A stretch of 49,982 nt of DNA. Source: Polyangiaceae bacterium. GTDB lineage: Bacteria; Myxococcota_A; Polyangia; Polyangiales; Polyangiaceae. The translations under genes and the position numbers were made by a program. A model generated the notes under the pieces. It was not told where the DNA came from. It worked only from the letters and a program-made list of their open reading frames with translations, and did no database searches. The stretch lies in NCBI GenBank assembly GCA_020849655.1, contig JADLFU010000126.1:1-49982 (forward strand), given 5' to 3'. Position 1 is the first letter of the stretch; each line of letters opens with the position of its first letter. Positions 1 to 49,982 of this stretch are shown here, piece by piece.

Positions 1-238
1 ACGCCTCGACGGCGCGCGCGTCGAGATCGCACGCGTACTGGTCGGCGCCGAGCGGCGCGCCCTCGATCACCGGCGCGAGCCCCGCGCCCACGATGAGCAC
101 GCGCGGCGACGGGCCGAAGCGCTCGACGGCCGCCAGCACCAGCTGATCGAGCTCGCGGTGGTAGAGCGACCAGGGCAGGCGCAGGCGCCGCTCGTGGTTC
201 GAGAAATACGCCGCGTCGCGCGGTGACCCCTCGCTCAC
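1..238 (-). CDS. Partial methyltransferase-like protein, N-terminus only
   Basis: The first 79 codons of a gene that runs off the left edge. The predicted start is the GTG at 238-236, which overlaps the stop of the upstream methyltransferase gene (GTGA), so the two are probably translationally coupled. The visible protein has an Arg/Leu-rich N-terminus followed by VLIVGAGLAPVIEG, a beta-strand plus glycine loop like motif I of class I SAM-dependent methyltransferases, then a short acidic strand (YACDLDARAVEA) in the place of motif II. That pattern suggests a second SAM-binding enzyme next to the first. The substrate cannot be inferred. Another Rossmann-fold enzyme is possible because most of the protein is missing. 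Confidence 0.6.
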   Translation of the reverse strand, partial: MSEGSPRDAAYFSNHERRLRLPWSLYHRELDQLVLAAVERFGPSPRVLIVGAGLAPVIEGAPLGADQYACDLDARAVEA

Positions 239-1095
239 GCGTCGGACCGTGGGGTGCGGCAGAGGATGAGGTACTCGCCCGGATCGTCGCTCGTCGGGGC
301 GATCGACCCTAGCGCGTCGACGAGCTTGCGGACGGCGTCGACGCCGACCGGGCGCAGCCACGGCGCGATCACCCAGCGCCCGGTCAAGCGCTTCGTCAGG
401 AGGCCGAGGAGGCTCGGGTAGAGCAGCACGTCGAACGCCCACGACGTGTCGCGACCGACGATCGGCGACACCTTCACGTCCTCGAACCCCGCGGCGATGA
501 GGCGCGCCGTCCACCCCGCCGCGTCGTAGAGGTGCACGTGGTGAAAGACGCGGTCGAGCGCGTCGCCGTACGCGCGCGCGAGCCCCGCGAGCCCGGCCTT
601 GCGCAGCGCCTCGACGACGAGCAGCCGGCGCGTCCAGTCGGGGGTCGGCACGATGAGCGCGAACGGCGCGCCCGGGCGGAGCGCGCCGCGGATGTTGCGC
701 AGCGCGCCCGCGAGGTCGGGGACGTGCTCGAGGCTGCAGTTCGCGATCGAGCTCCCGAAGAACCCCTCGGGCAGCTGCACGTCGCAGATGTTCCCACAGA
801 GCAGCGTGCCGTACGACGAGGTCGCCTGCGCGCGCTGCACCTCGGTCGGGTTGATGTCGATGCCCCACGCCGCGCGGTCGGGGTAGGCGAGCCGCGCGAA
901 CAGGCCGTCGCCGCACCCGACGTCGAGGATGGGCGCCGGCAGATCGAGCGGGCGCACCGCAGCGAGCCTCACGCACTCGCGCAGGGCGAGCGCCGCGGGG
1001 GCGAAGGAGAAGTACGCGGCGAAGTCGTCGGGATCGAGGGGCAGCTCGCGTCGCACGAGGGGCGCATCCTCGGGCCCGAGGCCCGCCGCCGTCAA
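235..1095 (-). CDS. Class I SAM-dependent methyltransferase
   Basis: About 286 residues if it starts at the TTG at 1095, 14 bp after the stop of the L,D-transpeptidase gene; a GTG at 1056 preceded by GAGGA is an alternative start. The protein carries motif I (ILDVGCGDGLFARLA), an acidic motif II (WGIDINPTEV), a post-motif segment NCSLEHVPDL and motif III-like LRPGAPFALIVPTP, the order seen in UbiE/Methyltransf_11 type enzymes. The C-terminal third is hydrophobic and Trp/Leu-rich (LLYPSLLGLL), possibly membrane-proximal. It overlaps the next gene by 4 bp (GTGA). The substrate is unknown; small-molecule, lipid or glycan methylation are all possible. Confidence 0.82.
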   Translation of the reverse strand: MTAAGLGPEDAPLVRRELPLDPDDFAAYFSFAPAALALRECVRLAAVRPLDLPAPILDVGCGDGLFARLAYPDRAAWGIDINPTEVQRAQATSSYGTLLCGNICDVQLPEGFFGSSIANCSLEHVPDLAGALRNIRGALRPGAPFALIVPTPDWTRRLLVVEALRKAGLAGLARAYGDALDRVFHHVHLYDAAGWTARLIAAGFEDVKVSPIVGRDTSWAFDVLLYPSLLGLLTKRLTGRWVIAPWLRPVGVDAVRKLVDALGSIAPTSDDPGEYLILCRTPRSDA

Positions 1096-1109
1096 CCCGC
1101 GGGTGCGCG

Positions 1110-2888
1110 TCAGTCGTGCACGACGACGAGCGAGCCCGGCAGCTCCGCTGACGAGTACATTCCGAACCAGCCCTTCGGCGGCTGCGGATCGGACCAGAAG
1201 AACAGGCGCTTCGCGTCGCCGGGCGCCAGGTTGATGCACCCGTGGCTCATCTGGCGACCGAAGCTGTCGTGCCAGAACGCGCCGTGGAGCGCGTACGATT
1301 CGTGGAAATACATCACGTACGGGACGTCCTCGATCGAGTACGGCAGGTCGCCTGCGGCCGCGCCGTCGCCGTCCATCGTGGCCGCCACGTGCTTCTCGCG
1401 CACGCGCCACGCGCCCGTCGGCGTCGTGTGATCGTGCGCCTTGTCCTTGCCCTTGCGCCCCGTCGAGACGAGCGTCGCGAAGATGGGGCGCGAGCCCTCG
1501 AACGCGACCAGCGTCTGGCGCGCGAGGTTCACGTCGATCCAGCGCTCGCCGTCCTTGACGGCCGCGGGGCGCGGGCCGGGCTCCGTCCAGGCGACGTCGC
1601 TCGCGCGGACGAGCTTGCCGTCCTCGAGCTCCCGGAACGTGCGCCCGGACGCCTCGCGGGTCTTGCCGGTCGAGAAGAAACGGTCGTAGCGGGCCGCGCC
1701 GCCGGCGGGCTTCAGCTGCTTCTTCGCCTCGTCCCACTCATAGAGCGTGATCGACTTGGACGTGACGAACACCGCGCTCATCGCCGCGTGGGCCTCGTCG
1801 ATCTCGACGCCGTGGAACTTCGGCGGCGCGACGATCCCGAGCCTGTCGGCCGGGGCGATGAGCCCGCTCGTCGTGCGGTGCCAGAGGCGGCCGTTCTGCG
1901 TGAACGAGCGATCGATGGCGACGTAGAAGCCCTTCACCATGCGCTTCGCGAGGGTCTTGTTCGCGTCGGCGAGCAGATCGTCGAGCTTGATGTCGGGCTT
2001 CTCGCCGGCGGCGTACTTGCGCTGCCACCAGGGCTTCTGGCTCTCGTCCTCGCCCGCGTCCGCGCCGGCGTCGGCGAGGTCGACGACGCCCGCGTCGAGC
2101 GCGCCCGCGTCGGGGGAAGGCGCCGGCGCCTCGGGGCGGGGCAGGGGCGCGCCCGCGTCGGCCTGCTCGGTCACCGGGAGGGGCTCGGGGCGCTCGAGGC
2201 TCTTCTCCGGGGTGCCTGCGTCGGCGTCGGTCGCCGCGCCGCGCCGCCGCTTCTTGCCCTTCTTCCGGGGCGTCTCGACGCTCGCCGTCGTGTCGCGCTC
2301 GCGCCTCGGGAGCTTGAGGTAGGGCTCGAGCTCGGCCATCTCCTCGACGGACGGCACGACCCGGTAGAGCGGCGTGCCGTGCGTGAGGTTGTGCCCGTAC
2401 TTGTACGGGAGCAGATCGTCGAGCGACGGGTCGCGCAGGCCGGCGCGCACCTGCGGATCGTCGAGGTCGAACGTCGCGACCCGCGCGCACACGTAGCCGT
2501 ACGGGATCAGCTTGTACCAGCCGTCGTCGCAGCCCTTGCCCTTCACCGGCGCGCGCAGGGCCTGCACCTTGCCGCCGCGGCGGACGTACCCGATGCGCCC
2601 CTCCTTCGCGCCGATCGGGGCCGCGTAGATGTTGCCCTGCACCGCGAAGATCGCGAGCGGCGCGCCCTCGTCGGCGGCGGATGGCGCCGCGTCGACGCCA
2701 GCGTCCGGTGCGACGGTCGCGCTCGACCCAGCGGGCGGGGGCGACGTCGAAGCGACCGGCGACGCAACGATCGAGCGGCGTGCCTGCACTTCTTTCGCTC
2801 CGGGGGGCGACTCGCGCGAGCAGCCGAGGGCCGCGGCGGCGAGCAGGGGCAACAGCAGGGGACGCACGGCGCGGTGTCTATCACGCAT
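1110..2888 (-). CDS. L,D-transpeptidase (YkuD) lipoprotein
   Basis: 592 residues. The N-terminus is a lipoprotein signal ending AAALGC (Cys23). Residues ~75-140 resemble an SH3-like domain (NIYAAPIGAKEGRIGYVRRG, then GCDDGWYKLIPYGYVC). A Pro/Ala/Asp-rich linker with a Lys/Arg patch (~200-280) follows. The C-terminal ~140 residues are a YkuD catalytic domain: TPTGAWRV, a His-Gly-Ala-Phe-Trp-His segment, and MSHGCINL with the predicted nucleophile Cys551. This family forms 3-3 peptidoglycan cross-links or attaches proteins to peptidoglycan in the periplasm. The gene is divergent from the outer-membrane protein gene and upstream of the methyltransferase genes. The catalytic motif looks intact, so it is probably active. 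Confidence 0.9.
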   Translation of the reverse strand: MRDRHRAVRPLLLPLLAAAALGCSRESPPGAKEVQARRSIVASPVASTSPPPAGSSATVAPDAGVDAAPSAADEGAPLAIFAVQGNIYAAPIGAKEGRIGYVRRGGKVQALRAPVKGKGCDDGWYKLIPYGYVCARVATFDLDDPQVRAGLRDPSLDDLLPYKYGHNLTHGTPLYRVVPSVEEMAELEPYLKLPRRERDTTASVETPRKKGKKRRRGAATDADAGTPEKSLERPEPLPVTEQADAGAPLPRPEAPAPSPDAGALDAGVVDLADAGADAGEDESQKPWWQRKYAAGEKPDIKLDDLLADANKTLAKRMVKGFYVAIDRSFTQNGRLWHRTTSGLIAPADRLGIVAPPKFHGVEIDEAHAAMSAVFVTSKSITLYEWDEAKKQLKPAGGAARYDRFFSTGKTREASGRTFRELEDGKLVRASDVAWTEPGPRPAAVKDGERWIDVNLARQTLVAFEGSRPIFATLVSTGRKGKDKAHDHTTPTGAWRVREKHVAATMDGDGAAAGDLPYSIEDVPYVMYFHESYALHGAFWHDSFGRQMSHGCINLAPGDAKRLFFWSDPQPPKGWFGMYSSAELPGSLVVVHD

Positions 2889-3034
2889 TCGAGGGCTGGC
2901 GACCGCGCGCGACGGCGGCGGATCGGTCGCCGCCGGGACGGGGAGACTTGGGGCGCGTCAGCGAGGAAGCGACCGCGCGAACGTCGCGGGGAAGATGCGG
3001 CGCTCCGTGCCGTACATGGGGCGACGTCGCGGTA

Positions 3035-3069
3035 GGCACCTCCACAAACTTTCAATCCGTCGAGGTGCC
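3035..3069. promoter_or_regulatory. Inverted repeat in the divergent promoter region
   Basis: The 267-bp gap between the L,D-transpeptidase gene (leftward) and the outer-membrane protein gene (rightward) must hold both promoters. Within it GGCACCTC (3035-3042) and GAGGTGCC (3062-3069) form perfect 8-bp arms separated by 19 bp, with the AT-richest stretch of the gap inside the loop. It could be an operator or a 5' UTR hairpin about 90 bp ahead of the outer-membrane protein start. No confident -35/-10 pair was identified. The rightward gene has a clear ribosome site, AAGGGAGA, 7 bp before its ATG. Confidence 0.4.
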
Positions 3070-3155
3070 GGAGTACGCTGGCCTCAACCGTGCATCGAGG
3101 CTGATGCACACAACGGGACCGCGGCGCCCGGCGCCGTTTCCAAGGGAGAGAACAC

Positions 3156-3794
3156 ATGCGCAAGATGATGGCAGTGGGAGTGGGAGTGGCGCTCACGGCG
3201 CTCAGCACGGCGGCCCTCGCGGAGGACGCGAAGCCCGCGGCCGCGGGCGCGGCGGCGTCGACGTCGGACCCGGGGATGAAGATCTCCGCGGCCGCGCTCG
3301 TCGGCTTCGGCTTGAACAACGCTGCCCCCGATGGAGCGAGCGAGAGCTTGAACATCTACGGCCTCGGCTTTGGCGTGCGCGCCGGCGTCTCGCTGCCGAG
3401 CAACCTCTACGTCGGCGGTACCTTCATCTATCACCTCGGCAGCTCGAAGGAGTTCGGCAGCGGCGCGTACGCCGTCAAGACCACCCTCGGCATGCAGTAC
3501 TACGGCGTCGAGGCCGGCTACAACATCGCCGCGGGCGGCATGACCATCCGACCGTACCTCGGCCTCGGTCAGGCGAAGGCGCACGGGGAGTCTTGCATGG
3601 GGAGCGTGTGCTCCTCCGCCGAGTCCAAGTCGGAGATCTACATCGCGCCGGGCGCGGCGTTCCTGTTCAACGTGGGCACGTCGCTGTTCGCGGGCGCGGA
3701 CGTTCGCATGGTCCGCATCATGACGGGCGATGGCGACAAGGGGAAGGCGAGCTCGCTCCCCAGCGTCTTCGGCACCGTCGGCATGAACTTCGGA
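3156..3794 (+). CDS. Outer-membrane beta-barrel protein, apparent stop-codon loss
   Basis: The recognisable protein is residues 1-212. It has a Sec signal peptide (MRKMMAVGVGVALTALSTAALA), an Ala-rich linker, then alternating amphipathic strands typical of an OmpX/OmpW-like small barrel (LNIYGLGFGVRAGVSL, NLYVGGTFIYHL, MQYYGVEAGYNI, MTIRPYLGLGQ, SLFAGADVRMV, FGTVGMNF). It reaches a C-terminal Phe, the usual barrel end, at codon 212 (3789-3791). The next codon is GGA rather than a stop, and no stop occurs in any forward frame before a strong terminator at 3814-3855. In frame the reading continues antisense through the DUF2723 gene to 5387 (743 codons), which is not protein-like. One G-to-T change at 3792 would restore TGA. 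Either a real stop loss or a sequence error. The ribosome site is AAGGGAGA. Confidence 0.75.
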
Positions 3795-3813
3795 CCGTCG
3801 ACGAGCTGTCGCG

Positions 3814-3855
3814 AGAGGCCTGCGTCCCCTGTCGGGCGCGGGCCTCTGGCATTTT
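3814..3855 (+). terminator. Rho-independent terminator after the barrel gene
   Basis: AGAGGCC (3814-3820) pairs perfectly with GGCCTCT (3841-3847). The pairing continues inward for seven more pairs with two G-T wobbles, leaving a small loop, and a TTTT run follows at 3852-3855. It sits between two convergent genes, 20 bp after the expected end of the barrel protein. Confidence 0.75.
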
Positions 3856-3860
3856 GTGGA

Positions 3861-5588
3861 TCACTCGAGCGTCATCAGCCACGGCGCGAGCGCGCGCGCC
3901 CGCTCGTACGCGCGGCGGCGACCGTCGAGATCGCCGTCGTCGCCGTACGCGTCGGCGATCCACAGCCAGGCGCGCGCGCGCCACTCGACGAGATCCCCGG
4001 CCCAGCCGCCGTAGCGGACGGGCTCGGGCTCGTCGTCCCGCTCCGTCGCGGCGACGTCACGCTCGATCTCCGCGGTGGGCGGCGGCGCGCCGCCCAGCGC
4101 GGCGCGGAAGATCGGGCCCGCCGGGTAGATCACCAGCTTGCGGTCGAACCCGGGCGCGAACGAGTTCGTCGCGAACACCGGGCGCCCGGCGGAGATCGCC
4201 TGCCACGCGACGGCGACCGTGTCGACGCTCTCGCCGATCGGCTCCACGACCGCGTAGCCGAGCTGGCTCGACACCCATCGTCGGTACCAGCGGTGATGGA
4301 GCAGCGAGAGGTCGACGTAGACGACGTCCGGGCGGACGCCGACGGCGCGCGCGTACGCGAGCGGGAACACCCGCACGTCGCCGGTGCCCAGCACGACCGC
4401 GCGCGACGGCGCGTACGAGAGGACGCGGCGTGCCCACTGCTCCACCGTCGGCCTGTGAGCCTCGCGCAGGGTCGGCCAGCCGAACCCCGCGCTGACGAGC
4501 GCGGACGCGACGACGCACGCGTCGACCACGGCGCCGACGTGGCGCAGCCGCGCGCGCCACGCGTCGAGGCCGAGCGCCGACAGCACCGCGAGCGGCACGA
4601 GGGGCAAGAGGTGGAAGCGCTCCATCACGACGAGCGCGAGCTCGTTCATCGACACGTTGCTCCACGACACGAGGATCGGCCCCGCCAGCGCGCCCGACGC
4701 CGCCATCGCCCACGCGCCCGCGCGCCGCTCGAGGCCGAGTGTGGTCAGCGCGAGCCCCGAGAGGCCGAGCAGCCACACGAGCGCGTTGCCGGCGAGCAGC
4801 GTCCAGCCGAGCAGGCCGAGCTGTCCGACGACGTCGCGCTGCCCCGACACGCCGTGCCGGAGCGCGCCGTAGTCGAGGCGGAGCAGGTGGTGCAAGAGGC
4901 CGCGCCACGTCTCTGTCTCTCCCCACGCCCAGACGTCAGGGCCTCGCGCGGCGAAGCGCAGCCAGAGGTACGGAGCGAGCCCGAGGGCGAGCCCGAGCAG
5001 CCCGAGCGGCACGGCGCGCAGGCCCGCGCGCTCCCTTCGCAGCGCGTGCGTGACCGCGACGACGCCCGTCGGCAGCAGGAACACGATCGTCAGGTGGTTC
5101 GACAGCCCGAGGCCCGCCGCGAGGCCGAGCGCGCCGACCCTCCAAGCGCCCCTCGGGAGAGCAGCGGGCGCGGCGAGGCCGAGGATGAGCGCCGCCAGCG
5201 CGGCGTTCGGCGCGAAGGCCTCGGGCTCGGTCGAGAGCTTCCACGTGATCGGGGCGAGGCCGAACGCGAGCGCCGCGAGGGCCGACGCGCGCGGCGTCGC
5301 GCCCCACCGCCTGGCGGCCCACGCGACGAGCCAGACCGAGAGCGCGCCGAGCGCGGCCGTCGCGAGCGACGCTGCGTGCGCGGGTGACGTCGGCAGCCAC
5401 GCGAACGCGCGCAGCCAAAGCGCGTACAGCGGATAGCCCGACGGGTGCGGCACGCCGCCGCGCGCGAGCACCGCGGCGAACTCCGCGCTGTCGCTGCCCA
5501 GCACCCACCTGCACGCCGTGCCGGCGTAGAGCGCGCCGACCAACGCCGTGACCGCGGGCGTCGCCCACCTGTCGACGGCGCGCGTCAC
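3861..5588 (-). CDS. DUF2723 family multi-pass membrane protein
   Basis: 575 residues from a GTG at 5588 overlapping the upstream stop (GTGA). The N-terminal region (VTALVGALYAGTACRWVLGSDSAEFAA, then PHPSGYPLYALWLRAFAWLP) matches the start of DUF2723 proteins, which are predicted GT-C fold transferases related to protein O-mannosyltransferases: a first-loop acidic residue in SDSAEF followed by the HPSGYPLY block. About ten hydrophobic segments follow up to residue ~360, then a soluble C-terminal domain (~370-575) with VVLGTGDVRVFPLAYAR and TPR-like helices at the end. It is the last of four coupled genes with the transglutaminase pair. It is predicted to transfer a sugar from a lipid carrier across the inner membrane; the acceptor is unknown. 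Confidence 0.8.
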   Translation of the reverse strand: MTRAVDRWATPAVTALVGALYAGTACRWVLGSDSAEFAAVLARGGVPHPSGYPLYALWLRAFAWLPTSPAHAASLATAALGALSVWLVAWAARRWGATPRASALAALAFGLAPITWKLSTEPEAFAPNAALAALILGLAAPAALPRGAWRVGALGLAAGLGLSNHLTIVFLLPTGVVAVTHALRRERAGLRAVPLGLLGLALGLAPYLWLRFAARGPDVWAWGETETWRGLLHHLLRLDYGALRHGVSGQRDVVGQLGLLGWTLLAGNALVWLLGLSGLALTTLGLERRAGAWAMAASGALAGPILVSWSNVSMNELALVVMERFHLLPLVPLAVLSALGLDAWRARLRHVGAVVDACVVASALVSAGFGWPTLREAHRPTVEQWARRVLSYAPSRAVVLGTGDVRVFPLAYARAVGVRPDVVYVDLSLLHHRWYRRWVSSQLGYAVVEPIGESVDTVAVAWQAISAGRPVFATNSFAPGFDRKLVIYPAGPIFRAALGGAPPPTAEIERDVAATERDDEPEPVRYGGWAGDLVEWRARAWLWIADAYGDDGDLDGRRRAYERARALAPWLMTLE

Positions 5589-6100
5589 TGCGCCTTGCTC
5601 GCCCGCTTCTCCGCTTCTGCGCGCGAGAGCTCGCCGGTCTCGCAGACGGCCCAGCGGTCGCCCTCGACGATCTTGCAGACGGTGAGCGTCGAGACGGTCT
5701 TCTGGCCAGGGCTCGTGTCGATCGCGAACACCGTCGCCTTCTGCGCGTCCTGCCACGAGCCGAGCTGCGCGTCCCACGGGTGGGTCGCGAGATCGGCGAC
5801 GAGGCGCTCCGCCTCCTTCTCGGTGGCGTCGGTCTGCTTGCAGCTCGAAGGCGCCCGGCCCCGGCAGGTCACGCGAAGCAGCAGCGTCGCTGATCTCTCG
5901 GCGACGGCGCGCTGGAAGCACGCGAGCGCGGCCTCTGCCGACTCGGCGCCTGCCGCGCGCCCCTCGACCGCGTCGGGGCAGCCGCCGTCGGCGCGACCCG
6001 AGAGGCGCGCCAGCGCGCGGTCGGTGCTGGCCTGGAGGCGATCGCACGCGGCGAGCCCGAGCAGCAATGCCGCCGCGGAGACGCCGCCTCGCCGCGTCAC
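5585..6100 (-). CDS. Small lipoprotein, function unknown
   Basis: 171 residues from a GTG at 6100 that overlaps the preceding gene's stop (GTGA). A lipoprotein signal, SAAALLLGLAAC with Cys19, is clear. The mature part is mostly helical with four to five cysteines (DGGCPDAVEG, ALACFQRAVAER, VTCRGRAPSSCKQ, LTVCKIVEG), suggesting disulfides, and ends in charged helices (GELSRAEAEKRASKAQ). I do not recognise the family. Its place between a transglutaminase-like lipoprotein and a DUF2723 membrane protein, coupled to both, suggests an accessory envelope protein for that set. Confidence 0.75.
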   Translation of the reverse strand: MTRRGGVSAAALLLGLAACDRLQASTDRALARLSGRADGGCPDAVEGRAAGAESAEAALACFQRAVAERSATLLLRVTCRGRAPSSCKQTDATEKEAERLVADLATHPWDAQLGSWQDAQKATVFAIDTSPGQKTVSTLTVCKIVEGDRWAVCETGELSRAEAEKRASKAQ

Positions 6101-9100
6101 CGCGCCCTCCGCGCGCGCGTCGAGGCGAGGAAGCCGTCGTCGATCTTGCGCAGCTCCCCCGCGAACCGCGAGAAATCGGGCGCCGCGACCGTGCCGGTGA
6201 GCACCGTCAGCGAGAACTCCTCGTCGAGCGAGTCGCCCGACACGGTCGCCCGCCTGGCTCCGCGGACGAGCCTGTCGGAGATCTCCACCGTGCGGGTCAC
6301 CTCGATCTTCACACCCGGAGGGAGCTTCACGCGGCGCCGCGCGCGGTAGGACATCGACAGATCGACGGCGAGCGCCGAGGTGCGCCCCCCCTTCGACGCG
6401 AACGTGGACGCGAGCGTCGACGCCTGCGACCGCGGGAAGACGAAGTGCACGGGCTCGAGCCCCGGCAGCCCGAGCGCGTCACCGCGCACCTCGGCGTACG
6501 ACGGCACGGTGACGTCTGCCGTCACCGAGACCTCCCACGAGCCCTCGCCCGACGTCAGCGTGACCTCGTCGACGGTCGCCCACGGCAACCACCCGAGCAC
6601 GACCCGGCGCAGCAGCTCCCTGCGATCGGTGCCGACGACGGTGTCGAGCGCGTCCGCGAGCGCCTGCGCCTGCCGACCTCGGAGCGTGGTCGTGAGCTTG
6701 CCCTTCGCGTTGCCCTTGTCGTCGAGCGTGAGGTCGACCGACAGCTCGTCCGTCAGCGTGGCCTGGCCGTCGGGGACGCGCACGATCGATCCGTCGCCGC
6801 GGAGCGCGCTGCGGCCGAGCAGCTCGGGGCTCACCCAGCCGATCGGCGGAGGCGGTCCCGGCACGTCGGCGTCGATCCACACGTCGCCGTCGGGCAGGTG
6901 CGCGAGCAGGAGCGGGTGCATGAACCTCCCGGGTCGCGCGGGGAACTTCGGATCGGCCGAGAACGGCTCGCGCTCCGCCGCGACGATCTCGTTCGCCACG
7001 CCGAGCGCCGAGAGCGCGCGGTGGGCGACGAGCGTGCGGCTGCCCTGGCCGAGCTCGAGCATCGCCATGGCGCCCTCGCGGCTCGGCCCGGTGGTGAGGT
7101 AGGCCGACTGGTCGCTGAGCAGGCTCCCGTTCGCGACGCGGAGCGCCTTGCCCGCCGCGGTGACGACGCGCTGGACGAGCGCGCGCGACGGCGTGGTCTC
7201 GTCGCCGGCCGCGCGCTTCGCCCACGCGGCGATGCGCGTATCACGGTCGGTGAGCGCGCGCAGATAGTCGCCGTAGAGGTGACCGACGTCGGCCCAGGAG
7301 TACGTCCAGAACGACACCGACACGTCCCGGTCCATCTGCGGCGTGCCGTCCTCGATGCGACGAGGCGCGAGGTCTCTCATGCGCCACCGCGTCGTGCGCC
7401 TGCCCTCCGCCTCCGTCGTCGTCGGCGCGCCGAGGAGCGGGTGCGACCACGTCGAGAGCTGGAGGGACGACGGCACGGACAGCTCGATCGTGGCCTCCGC
7501 CACGCCGGTGCGCTCCGGCATCAGATCGGGCGTGTCGACCACGAGGTGACCCGCGCGGTCCGGCAGCGCGAAGGTCTCGACGAGCTGCTCGATGACGTCC
7601 CCCGGCTCGAGCTGGGACAGATCGCTGTTGCCCTGCGCCGCGTTCTCCGCGCGGTCGGGCTCCAGCGTGCGGCCGTCACGCTTGTGGATGAGGCGCCGGA
7701 GCGTGCGGCGCGCGTCGCGTCCGGCGATCGCGAACGCGGTGCCGCCGACCCCTTGCTCGACGTCGGTCGTGCCGGCGACGCGGCGCACGTCGTGGATGAC
7801 CGCGTGGAGCACGCCCGCGGCGGACAGCTCGTACCGCTCGTCGTGCAGCGCGACCTGGGTCGCCTCGCCGCCCGCGGGCGACGCGAGCGCGCGCTTCGCT
7901 GCAGCGCGCCCTGCCTCCTCTCGTCCCTTCGCTGGATCCGCGCCGAACAGCAGCGAGAGCGGGCCGAGCGCGGCGGGCGAGTCCTTCGCGCGGGCGGCGT
8001 CGCGCGCCAGGCGATCGGTGCCGTCCTTCGATCTCGCCGGGGGCAGGGCGGCGAGCAGCGCGAGCGAGCGCTCGCCGGGAGACGCGCGATCGTAGGCCGC
8101 GAGCGCGCCGTCCAGGTCTCCCGCGCCGAGCCGGAGCGCGATCTCGACCTCTGTCAGGCAGGTCGGCGACCCTCGGAGCGCGCGCAGCCTCGTGAGCTCC
8201 GCGAGCGCGCCCGCGTGATCGCCGCGCCGCTTCTTCCACCCGAGGCACGCGAGCGACTGGCGATCACGACCGGGCCCCTCGCACGCGACCCGCTCGGCGT
8301 CGGCGCCCGTCAGAGGGTTCGCGCGGTCGCGCACCGCGATGGCGAGCGGGCTCTCGTCGAGCGGCGTCGCCTTCGCCAGCGCCGCGCGCGCGACGTCGCG
8401 CAGCCCGACGTCCACCGCGGTCGCGGCGACGAAGGTCGAGACGATCGGCGGCGCGTCGGCGAGCTTGCTGAGCTCGGCGAGCGTCTCGACGCGCCCCTCG
8501 CCCGGACCCTTGCGCGCGCCGCTGAAGGTGGCCGACGCGACGACCGGCTCCCAGCCGCCCGGCCACGCGCGGTCGGCGCGCTCCCACGCGGCTCTCGCGA
8601 GCAGGATGCGCTTCGTCTCGGGCACGTCGTCCGCGGTCGAGAGCGCGCGCGCGAGCAGCAGCGACGACGTGGCGGACTCCGGCGCCCCCTCGAGCGCCGC
8701 GCGCGCGGATCTGCCGCGGCCTAGCGCGAGGGACGCCGCCGCCGACAGCTCGAGCGGAGACGACGGAAGGAACAGCTCGTTGCCTGTCGCGACGCCGGCC
8801 GCGCTCGTCTCCGCGCGCGCCGGCTCGATCCGCACGGGGCCATGGGTGCCCACGACGTGCAGGGCGACGCGCGGGCCGTCGTCGAAGGCGCCGATCTTCA
8901 GCCAGAGCCGCGTCGTGCCAGCCCGCAGCGCCGCCTGGCCCAGCACGACGACCGTGTCGGGCCCCGCGGCGAACGGGCGGACACCGACGGGCGCGCCGCC
9001 CACCGAGACGCGCGCGGCCGAGCGAGAGCGCACGAGCACGCCGATCTCCTCGTCGCGGTCGACGCTCAGATCGACCCCGAGCGCGTACGTGCCCGGCACC

Positions 9101-9762
9101 GAGGAGAGCGCGGCGAGATCGAAGACGCCGTCGTCCGCGCTCAGCTCGAGCGGCTCCGCCGCGGGCGCGAGCGGACCGGCGCCCGGCACGCGCCGAGGCA
9201 ACACGGCGCCTGGCGCTTCCCAGGCCTGCGGCGCGGCGAGCCCCGCGTGCGCGCTCGAGGAGACCGGCCCGAGCAGCGTCGCGCGGGTCACGAGGCCTGC
9301 GGCGGCGCGGTGCCTGGACGCGGCCTCGGCGTCGCCGCGGTACCTCGCGAGATCGAGCGCCGCCTGCCCCGCGAGCGCGCGCGCCCACGGCGAGCTCGCG
9401 GTGGACGTCGCGACCTTGGCCACGCGCGCCTCGAGCGACGACGCGTCGGGCACGCGAAACGCGAGCGCGTGCAGCGGCGTCGCGCGGTCGAGCCCGAACG
9501 CCTGACGCCAGACGAGCGCGTCGAGCGACGCCGCGACCGCGAGCAGCCCCACGCCGCGATCGGCCGCTGCGCGCTCGAGCAATGTCGCCTGCCGGTCGAT
9601 GGCGGTGCGAGGATCGCGGTCGAGCTGCTCCGCGCGCGTCGCGTCGTCGAACAGCCCGACCAGGGCGGACTCGTCGACGGCGGCCGTCGGGTGGGCCGGG
9701 GCGGCGCCGCAGCCAGCGACCGACAGCGCCGCGGCGAGCGCGAAGACGGCGCGCGCCCTCAC
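6097..9762 (-). CDS. DUF3857/transglutaminase-like lipoprotein, catalytic Cys replaced by Ser
   Basis: 1,221 residues from a GTG at 9762 (GTGA overlap with the upstream gene). Lipoprotein signal: VRARAVFALAAALSVAGC. Residues ~30-600 are alpha-helical repeats resembling TPRs with a beta-rich insertion. A DUF3857-like beta domain comes next (~640-830: IHDVRRVAG, GDVIEQLVETF, WRMRDLAP), then a transglutaminase-core-like region. Where the neighbouring paralogue has GDCDDKAMLL, this protein has GPSREGAMAML, with Ser894 in the nucleophile position; the downstream His (FMHPLLLAHL) and Asp (VWIDADV) segments remain. The C-terminal ~270 residues are a further DUF3858-like beta domain. It is probably a non-catalytic binding or scaffold partner of the active paralogue. 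Confidence 0.85.
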   Translation of the reverse strand: MRARAVFALAAALSVAGCGAAPAHPTAAVDESALVGLFDDATRAEQLDRDPRTAIDRQATLLERAAADRGVGLLAVAASLDALVWRQAFGLDRATPLHALAFRVPDASSLEARVAKVATSTASSPWARALAGQAALDLARYRGDAEAASRHRAAAGLVTRATLLGPVSSSAHAGLAAPQAWEAPGAVLPRRVPGAGPLAPAAEPLELSADDGVFDLAALSSVPGTYALGVDLSVDRDEEIGVLVRSRSAARVSVGGAPVGVRPFAAGPDTVVVLGQAALRAGTTRLWLKIGAFDDGPRVALHVVGTHGPVRIEPARAETSAAGVATGNELFLPSSPLELSAAASLALGRGRSARAALEGAPESATSSLLLARALSTADDVPETKRILLARAAWERADRAWPGGWEPVVASATFSGARKGPGEGRVETLAELSKLADAPPIVSTFVAATAVDVGLRDVARAALAKATPLDESPLAIAVRDRANPLTGADAERVACEGPGRDRQSLACLGWKKRRGDHAGALAELTRLRALRGSPTCLTEVEIALRLGAGDLDGALAAYDRASPGERSLALLAALPPARSKDGTDRLARDAARAKDSPAALGPLSLLFGADPAKGREEAGRAAAKRALASPAGGEATQVALHDERYELSAAGVLHAVIHDVRRVAGTTDVEQGVGGTAFAIAGRDARRTLRRLIHKRDGRTLEPDRAENAAQGNSDLSQLEPGDVIEQLVETFALPDRAGHLVVDTPDLMPERTGVAEATIELSVPSSLQLSTWSHPLLGAPTTTEAEGRRTTRWRMRDLAPRRIEDGTPQMDRDVSVSFWTYSWADVGHLYGDYLRALTDRDTRIAAWAKRAAGDETTPSRALVQRVVTAAGKALRVANGSLLSDQSAYLTTGPSREGAMAMLELGQGSRTLVAHRALSALGVANEIVAAEREPFSADPKFPARPGRFMHPLLLAHLPDGDVWIDADVPGPPPPIGWVSPELLGRSALRGDGSIVRVPDGQATLTDELSVDLTLDDKGNAKGKLTTTLRGRQAQALADALDTVVGTDRRELLRRVVLGWLPWATVDEVTLTSGEGSWEVSVTADVTVPSYAEVRGDALGLPGLEPVHFVFPRSQASTLASTFASKGGRTSALAVDLSMSYRARRRVKLPPGVKIEVTRTVEISDRLVRGARRATVSGDSLDEEFSLTVLTGTVAAPDFSRFAGELRKIDDGFLASTRARRAR

Positions 9763-12700
9763 CTCGACCCCCGCGCGCTCGGTACGAAGCGGATGCTCCG
9801 GTGCAACAGCGTGTCGACGGACGACAGCCACGCGCGAAACTCGCCATATTTCTCGGGCGGAATCACGTCGGCGTCGAACGTCACCGTCCGCGTGAGCGCG
9901 ACCCTCCGCGGGTTCGTCGGGTCGAGCGTGACCTCGAGCTTCGCGCGGCCGAACGCGCCGCCGTCCGCGTCGCCGCCCGCGGGCAGGTCTCCGGGCACCA
10001 TGCCGTCGGGCGCGAGCAGGTGCACGACGTGGCGCGAGTGGCTCGGCGCGAGGTGGGGCGGGAGCACCACCGGGTGGACGCGCCTCGGCAGCGCCGCGTA
10101 CGTCGCGGTGAGCGTGGACGACGGCGCGAGCTTCACGACGAGATCCTCACCCTCCCGTCGGGCGAACGCGCCGCTCTTCGCGACGAAGCGCACGCGCGCC
10201 GCGCCGTCCTTGAGATCTGGCGCGAACTCGACCGCCTTGTCGACCTCCACCTCGGGGATCCAGCCCGCGACGAGGTTCTGCTCCACCCACTGCGAGCGGG
10301 CGTCCTTCTCTCGCAGCGCGGTGCGCAGGTAGAAGGCGTGGTCCCCGCGGTGCGTCTCCTCGGCCTTCAGCACCGAGGCGCCGGACGCGTCGAGCTCGAT
10401 GTCCCACCGCGCGTCGGAGCCGTAGTCGTCGGGCCGGCCGCGCGGGGTCTTCACCATCTCCGCCGGGCCCTCTGTCGCGAAGAGCGCGAGCGTGCGCGCA
10501 TCCATGCTGGGGATCGGTCCGATCCGGCTCTGCGGGCTCGTCGCGTCGAGCCACATCGCCGGGTGGCCGGGGCGCTCGGGCAGGTAGGCGATGCCGTGGT
10601 CGAAGAGCGGGATGGCCGCCTTCTTCGACGAGAGGAGCTTCTGCTGGGCCGTGTGCCGCGTCTGGATCAGCACCTCCGTCGGCTTCAGCCCCTGCGTCTT
10701 CAAGAGCGAGATGAGCAGCATCGCCTTGTCGTCGCAGTCGCCCTGGCGGCGCGCGAGCAGCTCCTGGGGGCGGTTCGGCAGCCACCACTCGCCCGAGACG
10801 TAGTTCACGTAGCGGATGTCGTCGGCGACGAACTCGAAGAGCGCACGGATGCGTTCATCTTCATTTTTCTTACCCTTCGTGAGCTCCCTCGCGAGCTGCT
10901 TGATCTGCTCGTCGGGCTCGGTGAACCCGGCGACGGCGCCCGCGTACCACGCGCGAAACTCGTCCCACGACGCGAAGCTCGACACGACGAGCGTGGGGAA
11001 CACCTCGCTCGCCTTCGGCATCAGCGGCTCCTCCGGCAGCACCACGGGCGAGTCCCAGATGAAGCGGGTGACCCTGCGATCGCCGTCGTCGCGCTGGTCG
11101 GACTTGTGCTGGGAGCCGTTGAGGACGTCCACCGCGAGGGCGCCCGTCTTCGGCAGATCGAGCACGACCTCGTTGTAGAGGAGCGGGTGCGTCCCGACAG
11201 AGCCGCCGTAGTCGAGGAAGTAGAACGGCGGATCGCCCCGGCGGCCGATCGGGTGGCTCGTCCACGAGCGCACGATGACCTCGACGACGTCGCCCTCCTC
11301 GAGCTTCGGCCAGCGGATCATCGGGCGCCCCTGATCGCTCTTCTGCTCCTCGGCGAACACGATCGATCCGTCGCGCTTGTGCACGCGCGCGCGGACGATC
11401 TCGGTCTCGTCGCCTTCCATCGGGATGGGCTCGTAGAGCTCCTCCTGCGTGCGCGGCGGGATGACGATCTCGCGCGCGTACGGGATGAGCTGCGAGACGC
11501 GGCGATCGTCGTGCTGCGTGACGGCGCGCAACCAGTAGGGCTGCCGGTCGACGACCTCGCCCTTCTTCGCGGGTTCCTTCTTCACCTTCGCGAGCAGGAC
11601 GTCGGCGTCGACGATGTAGCGCTCGTCGCGGAGCTTCGGGCGCTCCTTGCCCCGGGCGCGCAGGGCGACCTCGGCGCGCAGCCGCGCGTCGCCCGGCTCG
11701 AGCTCGCGCGCTCGGTCGAGCGACGCGACGGCCTCGTCGTGATCGCGAGAGGCGTCGGACGCGAACAGGGCCCGCGAGAGCGCGAGCTGCACCGCGCCGA
11801 CGTTGGGGGCGATCTTCGCGGCCACGCGCAGCAGCTCGAGCGCCTCACGCTCCTTGCCCGCAGCGGTGAGCGCGGCGGCGAATGCGTGGAGATCCCCCGC
11901 GCGCGTCAGGCCTCCGCGACCGAGCGCGGCCCGGCCGGCGTCGACGACCGCGTCGCCGCTCACGGCCGTCGCGGCCCGCACGCGCGCGAGGTCGAACCGC
12001 TCCGGCAGCAGCTTCGCGAGCTCGTCGCGCGCGCGGAGCTCGATGGTCAGATCGAACGAGGAGGCGAGGTCGGCCACCTCGTCCCAGAGCGCCGTCGGCG
12101 CGCGATCGCGCTCCTTGTCGACCACCGCGAGCAGCTCCGTCAGCGCGGCGCGCCGGCCCGCGTCGCCGCCGAGCGCCGCGCGCACCTTCGCGCGGAGAAG
12201 CGCGGCCTCCGCGTCCGACTCCGCCGCGAGCGGGGGCTGCGACAGGCCCGCCATCGCCCAGTCGGCGTAGCCGCCGAGGAGCCGCGAGGCGATCGTGCGG
12301 CGGAGCGCGAACGACGCCGTCGCGGCGTCGCCCGTGTCGCGCGCGCGGCCGAGCGCCTTGCCGAAGAGGCCGCTCCGCACCGCGCCGAACGGGGCGATCC
12401 ACGCCGCCATCGCCAGCGTATCGGCGGTCGCGGAAGGATCGGACGCCACCGCGTCGAGCAGGCCGGGTGCCTTCGCCGAGCGCAAATCATCGAGGCCCCC
12501 TTGCACGCGGAGGATCGCGGCGGAGAGGCGGTCGGAGGCTGTGGGAGCCTTCGGGAGGTCGCGCGCCGCGACGGCCGGGCTGACCTCGACGCGCGGGGTG
12601 ATCTTCGCGAAGGTGACGCCCGCGAGCGGCGCGAGATCGGGCGAGGAGGAGAAGGACAGGGGCGCGCCGTCGGGGCGAGAGAGGCGCATCCGCGCGCGCC

Positions 12701-13517
12701 CGGCGTCGGGCAGCGCGCCCGAGCAGACCCGCAGCGCCACCAGGTGATCCCCGCGCGTTGCGTCGACGCGGCCGGCGACGCGGTCGAACACTGCGGCCGG
12801 GTGCAGCTCCTCGCTCGTGACGACCTCCTGGCCGTCCCAGATGACGCGCACCGCGCCCGTCGCCGCGGCGGAGATGACGACCGGGCCCGCGTCCGTCGTC
12901 ACGCGCGACGCGACGTAGGAGCAGCTCTCCTTGCGCGGGTGAAGGTAGAGATCGAGCGGCACGCCGCGCGCGGTCACGCCGTCGAGCACCGGCCGCCAGC
13001 GGACGTCGAACACGCCCCAGCGGTGGCTGCGCGCGGCGTCGGCCCAGGCCTTCGGATCGGCCTCGTCGAGGTCGCGCTCGCGGACGCGCCCGGACGGATC
13101 GTGGAACGGGCCGAGCACCGAGACGCGCGTCACGAGCCCGGGTGGCGCGCCGTGCGCGAGGACGGGATCGATCGACGCGGCGGCGTACCGGGCGGCGTCG
13201 CCGACCGCGCCAGGCTCGTCGGACAGCGTCTCCAGGCGCCTGCGCGCCCGCCCGGCCTGCGCGCGCTCGTGCAGCGAGAGCAGCGTCGCCACCGCGGCGA
13301 GGCCGTCGCGCCCACCCAGCTTCGCGCGGCGAGCGGCGAGGTCGACCATCGCGTCCGGTGTCGCCGCCGTCCAGCGCGCCTCGGCGGCGGGGCGGGGGAG
13401 GGGCTGCTGCGCGCGCACCGCCGGTCGCCGCGCGGGCGCCGCGGGACGCCCGGGAGGCTGAGCGCCGAGGGCTGGCACCGACAGCAGACCGAGCAGGGCG
13501 AGGAGGCGTCGTCGCAC
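9759..13517 (-). CDS. DUF3857/transglutaminase-like protein, active-site Cys present
   Basis: 1,252 residues from a GTG at 13517. A Sec signal (RRRLLALLGLLSVPALGAQ) is followed by a Pro/Ala-rich stretch and a long TPR-like helical region (to ~600). The DUF3857 domain (~640-800: RYIVDADVLL, DRRVSQLIPYAREIVIP, EGDVVEVIVRSW) leads to a transglutaminase core with YVNYVSGEWW and RRQGDCDDKAMLL, where Cys928 is the predicted nucleophile. His in PLFDHGIAYLP and Asp in MWLDATSP complete the triad. A DUF3858-like beta domain ends the protein. Members of this superfamily act as cysteine proteases, amidases or cross-linkers in the envelope. It is the first gene of a four-gene coupled operon, and its start lies 55 bp from the divergent M23 peptidase gene. 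Confidence 0.88.
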   Translation of the reverse strand: MRRRLLALLGLLSVPALGAQPPGRPAAPARRPAVRAQQPLPRPAAEARWTAATPDAMVDLAARRAKLGGRDGLAAVATLLSLHERAQAGRARRRLETLSDEPGAVGDAARYAAASIDPVLAHGAPPGLVTRVSVLGPFHDPSGRVRERDLDEADPKAWADAARSHRWGVFDVRWRPVLDGVTARGVPLDLYLHPRKESCSYVASRVTTDAGPVVISAAATGAVRVIWDGQEVVTSEELHPAAVFDRVAGRVDATRGDHLVALRVCSGALPDAGRARMRLSRPDGAPLSFSSSPDLAPLAGVTFAKITPRVEVSPAVAARDLPKAPTASDRLSAAILRVQGGLDDLRSAKAPGLLDAVASDPSATADTLAMAAWIAPFGAVRSGLFGKALGRARDTGDAATASFALRRTIASRLLGGYADWAMAGLSQPPLAAESDAEAALLRAKVRAALGGDAGRRAALTELLAVVDKERDRAPTALWDEVADLASSFDLTIELRARDELAKLLPERFDLARVRAATAVSGDAVVDAGRAALGRGGLTRAGDLHAFAAALTAAGKEREALELLRVAAKIAPNVGAVQLALSRALFASDASRDHDEAVASLDRARELEPGDARLRAEVALRARGKERPKLRDERYIVDADVLLAKVKKEPAKKGEVVDRQPYWLRAVTQHDDRRVSQLIPYAREIVIPPRTQEELYEPIPMEGDETEIVRARVHKRDGSIVFAEEQKSDQGRPMIRWPKLEEGDVVEVIVRSWTSHPIGRRGDPPFYFLDYGGSVGTHPLLYNEVVLDLPKTGALAVDVLNGSQHKSDQRDDGDRRVTRFIWDSPVVLPEEPLMPKASEVFPTLVVSSFASWDEFRAWYAGAVAGFTEPDEQIKQLARELTKGKKNEDERIRALFEFVADDIRYVNYVSGEWWLPNRPQELLARRQGDCDDKAMLLISLLKTQGLKPTEVLIQTRHTAQQKLLSSKKAAIPLFDHGIAYLPERPGHPAMWLDATSPQSRIGPIPSMDARTLALFATEGPAEMVKTPRGRPDDYGSDARWDIELDASGASVLKAEETHRGDHAFYLRTALREKDARSQWVEQNLVAGWIPEVEVDKAVEFAPDLKDGAARVRFVAKSGAFARREGEDLVVKLAPSSTLTATYAALPRRVHPVVLPPHLAPSHSRHVVHLLAPDGMVPGDLPAGGDADGGAFGRAKLEVTLDPTNPRRVALTRTVTFDADVIPPEKYGEFRAWLSSVDTLLHRSIRFVPSARGSR

Positions 13518-13572
13518 CGAGGGACTCTACATCACCGCCACCCGGCGTCGTCCCGCGAGGTAGGTTCGCGCG

Positions 13573-14529
13573 ATGGATCGGCTCTCCCTCCGCGAGACGT
13601 TCGGCCTGACCCCGCCGCTGTCCGAGCGCCTCCGCGAGGTGGCGATCGCGGCGCGCGGAGACGGCGCGGTGCCGCCGTCGCGCTTCGACGCCTCCTCTCT
13701 GGGGATCTTCAAGCCCAGGCTCGCGGTGAAGACCTGGCTCGGCTGGCGCCCTCCCGGCGGGCGCCTGCCCGTGACGAACCTCTTCAACCGCACGCCGACT
13801 CCGGTCGAGCAGGGGTGGTCGGTGCGGCGGACGCAGGTGCGCGACCACCGGGGCGGCGACCTCACCTACGACAGCCACAACGGCACCGACTTCGGGATCC
13901 CGGTCGGGACGCGCGTCGTCGCCGCGGCCGCGGGCGTGGTGCTCCGCGTGTCCTCCGAGCTGCACCGCGGCGGGCTGAAGGTGTTCATCGATCACGGGCG
14001 CGGCCTCGTGACGACGTCGAACCACCTCGGCAGGGCGCTCGTCAGGCCGGGCGACCGCGTGCGCCGCGGCCAGGTGATAGCGCTGTCGGCGTACTCGGGC
14101 CTCGACGCGATCGTCTCGTTCCCGTGGGTGGTGCCGCACGTGCACTTCAACGTCTGGCTCGACGGGGAGTCGGTCGACCCGTTCGCATGCGGCGACGAGA
14201 CCCCGATCTGGCTCCACGGCAACGACGCGCAGTCGGACGACGGCGGGTCGTCCGAGGACCTCGCCCCGACGCCGTGGGATCCAACGCGCGTCGCGGCCGC
14301 GATCGACGCGTGCCGCGACGCGGGGGTTCGCGGGGAGCTCCGCGCGACGCGCGACCTCGGCGAGCGCGCGATGGGGGTGCTGTTCCAGCAGAGCTATTTC
14401 CCCGCGCGGTTCGCCGAGCGCGTGCCGCTGTACACTGAGGCGCACGCGCGGGAGGCGCGCTTGACGCTGCCGTTCTCGCGGGAGGACTACACGCGCGTGT
14501 GGATGGTCGACGAGCCCCTCTCTCCTTAG
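13573..14529 (+). CDS. M23 family metallopeptidase
   Basis: 318 residues. The central domain (~95-200) has the M23/LytM zinc motifs: His102 and Asp106 in SHNGTDFGIPVGT, the strand VFIDHGRGLVTTSNHLGRALV, and HVHF with His189/His191 before NVWLDGESVDPF. All ligands are present, so it is predicted to be an active peptidoglycan endopeptidase. There is no obvious N-terminal signal peptide; residues 1-90 are Arg/Pro-rich and the start MDRLSLRETFGLTPPL is not hydrophobic, so export is uncertain or the protein acts from a different start. The C-terminal ~100 residues hold an aromatic tail (FQQSYFPARFAERVPLY). The stop abuts the heptamer repeat at 14530. Confidence 0.88.
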   Translation: MDRLSLRETFGLTPPLSERLREVAIAARGDGAVPPSRFDASSLGIFKPRLAVKTWLGWRPPGGRLPVTNLFNRTPTPVEQGWSVRRTQVRDHRGGDLTYDSHNGTDFGIPVGTRVVAAAAGVVLRVSSELHRGGLKVFIDHGRGLVTTSNHLGRALVRPGDRVRRGQVIALSAYSGLDAIVSFPWVVPHVHFNVWLDGESVDPFACGDETPIWLHGNDAQSDDGGSSEDLAPTPWDPTRVAAAIDACRDAGVRGELRATRDLGERAMGVLFQQSYFPARFAERVPLYTEAHAREARLTLPFSREDYTRVWMVDEPLSP

Positions 14530-14626
14530 AACGGAGAACGGAGGACGGGGAACGGAGGACGGAGGACGGAGGACGGAGAACGAGAACGGAGAACGGAGGA
14601 CGGAGGACGGAGGACGGAGGACGGAG
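14530..14626. repeat. GGAGGAC heptamer array (left)
   Basis: A run of 7-bp units, mostly GGAGGAC with GGAGAAC and GGGGAAC variants and two phase slips, beginning one base after the M23 gene stop codon. Because 7 is not a multiple of 3 all frames stay open, giving a spurious Ser-Val-Leu-Arg-Pro-Pro repeat on the minus strand. Confidence 0.85.
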
Positions 14627-14638
14627 CGTGGCCACACT

Positions 14639-14774
14639 TGCTGGAGCTGGAGGGTCTGCATCGCCCGGGCGCGCACGTTCCGCGCCGGCGATCACAGTCA
14701 ATGAGCGTCGCGGCGAGCCCCGCCGTCACGGAACCTGCGCGGAGGATGGGCATGCAGACCCTCCAGCTCCAGCA
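14639..14774. repeat. Long imperfect palindrome over the four-helix-bundle start
   Basis: Bases 14639-14661 and 14752-14774 are perfect 23-bp inverted complements. After a 1-nt bulge GCCC/GGGC also pairs, and GTTCCG/CGGAAC pair further in. The right arm begins exactly at the ATG of the four-helix-bundle gene, so the left arm carries the same first eight codons (MQTLQLQQ) on the minus strand, where the frame then runs into the heptamer array. This looks like an inverted partial duplicate of the gene's 5' end or a selected secondary structure. Confidence 0.8.
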
Positions 14775-15081
14775 GATCGTTGCGTTCGCGATTGAGATCG
14801 TCACCAGGGTACGGCCCGTGGTTGACAGGTGCGACAGGGCCCTCGCCGATCAGTTGCGTCGCTCGATCAACAGCGTCGTCCTCAACCTCGCCGAGGCCGC
14901 AGGGAGTGACGGCGGCAACCGCCGCGCGCGGCTCGCGACCGCGCGTGGCTCCGTGTACGAGGCTCGCGCCGCCGTCCAGCTCGCCGCAGCCTGGGGCTAC
15001 ACCACGCCCGACCACGCACGCCAGCTCGATCGCGACCTCGACAGGCTCGCCGCCAGGATGTTCGGCGTCTCCCGGAGCTGA
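14752..15081 (+). CDS. Four-helix bundle protein (23S rRNA intervening-sequence protein family)
   Basis: 109 residues from the ATG at 14752, chosen because GGAGG lies 6 bp upstream; an ATG at 14746 would touch that site. The protein is all-helical with the family pattern: an amphipathic first helix (VAFAIEIVTRVRPVV), the CDRALADQLRRSINSVVLNLAEAAG block, NRRARLATARGSVYEARAAVQLA and a final DRDLDRLAARMF helix. The family (TIGR02436) is named from proteins encoded within 23S rRNA intervening sequences, and the Avd accessory protein of diversity-generating retroelements has the same fold. No rRNA or retroelement is nearby. The molecular role is unknown; the basic helices fit nucleic-acid binding. 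It lies inside the heptamer-flanked element. Confidence 0.82.
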   Translation: MQTLQLQQIVAFAIEIVTRVRPVVDRCDRALADQLRRSINSVVLNLAEAAGSDGGNRRARLATARGSVYEARAAVQLAAAWGYTTPDHARQLDRDLDRLAARMFGVSRS

Positions 15082-15104
15082 CTCGTCGCGCGCCGGGGAC
15101 GAGT
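15081..15104 (+). terminator. Hairpin at the end of the four-helix-bundle gene
   Basis: ACTCGTC (15081-15087) and GACGAGT (15098-15104) are perfect 7-bp arms around a GC-rich 10-base loop; the first base is the last base of the TGA stop. Only a weak T/C stretch follows, so it may be a terminator or a structural end of the element. Confidence 0.45.
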
Positions 15105-15213
15105 TGCTCCCGGCGTGCGTGTTCCGCGTGCCCACCGGTCGCCCCACCTCCGTTCGGCGTCGTTCGACCCCGTCCCCCGGACACCCGTGCTCCGTCGTCC
15201 GGCGCCCGTTCAC

Positions 15214-15280
15214 CGTCTCCGATCTCCGACCCCCGACCTCCGACCCCCGAATCTCCGTCCTCCGCCTTCCGTCCTCCGTC
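15214..15280. repeat. TCCTCCG heptamer array (right)
   Basis: A C/T-rich run of 7-bp units (TCCTCCG, ACCTCCG, ACCCCCG, CCTTCCG and variants), the complementary strand type of the left array and therefore inverted relative to it. It ends at the AraC gene stop (15279-15281). It is more diverged than the left array. The stretch 15105-15213 between the gene's hairpin and this array is GC-rich with scattered CTCCGT words, and I see no gene in it. Confidence 0.75.
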
Positions 15281-16292
15281 ACCCGCGCCGGTACGCGCCG
15301 GGCGTTCGCCCCGTCCACCGCCGGAACGCCCGCGTGAAGTTCGCGACGTCGCTGTACCCGACGCGCCACGCGATCTCGGCGACGCTGAGCGTGCGGTCGT
15401 CGGCCAGGAGGAGCGCGCGCTCCCTCCGGTAGGTGTCGAGCAGCGCAGAGAACGTCGTGCCGTGCGCGGCGAGGTGCCGCTCGAGCGTCCGCGGGGAGGC
15501 GTGCAGCGCGGCGGCGACGTCCTCCAGCGTCGAGAACCCTCGGCCGGGCGCGTCGAGCGCGGCCCGCACCCGCGCGAGCAGCCCTCCCGACGCCGCGATC
15601 GCGCTCAGCTCTCGCTCGCACTGCGTCCTCGCGAGCTCCATCGCGACCGGATCGGCCGTCAGGAGCGGGAGCGACAAGAGCTCGCGCGAGAAGACGAGCC
15701 GGTTGGAAGGGCAGCCGAACCGCAGGAGCGCGCGCTGCTCCCCGACGAGCTCCCGCACGTAGTCAGGCTCCGGGAACCCGCACTCGGCGCGCCCGGTGAG
15801 CGCGCGCCCCGTCAGCGCCTGGCCGATCTGCTGCAGACCGGACACGAGGCTCAGCACCGCGAACTCGCGCAGCTCGCCGAGCGGCGCGCGCTCCTCTATC
15901 ACCACCGACGCGGCCTCGCCCTCCTCGTAGAGCGTCAGCGACAGCGCGGTCGTCCGCGTCACGCAGTACCGCTCCGCGAGCGCCAGCGCCTGGCGCACCG
16001 TGCCGGCCGTCATCGCCGCGAACCCGAGGAACCCGTGCTGCGACACGCGCATCCGCAGGCCGAGCAGCACCGCGAGCGCCGGCTGCCCCGTGCGCGCTCG
16101 AGCCGCGACGACGAGCGCCTCGCACGTGGGGATGGGCAGCCTCGCGCCAGGATCCGAGAGCGCCTCGAGCCCGATCCCGACGTCGGCCACGAGCCGCTCG
16201 CGGTCGACCCCCAGCTCCGCGGCGAGCTCCACCACCTCCCGGGCGTACCCGGCGGGGATCGTCGGCTCGGGGGCGGTGGCGGGCGATGACAA
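15279..16292 (-). CDS. AraC family transcriptional regulator
   Basis: 337 residues from a TTG at 16292 (no better upstream start). Residues ~15-200 match the 'arabinose-binding' type N-terminal domain of OruR/ArgR-like AraC proteins (VVELAAELGVDRERLVADVGI, GLRMRVSQHGFLGFAAMTAGTVRQALALAERY). The C-terminus is a standard AraC double helix-turn-helix (LEDVAAALHASPRTLERHLAAHGTTF, then LSVAEIAWRVGYSDVANFTRAFRRWTGRTPGAYRR). It is divergent from the metal-dependent hydrolase gene with 56 bp between starts, so it probably controls that gene and itself. The ligand is unknown; relatives respond to amino acids or lipophilic compounds. The 3' end meets the heptamer element. Confidence 0.88.
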   Translation of the reverse strand: MSSPATAPEPTIPAGYAREVVELAAELGVDRERLVADVGIGLEALSDPGARLPIPTCEALVVAARARTGQPALAVLLGLRMRVSQHGFLGFAAMTAGTVRQALALAERYCVTRTTALSLTLYEEGEAASVVIEERAPLGELREFAVLSLVSGLQQIGQALTGRALTGRAECGFPEPDYVRELVGEQRALLRFGCPSNRLVFSRELLSLPLLTADPVAMELARTQCERELSAIAASGGLLARVRAALDAPGRGFSTLEDVAAALHASPRTLERHLAAHGTTFSALLDTYRRERALLLADDRTLSVAEIAWRVGYSDVANFTRAFRRWTGRTPGAYRRG

Positions 16293-16348
16293 GAACTCGG
16301 CGCAGGCTAACCTGGCGCGGTGCGCCGTAGCAACGCAACCTGCGGCGC

Positions 16349-17203
16349 ATGCAGACAGCGACCGAAAGCCGACCGTCTCGCCCCGCCCGTACGCCCCTCC
16401 GGCCTCGGAGGCTCGATCTCGAGATCGACGCCGAGAGCGTCCCCGCCGCGTGGTGGAACGACGATCTGATCCTGTCGCTGTTCGGCGACTCGCTGTCGCT
16501 CGTCTTCCCGGTCGGCGAGCGGTTCTTCGTCGACTCGGTGCGTCGGTACCGCAAGCAGATCACCGACGAGCAGCTGCTCGACGACATCAACGGGTTCACC
16601 GGGCAGGAGGTGCTGCACAGCAAGGCGCACCAGACGCTGAACGATCTGTTCGAGGCGCACGGGCTGAAGTCCGCGCGCGAGCGCGAGGCCCACGTCGGCC
16701 GCCTGCTCGACCGCGTGCGCAAGCTGCCGCCCATCCTGCAGCTCGCCGCCACGTGCGCGCTCGAGCACATGACGGCGCTCCTCGGCGAGCAGCTCCTCGA
16801 GCTGTCCCGCGAGCTCGACGACGTGAACCCCAAGCTCCGCCCGCTCTGGCTGTGGCACGCGATCGAGGAGAGCGAGCACAAGGCGGTCGCGTTCGACGTC
16901 TACGAGACGGTCGGCGGCGGCTACGTCATCCGCACCGGCGTGATGGTCGCGGCGACGATCATCTTCATCGCGGAGATGGTGCACATCCACGCGACCTTCG
17001 CGCGCGACAAGGGCGTCCTGCTCGATCTGAAGGGCTGGGGGCGCGCGCTCGGCTACCTGTGGGGGCGGCCGGGCATCCTGCGCCGCCTCGTCCCAGGGTA
17101 TTTTCACTACTTCCGGCCGGGCTTTCACCCGAACGATCGCGACACGACCTCGCTGCTCGACCAGTGGCGAGGCCAGCTGTTCACCGCGCCCACCAGGGCG
17201 TGA
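16349..17203 (+). CDS. Predicted metal-dependent hydrolase (PF10118-like)
   Basis: 284 residues. After a basic N-terminus the protein has WWNDDLILSLFGDSLSLVFPVGERFFVDSVR, GFTGQEVLHSKAHQTLND, ALEHMTALLGEQ and WLWHAIEESEHKAVAFDVYE. These Glu/His-rich helices give E-H...H...E-H...E..EH clusters like the ferritin-like/di-metal pattern of the PF10118 family. A hydrophobic helix (VMVAATIIFIAEMVHI) near residue 195 may be membrane-associated. The C-terminus is aromatic (GYFHYFRPGFHPND). The reaction is unknown. It is divergently paired with an AraC regulator that likely senses its substrate. A 7-bp hairpin directly follows its stop. Confidence 0.82.
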   Translation: MQTATESRPSRPARTPLRPRRLDLEIDAESVPAAWWNDDLILSLFGDSLSLVFPVGERFFVDSVRRYRKQITDEQLLDDINGFTGQEVLHSKAHQTLNDLFEAHGLKSAREREAHVGRLLDRVRKLPPILQLAATCALEHMTALLGEQLLELSRELDDVNPKLRPLWLWHAIEESEHKAVAFDVYETVGGGYVIRTGVMVAATIIFIAEMVHIHATFARDKGVLLDLKGWGRALGYLWGRPGILRRLVPGYFHYFRPGFHPNDRDTTSLLDQWRGQLFTAPTRA

Positions 17204-17220
17204 CGCCGCGACCCGCGGCG
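17204..17220 (+). terminator. Hairpin without T-tract after the hydrolase gene
   Basis: CGCCGCG (17204-17210) and CGCGGCG (17214-17220) form a perfect 7-bp stem with a 3-base loop starting on the base after the stop codon. No T-run follows, so it is at best an atypical terminator; in DNA this GC-rich it could be chance. Confidence 0.3.
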
Positions 17221-17278
17221 CGCGCGCCGACCGCATCGTGGTAGACGAGGCGGCGATGCGCGGGGTCCGCAGGCGAGC

Positions 17279-18877
17279 GTGAGCGACACAGGCGCGTTCG
17301 CGCTCGTCCTGCACACGCACCTGCCGTACGTGCGTCACCCCGAGCACGAGCGGCCGATCGAGGAGCGCTGGCTGCACGAGGCGCTCATCGAGTGCTACCT
17401 GCCGCTGCTCGACGCGCTCGATCGGCTCGACTCGGACGGGGTGCGGGTGCGGGCGACGATGTCGCTCACCGCGCCGCTCGCCGAGATGCTGCGCGACGAT
17501 CTGCTCCGCGCGCGCTTCGACGATCACCTCGCGCGGCTCGATCGCTTCGCCGCCCGCGTCGCCGCGCGTCGCGCGTACCCCGCCGAGTTCGACGCCGCGC
17601 TCGGGCACGCTCGAGGCGCGCTCATCGCAGCCCGCGCGCGCTGGGATCGCATCGGCGGCGACGTCGTCGGCGCGCTCGTCGGGCACGCGCGCCGCGGCTC
17701 CTTGCAGCTGCTCGCGTCGAGCGCGACGCACGCGTTCCTGCCTGGCCTCCTGCCGCGCCGCCCCTCGCTCCGCGCCCAGCTACGGCTCGGCGTCGCGGCC
17801 TTCGAGCGGCAGACGGGCCTGTCGGCGCGCGGGCTGTGGCTCCCGGAGTGCGGGTACGATCCCGGGTTCGACGGGGAGCTCGCCGCGGCTGGCGTCCGCA
17901 TGACGATCGTCGACGGACACGCGCTGCTCCGCGCCTCCCGCCGGCCGCCCTTCGGCGTGCACGCGCCCGTGCTGTCGCCGTCGGGCGTCGCGTTCTTCGG
18001 CCGGGACGACGCGTCCTCGCGCCAGGTCTGGGCGCGCGAGGTCGGCTACCCCGGCGCGCTCTGCTACCGCGATTTCTACCGCGACGCGGGCTTCGATCTC
18101 GACGAGGCGCTGCTCGACGATCAGCTCGGTCCCTTCGGCGTGAGGCTGATGTCGGGGCTGAAGCTGCACCGGATCACCGAGCGCGGCCCCCGCAAGCTTC
18201 ATTACATTCCTGACATCGCGCGCGGGCAGGCGGCGCGAGACGCGGCGCACTTCGTCGGCGCTCGGCGCGCGCAGCTCGGGGATCTCGCGGCGACGCTGCC
18301 GGTGCGCCCGCTCGTCGTCGCGCCCTACGACACCGAGCTGTTCGGGCACTGGTGGGCGGAGGGGCCGTGGTTCCTCGAGGCGGTGTTCCGCGAGCTCGCG
18401 GCCGCGCGAGACGTCGAGCCCGTCACGCTGCAGGACGCGCTCGCCGGGCGCCCCGCGCTCGCCGAGTGCACGCCGAGCGCGTCGAGCTGGGGCAAGGGCG
18501 GCTACGGAGAGGTGTGGCTCGACGGCGAGAGCTCCGAGCTGTGGCGCCACGTGCACCACGCGAGCCGAGAGGTCGAGCGGCTCGTCGCGACGCACCGCCG
18601 GGCGGAGGGCCTCCCGGGCCGCGCGCTCGACCTCGCGGTGCGCGAGCTCTTGCTGCTGCAGTCGAGCGATTTCCCCTTCATCCTCCACACGGGCGGGATG
18701 GTCGAGTACGCGCGCGCGAGGGTCCGGTCCCACGTCGCGCGGGTCTGGCGCCTCTCCGGGATCGTGACCGGCGAGCGCCCCCAGCCGGACGACGAGCGCT
18801 GGGTCGAGGACGTCGACGCGCGCGACGCCTTCCTGCGCGACCTACCGTCCGAGGCGCTGCGCGCCGCGTTCGAGTGA
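17279..18877 (+). CDS. GH57 1,4-alpha-glucan branching enzyme
   Basis: 532 residues from a GTG. The five GH57 regions are visible: HTHLPYVRHPE at the N-terminus, the Gly/His block GHARRGSLQLLASSATHAFLP, LWLPECGYDPGFDGEL with nucleophile Glu190, the PYDTELFGHWWAEGPWFLEAVF block with general acid/base Asp351, and a C-terminal helical domain (LRRAE..., LLLQSSDFPFILHTGGMVEYA). Length and motif spacing fit bacterial GH57/DUF1957 branching enzymes, which introduce alpha-1,6 branches into glycogen-type glucans in the cytoplasm. No other glycogen gene is adjacent. The start has no strong ribosome site. Confidence 0.93.
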   Translation: MSDTGAFALVLHTHLPYVRHPEHERPIEERWLHEALIECYLPLLDALDRLDSDGVRVRATMSLTAPLAEMLRDDLLRARFDDHLARLDRFAARVAARRAYPAEFDAALGHARGALIAARARWDRIGGDVVGALVGHARRGSLQLLASSATHAFLPGLLPRRPSLRAQLRLGVAAFERQTGLSARGLWLPECGYDPGFDGELAAAGVRMTIVDGHALLRASRRPPFGVHAPVLSPSGVAFFGRDDASSRQVWAREVGYPGALCYRDFYRDAGFDLDEALLDDQLGPFGVRLMSGLKLHRITERGPRKLHYIPDIARGQAARDAAHFVGARRAQLGDLAATLPVRPLVVAPYDTELFGHWWAEGPWFLEAVFRELAAARDVEPVTLQDALAGRPALAECTPSASSWGKGGYGEVWLDGESSELWRHVHHASREVERLVATHRRAEGLPGRALDLAVRELLLLQSSDFPFILHTGGMVEYARARVRSHVARVWRLSGIVTGERPQPDDERWVEDVDARDAFLRDLPSEALRAAFE

Positions 18878-18906
18878 GCCGGGGAGACTTTCGCGGCGCG
18901 GGTCGT

Positions 18907-19959
18907 ATGCTGCGGGCGATGGTCACGTCACGCCTCCGCTCGCTCCTCCCGCTGCTCGTCTCCTCGCTCGCGCTCGGCGCCTGCACCATCCGCATCGGCA
19001 GCGACACCAACGACGACTCCGACCCCGGCCCGACGTACTACGCGGGCTCCTCCAGCGTCGCGGGCGCGGGCGGGCAGGCGGGGCAAGCGCAGGCGGGTCA
19101 GGCGCAGGCAGGACAGGCGGGCCAGGCGCAGGCAGGACAGGCGGGCCAGGCGCAGGCAGGGCAGGCGGGTCAGAGCGCGTCCACGGGCTCGTTGCGCTTC
19201 GCGCATCTGTCGATCCCGGCTGCCGGCAGCGCGTTCGAGGCGGACGTCTGCTACCGGCCGTGCGCCGACGTCGGCTGTCTGCAGGGCTCGTTCGCCGACT
19301 CGAACGTCGTCGGCCCGGTGTTCTCGAAGGCGCGCGCAGCGGCTGGGCTCGCCGCCGATCCCGAGCTCTACTACCCGGGGATCAGCACGTTCATCGATAT
19401 CCCGGTCGGCGCGTATGAGTTCCGCCTCGTGCGCGGCGACGCCGCCGACTGCTCGACGGGCTACGGCCCAGGGTGGAACGACCAGCCCCGCCAGATCACC
19501 GAGAGCTACGCGACCCTGATCTTCGGCGGCAGCGAGGCCGGGATCACCGCGACCCTGTCGCCCGAGCCGGACTTCACCGACGCGACGAAGGTCGGCTACC
19601 GCGCGTACAACCACACCAAGTCGGGCCCGCTCGAGTTCGGGCTGCTCTCGTCGCAGGGGTTCTTCTCCCTCGTCCCCTCCGTCGGCACCGCCGTCTCGCA
19701 GGTGCAGACCGAGGCCGTGGGCACCTGGAGCGCAGCGTTCGTCATGCCGGGGTCCAGCCCGGCCGACGTCGTCGCCCAGACGCCGCCACGCGCGACGGTC
19801 GCCCACGACTCGTACACGGTCTTCGCGTACGGCACGACGAGGTCCGATCCCACGGCCGCGCTGCGGCCGGGCGCGGCGCTCTGCGTCGACTCCGATCTGG
19901 CTCCCGCCCCGGGGTACGCGCTGATCGCGAACGGCTGCTCGTACGGCTCAGGGAACTGA
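18907..19959 (+). CDS. Lipoprotein with Gln-Ala-Gly repeat linker, DUF4397-like
   Basis: 350 residues from the ATG at 18907, or 346 from the ATG at 18919, which gives a tighter signal peptide. Signal: LRSLLPLLVSSLALGAC (lipobox Cys). After an acidic stretch comes a linker of about 35 residues made almost only of Gln, Ala and Gly (QAGQAQAGQAG), encoded by tandem DNA repeats. The mature domain begins SLRFAHLSIPAAGSAFEADVCY and continues as beta-strands with paired cysteines (YRPCADVGC, ADCSTGYGPGW, CVDSD, NGCSYG); the opening and the PVGAYEFRLVRGD strand resemble DUF4397. It is probably a surface-exposed lipoprotein of unknown role. Its last 12 bp overlap the convergent GH31 gene. Confidence 0.8.
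   Translation: MLRAMVTSRLRSLLPLLVSSLALGACTIRIGSDTNDDSDPGPTYYAGSSSVAGAGGQAGQAQAGQAQAGQAGQAQAGQAGQAQAGQAGQSASTGSLRFAHLSIPAAGSAFEADVCYRPCADVGCLQGSFADSNVVGPVFSKARAAAGLAADPELYYPGISTFIDIPVGAYEFRLVRGDAADCSTGYGPGWNDQPRQITESYATLIFGGSEAGITATLSPEPDFTDATKVGYRAYNHTKSGPLEFGLLSSQGFFSLVPSVGTAVSQVQTEAVGTWSAAFVMPGSSPADVVAQTPPRATVAHDSYTVFAYGTTRSDPTAALRPGAALCVDSDLAPAPGYALIANGCSYGSGN
19069..19172 (+). repeat. Tandem repeats encoding the Gln-Ala-Gly linker
   Basis: In-frame repeats built on GGACAGGCG / GGCCAGGCG / CAGGCA words; the clearest unit is 24 bp and occurs twice back to back followed by a partial third. Being multiples of 3, copy-number changes would lengthen or shorten the linker without breaking the frame. 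Confidence 0.8.
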
Positions 19960-21825
19960 CACGGTCACCACGCGCTGCGCCGCCGACGCGGGGATCTTCA
20001 CCCAGGCCAGCTTCCGCGCGGCGTCGTAGGCGAAGCCCTCGCTCGCGCCGGTGTCTGGCGCGGCGAGCTTCGGGAGCGCGACCCCGTCGAGCGTGGCGCC
20101 GGTCGCGCCCTCGTCGACCCTGATCCACGCGATGAGCGGCCGGAGCGAACGCGAGATGGACAGCGACGCCGACGTCGCGTCGCGCCCCGAGAGGTAGATG
20201 GTCGTCCCGCCGTCGTCGTCGAACTCGGCGAAGCGCGTCGTCTTCGCGCCGGGGAAGGTGAGCAACGTGCGGCTGCCGGCGGAGCCCGCGTCGCCCCAGC
20301 CGGTCAGCGTCGACGAGACCTCCATCGGGACGATGGCGCCCTCTCGGTAGAACACGGGCTGGTCCGCCCAGGCGTCGAGCCTGTAGCCCGCGAGCGTCAC
20401 GCCGCCCTCGAGGGGGGGATCTGCCAGGCGGTGAAAATCCCAGTACTTCGCGCCCGCGGGGAGCACGACGTCGACCACGCCGCCAGCCTCCGTGATCGGG
20501 GCGACGAGCATGGCCTCGCCGAGGTGGTAGCGGTAGTCGCCGGCCTCCCACGCGGCGTCGGTGGTCGCGACGGGGCGCGTGATCGAGATGTGGAGATCGT
20601 GGCCCGCCTCGGAGAGCGAGTAGAAGAACGGGACGAGCTCCTTGTGGATCGTGCCCCAGCGGCGCCACGCCTCGACCGCCTCGTCCTCGTGATCCGGCAC
20701 AGTCCACGGCGCGAGGTTCGCGCGGCCGTGCAGCTGGAAGAACGGCGTGAGCGCGCCGAGCGCCGTCCACCGGAGGAAGGCCTCGGTGTTCGGCGGCACC
20801 GCGGAGCGATCGACGTCGTCGAGATCGAGGTACCCGCCGACGTCGCTGCCGAGCACGACGTAGCCGGCGACCGCGGACTTGTGCATCGAGAAGAGCGCGT
20901 CTCGGAGGCCGACGAAGTCACGGCGGTTGTCGCCCATCCACGCGACGGGCGCGTGCTCGCGCCGCGCGAAGAAGCGCCCCGAAAAATCGTAGGATCTGTC
21001 CCACGCGCGCACCATCGTGAGGAAATCCTCCTTGCCGACGCGGTGCTGCCCGTACGCGAGGAAGTCCTCGTAGTAGCGCTCCGACCACTCCTGGTGCGGG
21101 ACGACGCCGGCCTTCGTCGTCAGCTGGTCGTCGCGCACGTACGAGTCGCCGAAGTCGAGCTTGAACCCCGCGACGCCGGCCGCGAGCACGCGCTCCTGCT
21201 GCTGGTGCCACCAGGCTCGCGCGCGCGGATCGTAGAAGTCGATCGCGGCGCCGCGCCCCTTCCACCACGCGTAGCGCTCGCCGTCGTTGACGTAGTAGCC
21301 GCAGCGCTCGCCCTCCGCGTAGTTCGGCGCCTCGTCGGGGTACGCGTCGCCGCCGCTCTCGAAGTCGAAGCTGTTGGTGTTCACGAGCGGCGTCATCCAC
21401 AGCACGACGCGGACGCCCTTGGCCTTCAGGTCGGCCACGAGCTTGTCGAAGTCGTGGTAGCGCGTCGGGCTCGGCTCGAACGTGTTGTAGTTGGTCTCCC
21501 AGGGGCTATCGAGCACGACCACGCCGACGGGGATGCCGCGCGACTCGAAGCCGTCGACGAACGCGTACGTGTCGTCGGTCGACGAGATGTCCTTCGAGAT
21601 CCAGGGCTCGAAGGCCCAGCGCGGCGTGTGCGCGACGGGCTTCGGTACCTCGGGCTCCGCGCGATCGCAGCCGTCTCCGCTCGACCCTGCCGCCCCTGCC
21701 GCGCCAGAGCCGCCCGCTCCCGCAGCGCCCGCGGCGGCCGGCGGCGCGCCCTCGAGCTCGCCCCCAGCGCACGCCCCGAGCCCGGCGGCGGCGAGCAGCG
21801 CCGAGAGCGCCGCCGCGCGCCTCAC
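19948..21825 (-). CDS. GH31 family alpha-glycosidase lipoprotein
   Basis: 625 residues from a GTG at 21825 inside the end of dapD (GTGA). Lipoprotein signal: RRAAALSALLAAAGLGAC, followed by a Gly/Ala/Ser spacer (AAGAAGAGGSGAAGAAG). The barrel starts at PRWAFEPWISKD and has VVLDSPWETNYNTFEPS, KGVRVVLWMTPLVNTNSFDFE, the nucleophile segment GFKLDFGDSY (Asp224), AWMGDNRRDFVGLRDALFS with probable acid/base Asp299, and GSDVGGYLD. C-terminal beta domains follow (GEAMLVAPITEAGG, VYLP-type sheets). GH31 enzymes act on alpha-gluco-, xylo- or sulfoquinovosides; the substrate cannot be told here. It is probably anchored in the envelope facing outward. Linkage to dapD is a coupling of unrelated functions. 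Confidence 0.9.
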   Translation of the reverse strand: MRRAAALSALLAAAGLGACAGGELEGAPPAAAGAAGAGGSGAAGAAGSSGDGCDRAEPEVPKPVAHTPRWAFEPWISKDISSTDDTYAFVDGFESRGIPVGVVVLDSPWETNYNTFEPSPTRYHDFDKLVADLKAKGVRVVLWMTPLVNTNSFDFESGGDAYPDEAPNYAEGERCGYYVNDGERYAWWKGRGAAIDFYDPRARAWWHQQQERVLAAGVAGFKLDFGDSYVRDDQLTTKAGVVPHQEWSERYYEDFLAYGQHRVGKEDFLTMVRAWDRSYDFSGRFFARREHAPVAWMGDNRRDFVGLRDALFSMHKSAVAGYVVLGSDVGGYLDLDDVDRSAVPPNTEAFLRWTALGALTPFFQLHGRANLAPWTVPDHEDEAVEAWRRWGTIHKELVPFFYSLSEAGHDLHISITRPVATTDAAWEAGDYRYHLGEAMLVAPITEAGGVVDVVLPAGAKYWDFHRLADPPLEGGVTLAGYRLDAWADQPVFYREGAIVPMEVSSTLTGWGDAGSAGSRTLLTFPGAKTTRFAEFDDDGGTTIYLSGRDATSASLSISRSLRPLIAWIRVDEGATGATLDGVALPKLAAPDTGASEGFAYDAARKLAWVKIPASAAQRVVTVSVP

Positions 21826-22637
21826 ACCGGCACCGCGAAGTCGCGCAGCGCGGCGTTCAGCGAGACCTTGCGGTCGGTGGACTCCGAGCGCTGCCCGATG
21901 ATCAGCGCGCACGGGACGCCGAACTCGCCAGCCGGGAAGCGCTTCGTGCGCACGCCGGGGATGACGACGCTGCGCGCGGGCACGCGGCCCCGATGCTCGC
22001 GCGGCTCCGCGCCGGTGACGTCGAGGATCACCGTGTTCGCGGTGAGCACGACGCCCGCGCCGAGCACCGCCTCGCGCTCGACGATCACGCCCTCGACGAC
22101 GACGCAGCGAGAGCCGACGAACACGCCGTCCTCGATGACCACGGGGCGCGCCGCCGGGGGCTCGAGGACGCCGCCGATGCCGACGCCGCCCGCGAGGTGC
22201 ACGTCGCGCCCGATCTGCGCGCACGAGCCGACCGTCGCCCAGGTGTCGACCATCGAGCCCGCGCCGACGCGCGCGCCGATGTTGACGTAGCCGGGCATCA
22301 CGATCGCGCCCGCCTCGAGGAAGGCGCCGTAGCGGATGACGCCGGGAGGGACGAGCCGCACGCCGGCCGCGTCGAGGCCCTTCTTCAGCGGGATCTTGTC
22401 GTGGAACTCGAACGGCCCGACCTCGAGGCGCTCCATCTGCTGCAGGCCGAAGTACAGGAGCACCGCCTGCTTCACCCAGGCGTGGGTGATCCAGCCGTCC
22501 GCCCCGGGCTCGGCCACGCGCAGCTCGCCGCGGTCGAGCGCCGCGAGCGTGGCCCGCACCGCGTCCGCGTGCCGCGGCTCCTTCAGCCTCGCGCGATCCT
22601 CGAACGCCTCCTCGACCAGCCGCCGCACGTCGTCCAT
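21822..22637 (-). CDS. dapD: Tetrahydrodipicolinate N-succinyltransferase
   Basis: 271 residues. The N-terminal helical domain contains ITHAWVKQAVLLYFGLQQME and FHDKIPLKKG; then a left-handed beta-helix of hexapeptide repeats (YGAFLEAGAIVMPGYVNIGA, VGAGSMVDTWATVGSCAQIG, DVHLAGGVGIGGVLEP, AVLGAGVVLTANT). This is the DapD pattern including the MVDTWATVGSCAQIG signature. It catalyses succinyl-CoA plus tetrahydrodipicolinate to N-succinyl-2-amino-6-ketopimelate in the diaminopimelate/lysine pathway, supplying peptidoglycan precursor. It starts 34 bp after the acyl-CoA carboxylase gene and overlaps the GH31 gene by 4 bp. Length is normal. Confidence 0.96.
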   Translation of the reverse strand: MDDVRRLVEEAFEDRARLKEPRHADAVRATLAALDRGELRVAEPGADGWITHAWVKQAVLLYFGLQQMERLEVGPFEFHDKIPLKKGLDAAGVRLVPPGVIRYGAFLEAGAIVMPGYVNIGARVGAGSMVDTWATVGSCAQIGRDVHLAGGVGIGGVLEPPAARPVVIEDGVFVGSRCVVVEGVIVEREAVLGAGVVLTANTVILDVTGAEPREHRGRVPARSVVIPGVRTKRFPAGEFGVPCALIIGQRSESTDRKVSLNAALRDFAVPV

Positions 22638-22671
22638 GGGGCGACGCGAGTAACGGGCGGCCGCGGGGGCG

Positions 22672-24240
22672 TCAAACCGGGATGATCCCGCGCTTCTTCG
22701 CGGGGCGCTCGAGGTGCTTGTTGCGCGACAGCTCGAGGCCCCACGCGATCACGCGCCGGGTGTCGCGCGGATCGATCACGTCGTCGACGAACCCCCAGCC
22801 GCCCACCTTGTAGATGTCGATGGAGCTCTGGATCTGCGCGACGATCGCCTGCTTCATCTCGGGCGGGGGCTCGGCGCCGCCGAAGAGCTTGCGCGCGGCG
22901 ATGCCGACCATGCCCTCGGCGCCCATCACGCTGATCTCGCCCGAGGGCCACGAGACGAGCAGATCGGGCTCGAACGCGCGCCCGGCCATCACGTAGTAGC
23001 CCGCGCCGTACGCCTTGCGCACGACGACGGTGATCTTCGGCACCGTCGCGGCGGCCATCGCGTGCAGCATCTTCGCGCCGTGCCGGATGATGCCGGCGTG
23101 CTCGACCTTCGAGCCCACCATGAACCCGGGCACGTCGACGAGGAACACGAGCGGCACGTTGAACGCGTCGCAGACCTGGATGAACCGCGCCGCCTTGTCG
23201 GACGAGTCGTTGTCGAGGATGCCGCCGAGGTAGTTCGGCTGGTTCGCGACCACGCCGACGGGTCGCCCGCCGACGCGCGCGAGGCACGTGATCATGTTGC
23301 GCGCGAAGCGCGGCTTGATGTCGAGCAGATCGCCGTCGTCGACGAGCAGCTTGATCAGCTTGTACATGTCGTACGCCTTGCGGCTCGACTCCGGCAGCAG
23401 ATCGAGCAGCGCGTCGTCGCGCCGGTCGATGGGATCGGTGGTCTCGCGGACCGGCGGTCGGTCGTCGCAGTTCGACGGGAAGAACGACAGGTATTTTCTC
23501 ACGAGCGCGAGGCACGCGGGATCGTCGGCCACCTCGCCGTCGCCGACGCCGGAGATCTCGCTGTGGATCTTCGAGCCGCCGAGCTCCTGCTCGGAGATGT
23601 CCTGGCCGGTGACCGCCTTGACGAGCGGCGGTCCGCCGAGCGCGAGGCTGCCGACGCCCTTCACCATCGGCACGTAGTCGGCGAGGCCGGGGATGTACGC
23701 GGTGCCCGCGGCGCCGGGGCCCATCATCGCGGCCACCTGCGGCACGACGCCGGACATGTGCACCTGCTCGCGGAACAGGTGCCCCGACGCGGCGAACAGG
23801 CTGATCGCGTCGGCGTGCGTCGAGCCGGGATCGATGCGCGCGCCGCCCGAGTCGATCATCCACACCATCGGCCAGCGCCCGCGGAGCGCCATCTGTCGCA
23901 GCCGCGTGACCTTCTCCTCGCCGGTGTGGCCGATGCTGCCGCCCTTCACGGTGAAGTCGTAGCTCGCGCTGCAGACCATCCTGCCGTCGACGGGGCCGAA
24001 CCCGCAGACGACGGCGTCCGCGGGCGGCCTGTCCTTGCCGTCGCTGCCGGCGGAGAGCCCCATCTGCGTGCCGTGCATGCCGACCTCGAAGAACGCGCCG
24101 CCGTCGAAGAGCAGCGCCATCCGCTCGCGGGCTGTCAGCTTGCCGCGCGCGTGCTGCTTCGCGACCTTGTCCGCGCCGCCCATCTCCCGGATCTCGGCGC
24201 GCCGCCGCTCGAGGTCCGCCACCAGCTCTCGCATGTTCAT
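22672..24240 (-). CDS. Acyl-CoA carboxylase, carboxyltransferase (beta) subunit
   Basis: 522 residues, full length for the propionyl/methylcrotonyl/acetyl-CoA carboxylase beta family. Seen: QHARGKLTARERMALLFDGG, DFTVKGGSIGHTGEEKVTRL, WMIDSGGARIDPG, MMGPGAAGTAYIPGLADYVPMV, then the second crotonase half with NMITCLARVGGRPVGVVANQPNYLGG, LVFLVDVPGFMVGS and KAYGAGYYVMAGRAFEPD, plus the Gly pairs that form the oxyanion holes. It transfers carboxyl from biotin to an acyl-CoA in the cytoplasm. The biotin carboxylase/carrier (alpha) subunit is not in this window. It lies 28 bp downstream of the crotonase gene. The substrate could be propionyl-, acetyl- or a branched acyl-CoA. Confidence 0.92.
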   Translation of the reverse strand: MNMRELVADLERRRAEIREMGGADKVAKQHARGKLTARERMALLFDGGAFFEVGMHGTQMGLSAGSDGKDRPPADAVVCGFGPVDGRMVCSASYDFTVKGGSIGHTGEEKVTRLRQMALRGRWPMVWMIDSGGARIDPGSTHADAISLFAASGHLFREQVHMSGVVPQVAAMMGPGAAGTAYIPGLADYVPMVKGVGSLALGGPPLVKAVTGQDISEQELGGSKIHSEISGVGDGEVADDPACLALVRKYLSFFPSNCDDRPPVRETTDPIDRRDDALLDLLPESSRKAYDMYKLIKLLVDDGDLLDIKPRFARNMITCLARVGGRPVGVVANQPNYLGGILDNDSSDKAARFIQVCDAFNVPLVFLVDVPGFMVGSKVEHAGIIRHGAKMLHAMAAATVPKITVVVRKAYGAGYYVMAGRAFEPDLLVSWPSGEISVMGAEGMVGIAARKLFGGAEPPPEMKQAIVAQIQSSIDIYKVGGWGFVDDVIDPRDTRRVIAWGLELSRNKHLERPAKKRGIIPV

Positions 24241-24268
24241 GTTCGATCTCGCTCCCGTCTCGTCGCCG

Positions 24269-25048
24269 CTACTTGCCCGTCCACCTCGGCGGACGCTTCT
24301 CGAGGACCGCCGCCAGCCCCTCCCGCGCGTCGTCCGTCGCGAGGCACCGGCCGAGGCGCTCCTGCAGGAGCGGCAGCGCGGTCGTCACGTCCTTGCCGTC
24401 CTGATCGAAGAACGCCTCGAGGCCGAGCCGGACCGTCACGGGGCTCTTCGACGAGATCTTCTCGACCCACTCGGCCACGGTCGCGTCGAGCGCGTCGGGC
24501 GCGACCGCGCGGTTCACGAGGCCGAGGCGCGCGGCCTCGTCGGCCGACAGTCGCTCGCCGAACACCATCAGCTCGACGAGGCGCCGCCGCGGCACGTGCC
24601 TCGCGAGCACCGCCATGATCATCATCGGGAACAGGCCGACGTCGATCTCGGGCGTGCCGAGCTGCGCCTCGGTGGACGCGACCGCGAACGTCGAGGCCGC
24701 GACGAGGCCGAGGCCCCCGCCCATCGCGTGGCCGTTCACCCGCGCGATGACGGGCTTCGGCGCGCCGAGGAGCGCGAGCAGGAGGGCAGGGTAGTCGCCG
24801 ATCACCGGCAGCTCGTCGGCGTCGCCGCCCTGCATCTGCGAGAAGTCTCCGCCCGCACAGAACGCCTTGCCAGCGCCGGTGAGCACGACGGCGCGCGTCT
24901 CGTCGCGCGCTCCCGCGTCCCGGAGCGCGTAGAGGAGCTCGTTCACCATCTGGCCGCCGATGGCGTTGCGGCGCTCGGGGCGGTTCAAGGTCACGTGGGT
25001 GACGGCGCCCTCGTCGCGGACGAGGATCGTCTTGTAGGCGCGGGCCAC
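24269..25048 (-). CDS. Enoyl-CoA hydratase/isomerase (crotonase) family protein
   Basis: 259 residues from a GTG at 25048, only 3 bp after the preceding stop. Crotonase features: LNRPERRNAIGGQM, VVLTGAGKAFCAGGDFSQM (oxyanion hole AGGDF), and KPVIARVNGHAMGGGLGLVAAST. In canonical hydratases the GGGxE position holds one catalytic Glu; here it is GGGLG, so that Glu is absent, while the second (GTPEIDVGLFP) is kept. This favours an isomerase or another crotonase reaction rather than simple hydration. It is co-transcribed with a beta-keto acid cleavage enzyme and an acyl-CoA carboxylase, so it probably works in one acyl-CoA breakdown route. Confidence 0.9.
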   Translation of the reverse strand: MARAYKTILVRDEGAVTHVTLNRPERRNAIGGQMVNELLYALRDAGARDETRAVVLTGAGKAFCAGGDFSQMQGGDADELPVIGDYPALLLALLGAPKPVIARVNGHAMGGGLGLVAASTFAVASTEAQLGTPEIDVGLFPMMIMAVLARHVPRRRLVELMVFGERLSADEAARLGLVNRAVAPDALDATVAEWVEKISSKSPVTVRLGLEAFFDQDGKDVTTALPLLQERLGRCLATDDAREGLAAVLEKRPPRWTGK

Positions 25049-25051
25049 GCG

Positions 25052-25930
25052 TCAGCTCGCCGGCCCGAGGCCCAGGATCTCGCGCGCCTCGTCGACCGTC
25101 GCGGGGCGGCGACCGACGTCGCGCGTCAGGCGCGCGGCCACCTCGACGAGCTCGGCGTTGGATTTCGCCATCACGCCGTTTGGCAGGTAGAGGTGGTCCT
25201 CGAGGCCGCAGCGGATGTTGCCGCCGAGCACGAGCGCCGTCGCGAGCATCCGCCACTGGCAGCTGCTGATGCCGATGACCTCCCACTCGCTGCCCGCCGG
25301 CATGATCTTCGTCTGCAGCTGGAGCGACTCCACCGTCGGCGGGATGCCGCCCAGCACGTTGACGATGAACGAGAACTGCAGCGGACCCCGGAGCACGCCC
25401 ATGTCGAGCAGCGGCTTGATCCCCGCGGTGTGGCCCGCGTCGAAGCACTCGAGCTCCGGCTTGACGCCCGCGTCGTTCATCGCGTGGAGCAGCTTGATGA
25501 TCTTCTCGTAGGTGTTGGGGAACACCATGTCGAACACGAAGCTCCTCCGCTTCTCGGAGTACTTCGCGTAGTTCATCGTGCCCATGTTGAGCGCGGCGAT
25601 CTCGGGGCGCACGTCGCGCACGTAGGCCACCTGGTCGGAGACGTCGTCCGAGAGCGTGCCGGTCGAGAAGTTGAGCAGGATGGGCGAGCGCGCGCGGCAC
25701 GCCTCCTTGATCCTCGCGAACACCGCCGGCGACGTGGTCGGGCTGCCGTCGTCGTTGCGCGCGTGGATGTGCACCACCGACGCGCCCGCCTCGTACGCGC
25801 GCCGCGCCTCCTCGGCGATCTCCTCGGGCGTGTACGGGATGGCCGGGCACTGATTGCGGTTCGCGAGCACGCCGGTAAGCGCGCAGGTGAGGACGACGAC
25901 GTCGGGGTCTCGGGGCTTCGCTTGGGTCAT
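25052..25930 (-). CDS. Beta-keto acid cleavage enzyme (BKACE/DUF849)
   Basis: 292 residues from the ATG at 25930, which overlaps the marR stop (ATGA); GAGGAGA lies upstream. The protein matches the DUF849 TIM barrel: VVLTCALTGVLANRNQCPAIPYTPEEIAEEA, GASVVHIHARNDDGSPTT (the HxH zinc ligands), LNFSTG, ALNMGTMNYA, PELECFDAGH and GISSCQWRM, then GGNIRCGLEDHLYLPNG. Known members condense a beta-keto acid (for example 3-keto-5-aminohexanoate from lysine fermentation) with acetyl-CoA to give acetoacetate and a new acyl-CoA. The specificity of this copy is not deducible, though the neighbouring crotonase and carboxylase would process the CoA product. Confidence 0.93.
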   Translation of the reverse strand: MTQAKPRDPDVVVLTCALTGVLANRNQCPAIPYTPEEIAEEARRAYEAGASVVHIHARNDDGSPTTSPAVFARIKEACRARSPILLNFSTGTLSDDVSDQVAYVRDVRPEIAALNMGTMNYAKYSEKRRSFVFDMVFPNTYEKIIKLLHAMNDAGVKPELECFDAGHTAGIKPLLDMGVLRGPLQFSFIVNVLGGIPPTVESLQLQTKIMPAGSEWEVIGISSCQWRMLATALVLGGNIRCGLEDHLYLPNGVMAKSNAELVEVAARLTRDVGRRPATVDEAREILGLGPAS

Positions 25931-26415
25931 GTCTGGTCTCCTCGGGCTTGACCGTCGTCGACCATCTGGCGGACGCGGTTGGCGAGCTTGGTCAGGATGC
26001 GCAGCAGATCCTTCGCGTCGTCGCGGGACAGCCCGACGAGCGCCTCGCGGAAGATCTGGATCGGCTCGACCTTCACCTCGCGCGCGAGCTGGTGGCCCCG
26101 CGCTGTCAGCGTGATCTGGACGACCCTGCGATCGGAGGTCGACCGGGCGCGCGCGACGAGCCCCTCGCGCTCCATGCGGTCGACGATGCCCGTGACCGTG
26201 CTGTTCTGCGCGCGGATCTTCTCGGAGAGGCGCGAGAGCGACAGCTCCCCGAGCGTCTCCAGCATCTTGACCACCGTCAGCTGCGGACCGGTGAGGCCGT
26301 GGCGCGCGGCGACCTCCTTCGTGAGCCGGCGGCTCTCGGTGTACAGGTAGACGATCGCCTCGACGATCGCGTCGACCTCGGGCTTCATCTCGGGGGGCAC
26401 TGCGCTCTTCGGCAT
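25927..26415 (-). CDS. MarR family transcriptional regulator
   Basis: 162 residues from the ATG at 26415 (MPKSAVPPEM). That start has AAGGA 4 bp upstream. A longer start at 26454 is rejected because its ATG lies inside the apparent -10 box. The protein has the MarR fold: a long helix VDAIVEAIVYLYTESRRLTKEV, TGPQLTVVKML, recognition helix LSEKIRAQNSTVTGIVDRMEREG and the wing ARARSTSDRRVVQITLT. It probably binds the palindrome over its own promoter and responds to a CoA thioester or aromatic/keto acid from the pathway it heads. It is the first gene of the operon with the cleavage enzyme, crotonase, carboxylase and probably dapD. Confidence 0.9.
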   Translation of the reverse strand: MPKSAVPPEMKPEVDAIVEAIVYLYTESRRLTKEVAARHGLTGPQLTVVKMLETLGELSLSRLSEKIRAQNSTVTGIVDRMEREGLVARARSTSDRRVVQITLTARGHQLAREVKVEPIQIFREALVGLSRDDAKDLLRILTKLANRVRQMVDDGQARGDQT

Positions 26416-26422
26416 CGAATCC

Positions 26423-26479
26423 TTTGCGTCGCTGATATTTAGCGTGCGAAACATCTAACGGAAGCGCGCGCGTCGTCAA
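26423..26479 (-). promoter_or_regulatory. Promoter and candidate MarR operator of the acyl-CoA operon
   Basis: On the minus strand a -35 TTGACG (26479-26474), a 16-bp spacer and a -10-like TAGATG (26457-26452) lie upstream of marR. Directly downstream a 29-bp imperfect palindrome (26423-26451), TTT-N4-CGCT-N7-AGCG-N4-AAA, covers the expected transcription start and ends 8 bp before the ATG. Position and symmetry suit MarR autorepression. This is one of the few AT-rich spots in the region. Confidence 0.6.
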
Positions 26480-26503
26480 GGGGTTGTCGGCTAGCGTGCC
26501 AGC

Positions 26504-27760
26504 GTGGTGCGGCCGATCGCTGTCATCGTCGCGGCTTCGATGGCCCTCGCGGGGTGCGGGGGAGAGGGCGCGCTCGATCCGTCGCCGCCGCGCGGTCGGC
26601 CGACGACGCCGGACCCGCTCTGGCCGACCCCGACGCTCGGCGAGACGCGGCAGATCGCGCCGGGGCCGGGGATGCCCCGCGAGTACGTCGCCGAGCACGG
26701 GATCTCGAACAACAACCTCGACGTCGTGCGGCACGAGGGGCGCGTGTACCTCGCGATCCGCAACGGAGAGTTCCACTTCGCGTCGCCCGACACGCGCCTG
26801 TTCGTCTTCTCGTCGAGCGACGAGGTGACGTGGGACTTCGAGGCGAAGGTCGACCTCGATCGCGACGTGCGCGAGCCGCGCTGGCTGTCGCTCGGCGGGC
26901 GGCTGTTCCTCTACTTCGCGCTGCTCGGGCGCGATCGCTTCGACTTCGAGCCGGGCGGGATGCGCGTCATCGAGCGCGAGGGGCCCGGGCGGTGGACGGC
27001 GCCCGCGGGGTTCTACAGACCCGACCAGGGGTACATCCCGTGGCGCGTCCGCAAGCTCGGCGCCCGGCCGGTGATGCTCGCTTACAACCACGGCGAGCAC
27101 GAGTACGATCTCTCGGGCCTCCCGATCGAGATCGAGCTGTTGACGACCGACGACGGTCGCGCGTGGAGGCCGCTCGATCCGCGCGTGCCCGTCGTGTCGC
27201 GCGGGGGCGGCTCCGAGACCGACGCCGCGCTCGACGATCGGGGCGATCTGTACGCGGTCATCCGCAACGAGGCGGGCGACGCGACCGGGTGGGGCTCGAA
27301 GATCTGCCACGCGCGAGGTGACCGGCTCGCCGAGTGGCAGTGCGCGCACGACCCAAAGAAATACGACTCGCCGTGGGTGTTCGCGCGGGGCGGCGCCGTC
27401 TTCGTCATCGGCCGGCGCAACGTGACCGACGACGGACACTTCGAGCTCTCACCCGGCGCGCCGTGGAGCGGCGCGGAGTCCTTCAACAACCTCGCGCGGT
27501 ACAGCGGACAGCCGAAGCGCTGCGCGCTGTGGCAGCTCGAGCGCTCGACGCTCACCGTCCACCACCTCGTCGATCTGCCCAGCCGCGGCGACACGTGCTT
27601 CGCGTCGGTGCTCGATGACCCTGGATCGCCCGAGCGGCTGATCGTCTACAACTACTCGTCGCCGATCGAGCCGGGGCTGCCGGAGATCTCCTGGTCGGCG
27701 GGGCAGCTCGGGCCGACGAACATCTACCGCACCGTCGTCGAGCTGACGCCGCCGCGCTGA
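26504..27760 (+). CDS. Lipoprotein with predicted beta-propeller (sialidase-like) fold
   Basis: 418 residues from a GTG. Signal: RPIAVIVAASMALAGC. The mature protein has repeated beta-blade-like motifs with SSSDEVTWDFEAK, TTDDGRAWRPLDPR (Asp-box-like S/T-x-D-x-G-x-x-W), GGRLFLYFAL, GDLYAVIRNEAG and GGAVFVIGRRN, which suggests a five- or six-blade propeller like the glycosidase/sialidase superfamily. Catalytic Arg/Glu/Tyr of true sialidases cannot be assigned, so enzymatic activity is uncertain. It is divergent from marR and convergent with the kinase-receiver gene. It probably binds or trims glycans in the envelope. Confidence 0.72.
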   Translation: MVRPIAVIVAASMALAGCGGEGALDPSPPRGRPTTPDPLWPTPTLGETRQIAPGPGMPREYVAEHGISNNNLDVVRHEGRVYLAIRNGEFHFASPDTRLFVFSSSDEVTWDFEAKVDLDRDVREPRWLSLGGRLFLYFALLGRDRFDFEPGGMRVIEREGPGRWTAPAGFYRPDQGYIPWRVRKLGARPVMLAYNHGEHEYDLSGLPIEIELLTTDDGRAWRPLDPRVPVVSRGGGSETDAALDDRGDLYAVIRNEAGDATGWGSKICHARGDRLAEWQCAHDPKKYDSPWVFARGGAVFVIGRRNVTDDGHFELSPGAPWSGAESFNNLARYSGQPKRCALWQLERSTLTVHHLVDLPSRGDTCFASVLDDPGSPERLIVYNYSSPIEPGLPEISWSAGQLGPTNIYRTVVELTPPR

Positions 27761-27806
27761 AGAGGCGGCCAGCTCGCTCGCAAGCCTCGGACCCTCTCCC
27801 GCCGGA

Positions 27807-29093
27807 TCAGCCGCGTCGCTCGCCCGCGCGGCGCGCGCGCTCCTCCTTCACGAGGGTCGCGACCGCGGCGGCGAGGCCGTCGCCCTTCTGGATGAAGCGG
27901 TGGATGCCGAGCGTCCCGAGCAGCGACCGATCCTCCTCCTGGGCGCCCGCGCTCACGACCGCGATCGACATGTGCTCGGCGACGCCCTCGCCGCGCAGGT
28001 ACATGCAGACCTCGACGCCGCTCATCTTCGGCATGTGGAGATCGAGCAGCAAGAGGTGCGGCTCACGCTCGCGGATCGCGGCGATCGCGGCCTCGCCGTT
28101 CGCGGCGACGCGGATCTCCGCGCTCGGCGCGGCCTTCTTCACGTAGAACGAGAGGATCTTCGCGAGGTCCTTGTCGTCGTCGACCACCAGCACCGAGAGC
28201 TGCGCCTCGCGGGGCTGCGTGGCGACCTGGGCGCGGATGGCGCGCAGGCGGAAGAGGGCGGCCTCGGCGGACTGCGGGCGCTGGCCGGGATCCTTCGACA
28301 GCAGCTCCGTCACGAGGCGCGACAGCTCCGCCGGGGTCTCGACGCGCAGCGCGCCGGGGTCGGGGACGGGATCGTACAGGTGGCGATCCCAGACCTCCTC
28401 GGGCGTCGCGCCCGCGAACGGCGGCTGGCCCGTCAGCAGCTCGAACGCGACCACCCCGAGCGCGTACAGATCGACGAGCCCGCCCGCGCCCGGCTCGACC
28501 GAGTTGGTGATCGCCTCGGGCGACATGTACTGCGGCGATCCCGCGATGGTCACCTGCGCGGCGACGTCGAACTCCGGCAGGAAGAGCCCGAGATCCATCA
28601 GCACGACGCGCCCGCCCGTCGCCAGCATGACGTTGCCGGGCTTGATGTCCCGGTGCGCGATCCCCGCGCCGTGCACGGCGACGAGCGCGTCGGTGATCGG
28701 GATGAGCAGGTCGAGCGCCTCCGTGATCTCCAGCCGCTCGCCCTGCGACGCGCGGCGCTCGAGGTGCGTGTCGAGGCTCACGCCGACGACGCGCTCCATC
28801 ACCACGTACTCGACGCCGTCGTGCGTCCCCGCCGCGTAGACCTGCACGAGCCCCGGGTGACGGATCGCCGCGAGCGCCTGCGCCTCCTTGCGCACGGGCG
28901 AGTCGCGCAGCTCGGGCCACGCCGCCTTGATCGCGACCTTGCGGTGCAGCAGCAGATCGTGCGCCTCGAACACCTGGCCCATGCCGCCCGCGCCGATCAC
29001 CGCGCGGATCTCGTAGGTGTCGCTGAGGACCTGACCGACCTCGAAGATGTCGCGGACGTCGTCGGGGGGCACGCTCTGCACGGAGCTGCTCAC
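27807..29093 (-). CDS. Ser/Thr protein kinase with C-terminal receiver domain
   Basis: 428 residues from a GTG at 29093 overlapping the upstream stop (GTGA). Kinase domain (~20-285): GAGGMGQVFEA glycine loop, VAIKAAWPE lysine, HRDIKPGNVML catalytic loop, DLG in place of DFG, SPEAI in place of APE, and DLYALGVVAFELLTG. Receiver domain (~300-415): LVVDDDKDLAK acidic pocket, LLLLDLHMPKMSG with the phosphoacceptor Asp, VVSAG and IQKGDG lysine. There is no transmembrane segment, so it is cytoplasmic. The fusion puts a two-component phospho-acceptor behind a eukaryote-like kinase; a histidine kinase may gate it. It is coupled to the proline-rich protein upstream, a likely partner or substrate. Confidence 0.93.
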   Translation of the reverse strand: MSSSVQSVPPDDVRDIFEVGQVLSDTYEIRAVIGAGGMGQVFEAHDLLLHRKVAIKAAWPELRDSPVRKEAQALAAIRHPGLVQVYAAGTHDGVEYVVMERVVGVSLDTHLERRASQGERLEITEALDLLIPITDALVAVHGAGIAHRDIKPGNVMLATGGRVVLMDLGLFLPEFDVAAQVTIAGSPQYMSPEAITNSVEPGAGGLVDLYALGVVAFELLTGQPPFAGATPEEVWDRHLYDPVPDPGALRVETPAELSRLVTELLSKDPGQRPQSAEAALFRLRAIRAQVATQPREAQLSVLVVDDDKDLAKILSFYVKKAAPSAEIRVAANGEAAIAAIREREPHLLLLDLHMPKMSGVEVCMYLRGEGVAEHMSIAVVSAGAQEEDRSLLGTLGIHRFIQKGDGLAAAVATLVKEERARRAGERRG

Positions 29094-30967
29094 ACCATCG
29101 TCAGCAAGTTCAAGAGGGGAGGGAAGCGCAGGATGAGATCTTGCACCGCCTTGCGCTCCGCGAACAGGACGAGCGCGCCGCCCACGCCGCCTCGCGCGCC
29201 GCGCTGCGCCTTCGCGCCGCCGAGCACGTCCATCGCGTAGAGGAACTCGCCGGGCCCGACGCTGCCGAACGCGCGATCCTCGGAGAACAGCTCGAGCGAC
29301 CCGACGCCAGGGACGAACACGCCCGGCACCGTCTCGCCGGGCGCCGCGACGATCTCTCCCTCGGCGACCGCGCGCACCGACATCGACGAGACGAGCGCCG
29401 AGCGCAGCGCGGCGTCGAGGTGCCGGGACATCGCGCCCGCCGTGGCGCCCGCGACGGCGTGGGCGGCGTCGGAGAGCGCCGCGAGCTCGGCCTCGACCCA
29501 CGGGCACGCCCGGAGCGCGTCGTCGATCTGCTGGGGCGTCCACGTCGCGAGGTTCGCGCCCTCCGGCGTGCCGACCAGCTGCACCGCGGGCGCGTCGCCG
29601 ATCGACGAGCGAGCGCGCAGCGAGCGCCCCGCCGTCAGCCGCGTGCAGGCCTCGCCGCCGGGCCGCGCGACGTCGACGGCGCCGTCGATCACCACCGCGA
29701 GCCCGAAGCCCGCGTGCGTCGCGCCAGCGCCGAGGAGCAGGACGGTGGCGCTCGCCTCGAGCTCCTCGCGCGCCTCGTCAGGGAGGTCGACCGCCTCGGC
29801 GAGCCCGGCGAGATCGGGGCGCCCGGTGAACGCCGCGACCCTCGAGAGGAGCGGCCCCGCGATCGAGCCGCTCGCGCTCCGCGGCGGCGGGGGCTTCGGT
29901 GGTCGTGGTGGCGGCGGCTTGGCGCTCGGCCCTGCGGGCGGGGGAGGCGGCGTGCTCGCGACCTTGGGAGGAGGCGGCGTGCTCGCGACCTTGGGAGGAG
30001 GCGGCGTGCTCGCGACCTTGGGAGGAGGCGGCATGCTCGCGACCTCCGCCTGCGCGACGGGCGGCGCAGGCGTGTCAATCATGTTTGTTTCAGCGGGCGG
30101 GGCGGGGGGTGGATCCGCGCGGAAGGGGCTCTCTGCGCCGGGGAGGGGCGCGGGCGCAGGCTGCACCGAGACGCGCTGGCGGGGTGCGGACGGCGGGCGC
30201 GGCCGCGCGTCCGGCGGGGGACCGTCGTCGAGCAGATCGCCGTCCAGGGTGATGGCGGCCTTGCGCTTCGACTCGCTCGGCGGCTGCGCGGGGACAGGGT
30301 GGGAGCCGAACCCGCCGGGGACCGTCTCGGACGACGAGCGCAGCGAGTACGCGAGCGGGGCCGACGGCACGGACGCGAGCAGCGGGCCCTCGTCGTCGTC
30401 GTCCGCGGCGCTCGGCGGGGGGATGGCCTGCACGGGCGCCACGGGCGCAGGCTCGGCCTGACGCGCGGACGTGGGCGGCGGCGAGGCGATGGGCGCTGAC
30501 GCTGGCGCGCCTCCGCTCGGCGGCGACAGCGACACAGGCTCCAGCGAGTCGAAGGCGCTCGCGGGCGGCACGCTCATCGCCTCCTCGACCGCGGGGGGCG
30601 AGGCGCTCAGCTTCGCGCGCGGGGGTGGCGGAGGCTTCCTCGGCGGCGGCTTCGCCGGCGCGGGGGCGTCGACGAAATCTGCGTCGTCGAGCGGCAGCAT
30701 GCTCGGCGGCGCGTCGTCGATCTCGACGTCGATCTCCATCGTCGGCGGGGGCGCCGGCGCGACCTCGAGCGCGTCCGAGAGCGCGGCGGCGATGCGCGCG
30801 AGATCGATCGCGCGATCGTCGTCATCCGCGAGCGCGGCGGCCTTCGACGCGCGCTTGACCCACACGACCGCGTCGGCCCGCTCGTCGCGGTTCCACAGCG
30901 TGAGGGCCGTCGAGAGGGCCCAGGACACGTCCTCTGCGTCCGTCGGGAGCGGCGCCGGGATGCTCAT
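29090..30967 (-). CDS. Proline-rich protein with cyclic-nucleotide-binding-like C-terminus
   Basis: 625 residues. Residues 10-65 form helices (DVSWALSTALTLWNRDERADAVVW, AIDLARIAAALSDAL). A ~300-residue Pro/Ala-rich region follows, with exact repeats PPPPKVAST in the middle. From ~375 a globular part begins (LLSRVAAFTGRPDLAGLAEAVDL). It contains two segments that look like degenerate cyclic-nucleotide-binding beta rolls (FGLAVVIDGAVDVARPGGEACTRLTAGRSLRA, then VAEGEIVAAPGETVPGVFVPGVGSLELFS) separated by a long helix. The typical PRAATVXA cap is missing, so ligand binding is doubtful. There is no signal peptide. Translational coupling to the kinase-receiver gene suggests it is a scaffold or substrate of that kinase. 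Confidence 0.78.
   Translation of the reverse strand: MSIPAPLPTDAEDVSWALSTALTLWNRDERADAVVWVKRASKAAALADDDDRAIDLARIAAALSDALEVAPAPPPTMEIDVEIDDAPPSMLPLDDADFVDAPAPAKPPPRKPPPPPRAKLSASPPAVEEAMSVPPASAFDSLEPVSLSPPSGGAPASAPIASPPPTSARQAEPAPVAPVQAIPPPSAADDDDEGPLLASVPSAPLAYSLRSSSETVPGGFGSHPVPAQPPSESKRKAAITLDGDLLDDGPPPDARPRPPSAPRQRVSVQPAPAPLPGAESPFRADPPPAPPAETNMIDTPAPPVAQAEVASMPPPPKVASTPPPPKVASTPPPPKVASTPPPPPAGPSAKPPPPRPPKPPPPRSASGSIAGPLLSRVAAFTGRPDLAGLAEAVDLPDEAREELEASATVLLLGAGATHAGFGLAVVIDGAVDVARPGGEACTRLTAGRSLRARSSIGDAPAVQLVGTPEGANLATWTPQQIDDALRACPWVEAELAALSDAAHAVAGATAGAMSRHLDAALRSALVSSMSVRAVAEGEIVAAPGETVPGVFVPGVGSLELFSEDRAFGSVGPGEFLYAMDVLGGAKAQRGARGGVGGALVLFAERKAVQDLILRFPPLLNLLTMV
29952..30044 (-). repeat. 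27-bp tandem repeat, three exact copies plus a partial
   Basis: Identical 27-bp units at 29952-29978, 29979-30005 and 30006-30032, then a partial copy. They encode the nine-residue unit PPPPKVAST of the proline-rich protein. Exact identity at DNA level points to recent expansion. Confidence 0.9.
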
Positions 30968-31025
30968 GCGAAAGGACGGCGAGCATACGTGCGTCGGCGC
31001 CGTGTGGGAAAGCGAGAAGTCGAGA

Positions 31026-32048
31026 TCAGCTGGGCCGCGCGGTGCCGACCGCCCGCCGGACGTCGTCGATGATCGGGGCCGCGATCGCGCGGGCGCGTCG
31101 CGCGCCGTCGACGAGCACGGCCTCGACGTGCCCGAGGTCGTCCGTCAGCTCGCGCCGCCGCGCGCGGGCCGGATCGAGCGTCGCGTGGAAGAGCTCGAGC
31201 AGCTTCACCTTGTAGTGCCCCCACCCGAGCCCGCCCTCGCGGAACGTCCGCTCGAGCTCCGCGAGATCACCGGGCGCCGCGAACAGGCGCAGCAGCGGCA
31301 AGAGCGGGGTCGCGGCCGGATCCTTGGGCGCCTCGACCGGCGTCGAGTCGGTCTTGATCCCCATGATCTGCTTCTTCACGGCGGCGTCGTCCGCGAACAC
31401 GTCGATCGTGTTCTTGTAGGACTTGCTCATCTTCGCGTTGTCGGTGCCGGGGACGACGGCGGTCGACTCCTCGAGCCTCGCCTCCGGGAGCTTCAGCACG
31501 CCGCGCGGCGCGCCGGTCGCCTCGCCGGTGGGATCCTTGGGATCGTAGCCGGGCACGAACGCCGCGTTGAACTTCGTCGCCAGATCGCGGGTGATCTCGA
31601 GGTGCTGCACCTGATCCTTGCCGACCGGCACGACGTCCGCGCCGTAGAGCAGGATGTCGGCGGCCATCAGCACCGGGTACGTGAAGATGCCGAGCTCGGG
31701 CGAGAACCCGCGCGCGAGCTTCTCCTTGTACGAGTGCGCGCGCTCGAGCAGGCCCATCGGCGCGACCGTGGAGAGGTACCAGAACAGCTCCGGGACCTCG
31801 GGGATGTCCGACTGGCGGAACAGCACGGCGCGCCGCGGATCGAGCCCGAGCGCGAGGAAATCGAGCGCCACGTCGAGCGTCAGCGACCGCATCTCGGCGG
31901 CGCTCCGGACGCTCGTGAGCGCGTGGTGGTTCGCGATGAAGAACAGGCTCTCGCCCTCGTCCTGCAGCGAGATGAACTGCCGCAGCGCACCGAAGTAGTT
32001 GCCGAGGTGGATCTTCCCGGACGACTGGATGCCCGACAGGATGCGCAT
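31026..32048 (-). CDS. trpS: Tryptophanyl-tRNA synthetase
   Basis: 340 residues, the normal bacterial length. It begins MRILSGIQSSGKIHLGNYFGALRQF with the HIGH-type signature (IHLGN), has LLYGADVVPVGKDQVQHLEITRD for Trp/AMP binding, and AKMSKSYKNTI, the KMSKS loop. It charges tRNA-Trp in the cytoplasm. The gene is divergent from gatC with 85 bp between starts, and the proline-rich signalling gene starts 58 bp after its stop on the same strand, so the two may be co-transcribed. Confidence 0.97.
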   Translation of the reverse strand: MRILSGIQSSGKIHLGNYFGALRQFISLQDEGESLFFIANHHALTSVRSAAEMRSLTLDVALDFLALGLDPRRAVLFRQSDIPEVPELFWYLSTVAPMGLLERAHSYKEKLARGFSPELGIFTYPVLMAADILLYGADVVPVGKDQVQHLEITRDLATKFNAAFVPGYDPKDPTGEATGAPRGVLKLPEARLEESTAVVPGTDNAKMSKSYKNTIDVFADDAAVKKQIMGIKTDSTPVEAPKDPAATPLLPLLRLFAAPGDLAELERTFREGGLGWGHYKVKLLELFHATLDPARARRRELTDDLGHVEAVLVDGARRARAIAAPIIDDVRRAVGTARPS

Positions 32049-32133
32049 CCGCGGCGTCTAGCAACGCCCGCGGCGCGCGTCACAAGTCCGCGCGCGCTTC
32101 CTTTGGGCGCGGGATTCCGGTAGCAGCGTCGCC

Positions 32134-32436
32134 ATGACGTCGCCCTCCTTCTCCCCCGACGCCGTCCGGCGGCTCGCGCGGCTCGCGCGGCTGTCGGTCA
32201 CCGACGCCGACGTCGCGCGCCTGTCACGCGAGCTCGAGCCCATCCTCGCCCACGTCCGCGCGCTCGGCGCGGTCGACACGGACGGCGTCGCGCCGACGGC
32301 GCACGTGTCGGTCGACCGCCTCCCGCTGCGCCCCGACGAGCGGGCGGAGGAGCTCGACCGCGAGCTCGTGCTGGGCGAGGCGCCCGCGCGCGCGCCCGAG
32401 GGGTTCGTCGTGCCCGCCTTCGTGGACGAGGGATGA
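32134..32436 (+). CDS. gatC: Asp/Glu-tRNA(Asn/Gln) amidotransferase subunit C
   Basis: 100 residues. The typical GatC pattern is present: VRRLARLARLSVTDADVARLSRELEPILAHVRALGAVDTDGVAPTAH, then LPLRPDE near the C-terminus and a final FVVPAFVDEG. GatC stabilises the GatA-GatB interface in the complex that amidates Glu-tRNA-Gln and Asp-tRNA-Asn. Its TGA overlaps the gatA ATG (ATGA), so the two are coupled. A gatB gene does not follow in this window. Confidence 0.93.
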   Translation: MTSPSFSPDAVRRLARLARLSVTDADVARLSRELEPILAHVRALGAVDTDGVAPTAHVSVDRLPLRPDERAEELDRELVLGEAPARAPEGFVVPAFVDEG

Positions 32437-33902
32437 CCGATCTCCTCGAGCTCCCGATCGCGACGCTGGCGCAGAAGGTCCGTCGCGGCGAGGTCTCCGC
32501 CGCGGAGGTGGCCGAGGCGACGATCGCCGCCATCCTCCGCGACGACGACCGCCTCGGCGCGTACCTGACCCGCAGCTTCGACGAGCTCCGCGCGCGCGCG
32601 ATCCAGCTCGATCTGCGCCGCGCGCAGGGCGAGCAACTCGGGCCGCTCGCGGGCGTGCCGATCGGCGTGAAGGACGCGTTCGCCACGAAGGGCGTCGCGA
32701 CGACCTGCGCGTCGAGGATCCTCGTCGGGCCAGGAGGGCGCCCCTGGATCCCCCCGTACGACGCCGCCGCCGTCACGAGGCTGCTCGCCGCCGACGCGAT
32801 GATCGCGGGCAAGTGCAACATGGACGAGTTCGCGATGGGCTCGTCGACCGAGAACAGCGCGTTCTTCCCTGCGCGCAACCCGTGGGACGACTCGCGCACG
32901 CCGGGCGGCTCGTCGGGCGGCAGCGCCGTCAGCGTCGCCGCGGGGATGACGCCGGGCGCGCTCGGGAGCGACACCGGCGGCTCGGTGCGGCAGCCGGCCG
33001 CGTTCACCGGCGTCGTCGGCGTGAAGCCCACCTACGGGCGCGTCTCGCGCTACGGCCTCGTCGCGTTCGCGTCGAGCCTCGACGTCGTCAGCCCGTTCGC
33101 GCGGGACGTGCGCTCGGCGGCGCTGCTGACCGAGGCGATCGCGGGCCACGATCCGCGCGACTCGACGTCGGCCGACCGACCCGTTGGCACCTACGTCGCC
33201 GCGTGCGAGCGCCCGCTCGCCGGGCTGCGCGTCGGCGTCCCGTCCCAGTATTTCGCGGCCGGGATCGATCCCGACGTCGAGGCGAGCGTGCGGGGCGCCC
33301 TCGATCAGCTCGCGTCGCGCGGCGCGACGCTCGTGCCGGTGTCGCTGCCGCACACCGAGCACGCCGTCGCGGTCTACTACGTCCTCGCGGCGGCCGAGGC
33401 GTCGAGCAACCTGTCGCGCTTCGACGGCGTGCGCTTCGGGGCGCGGGTGGCGAGCGGCGGGCTCGACGAGCTCTACGAGCGGACGCGAGGGCAGGGGTTC
33501 GGCGCGGAGGTCAAGCGGCGCGTCGTGCTCGGCGCGTACGTCCTGTCGCACGGCTACTACGACGCGTACTACCTCCAGGCCCAGCGCGTGCGCACGCTCA
33601 TCGCGCGCGACTTCGACGCGGCGTTCGTCGACGTCGACGTCATCGCGGCGCCGACGACGCCGACGCCCGCGTTCAAGCTCGGCGACAAGATCGACGATCC
33701 TCTCACGATGTACCTCTCCGACGTCTACACGCTCCCGGCGAGCCTCGCGGGGCTGCCCGCGATGTCGGTGCCCGTCGCGCCGACGCCCGCGACCGACGCG
33801 CGCCCGAGCCTGCCCGTCGGGCTGCAGCTCATCGCGCCGGCGTTCGACGAGGAGGCGCTGTTCCGCGCGGGGGCTGCGGTCGAGCGGATCGTCAGCGGGT
33901 GA
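32433..33902 (+). CDS. gatA: Asp/Glu-tRNA(Asn/Gln) amidotransferase subunit A
   Basis: 489 residues, full length. The amidase-signature Lys-Ser-Ser triad is visible: Lys in PIGVKDAF, the cis-Ser in GSDTGGSVRQPAAF and the nucleophile region GGSSGGSAVSVAAGM. GVKPTYGRVSRYGLVAFASSLD and GFGAEVKRRVVLGAYVLS are typical of GatA rather than other amidases. It releases ammonia from glutamine for the transamidation reaction. It is coupled to gatC and convergent with the S1-domain gene, with 21 bp between the stops. Nothing is unusual in the catalytic part. Confidence 0.96.
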   Translation: MTDLLELPIATLAQKVRRGEVSAAEVAEATIAAILRDDDRLGAYLTRSFDELRARAIQLDLRRAQGEQLGPLAGVPIGVKDAFATKGVATTCASRILVGPGGRPWIPPYDAAAVTRLLAADAMIAGKCNMDEFAMGSSTENSAFFPARNPWDDSRTPGGSSGGSAVSVAAGMTPGALGSDTGGSVRQPAAFTGVVGVKPTYGRVSRYGLVAFASSLDVVSPFARDVRSAALLTEAIAGHDPRDSTSADRPVGTYVAACERPLAGLRVGVPSQYFAAGIDPDVEASVRGALDQLASRGATLVPVSLPHTEHAVAVYYVLAAAEASSNLSRFDGVRFGARVASGGLDELYERTRGQGFGAEVKRRVVLGAYVLSHGYYDAYYLQAQRVRTLIARDFDAAFVDVDVIAAPTTPTPAFKLGDKIDDPLTMYLSDVYTLPASLAGLPAMSVPVAPTPATDARPSLPVGLQLIAPAFDEEALFRAGAAVERIVSG

Positions 33903-33923
33903 CGCGCCGCCCGTCGCGTCGGG

Positions 33924-35678
33924 TCAGCTCTTCTTGGCGAGCAGATCGGCGAAGGTGCCGAACTTGGCCTCCTTCGCGACGACCTTCTTGTAGTCGTTGT
34001 ACGCGGCCTTCTCGGTGTCCTCCTTGAGGCCCTTGATCGAGAGCTTCGCGTCGCCGCGGCGCGGATCGATCTCGACGACCTTCACCTCGTGCTCGCTGCC
34101 CACGGGGAACAGCTTGCGCAGATCGGTGCCGCGCGGCGTGCCCGTCTGACCGGCCGGGATGAAGCCGCGCGCCTTGCGCCCGCTCGCGCCGACGATGCGA
34201 ACGAGCAGCCCGCCCGTCTCGTGCAGCACGATCTTCACCTTGACCGCCTTGTGCGGGGCGATCTTCTGGTGGACGCCGGCCTCGTCCGCCGGGGGCGCGG
34301 GGTGCAGCCCGATGCGCTTCTTCGCGAGATCGACGTCGGCGACGACGACCTCGATCTCCTGACCGAGCTTGACCACGTCCTCGCAGCGCTCGATGCGCTT
34401 CAGGCTGAGATCCGCGATGTGGATGAGGCCGTCCTGGCCCTCGCCGAGCTCGACGAACGCGCCGAAGCCCTCGATCCGCACGACCTTGCCCGTGTGCCGC
34501 GTGCCTGGCGCGAACCTGGTGCGCAGGGCCTCCCACGGATCGGGCTCGGTCGCCTTCTTCGACAGCCACAGCTTGCCGCGCTCGTCGATCTTGACAATCT
34601 TGACCTCGACCTCGTCGCCGACCTTCGCGACGTCGGCGGGGCGCTTGTGGAAGTCGTGCGACATCTCCGAGAGGTGCACGAGCCCCTCGACGTCGTCGGC
34701 CTCGGGGATGGCGACGAAGAACCCGAAGTCGACGACGGTGCGCACGACGCCCTTCATCGTCGAGCCGACGACGAGCTTCGCGAGGCTCTCGGCGCGCTGG
34801 TGCTTGTGGGCGTCCTCGAGGATGCTGCGGCGCGAGAGCACCAGATCGCGGCCGCGCTTCGCGAACGTCTCGACGACGAACGGCAGCCGCTCGCCGATGA
34901 GGTGGGTGAGATCGGCCCCGAGGCGCAGGTCGACGTGGCTCGCGGGCGCGAACGCGCGCAGCCCGTCGCAGTAGACCTCGATGCCGCCGCGCACGATCCC
35001 GGTGACGAGGCCGAGCACGGTCGCCTGGTCCTTGAACGCCTGCTCGACCTGGTGGCGTGCCTCTTCCTCGCGGAGCGGCTTGCGCGTGAGCACGATGAGG
35101 CCGCCGCGGACGCCGTCGCCGAGCACCTCGGCCACGAACTTGTCGCCGACCGCGGGGAGCGCGTCGTCGCTCGCGAGCTCGTTGCGGTCGAAGATGCCGA
35201 GCGCCTTGTCGGCGATGTCGACGATGATCGCGTTCTCGATCACGCTGGTGACCTTGCCGAAGACCTGCTCGCCGACGCGGAACGCGGGCTCCTTGCGCGG
35301 CACCTCGGGCTTCTTCTTGCCCTCGCGGGGCGCGCCCTCTGCGCCCTCGGGGCCACCGGGGCCCTCGGGGCCGCTGGGGCCCACGGGGCCGGCCGCGCCC
35401 GCCTTCTTCTTGCGGCGACGGCGGCGCTTCTTCTTCGGGGCCTCGCCCGCGACCGTCGGGCCGGCGGGGCCGGCCGGACCCTCGTCGTCGCCGCCGTCCT
35501 CATCGTCGTCGCCGGCGACATCGTCTGCGTGGTCGCTCGTCCGCGCGTCGTCGCTGGCGCGCGAGCCGTCGTCGTGCGCGGCGGTGGACGCCTCGGTCGT
35601 GGGGGAGGGCGCGGCGGCGGGGGGCGCGTCGAGGCTCTCGCCCTCGCTCGTCGCCTGGGGATCGGTCGGGGTGGACAT
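33924..35678 (-). CDS. S1 RNA-binding repeat protein with collagen-like, basic N-terminus
   Basis: 584 residues. Residues 1-65 are acidic. Residues 67-75 and 95-113 are Gly-Pro-X collagen-like runs, and they flank a block of 12 consecutive Lys/Arg residues (82-93). Then come about five S1 beta-barrels: ~134-205 (VFGKVTSVIENAIIVDI), ~215-290, ~305-385 (MKGVVRTVVDFGFFVAI), ~395-460 (HTGKVVRIEGFGAFVEL) and a degenerate fifth (~475-560). The third and fourth are closest to ribosomal protein S1. It may be the cell's S1 (rpsA) or a paralogue acting in translation or RNA decay. The N-terminal low-complexity part is an unusual addition for S1 proteins. It is probably its own transcription unit. Confidence 0.88.
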   Translation of the reverse strand: MSTPTDPQATSEGESLDAPPAAAPSPTTEASTAAHDDGSRASDDARTSDHADDVAGDDDEDGGDDEGPAGPAGPTVAGEAPKKKRRRRRKKKAGAAGPVGPSGPEGPGGPEGAEGAPREGKKKPEVPRKEPAFRVGEQVFGKVTSVIENAIIVDIADKALGIFDRNELASDDALPAVGDKFVAEVLGDGVRGGLIVLTRKPLREEEARHQVEQAFKDQATVLGLVTGIVRGGIEVYCDGLRAFAPASHVDLRLGADLTHLIGERLPFVVETFAKRGRDLVLSRRSILEDAHKHQRAESLAKLVVGSTMKGVVRTVVDFGFFVAIPEADDVEGLVHLSEMSHDFHKRPADVAKVGDEVEVKIVKIDERGKLWLSKKATEPDPWEALRTRFAPGTRHTGKVVRIEGFGAFVELGEGQDGLIHIADLSLKRIERCEDVVKLGQEIEVVVADVDLAKKRIGLHPAPPADEAGVHQKIAPHKAVKVKIVLHETGGLLVRIVGASGRKARGFIPAGQTGTPRGTDLRKLFPVGSEHEVKVVEIDPRRGDAKLSIKGLKEDTEKAAYNDYKKVVAKEAKFGTFADLLAKKS

Positions 35679-35751
35679 GGCTGCTCCGAAGGGCGGGCTT
35701 TCTAGAGCAGCCGCGCGCGGAAAGTCACGAGAAAATCGAGGCGGACGGGCC

Positions 35752-36282
35752 TCACGGGAGCGGGCGCGATAAGGAGCGGGCTACCGCTGCGGGCAAGGTG
35801 GCATGCCTCGCCGAACGCTCCGGGCGCGGTCGACTCGCGCTGGCACGCGAGCGCCCACGCCCTGGCGCCGCCACGGGGAGGTCGCGCTCGGGCCAATGAA
35901 TCGTTCCCGAAGGACTCTCCCACGGGTACTCGAGCTGGGGCGTCCCCGGAGCCTTGCCGGCGAGCTGCGGGTGAGCGTTCTCGAGCGCCTCCACGACCTC
36001 GAAGGCGGCGTGCCAGACGTGGGGCCCGCCCATCGGAGCCATCAGACCCTTCTGCAGCCTCATCGTTGCAACCATGCGCGACGCCGCCCTGTGCGACGTC
36101 TTCGCCGACGCCAACACGATGGAGCCGGACCGAAGGAGGGCGGCCTTGCCGAACTTCTCGAACGTCATCTGCAGGAGCATCGCGAACGCCGACGGGGCCC
36201 CGGTCCCAGCACGGCGCGCGGCGGTGAAGTCGATCCGCGCTTGCGCGAGGTAGGCGTCTGCCCAGTCACGTTCGGTCGCCAC
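35752..36282 (-). CDS. HEPN-like domain protein, possible C-terminal frameshift
   Basis: 176 residues from a GTG at 36282 with GAGG upstream, 9 bp after the previous stop. Residues 1-110 look like a HEPN helical bundle: DWADAYLAQARIDFTAARRA, then MLLQMTFEKFGKAALLRSG and TSHRAASRMVATM, and AAFEVVEALENAHP. A clear R-X4-6-H RNase motif is not seen, so activity is uncertain. After PERDLPVA the sequence turns into Arg/Ala/Ser low complexity; another frame there reads RAWALACQRESTAPGAFGEACHLARSG and is more protein-like, so a frameshift near 35875 is possible. It follows a small frameshifted gene and tsaB. A toxin-like or immunity role is only a guess. Confidence 0.6.
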   Translation of the reverse strand: MATERDWADAYLAQARIDFTAARRAGTGAPSAFAMLLQMTFEKFGKAALLRSGSIVLASAKTSHRAASRMVATMRLQKGLMAPMGGPHVWHAAFEVVEALENAHPQLAGKAPGTPQLEYPWESPSGTIHWPERDLPVAAPGRGRSRASASRPRPERSARHATLPAAVARSLSRPLP

Positions 36283-36291
36283 GCGCGAGCC

Positions 36292-36628
36292 TCAAGCGAT
36301 CTTCTCGAGGGTGCGCGGACTTCCCCAGCCGGGTGGGAGCTCCAGCTCGCCTCGCTCGACGCGCCCCCAAATCGTCCTCGCTGAGCAGGACGACGACGGA
36401 CGCGTACGGCACGCCCAGGTCCGGTCGAGGGGCGAAGCGAAACGGGAGAACCTCCCCCGACGTGCCGACCGAACCGGAGACCTCGACGAGACGCACCTCG
36501 TCCACGCTGTCCGCGAGGAACACCGACTTCGTCTCGGGATCCTCGGCACGGTGAGCCTCGGCGAGCTCCCGGGCGACTTCGAAGATCGGCCTCAGCACCC
36601 GGCAAGAAGGTAGCACCGGCGGCCTCAC
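36292..36628 (-). CDS. Small conserved-looking protein with apparent frameshift
   Basis: Starts at the GTG at 36628, 30 bp after the tsaB stop. The first frame gives RPPVLPSCRVLRPIFEVA, FLADSVDEVRLVEVSGSVG, EVLPFRFAPRP and VVVLLSEDD. After the run of five C and three A on the plus strand (36364-36371) that frame decays into Arg-rich sequence and runs to 36266. The neighbouring frame continues sensibly as WGRVERGELELPPGW and stops at 36292, just before the HEPN-like gene. Removing one base in the homopolymers would give an ~111-residue protein. Either a pseudogene, a sequence error or programmed shifting. The family is not recognised; it may be the partner of the HEPN-like protein. Confidence 0.55.
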
Positions 36629-36658
36629 GTCGTAGATCTCGAAAATTCCGTGGTCGTC

Positions 36659-37327
36659 TCACGGGAGCTTGCGCGCGCGGGGCAACGAGAGATCGGGAGG
36701 CCGCACGTACAGCGGCTCGAGCCCGGCCGGATCGTCCGCGTCGCCCGCGTGGAGCCGCGCCGCGCCGAGCCGGGCGAGCGACCCGAGCCGCTCGTCGTCG
36801 CCGGGTGACGCGCCCTCGCGCCCGAGCGCCGCGAGCAGCTCCGCGGGCGCGACGAGCAGCGGCTCGGTCAGCGCCTCCAGCGCGCCCGCGAGCGCGGAGC
36901 GCGCGACGAGGGCGGGGCGCGAGACGGGCGCGCCTCGGTGATCGTACGCGGCGACGAACAGCTCGTCCCGGTGCGCGTCGAGCGCGGCGACGCGCGTCCT
37001 CGCGGCCCGTTCGCTCATCGCCAGCGCCGCGAGCGCGTCGACGCCGACGAGCGGCAGCCCAGGCGCGAGCGACAGCGCCTTCGCGGTCGCGACGGCCGCG
37101 CGCACCCCGGTGAAGCTGCCCGGGCCGACCCCGACGATCACGCCGGACAGCTCGTCGAGGCGCGCGCGGGCGGCCTCGAGCAGGCGCGCGAGCTCGGTCG
37201 TGATCTGCTCCGCGCGGCCGCTCTCCGCCGACCACCACCGGGCGTCGACGATCTCGCCGTTCTCCGTGGCGAGCGCGCACGCGGCGCGCGGCGCGGCGGT
37301 GTCGAGGACGAGGTAGCGGGCGCGCAC
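36659..37327 (-). CDS. tsaB: tRNA threonylcarbamoyladenosine synthesis protein TsaB
   Basis: 222 residues. It opens with RYLVLDTAAPRAACALA, the ASKHA phosphate-1 strand, then AEQITTELARLLEAARARLDELSGVIVGVGPGSFTGVRAAVATAKALS, which is the TsaB signature, and VGVDALAALAMSER. It is shorter than TsaD and lacks its metal-binding histidines, as TsaB does. It forms the TsaB-TsaD-TsaE complex for t6A modification of ANN-decoding tRNAs. Here it heads a small minus-strand cluster with the frameshifted small gene and the HEPN-like gene rather than the usual rimI or tsaD neighbours. Confidence 0.93.
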   Translation of the reverse strand: MRARYLVLDTAAPRAACALATENGEIVDARWWSAESGRAEQITTELARLLEAARARLDELSGVIVGVGPGSFTGVRAAVATAKALSLAPGLPLVGVDALAALAMSERAARTRVAALDAHRDELFVAAYDHRGAPVSRPALVARSALAGALEALTEPLLVAPAELLAALGREGASPGDDERLGSLARLGAARLHAGDADDPAGLEPLYVRPPDLSLPRARKLP

Positions 37328-37416
37328 GCGGGTCCGGTCGGCGCGATCTCGCGCGAGGTCAAGCCGCGCGTGCGCCGGCGCTCGCGCGGCGCGGGCGGCT
37401 GCTGGTAGAGTCGGGC

Positions 37417-38628
37417 ATGCGCGCCTGTGTCACCCCGTCCGTCGTGTCGGCGATGTTCGCGCTGGTCGCCGCGTGCGGCGGAGGTGACGACGCTCCAGGC
37501 GGCTCACCAGGAGGGGCGGGCGCCGCCGGCGCGACGGCGGCCGGCAGCGCGGGCTCGGGCGTCGCGGGTGCGACCACCGCGGGCGCGGCGGGTGCCGGCA
37601 GCGCAGGCAGCGCGGGCGCGACGCAGATCGACGACGCCCCGCCCGCGGGCAACCCGGACGGCGCGTGTCCCGTGCCCCCCGAGGCGATGGCCGAGGACGT
37701 CTCGAACCCCACGACGGTGATCGGCGACGGCACGCCCGCCAGCTGCACCTCTGCAGCGGTCGTCGACGCGGTCGCGAAGGGCGGCGTGATCACGTTCTCA
37801 TGCGGGCCCGATCCGCTCACCATCGTGCTCGAGCAGACTGCGAAGGTCGTCAACGACAAGGGGCCGAAGATCGTGATCGACGGCGGGGGCAAGATCACGC
37901 TGAGCGGCGGCGGCAAGCGGCGCATCCTCTACCAGAACACCTGCGATCAGGCGCAGAAGTGGACGACCTCCCACTGCCAGAACCAGGACCACCCACGGCT
38001 CACCGTGCAGCGCCTGACGTTCGTCGACGGCAACTCGGAGGGCGAGACGATCGAGGGGGGCGGCGGCGGCGCGATCTTCGTGCGCGGCGGGCGGCTGAAG
38101 ATCGTCGACTCGCGGTTCTTCGGCAACGTCTGCGACGGCACCGGGCCCGACCTCGGCGGCGCGTCGGTGCGCACGCTGAGCCAGTTCGACGGCGAGCCCG
38201 TCTACGTCGTGCGCAGCACCTTCGGCGGCAAGCCGGGGCTCGGCAACAGCTGCTCGAACGGCGGGGGACTCAGCAGCATCGGCGTGTCCCACACTGTCAT
38301 CAACAGCCTCTTCACTGACAACTCCGCCGTGGGCAACGGCGCCAACCCCGCGAAGAGCGGCACGCCAGGGGGCGGCAGCGGCGGCGCGATCTACAACGAC
38401 GGCAACACCTTCACGCTCAGCCTGTGCGGCGTGAAGATGACGCGCAACACGGCGAACGAGGGCGGCGGCGCCATCTTCTTCGTCAGCAACGACAAGAGCG
38501 GTCACTTGATCATCAAGGACTCCGTCCTCAGCCAGAACCCGAGCGCCGGGTTCGAGACGAAGGGGTTCCCCGGGATCTTCGTCATCGCCGCCGAGCCTCC
38601 CCAGGTGTCCGGGTCCGTCCTCGAGTGA
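37417..38628 (+). CDS. Lipoprotein with right-handed beta-helix
   Basis: 403 residues. Signal and lipobox: PSVVSAMFALVAAC, followed by Gly/Asp and a long Gly/Ala/Ser/Thr spacer (GAAGATAAGSAGSG). From ~115 the protein shows parallel beta-helix rungs: VDAVAKGGVITFSCG, KIVIDGGGKITLSGGG, LTVQRLTFVDGNS, GGGGAIFVRGGRLKIVDSRFFGNVC, SHTVINSLFTDNSA, GGAIYNDGNTFTLSLCGVKMTRNTANEGGGAIFF and HLIIKDSVLSQNPS. This is the pattern of right-handed beta-helix/polymorphic outer-membrane-like repeats (GGAI...N). It is probably a surface adhesin or polysaccharide-binding protein; no lyase residues can be assigned. The PP2C gene begins 1 bp after its stop. Confidence 0.82.
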   Translation: MRACVTPSVVSAMFALVAACGGGDDAPGGSPGGAGAAGATAAGSAGSGVAGATTAGAAGAGSAGSAGATQIDDAPPAGNPDGACPVPPEAMAEDVSNPTTVIGDGTPASCTSAAVVDAVAKGGVITFSCGPDPLTIVLEQTAKVVNDKGPKIVIDGGGKITLSGGGKRRILYQNTCDQAQKWTTSHCQNQDHPRLTVQRLTFVDGNSEGETIEGGGGGAIFVRGGRLKIVDSRFFGNVCDGTGPDLGGASVRTLSQFDGEPVYVVRSTFGGKPGLGNSCSNGGGLSSIGVSHTVINSLFTDNSAVGNGANPAKSGTPGGGSGGAIYNDGNTFTLSLCGVKMTRNTANEGGGAIFFVSNDKSGHLIIKDSVLSQNPSAGFETKGFPGIFVIAAEPPQVSGSVLE

Positions 38629-38629
38629 C

Positions 38630-39847
38630 GTGACGACCGTCACCACGATCCCGAGGTTCGATTTTCGTGTGCGGTGGGCGACGCGCACCGACGTCGGGCG
38701 CGTCCGCGCCAACAACGAGGACGTCGTGCGCGTGGAGCCGGAGCTGTCGCTGTTCCTGCTCGCGGACGGCATGGGGGGCCACGAGGCAGGCGAGGTCGCC
38801 GCCGCCGTCGCGACGGAGGCGGTCGTGGAGTCGGTGTCGTCCCGCCCGGCGCAGCGCGCGATCGACAGCTACGTCAGGCGCCCGTCGCTCGAGCACCGCG
38901 CGCAGGTCTTCGACGCGCTGCGGGCGGCGGCGGCGGCGGCCAACGCGCGGGTGCGCGAGGAGGCGAAGGCGCGCGCGGCCGCGCGGGGGATGGGCTGCAC
39001 GCTCGACGCCGCGCTGCTCGTCCGTGATCGGCTCTTCGTGGCGCACGTCGGCGACAGCCGGGTGTACCTCGCGCGCGCGAGCGCGACCTTGCAGCTGACG
39101 CAGGATCACAGCTTCCTCGAGCAGCGGCTCGCGCAGGGGGCCTTCTTGCGACCCTCCGACACGCGCGGCCAGAACCCCCTGATGAACGCCATCGGGCTCG
39201 ACGAGCGCCAGCCGGTGGACTGCCTGCACGTGGAGCTCGGGCGCGGCGACCGCGTGCTCATGTGCTCCGACGGCGTGCACGGCGCGATCCCGCGCGAGGC
39301 GGAGCTCTCCGATCTCGCCCGCGCGGGCACGCCCCACCAGGCCGCGCGCGCGCTCATCGACACGTCGCTCGTGCGGGGCGGGCGCGACAACGCGTCGGTC
39401 GTGGTCATCGACGTCGCGGAGCGGTTCGTGCGGCGCGCCGAGGCTGACGACGGCCTGGGCGCGCGGGATCTCGCGACGGCGCGCGCGTCCGCGCTGCTCG
39501 TCGACTTGCCGATGGGCTCGGTGCTCCGGGCGCTCTCCGCCGCCGTGGAGGTCGAGCTCGCCGAGGGCGACAGCGTCCCGCGCGTCGTCGCGAGCGATCA
39601 GGTCGCGTGGATCGTCCTCGCGGGCACCGTCGACGCGGGCGACGGGCGCGTGTTCGGGCCGGGCGCGCTGCTGTACGCCGAGTCGCTCGTCGGCGAGGTG
39701 CCGCGCACGGCGCTCGCGCGCGCGACGACGCAGGTGCGCGCGCTCCGGCTGCGCGGAGACGACTTTCACGAGGTCTGCCGGGCCGACGTCGTGCTCGCGG
39801 CCGCGCTGTTCGAGCGCGTCGCGCGGCACCTCGCGCGCCGAGGCTGA
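38630..39847 (+). CDS. PP2C-type Ser/Thr phosphatase with C-terminal cyclic-nucleotide-binding-like domain
   Basis: 405 residues from a GTG at 38630, 1 bp after the previous stop. PP2C domain (~10-265): WATRTDVGRVRANNEDVV, LLADGMGGHEAGEVAA (metal-binding Asp), FVAHVGDSRVYLAR, LMCSDGVHGAI and GGRDNASVVVIDV, all conserved metal-binding Asps present. The last ~130 residues (MGSVLRALSAAVEVELAEGD, VAWIVLAGTVDAGDGRVFGPGALLYAESLV, LRLRGDDFHEVCR) look like a cyclic-nucleotide-binding beta roll plus helices without the usual ligand cap. It is cytoplasmic and likely reverses phosphorylation by kinases such as the one at 28 kb; the C-terminal domain may sense a signal. Confidence 0.92.
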   Translation: MTTVTTIPRFDFRVRWATRTDVGRVRANNEDVVRVEPELSLFLLADGMGGHEAGEVAAAVATEAVVESVSSRPAQRAIDSYVRRPSLEHRAQVFDALRAAAAAANARVREEAKARAAARGMGCTLDAALLVRDRLFVAHVGDSRVYLARASATLQLTQDHSFLEQRLAQGAFLRPSDTRGQNPLMNAIGLDERQPVDCLHVELGRGDRVLMCSDGVHGAIPREAELSDLARAGTPHQAARALIDTSLVRGGRDNASVVVIDVAERFVRRAEADDGLGARDLATARASALLVDLPMGSVLRALSAAVEVELAEGDSVPRVVASDQVAWIVLAGTVDAGDGRVFGPGALLYAESLVGEVPRTALARATTQVRALRLRGDDFHEVCRADVVLAAALFERVARHLARRG

Positions 39848-39861
39848 CCTCGCCCTGATTT

Positions 39862-39881
39862 CGGTCGCGCAGGCGCGGCCG
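39862..39881 (+). terminator. GC hairpin after the PP2C gene
   Basis: CGGTCGCG (39862-39869) and CGCGGCCG (39874-39881) form an 8-bp stem with one G-T pair and a CAGG loop, 15 bp after the PP2C stop. No T-tract follows, so support is weak. Confidence 0.3.
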
Positions 39882-39904
39882 AGACGCTGCTACACGCGGG
39901 GGCG

Positions 39905-42169
39905 ATGACCTGCTCACACCGTCGCGTCTCGGGCTGGCTCGGCGGGCGCGCGCGCGCCGCGTGGGCAAGCGGGTGGTCGGCGGCCGTGCTCGCCGTCGCG
40001 GCGTGCTCCTCGGGTGACGCGCCGCCGGTGGCGCCGGCGGATCCCCCGCTGACGGTGGATGGCGCCCACGACGCGTGCGTGACGATCTCCGCCGCCGGGC
40101 TCGCGCTCGGCCCGACGCCCGACGGCCTGGGGTTCGCCTTCGCGTCGAGCAGCGCGCCGTCGCGGCTGCGGCTCCGCGCGAGCGATCTCGGCACGTACCT
40201 GCTGCGCGACGCCGCCGGCGCCCACGTGGTCGCGCGCGACGGCGGGCTCGCGCGGGAGGCGGCGCTCGAGTCCGACACCTCGCGCAACGACGACTCGTTC
40301 GTGTCACCGGCGGAGTGGCGGCTCGAGGCGTCGCCCGGGGCGGCGATGGGGTTCCGGATGAGGAACCTCGCCACGGGCGCCTACCTGGCCGCCGGGGGGC
40401 TCTCACCCGACGGGGCGGACGTCACGCTCGCGCGGACGGACGGCTGCAGCGAGGCCCCGGAGCTGTCGATCGACGCCACGGGCACAATCAACAAAACTCA
40501 CTTCGCCGACGGCGCGCTGTTCGGCGTCGTGGACGCGCACTCGCACCTCTTCTCCAACTTCGGCTTCGGCGGCGGCGGGGTGTTTCACGGGTCGCCGTTC
40601 CACCGCCTGGGCGTCGAGCACGCGCTGCCCGACTGCGCGCCCTTCCACGGCGAGGACGGCCGGAACGACGTCGTCGGCTACTACTTCAGCGGCGCGTCGT
40701 TCGACGCGGACGCGGTCGCCTCGTCGCTCATCACGGGCACGACGCCCGAGTTCGATCACCACACGGCCGGCTACCCGAGGTTCACCGACTGGCCGCGCGC
40801 GCGGCACAACGCGACCCACCAGACGCAGTACCACCGCTGGATCGAGCGCGCGTACCTCGGCGGGCTGCGGCTCATCGTGCAGATGGCGACGAGCAACCAG
40901 GTGCTGTGCGATCTGGTCACCGGCGTCCGCGCCCAGCGACCGCGCTTCTCGTGCGACGAGATGGTGTCGGCGGAGCGCGAGATCGCCGAGACGTACGCGC
41001 TCGAGCGCTACCTCGACGCGCAGGCGGGAGGTCCGGGCAAGGGGTGGCTGCGTGTCGTCACGACGCCCGCCCAGGCGCGCGAGATCATCGGCCAGGGCAG
41101 GCTCGCCGTCGTGCTCGGGATCGAGACGTCGAACGTGCTCGGCTGCCGGCTCGTGCCGCGCCCCGACGCTCCCGCCTGCGACGTCGACGACGTCCGGCAG
41201 CGCCTCGATCACCTCCGCGAGCTCGGCGTGCGCTCGATGTTCCCGGTGCACAAGTTCGACAACGCGTTCTCGGCGGGCGACGGCAACCGCGGCTTCATCG
41301 AGCTCGGCGCGATGCTCAACTCGGGCCACTACTCGAACTTCACCGAGGACTGCCCGAAGATCGAGGGGGGCTTCGACAAGGGCGACGTGATCTTCGGGGG
41401 GCTGAACCGCCCGCGCGAGGTGTACGACTCGCCGCCGCCGCTCGACTTCACAGACTTCGGCAAGGCGCCAGCCGCCGCGCTCCTGCCTCTCGTCGACGTG
41501 ATCAAGCAGCCCCCGCTCGTCGGTGACCACTGCCAGAACGCCGGGCTGACCCCGCTCGGCGAGACGCTGATCGTCGAGATGATGAAGCGCGGGATGATCC
41601 TCGAGATCGATCACCTGCCGCGCCGCTCGTACGTGCGGGCGCTCGAGCTGCTGAAGCTGCACGACTACCCGGCGTCCGGCAGCCACGGTCGCGGCGCGGA
41701 GGGCGCGCTCTACGAGCTCGGGGGTGTCTCGACGACGTCGCTGCCGCGGTGCGGCGGGGACGTCGCGGCCCTCCGCGACCGCGTGCGCGCGAGGTTCGAT
41801 CAGATCGCGGAGCACGGCGGCTACCGCGCGCAGGGGTTCGGGTTCGATCTCAACGGCTTCGCGGGCGCGCCGGGGCCCAGGTTCGGCGAGGGCGCGTGCG
41901 ACGAGCCGCAGCGTGATCCCGTCACGTACCCGTTCCGCTCGTACGCGGGCGACGTCACGTTCACCGCGCCCAGGCTCGGCGAGCGGAGCGTGGACTTCAA
42001 CACCGAGGGGCTCGTGCACATCGGCATGCTGCCGGAGCTCATCGAGGACGCGCGGCACATCGGCCTCACCGACGACGATCTCGAGCCGATCTTTCGCTCT
42101 GCCGAGGGATATCTGCGGATGTGGGAGCGCGCGGAGGCGCGCGGCCAGGCGCTCGCGGCACGACTCTGA
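39905..42169 (+). CDS. Large lipoprotein with M19-like/amidohydrolase barrel
   Basis: 754 residues. Signal: SGWSAAVLAVAAC. Residues ~50-185 look like a beta-trefoil of the ricin/fascin type (SRLRLRASDLGTYLLRDAAGAHVV, FRMRNLATGAYLAAGG). From ~195 a metal-dependent TIM barrel begins: FGVVDAHSHLFSNFGFGGGG (His-x-His), VVLGIETSNVLGC, GVRSMFPVHKFDNAFSAGD, GMILEIDHLPRRS, YPASGSHGRG and GFGFDLNGFAG. The order resembles membrane dipeptidase (M19) and related amidohydrolases, with ligand His, Glu, His, His and Asp candidates, but it is about twice their length. The substrate is unknown. Anchored in the envelope. Confidence 0.75.
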   Translation: MTCSHRRVSGWLGGRARAAWASGWSAAVLAVAACSSGDAPPVAPADPPLTVDGAHDACVTISAAGLALGPTPDGLGFAFASSSAPSRLRLRASDLGTYLLRDAAGAHVVARDGGLAREAALESDTSRNDDSFVSPAEWRLEASPGAAMGFRMRNLATGAYLAAGGLSPDGADVTLARTDGCSEAPELSIDATGTINKTHFADGALFGVVDAHSHLFSNFGFGGGGVFHGSPFHRLGVEHALPDCAPFHGEDGRNDVVGYYFSGASFDADAVASSLITGTTPEFDHHTAGYPRFTDWPRARHNATHQTQYHRWIERAYLGGLRLIVQMATSNQVLCDLVTGVRAQRPRFSCDEMVSAEREIAETYALERYLDAQAGGPGKGWLRVVTTPAQAREIIGQGRLAVVLGIETSNVLGCRLVPRPDAPACDVDDVRQRLDHLRELGVRSMFPVHKFDNAFSAGDGNRGFIELGAMLNSGHYSNFTEDCPKIEGGFDKGDVIFGGLNRPREVYDSPPPLDFTDFGKAPAAALLPLVDVIKQPPLVGDHCQNAGLTPLGETLIVEMMKRGMILEIDHLPRRSYVRALELLKLHDYPASGSHGRGAEGALYELGGVSTTSLPRCGGDVAALRDRVRARFDQIAEHGGYRAQGFGFDLNGFAGAPGPRFGEGACDEPQRDPVTYPFRSYAGDVTFTAPRLGERSVDFNTEGLVHIGMLPELIEDARHIGLTDDDLEPIFRSAEGYLRMWERAEARGQALAARL

Positions 42170-42226
42170 GGGGCTGCCCGCGCGCTCGCGCTCACCAGCG
42201 CCTGCTCCGGCTCCACCAGAGCCCGG

Positions 42227-43138
42227 TCAGGCCGCGGAGAGGTGGACGACGTGTCCGCTATGGACGACGGCACCGACCGCCATCGACCCCGCCGTGCCGT
42301 GGACCGTCTCGCTGCCACCCGGCGCCTGGCGCCGCACGGCGCTCGTCGCGTGGAGCGTCTGGAGCGCCGCGGCCACCAGGGACGCCGCGGAGGCGCTCGG
42401 CGCGCCGCGGTCGGCCTCGGCGAGGACGCCGCGCAGCAGCGTCTTCCAGCATCTCGCCCAGATGCTCGGCGTCGCGAGCACGTCGATCGCGAGGACCTTC
42501 TCGTCGCGCACCACCGCGGCGCCCAGCTGGTTCGCCGCCGGCGCCAGGCGCGAGATCTGCTCGTCGACCCGCGGTCGCGCGGCCTGATACGCGGCGTCGA
42601 ACGCCGCCGTTCCCGACGTCGTCTGCGTGCGCTCGAGGTGCCCCTGGATCTCGTCCCAGACCTCGTTCTGCCCGGCGTCGTAGCCGCGCCCCATCGTCGT
42701 CGAGCGGGTGACGCGGTGGAGCATGGACGACCGCAGCGAGGTCGTCACTGTCGTCTCCGACGCCACGAATCGATCGGACACGTGTTGCCAGCGGCCACGC
42801 TCGACGCAGCTCACGGGCACCGCCACCGGCGGCCCCTCTCGCACGAGCAGGCTCGTGTTGAACACACGGTTCTGCTTGGCGCCCAGGATCTGCTGGCCTG
42901 CGAGCAGCAACAGCAGCCGCGCGCCGCTGTGCTCGACCAGCACCTGGTTCACGTCGCCACGGTCGCTCACCTCGCGGACCGTGGTGCGCCCCACGGGCAC
43001 GGACTCGTCGAGCAGGTCGACGTCGAGGTCGACGCCTGGGCCGAGCAGCGGGACCACGGTCAGGTGGTCGAGGTGGATGGCCTCGCCGAGGCGCAGCGAG
43101 GTGAGGAGTGAGGCGATCTCGGGCGGGATGTTCGACAC
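42227..43138 (-). CDS. ARPP-1/DUF6569 domain protein
   Basis: 303 residues from the GTG at 43138 with GGAGG 5 bp upstream; the ORF is open further but codes for low-complexity sequence. The region GARLLLLLAGQQILGAKQNR, then FNTSLLVREGPPVAVPVSCVERGRW, is the hallmark of the ARPP-1 (ADP-ribosylglycohydrolase/rhodanese-phosphatase-associated) family, preceded by LRLGEAIHLDHLTVVPLL and VREVSDRGDVNQVLVEHSG. No enzymatic role is established; comparative work links the family to predicted NAD/ADP-ribose-related conflict systems. Here no ADP-ribosylglycohydrolase is adjacent. It has no signal peptide. It faces the lipoprotein/SDR/acyltransferase set on the same strand. Confidence 0.78.
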   Translation of the reverse strand: MSNIPPEIASLLTSLRLGEAIHLDHLTVVPLLGPGVDLDVDLLDESVPVGRTTVREVSDRGDVNQVLVEHSGARLLLLLAGQQILGAKQNRVFNTSLLVREGPPVAVPVSCVERGRWQHVSDRFVASETTVTTSLRSSMLHRVTRSTTMGRGYDAGQNEVWDEIQGHLERTQTTSGTAAFDAAYQAARPRVDEQISRLAPAANQLGAAVVRDEKVLAIDVLATPSIWARCWKTLLRGVLAEADRGAPSASAASLVAAALQTLHATSAVRRQAPGGSETVHGTAGSMAVGAVVHSGHVVHLSAA

Positions 43139-43391
43139 TTGTCCTCCAGGGTGAGCGGGCCGGCACCGGCGCGCCTCGCATTGTACGATCTCGTCCCCGT
43201 CCATCCACCGCGTCCCGAGGCCGCTCGGCGTCTGGCGCCGCCTGGCCTCCGGGGCCCCGCGGTGATCGCCGGCCTCGCGCTCGCGCGCTGCGTCCTCACG
43301 CTCCTCCGCCTGCGTCGCTCTGTGCGCGCCGTCGACCTCGACGTCCTCGAGTGCTCCAGTTGCAGCGGGCGCAGGAAGCCGAGCGCCGCCT
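43139..43391. other. 253-bp gap with no convincing gene
   Basis: Open frames exist on both strands (for example plus 43139-43477 and minus 43060-43395) but they are Arg/Ala/Ser-rich and overlap neighbours. I see no clear promoter or repeat. A short minus-strand gene starting at the ATG at 43395 (ATGA overlap with the small lipoprotein) cannot be excluded. Confidence 0.4.
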
Positions 43392-43649
43392 TCACATCGG
43401 CGTCGCGGGCGTGGGCGTCGAGGGGGGCGCCTTCATCGACGGCGGCAGCGGCCGAGGGCGTGACGTCGGCGCGGTGAGCTGCGACCCTCGAAACGACGCC
43501 GGGACGGGATCGCTGCCCGCGGACTCCGCGCCGACGGCCGCGCTCGGCACCGCCGGGCCTCGCTGCGGCGGGATGTCAGGTGACTCGGCGCTGCCACCGC
43601 CGCACCCCGCGCACACGGCGGCCGCGGCGACGAGCCACGCGGGCCTCAC
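43392..43649 (-). CDS. Small lipoprotein, function unknown
   Basis: 85 residues from a GTG at 43649 that overlaps the SDR gene stop (GTGA). A lipoprotein signal, VRPAWLVAAAAVCAGC, is followed by GGGSAESPDIPPQRGPAV and a Pro/Ser/Thr-rich tail (SRPRPLPPSMKAPPSTPTPATP). No folded domain is evident. The reading is supported by the lipobox and by coupling to the gene upstream. It is easy to miss because the same frame continues upstream as a longer antisense-like reading. It may be a short anchored peptide for the acyltransferase/SDR set. Confidence 0.6.
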   Translation of the reverse strand: MRPAWLVAAAAVCAGCGGGSAESPDIPPQRGPAVPSAAVGAESAGSDPVPASFRGSQLTAPTSRPRPLPPSMKAPPSTPTPATPM

Positions 43650-44617
43650 GACCAGCGCTCCCGGTCGACCGCGCGCACGGTCTCCTCGACGCTGTGGCGC
43701 GGCTGGTACCCGAGCTCCTGCCGCGCGCGCCGGTCGTCGACCATGCAGACGAAGCGGATGTGATCGATCTCGGGCGCGGGGAACGACGTCAGGCGCATCG
43801 TGAACATGCGACCGACCGCCGCCTTGAACAGCGTGTGCGGCAGCGGCAGGCTCCTGCGCCCGAGGATCGTGAGCGCCCTCGACAGCGGCAGCGGCGGCGG
43901 CCCGGCGACGTTGAAGATACCGCGCACCGACGGCCGCAGCGCGCGCACGAGCGCGTCGGCGAGATCGTCCTCGTGGAGCACCTGCACCATGGGATCGAAC
44001 CCCATCAGCGTGGGCAGCGTGCCGAGCCGCAGGAAATTCGACGGAGCGTTCTTCACGGCGCCGAGGATGTGCACCGGCCGCAGGATCACCGTCTCGGTCT
44101 CCGGGTGCTTCCAGAAGAACGACTGCGTCAGCATGTCGACCTCGATGAGATCGCGGATCTCGCTGAACGAGGCGCCGCCGAGCAGCGGCGCGTCCTCGGA
44201 GAGGAACTGCGGGTTGTCGGGGCGCGGCCCGTACACGTTCGCGCTCGACAGCACGACGAGCTTCGGCACGCGGTAGCCGGCGACGTACTCGAGGAGCTTC
44301 TGGAACCCGACGACGTTCCACTCGTGGTGCGCCTCGGCGCCCTTGCGCGGATCGTGCATCACGCCGAGGTGCAGGACGGCGCGCACGTTGACGCTGCGGA
44401 ACACGTCGCGGGTCTTCTTGCGGCGCAGATCGATCTCGAAGTGCTCGACGTCCTTCGGCTTGTCGGGGAACGGGCGCCGATCGATCGCGACCACGCGCGC
44501 CTCGCGGTGCAGGGCGCGCACGACGATCTTCCCGAGGCGCCCGCACGCGCCGGTGACGACGACCGCGGGCTCGCCCGAGGGCGGCCGCAGCGAGCGCGGC
44601 TCCGCGTCCGACGTCAA
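43646..44617 (-). CDS. NAD-dependent epimerase/SDR family protein lacking the Tyr-Lys dyad
   Basis: 323 residues from a TTG at 44617 overlapping the acyltransferase stop (TTGA). The Rossmann part is clear: VVVTGACGRLGKIVVRAL, ARVVAIDRRP, EIDLRR and RAVLHLGVMHDPRKG, then VPKLVVLSSANVYGP. Where extended SDRs have YxxxK after the Ser strand, this protein has GGASFSEIRDLIEVD, that is Phe and Arg in the Tyr and Lys positions. HEDDLADALVRAL and FNVAGPPPLPLSRAL follow normally. It may bind NAD(P) without classical oxidoreductase chemistry or use another mechanism. It is coupled to a lysophospholipid-type acyltransferase, so a role in lipid or envelope metabolism is likely. Confidence 0.85.
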   Translation of the reverse strand: MTSDAEPRSLRPPSGEPAVVVTGACGRLGKIVVRALHREARVVAIDRRPFPDKPKDVEHFEIDLRRKKTRDVFRSVNVRAVLHLGVMHDPRKGAEAHHEWNVVGFQKLLEYVAGYRVPKLVVLSSANVYGPRPDNPQFLSEDAPLLGGASFSEIRDLIEVDMLTQSFFWKHPETETVILRPVHILGAVKNAPSNFLRLGTLPTLMGFDPMVQVLHEDDLADALVRALRPSVRGIFNVAGPPPLPLSRALTILGRRSLPLPHTLFKAAVGRMFTMRLTSFPAPEIDHIRFVCMVDDRRARQELGYQPRHSVEETVRAVDRERWS

Positions 44618-45528
44618 AAGAACACCCCCGGACGCTCGCGCAGGCCGCGGTTCAGCATCGACTGGATCGTCTGCTTCACGACGTACACCTTCTCCTCGAT
44701 GACGTTGTCGTCGTCGTCGGGATCGCCGTCGAACGTCATCGGCTCGCCGAAGTAGATCCTGTACTTCGTCGGCAGCGGCAGCTGCAGGCCGGGAATGAAC
44801 CACTGCGGCACGACGGGGAACGTCGGCATCCCAACGGCCTTCGCGACGCGCTCGAGGTTGGCGAGGTTCACGTACTGCTCCTCGGCGCCGACGACGGCGA
44901 CGGGCACGATCGGCGTCTTCGTCTCGAGCGCGAGCCGCATGAACCCGAGGCCGAACTCCGTCATCTGGTAGCGCTCCGAGAACGGCTTCGAGATGCCTCG
45001 CGAGCCCTCCGGGAACACCAGGATCGGCTCGCCGAGCTCGAGGAGCCGCCGCGCGTTCTCGGGGACGCCGACGACCTGCCCGACGCGCGTGAACAGCACC
45101 GCGACGAACGGCTGCAGCTGCACCCACTTCTCGACCATGCTGCGCACGATGCGAGGTCGCTCGCGGTCGAAGAAGACCGCCGCGCCGATCATCGCCCCGT
45201 CGAGCGGGATCTGGCCCGAGTGGTTCGCGATGAGCAGCACGCGGCCGTCCGGGACGCGCTCGACGCCGTCCACGTCGGAGCGAAAATACTTGCGGTGCAG
45301 GAACCACACGACGCCGAGCGCCCAGCGCGCCCACTCGAGGTCGAGCCCGAACGGATCGGTGCCAGCGTGGCCTTGCTCGCGCGCGAGCTCGAGGCGCCGC
45401 TCGACCTCGTCGCCCGCGGCGCGCTGCCACGCGGAAGAGAGCGCGCCGCCCGCGGCCTCCCAGAGGCGACGCCCGAGCGGGACCGCGTCTCGCACCACCT
45501 CTCTCGCAAGCTGGATGGGGAACGCCAT
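44614..45528 (-). CDS. PlsC-type 1-acylglycerol-3-phosphate acyltransferase family protein
   Basis: 304 residues from the ATG at 45528. Acyltransferase blocks: VLLIANHSGQIPLDGAMIGAA (the NH...D catalytic block, with longer spacing than the usual H-X4-D), MVEKWVQLQPFVAVLFTRVGQVVG, ILVFPEGSRGISKPF (the FPEGxRS-like phosphate-binding block) and TPIVPVAVVGAEEQY. The N-terminus is helical (IQLAREVVRDAVPLGRRLWEAA) and one segment, WALGVVWFLHRKYF, is hydrophobic. It resembles the bacterial acyltransferase branch near DGAT/hemolysin acyltransferases. It probably acylates a lysolipid or similar alcohol at the inner membrane, together with the coupled SDR protein. Confidence 0.87.
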   Translation of the reverse strand: MAFPIQLAREVVRDAVPLGRRLWEAAGGALSSAWQRAAGDEVERRLELAREQGHAGTDPFGLDLEWARWALGVVWFLHRKYFRSDVDGVERVPDGRVLLIANHSGQIPLDGAMIGAAVFFDRERPRIVRSMVEKWVQLQPFVAVLFTRVGQVVGVPENARRLLELGEPILVFPEGSRGISKPFSERYQMTEFGLGFMRLALETKTPIVPVAVVGAEEQYVNLANLERVAKAVGMPTFPVVPQWFIPGLQLPLPTKYRIYFGEPMTFDGDPDDDDNVIEEKVYVVKQTIQSMLNRGLRERPGVFF

Positions 45529-45615
45529 CCTGACGAGCGTAGCGTGAGCGCAGACCCGCGCGGGAACTCTTCGGCGCGCCTCGCGGCGAGGCGCGAGGCG
45601 GGGTAGACGCGCTCG

Positions 45616-46488
45616 ATGCTGGAGCCTCCTCCGCTCGCGCCGGGCGACACGATCGCGGTGTTCGCGGGCTCGAGCGCGTTCGACCGCGCGCCCGTCTTGC
45701 GGGGGATGGGCTGGCTCGCCGAGCGGTTCAGGGTCGTGTTCGAGCCGTCGCTGTTCTCGCGGAGCGGCTACCTGGCGGGCCCGGACGAGCGGCGTGCCGC
45801 CGAGCTCGCGCGGTGGATGCGCGAGGAGGGCGTCTCGGCGCTCCTGGCGGCGAGGGGAGGGTGGGGGCTGCTCCGCGTGATCGACGCCCTGCCGTGGGCC
45901 GAGCTCGCGCGGCGCCCGAGGTGGATCCTCGGCTTCTCCGACGTGACGACGCTGCACCTCGAGCTCGCGGCGCGCGGCGTGGCGTCGCTGCACGGACCGA
46001 ACGCCTCCGGGCTCGCCGCCGCCGACGAGTGGACGCGCGCCCGCGTGCTCTCGGTCCTCCTCGAGCCCGCCGCGCCGTACCGGCTCGAGGGGGTCGCGTG
46101 GCAGGGGGGGCGCGCGCGAGGACCGCTCGTCGGCGGCAACCTCACGCTCCTGCACGCGCACGCCGCAGCGGGCCGCCTGCGCCTGCCGCCTGGCGCGATC
46201 CTCTTGCTCGAGGACGTCACCGAGCGCCCGTACCGGATCGACCGGATGCTGACCGCGCTCGCGCTCTCGGGCGCGCTCGAGGGCGTCGCCGGGTTCGCGC
46301 TCGGAGAGTGGACGGACTGCGCGCCGGGCCGCGACGGCGTGACGGTGGAGCGGGTGCTGCGCGACGCGCTCGCGCCGCTCGGCAGGCCCATCGTCGCGGG
46401 CCTGCCGATCGGGCACGGGCGCTACAACGCGCCCGTCGTGCTCGGGCGTGAGCACGTCATCGACGGCGCGTCGCTGTCGAGCGCGTGA
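45616..46488 (+). CDS. S66 family LD-carboxypeptidase
   Basis: 290 residues. Family motifs: PGDTIAVFAGSSAFDRAPV, RGGWGLLRVIDALPW, ILGFSDVTTLHLEL with nucleophile Ser108, GPLVGGNLTLLHAHA, ILLLEDVTERPYRIDRML with the catalytic Glu, and GLPIGHGRYNAPVVLG with the catalytic His. The complete Ser-Glu-His set predicts activity: removal of the terminal D-Ala from tetrapeptide muropeptides in peptidoglycan recycling, or cleavage of a microcin-like peptide. There is no signal peptide, so it acts in the cytoplasm. Its 3' end overlaps the convergent transpeptidase-like gene by 32 bp. Confidence 0.92.
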   Translation: MLEPPPLAPGDTIAVFAGSSAFDRAPVLRGMGWLAERFRVVFEPSLFSRSGYLAGPDERRAAELARWMREEGVSALLAARGGWGLLRVIDALPWAELARRPRWILGFSDVTTLHLELAARGVASLHGPNASGLAAADEWTRARVLSVLLEPAAPYRLEGVAWQGGRARGPLVGGNLTLLHAHAAAGRLRLPPGAILLLEDVTERPYRIDRMLTALALSGALEGVAGFALGEWTDCAPGRDGVTVERVLRDALAPLGRPIVAGLPIGHGRYNAPVVLGREHVIDGASLSSA

Positions 46489-47593
46489 CGCGGCGGCGCG
46501 TCGCGAGCCACGCGAGGCCGAGCGCGAGCCACGCAGGGGCGCTCGGTGGGCGTCCCGACGTCGCGCACCCGCCCACCTCGGAGGGATCGTCGAGGTGCAC
46601 CGACGTGACGCCGGCGGCTCCCGCCGCGCCTGCGCCTGTCCCGCCTGTCGGAGCGGCGCCGCCGCCCGCCGCGGCCGATGATCCGGCGGCAGGCGTGGCG
46701 ACGCTCGCGCCCGCGGCGCCTGCGCTCCCCCCGCCCGCGCTCGCCGGGCCCGCGCCCGCCGCCCCCGCGCCGGCAGGTGGCGCCCCGGCAGCGCCTGCGC
46801 CTGCTGCGCCCGCGGCGCCTGCTGCGCCCGCGGCGCCTGCTGCGCCCGCGGGTCCCACGGGTGCGTGCAGCGGAGCGGCGGACCGACCGGCGTAGATCAG
46901 CGTGCCATCGTGGATCTTGTCGACCACCCCGACCTCGATGGCGGGATCGAGCGCGAGGCATCCGTTGCTGCGCCCCTGCTGCTTCGAGCTCGCGTCGTCG
47001 ACGTACGACGCCTCGTGCACGACGATGAGCCGCGAGCGCGCGTTCGTGTTCGCCATCCCGTTGGGGCTGCCGTCCGGCGAGAGGCCGTCGAGGCGCATCG
47101 AGTGGACGTGCGTGCCGTCGTAGATCTCTCCCGTCAGGTAGTAACCGAGCGAGGTGCGGTGCGATCCGTCGACGTTGCCGAAGACGTCCGCGAAGCCGTC
47201 GTTGTCAGGGTCCGTCCCGTCGCCGTGCGCCACCTTGTGCGGCTCGACAGCGCCGCTCTGCAGGTCGACGAGGAAGAACCTGTCCTTGCCCGAGTGCGGC
47301 GTGAAGTCGACCACCACGAGGCGCTCGTGCCGAGGGATGTGAGCCTTGTTCAGCGCGAAGAACTCGACCGCGTCCTCGAGGAGCGCGCGGGGAACGGCGC
47401 CCTCCGGGTCGACGTGGGCGTAGCCGAGCATGAGGTCCGCGCGCGCCGCCGACGACGCGGGAGGCAGCGAGAAGACCGAGAGATCGAGCGGCGTCGCGCG
47501 CTCCGCCACCTCCTCGCCGCGGTGGTCGTCCACGGGCGTGGGCGCGTCGGCGCACGCGGTGAGCAGCAGAACCCCGACGAGCGCGCGGCGCAT
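46457..47593 (-). CDS. Murein L,D-transpeptidase-family lipoprotein with MYXO-CTERM-like tail
   Basis: 378 residues. Signal: RALVGVLLLTAC. The domain at ~50-225 has LVVVDFTPHSGKDRFFLVDL, PHKVAHGDGTDPD, TSLGYYLTGEIYDGTHVHSMRLDG, LIVVHEASYV and SNGCLALD with Cys212, as in the YkuD_2 murein L,D-transpeptidase catalytic family. A ~100-residue Gly/Ala-rich spacer (GAAGAAGAAG) follows. The C-terminus reads VGGCATSG, a hydrophobic helix (PAWLALGLAWLA) and TRRRVTRSTATRRR, the Cys-helix-Arg pattern of the MYXO-CTERM sorting signal. It is predicted to be processed and anchored at the cell surface, with the catalytic domain held out by the spacer. Having both a lipobox and a sorting tail is unusual. Confidence 0.87.
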   Translation of the reverse strand: MRRALVGVLLLTACADAPTPVDDHRGEEVAERATPLDLSVFSLPPASSAARADLMLGYAHVDPEGAVPRALLEDAVEFFALNKAHIPRHERLVVVDFTPHSGKDRFFLVDLQSGAVEPHKVAHGDGTDPDNDGFADVFGNVDGSHRTSLGYYLTGEIYDGTHVHSMRLDGLSPDGSPNGMANTNARSRLIVVHEASYVDDASSKQQGRSNGCLALDPAIEVGVVDKIHDGTLIYAGRSAAPLHAPVGPAGAAGAAGAAGAAGAAGAGAAGAPPAGAGAAGAGPASAGGGSAGAAGASVATPAAGSSAAAGGGAAPTGGTGAGAAGAAGVTSVHLDDPSEVGGCATSGRPPSAPAWLALGLAWLATRRRVTRSTATRRR

Positions 47594-47615
47594 CCGACCA
47601 CGCTACCACGGGCGG

Positions 47616-49802
47616 TCAGGGCAGCACGAGCGGCGTGGCGGCGGCGTAGAAGCCCGACTTGCCGTTGCCGAGCTTCATCGCGTACCCGCCTCCCCAGCAG
47701 CTGACGCCGGCGGGCGTCAGCGCGCAGGTGTGGGTGTCTCCCGCTGACATCGCGGAGACGCCGCTGAGAGCGACCTTCCGGGGGATGGGGCCGCCCGTGC
47801 GGTCGCCCGCCCCCAGCTCGCCGCGGAGGTTGTGCCCCCAGCAGTGCACGTCGGTGGGCGACCAGGAGCAAGTGTGCTGCTCGCCGCAGACGACGCCGAT
47901 CTGGCCGCTGACAGCGACCTTCTGGGGGACACCCTTCGGGCTCGACACAGTGCCCGTCTGCCCCGCGCCCGCGTACCCGAAGCAGTGCACGTCGCCCATG
48001 TCGTCGAGCGCGCAGGTGTGCTTCCAGCCGGCGCACGCGGAGACGACGGGGCGCGGCAGCGTGACGGCGTGGGGCGTCGTCGTCGTGTCTGCGGCCGACT
48101 CGTCGCCCGTCTGTCCGCTCTTGTTGGGTCCCCAGCATGACAGCGCGCCGCCAGCGATCACGCAGTGATGGCTGGGGTTGTATCCCTGCAGCTCGTACGT
48201 CACGTGGGCGGAGATCCCCGCGAAGGGGAGCGAGAGGTACGCACCCCCGGGCGCCACGCCGCCGTTGCCGTACACCCCGTACGAGAAGACAGTGTCAGGG
48301 GTGTCCCTCGAGAAGAACGCGAGCCCCCCGGGGACCACGCCCGCCTGGTAGACAGAGGCGGCCATGACCGACGACAGCTTGCCGGCGTCAGGGGCGCCCA
48401 GCAACTCGCCTGTCGTCTCGGGAGCGCCATAGCGAAACCGGACCGCGCCGCCGCCCTGCAACAGCACATGGGCGGTCTCGTCCTCCACCCCGAGCGAGAC
48501 GCGCGACGGCGCGCCGACGAACCCGGTGACGTCGACCGGCGTCGCCGTCCACTCGCTGGAGCCCGGCGCCTTCCCGAAGGCGCGCGGCGCGCCCCAGAAC
48601 CGCACCTTGCTCGCCATGTCCACGATGGCGGTCGAGAACGCGCCGGCCGTGACCGACTGCACGGGGCCAATCCCCGGCACGGCGAACGGCGTCACTTCGT
48701 CCTCGGGGCAGCCGGTGCCGAGCTGGCACGCGATGTCGTCGCCCCAGCAGAACCGCTCCCCGGAGGCCGTCCGGGCGCAGGTGCTCGCGAGCCCGTAGAG
48801 GTACGTCGAGCCCGTCGAGACCGAGACCACGGGGTCTCCCACCGGCAGCCCGGGGACGGCGGCGTAGGACTGCGCGTGGGGAGCCTCGTCGGTCGACCGT
48901 GCGCGCACGACCTCTCCCGTGGCGTTGACGCTGACGACGTCCTCTTGCGCGGCGATCCTCGTCGACGTCGGCACGGGCACCGGCTGTGGCGCGGAGAGCG
49001 CGCCCGCGGAGACGGAGGTCGAGAGGACGGCGCCGCTCGCCGTGCGCGCGACCACCCAGCCGGCGCTGGTGATGGCGACCTCGACGGCGTCGGCGAGGCC
49101 GGGGACGTCGGCCGGACCGGCGAGCCCCTCCCCCCAGCAGGTGACGCGCGTGCCCGCGGAGGGCCCGGGGCGGATGGCGCAGACGAGGGACGCGTCGGTC
49201 GAGGCCGACAGCGCGAGCGCGTCCGTGACGCCCGGGACATCGGTGAGGCCGCGGGGGCCCGACTGGGGCCCGCTGCCCAGCGTCCCCTTCTCGTCGTGGC
49301 CGAAGCAGGAGACCAGCCCCCCGCGCCGGACGCACGTCGTCTGCGCGGAGATGGTGAGCTCGTCGACGCCCGACGAGAGCGGGGCGACGGGCGTCGCGGT
49401 GACGCGGCTCGACAGGTCGCCCGCGTCGGCGGAGCACTGCGCGCCGTCGTTGAGGCCCCAGCAGTGCACGCCCCCGGCCGACGTCAGCCCGCAGAGGTGA
49501 GAGCGCCCCGCGGCCAGCTGGACCATGTCGGGCGCGTTCAGCACTTTCGCTGGGGCGAGCACGGTCTCCCCCGTCTCGGCGGTGCCGAGCACCCCCGAGT
49601 TGTACCCCCAGCAATAGGCGGCGCCGCCGCTCAGCCCGCAGCCGGCGGCGCGCGACATCGCGAGGTCGCGCGGCGTGGCGTCCACCGCGACCGCGCCGGC
49701 GCTGCCCGCCGCGCCCGCGTCCCCTCCTGAACCTGACGAACCCGACATGCCGGCGATCCCTCCCGAGCCCGACACGCCGGCGGCTCCTCCCGAACCCGAC
49801 AT
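47616..49802 (-). CDS. RCC1-repeat protein, apparently lacking its signal peptide
   Basis: 728 residues from the ATG at 49802. After a Gly/Ser/Ala-rich start (SGSGGAAGVSGSGG) there are about ten RCC1/BNR-type blades with C-W-G signatures: CWGYNSGVLG, CWGLNDGAQC, CFGHDEKGTLG, CWGDDIACQLG, CWGPNKSGQTG, CFGYAGAGQTG, CWGHNLRGELG and CWGGGYAMKLG, with paired Cys. This predicts a seven-plus-blade beta-propeller of the myxobacterial surface type. Such proteins normally begin with a lipoprotein signal before the Gly/Ser spacer. Here the frame stays open upstream to 49892 but has no ATG, GTG or TTG, and no signal is seen in other frames, so the 5' end looks truncated or rearranged. Confidence 0.85.
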   Translation of the reverse strand: MSGSGGAAGVSGSGGIAGMSGSSGSGGDAGAAGSAGAVAVDATPRDLAMSRAAGCGLSGGAAYCWGYNSGVLGTAETGETVLAPAKVLNAPDMVQLAAGRSHLCGLTSAGGVHCWGLNDGAQCSADAGDLSSRVTATPVAPLSSGVDELTISAQTTCVRRGGLVSCFGHDEKGTLGSGPQSGPRGLTDVPGVTDALALSASTDASLVCAIRPGPSAGTRVTCWGEGLAGPADVPGLADAVEVAITSAGWVVARTASGAVLSTSVSAGALSAPQPVPVPTSTRIAAQEDVVSVNATGEVVRARSTDEAPHAQSYAAVPGLPVGDPVVSVSTGSTYLYGLASTCARTASGERFCWGDDIACQLGTGCPEDEVTPFAVPGIGPVQSVTAGAFSTAIVDMASKVRFWGAPRAFGKAPGSSEWTATPVDVTGFVGAPSRVSLGVEDETAHVLLQGGGAVRFRYGAPETTGELLGAPDAGKLSSVMAASVYQAGVVPGGLAFFSRDTPDTVFSYGVYGNGGVAPGGAYLSLPFAGISAHVTYELQGYNPSHHCVIAGGALSCWGPNKSGQTGDESAADTTTTPHAVTLPRPVVSACAGWKHTCALDDMGDVHCFGYAGAGQTGTVSSPKGVPQKVAVSGQIGVVCGEQHTCSWSPTDVHCWGHNLRGELGAGDRTGGPIPRKVALSGVSAMSAGDTHTCALTPAGVSCWGGGYAMKLGNGKSGFYAAATPLVLP

Positions 49803-49821
49803 GCCGGCGGCTCCGCCCGCG
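49741..49821 (-). repeat. 27-bp tandem repeats in the RCC1 gene N-terminus
   Basis: Three near-identical 27-bp units (49741-49767, 49768-49794, 49795-49821) encoding Gly/Ser/Ala spacer residues. The predicted ATG lies in the last unit, so repeat changes could also affect the start. Confidence 0.75.
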
Positions 49822-49982
49822 CCGGCGACACCTCCCGATGCTGCCTTGCCGGAGGCTGGCCATTGATCGATGATCTCAAAATCGCCGGGAATTCAAGGCA
49901 CAATTCTCTCCGAATTTGTGAATCCATCGAAGCGGTCTCCGTCTAAACCTGCATGGACGCCGACTCCCGTTCCGCGCGACGT
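49822..49982. other. Region upstream of the RCC1 gene, partly AT-rich
   Basis: The minus strand from 49892 to 49803 is open in the RCC1 frame without a start codon. From about 49860 to 49960 the sequence is clearly richer in A and T than the rest of the window, as expected for a promoter region or a junction with foreign DNA. I could not assign -35/-10 boxes or a gene here. Confidence 0.4.

What the first reader, a model, noticed from the sequence alone, without database searches (positions are those of the whole stretch)
14530..15280. Heptamer-flanked four-helix-bundle element with a palindrome over its start codon
Between two intact convergent genes lies a ~750-bp unit. GGAGGAC-type heptamers stand on the left, the complementary TCCTCCG-type on the right, and a four-helix-bundle (rRNA IVS protein family) gene between them. 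The gene's first 23 bp (from the ATG at 14752) recur as a perfect inverted copy at 14639-14661 within a ~136-bp imperfect palindrome, so eight identical codons face each other on opposite strands. No transposase is present. This could be a non-autonomous mobile or domesticated element in which the protein recognises the palindrome or heptamers. The sequence architecture is seen directly; mobility and protein-DNA recognition are inference.
Basis: partly seen in the sequence, partly recalled or inferred. Interest (0 to 1): 0.72.

Follow-up and report, generated by a model that had tools for sequence, protein, structure and literature searches.

The report
Mobile hairpin–gene element in repeat arrays
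A myxobacterial genome carries a ~750-bp unit, a small four-helix-bundle protein gene with a strong DNA palindrome over its start codon sitting among short tandem repeats, and related genomes hold dozens of such units at different places, some gained as whole blocks, so it appears to be an undescribed kind of small mobile element related to the 23S rRNA intervening sequences.

Summary
Between M23 and AraC genes lie a 14-copy heptamer array (14531-14626), a 136-bp palindrome (arms 14639-14661/14752-14774, 23 of 23 bp) covering the start of a PF05635 four-helix-bundle gene (14752-15081), a 3' hairpin and a degenerate complementary array (15185-15285).

Relatives show it is a family. About half of 290 genomes of the class carry this protein clade, often 5-30 dispersed copies. 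In 20-kb loci mostly from complete genomes, 43/49 copies have period-6/7 arrays within 700 bp (random 4.6%). Perfect stems of 14 bp or more lie at 22/49 starts (controls 6/300). In two complete genomes the same start-codon palindrome shows paired Watson-Crick changes in 12 stem pairs. Two sites in one species are filled with array-hairpin-gene-pair-array blocks but empty, arrays included, in congeners. Copies within a genome have dN/dS 0.05-0.27.

Corrections: the heptamers are not element-specific ends; units differ between copies and arrays also stand alone. No empty site could be shown for the window itself.

Best reading: an autonomous IVS-like mobile element whose protein acts on its own palindrome at DNA level. 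Mobility is strongly indicated; the mechanism is unknown. No shared transposase or reverse-transcriptase class was found.

The parts
14531..14626 (+). Left heptamer array, about 14 copies of ACGGAGG (GGAGGAC/GGAGAAC), begins directly after the M23 stop codon
   Evidence: TRF; period-7 scan
14639..14661 (-). 5' arm of the palindrome: exact inverted copy of the first 23 nt of the gene
   Evidence: the repeat finder I16
14639..14774 (+). 136-bp palindrome/hairpin over SD and start codon (about 52 aligned stem positions)
   Evidence: fold z -6.5; self-complement alignment (L002)
14741..14745 (+). Shine-Dalgarno-like GGAGG
   Evidence: sequence
14752..14774 (+). 3' arm of the palindrome, the first codons of the gene
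   Evidence: the repeat finder I16
14752..15081 (+). Four-helix-bundle protein gene (PF05635, 109 aa)
   Evidence: AF2 pLDDT 96, fold matches 2gsc/2rld and Avd
15084..15121 (+). 3' hairpin directly after the stop (no T-tract)
   Evidence: fold; 3' hairpins are enriched after this gene clade (36/49 vs 90/346 below -30 kcal/mol)
15185..15285 (-). Right, degenerate array complementary to the left one (TCCTCCG-type)
   Evidence: the repeat finder I1, I4, I8; TRF 15216-15285

Best explanation
The unit is one member of a family of small, apparently autonomous mobile elements of Myxococcota: array - 5' palindrome over the start codon - IVP-type four-helix-bundle gene - 3' hairpin - array. Shown: multi-copy dispersal, gain as a block including the arrays, conservation of pairing in the palindrome, and selection on the protein. 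Inferred (most likely mechanism, about 0.25 on its own): the IVP oligomer, a nucleic-acid-binding barrel like Avd, binds the palindrome as extruded or single-stranded DNA hairpin and lets the unit be copied into new intergenic sites by host replication or repair (template switching); the short arrays arise or grow by slippage at the hairpin ends and stay behind as scars when the gene is lost. The element works like an rRNA intervening sequence freed from the rRNA gene.
For: Copies: 4 in the own genome, up to 31 in relatives, 159/290 genomes of the class. Array association: 20.0% of bases within 300 bp of the gene vs 0.12-0.29% beyond 1 kb; 43/49 genes vs 243/5317 random positions. Hairpin: 22/49 vs 6/300. 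Same geometry in two complete genomes, arm starting at the ATG; 33 double-sided Watson-Crick changes at 12 pairs, shuffles 9.1 +/- 2.5, slid structures at most 8; compensating CT/AG change between copies of the own genome. Empty sites: L067 and L066 loci. Purifying selection in 8 genomes. DNA level: G.T pairs are not in excess over A.C (26 vs 45 of 2209 stem cells; no G.U among 690 cells). Fold: S23/IVP and Avd.
Against: No transposition seen; no target-site duplication could be defined. The window's own site has no empty counterpart (M23 and AraC are not adjacent in G001 or elsewhere). 6/49 copies lack an array and about half lack a strong stem. Arrays are also found alone. No recombinase or polymerase partner identified. 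DNA-binding by this protein is not shown. Presence/absence at two sites could in principle be repeated deletion, though parsimony favours gain.
Confidence: 0.6

Rival explanations
1. The hairpin is an RNA device: it hides the ribosome-binding site and start codon, and the protein represses its own translation by binding it (autoregulation), with no role in mobility.
For: The stem covers the start codon and first codons in the window and in 15 copies of two other genomes.
Against: No excess of G.U pairs in the stems, as RNA-level selection would leave (G.T 26 vs A.C 45). SD/start region is no more paired than in control genes (0.66 vs 0.64). It does not explain dispersal, arrays or block gain.
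Confidence: 0.2
2. Passenger model: the repeat arrays are the primary mobile or hypermutable sequence (recombination hot spots) and the four-helix-bundle gene is merely carried or tolerated there.
For: Arrays occur without the gene, about 21 per Mb and in G049 with no such gene; in G161 five gene copies stand in tandem separated by arrays, as recombination between arrays would give.
Against: Copies are under strong purifying selection and keep paired palindromes; the association is with this one protein clade, weaker for classical IVP genes (74/92 vs 4/12).
Confidence: 0.2
3. The element is mobilised in trans by a reverse transcriptase, the protein acting as an Avd-like accessory (DGR-like retro-mobility).
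For: Fold match to Avd in DGR particles (TM 0.8); RT genes in 30/33 genomes with the protein vs 15/26 without (Fisher p 0.005).
Against: Genome-size confounding; RT classes differ (G040 UG4, G038 retron XIII-like, G254 group II); G039, 92% complete with 12 copies, has no RT.
Confidence: 0.1
4. A MITE/REPIN moved by a Y1 (IS200/RAYT) transposase in trans.
For: Hairpins and dispersal.
Against: No Y1_Tnp in G000, G001, G216, G161, G040 or G048, all with copies.
Confidence: 0.04

Closest known systems
23S rRNA intervening sequences (IVS) with S23/IVP gene, e.g. Coxiella burnetii (PMC4990558)
   Same: Same protein family and fold; terminal inverted repeats forming a strong stem-loop; described as selfish; the Coxiella IVS has a few tandem heptamers (GACAGAT) just upstream of the gene.
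   Different: Not in an rRNA gene; the palindrome lies on one side of the gene and overlaps its start; flanked by long 6/7-nt arrays; many dispersed copies; gene evidently conserved by selection, whereas in Coxiella it is reported as decaying.
Avd accessory protein of diversity-generating retroelements (PDB 4dwl, 8ub7)
   Same: Four-helix bundle of the same fold (TM about 0.8).
   Different: No adjacent RT gene; no shared RT class among host genomes; template/variable repeats not seen.
REPINs/MITEs (e.g. PMC3116915)
   Same: Small dispersed palindromic units.
   Different: Encodes its own conserved protein; no Y1 transposase in several host genomes.
Long simple sequence repeats / intergenic heptamer arrays (Mrazek 2007 as cited in PMC4679880)
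   Same: 6-7-nt intergenic tandem arrays.
   Different: Here tied to one protein gene and gained with it.

Membership tests
PF05635 / TIGR02436 (23S rRNA IVP, four-helix bundle) | Profile match above curated cut-off | tested here: met
   50.1 vs 33.8 bits; 52.9 vs 24 bits
PF05635 / TIGR02436 (23S rRNA IVP, four-helix bundle) | Four-helix-bundle fold of 2gsc/2rld | tested here: met
   AF2 model pLDDT 96.3; TM 0.81-0.84 to 2gsc
23S rRNA intervening sequence | Located inside an rRNA gene | tested here: not met
   No Rfam match in the window; none in seven further element loci
23S rRNA intervening sequence | Ends pair in a long stem with the gene in the loop | tested here: not met
   Stem is 5' of and overlaps the gene start; a separate 3' hairpin follows
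23S rRNA intervening sequence | Excised by RNase III | not testable with these tools
   needs RNA work
Diversity-generating retroelement | RT gene next to an Avd-like gene, with template and variable repeats | tested here: not met
   The only RT found in the genome is on another contig, C162
REPIN/RAYT or IS200/IS605 element | Y1 transposase in the host genome | tested here: not met
   0 Y1_Tnp in G000 and five other host genomes
Mobile element (general) | Multiple dispersed copies | tested here: met
Mobile element (general) | Filled and empty orthologous sites | tested here: met
   two sites of G040 vs congeners; not for the window's own site
Mobile element (general) | Target-site duplication or defined ends | tested here: inconclusive
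   arrays hide the ends; none recognisable at the L067 junction

The most novel reading that the evidence does not exclude
A new class of autonomous bacterial mobile element that has no transposase, integrase or polymerase of its own: an Avd-like four-helix-bundle oligomer recognises its own start-codon palindrome as a DNA hairpin, drives copying through host replication or repair, and seeds 6-7-nt tandem arrays at its ends, which would also explain part of the solitary simple-repeat arrays of these genomes and the origin of rRNA intervening sequences.
Probability: 0.25. Interest if true: 0.9.

Novelty: new variant of a known kind. Interest (0 to 1): 0.7.

Why it matters
The function of the S23/IVP protein family is still reported as unknown (PMC4990558). 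Dozens of intergenic copies with conserved protein and co-varying palindromes give a system in which its substrate can be named and tested. It also ties unexplained short tandem repeat arrays of large bacterial genomes to a specific protein, and it would describe mobility without any known mobility enzyme.

Tried and rejected
rRNA location: no rRNA in the window or element loci. Y1 transposase in trans: absent from six host genomes. Reverse transcriptase partner: statistically associated but classes differ and one multi-copy genome lacks any. Phage or defence protein: no PHROG or PADLOC match. Preference for convergent gene pairs, suggested by the window and two G040 sites: not borne out, 10/38 vs 59/272. 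Empty site for the window: M23 and AraC are on different contigs with other neighbours in G001 and not adjacent in other hits of the family. First profile search of genome contigs gave no usable pattern; a single-protein search found one close relative, the congener's copy in Myxococcota MAG KLAP97, and two weak hits. Sigma-70 promoter and T-tract terminator scans found nothing.

Full report
What is there. Between convergent M23 peptidase and AraC genes lie, in order: 14 heptamers ACGGAGG, starting directly after the M23 stop (14531-14626); a 136-bp palindrome whose right arm is the first 23 nt of a PF05635 gene and whose left arm is its exact inverted copy; the 109-aa gene; a hairpin directly behind its stop; and a degenerate complementary array ending at the AraC stop. 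The strand folds 6.5 sd better than shuffles.

Other copies in the same genome. Three more PF05635 genes exist. Two (C234, C157) share palindrome and gene at 86% DNA identity and stand at contig ends, as repeats do; the third (C282) is 5'-truncated. Relative to C234/C157 the window's copy has CT for AG in the right arm and the matching change in the left arm. Around C234 and C282 the repeats are hexamers of other sequence. Heptamer arrays without the gene stand at the starts of contigs C103 and C183.

Relatives. PF05635 is found in 33 of 59 near relatives, up to 31 copies, and the clade defined by the window protein in 159 of 290 genomes of the class and in some other Myxococcota. Genera differ in layout: single genes, convergent pairs (G040), divergent pairs (G250, G259), five in tandem (G161). 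Each genome has its own array units (CACTGG, TCCGAT, CCGCTT, GGCTCG and others).

Association with arrays. In 20-kb loci, most from complete genomes so that contig ends do not bias the count, period-6/7 arrays cover 20.0% of bases within 300 bp of the gene, 8.1% at 300-600 bp and 0.12-0.29% beyond 1 kb; 43 of 49 genes have one within 700 bp against 4.6% of random positions. Far arrays still number about 21 per Mb (13 in 605 kb), so solitary arrays outnumber linked ones genome-wide (extrapolation). Classical IVP genes show the association less (4/12 vs 74/92, small sample, partly overlapping loci).

The palindrome. Perfect stems of 14 bp or more lie at the starts of 22/49 genes and 6/300 control genes. 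In G250 and G259 the stem has the window's geometry: the right arm starts at the ATG. Over 15 copies, 12 of 46 pairs show double Watson-Crick changes, 33 cells, against 9.1 +/- 2.5 in shuffles and at most 8 in slid structures; no cell is changed on one side only. Over 70 stem cores of all families, G.T mismatches (26) do not exceed A.C (45) in 2209 cells (related copies are not independent). RNA-level selection should favour G.U; the pattern suggests that pairing is kept at DNA level, by recognition or by template-switch correction of the palindrome. This is inference.

Mobility. In genus g40, flanks of G040 elements were sought in nine congeners. At the L067 site G049 has 16 bp between the gene ends where G040 has about 1.16 kb of array, gene pair and array; G226 and G258 also lack it. 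At the L066 site G258, G197, G194, G176 and G242 have the two stops nearly adjacent, without gene or array; G049 has only array scraps and a sequence resembling the element's outer edge. So arrays and genes were gained together and the genes can be lost leaving scraps. G049 has no such gene but about 30 hexamer arrays. For the window itself no empty site was found.

Selection on the protein. Copies within each of 8 genomes have dN/dS 0.05-0.27, with dS above dN in 307 of 309 pairs (pairs are not independent; the first 15 codons of the aligned stretch were left out). The protein is therefore most likely made and needed. Its model (pLDDT 96) is a four-helix bundle matching S23/IVP structures and Avd.

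What moves it. No Y1 transposase in six host genomes. Reverse transcriptases are associated with the gene (30/33 vs 15/26, p 0.005) but are of different classes, and G039 with 12 copies has none. So no partner is supported.

Comparison with the known. The nearest known system is the 23S rRNA intervening sequence: same protein, strong inverted repeats, reported as selfish, and in Coxiella with heptameric repeats before the gene (PMC4990558). The present unit is not in rRNA and its palindrome is placed differently, so it is not an IVS; it may work like one freed from rRNA. A large-scale CRISPR survey names a 23S rRNA IVP in a figure legend about CRISPR-associated proteins (PMC10910872), perhaps because arrays near such genes were read as CRISPR-like; that is a guess. 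I found no paper in the held library that describes gene, palindrome and arrays together; subscription papers were not searchable.

Verdict. Real, widespread, and mobile in the past on good comparative evidence; a new variant of the IVS/IVP kind of element. Mechanism open.

Noticed in passing
L191 (G161:C2:1848000-1867900) 8822-11702: Five copies of the gene in tandem, same strand, separated by arrays: local amplification of the unit, as recombination between arrays would give.
   Followed up: partly
L065 2345-2495, L127 310-500, L124 about 640-670, L073 1535-1600: Another palindromic dispersed repeat of genus g40 (ends ...CACCGGTTGACGCAGAGTG) lies next to arrays with and without the gene.
   Followed up: no
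all 5' stems: A.C mismatches outnumber G.T on the gene strand (45 vs 26; 96 vs 44 in the wider set), which could mean pairing matters on the opposite strand.
   Followed up: partly
G049: Complete-looking genome with about 30 hexamer arrays but neither this protein nor any reverse transcriptase.
   Followed up: partly
L245 2745-3761 (G040), L246 2220-4046 (G038), L244 1792-3021 (G000): Reverse transcriptases of different classes: UG4 (DRT), retron type XIII-like, and one of unclear class in the window's genome.
   Followed up: partly
window 19063-19178: Another low-complexity tandem repeat (24-nt unit, CAGGCGGGCCAGGCGCAGGCAGGA) in the window, not examined.
   Followed up: no
L126 1080-1300 (reverse complement; G001:C123): In the congener the M23 gene is followed by a transposase-like fragment, so this neighbourhood has been rearranged.
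   Followed up: no
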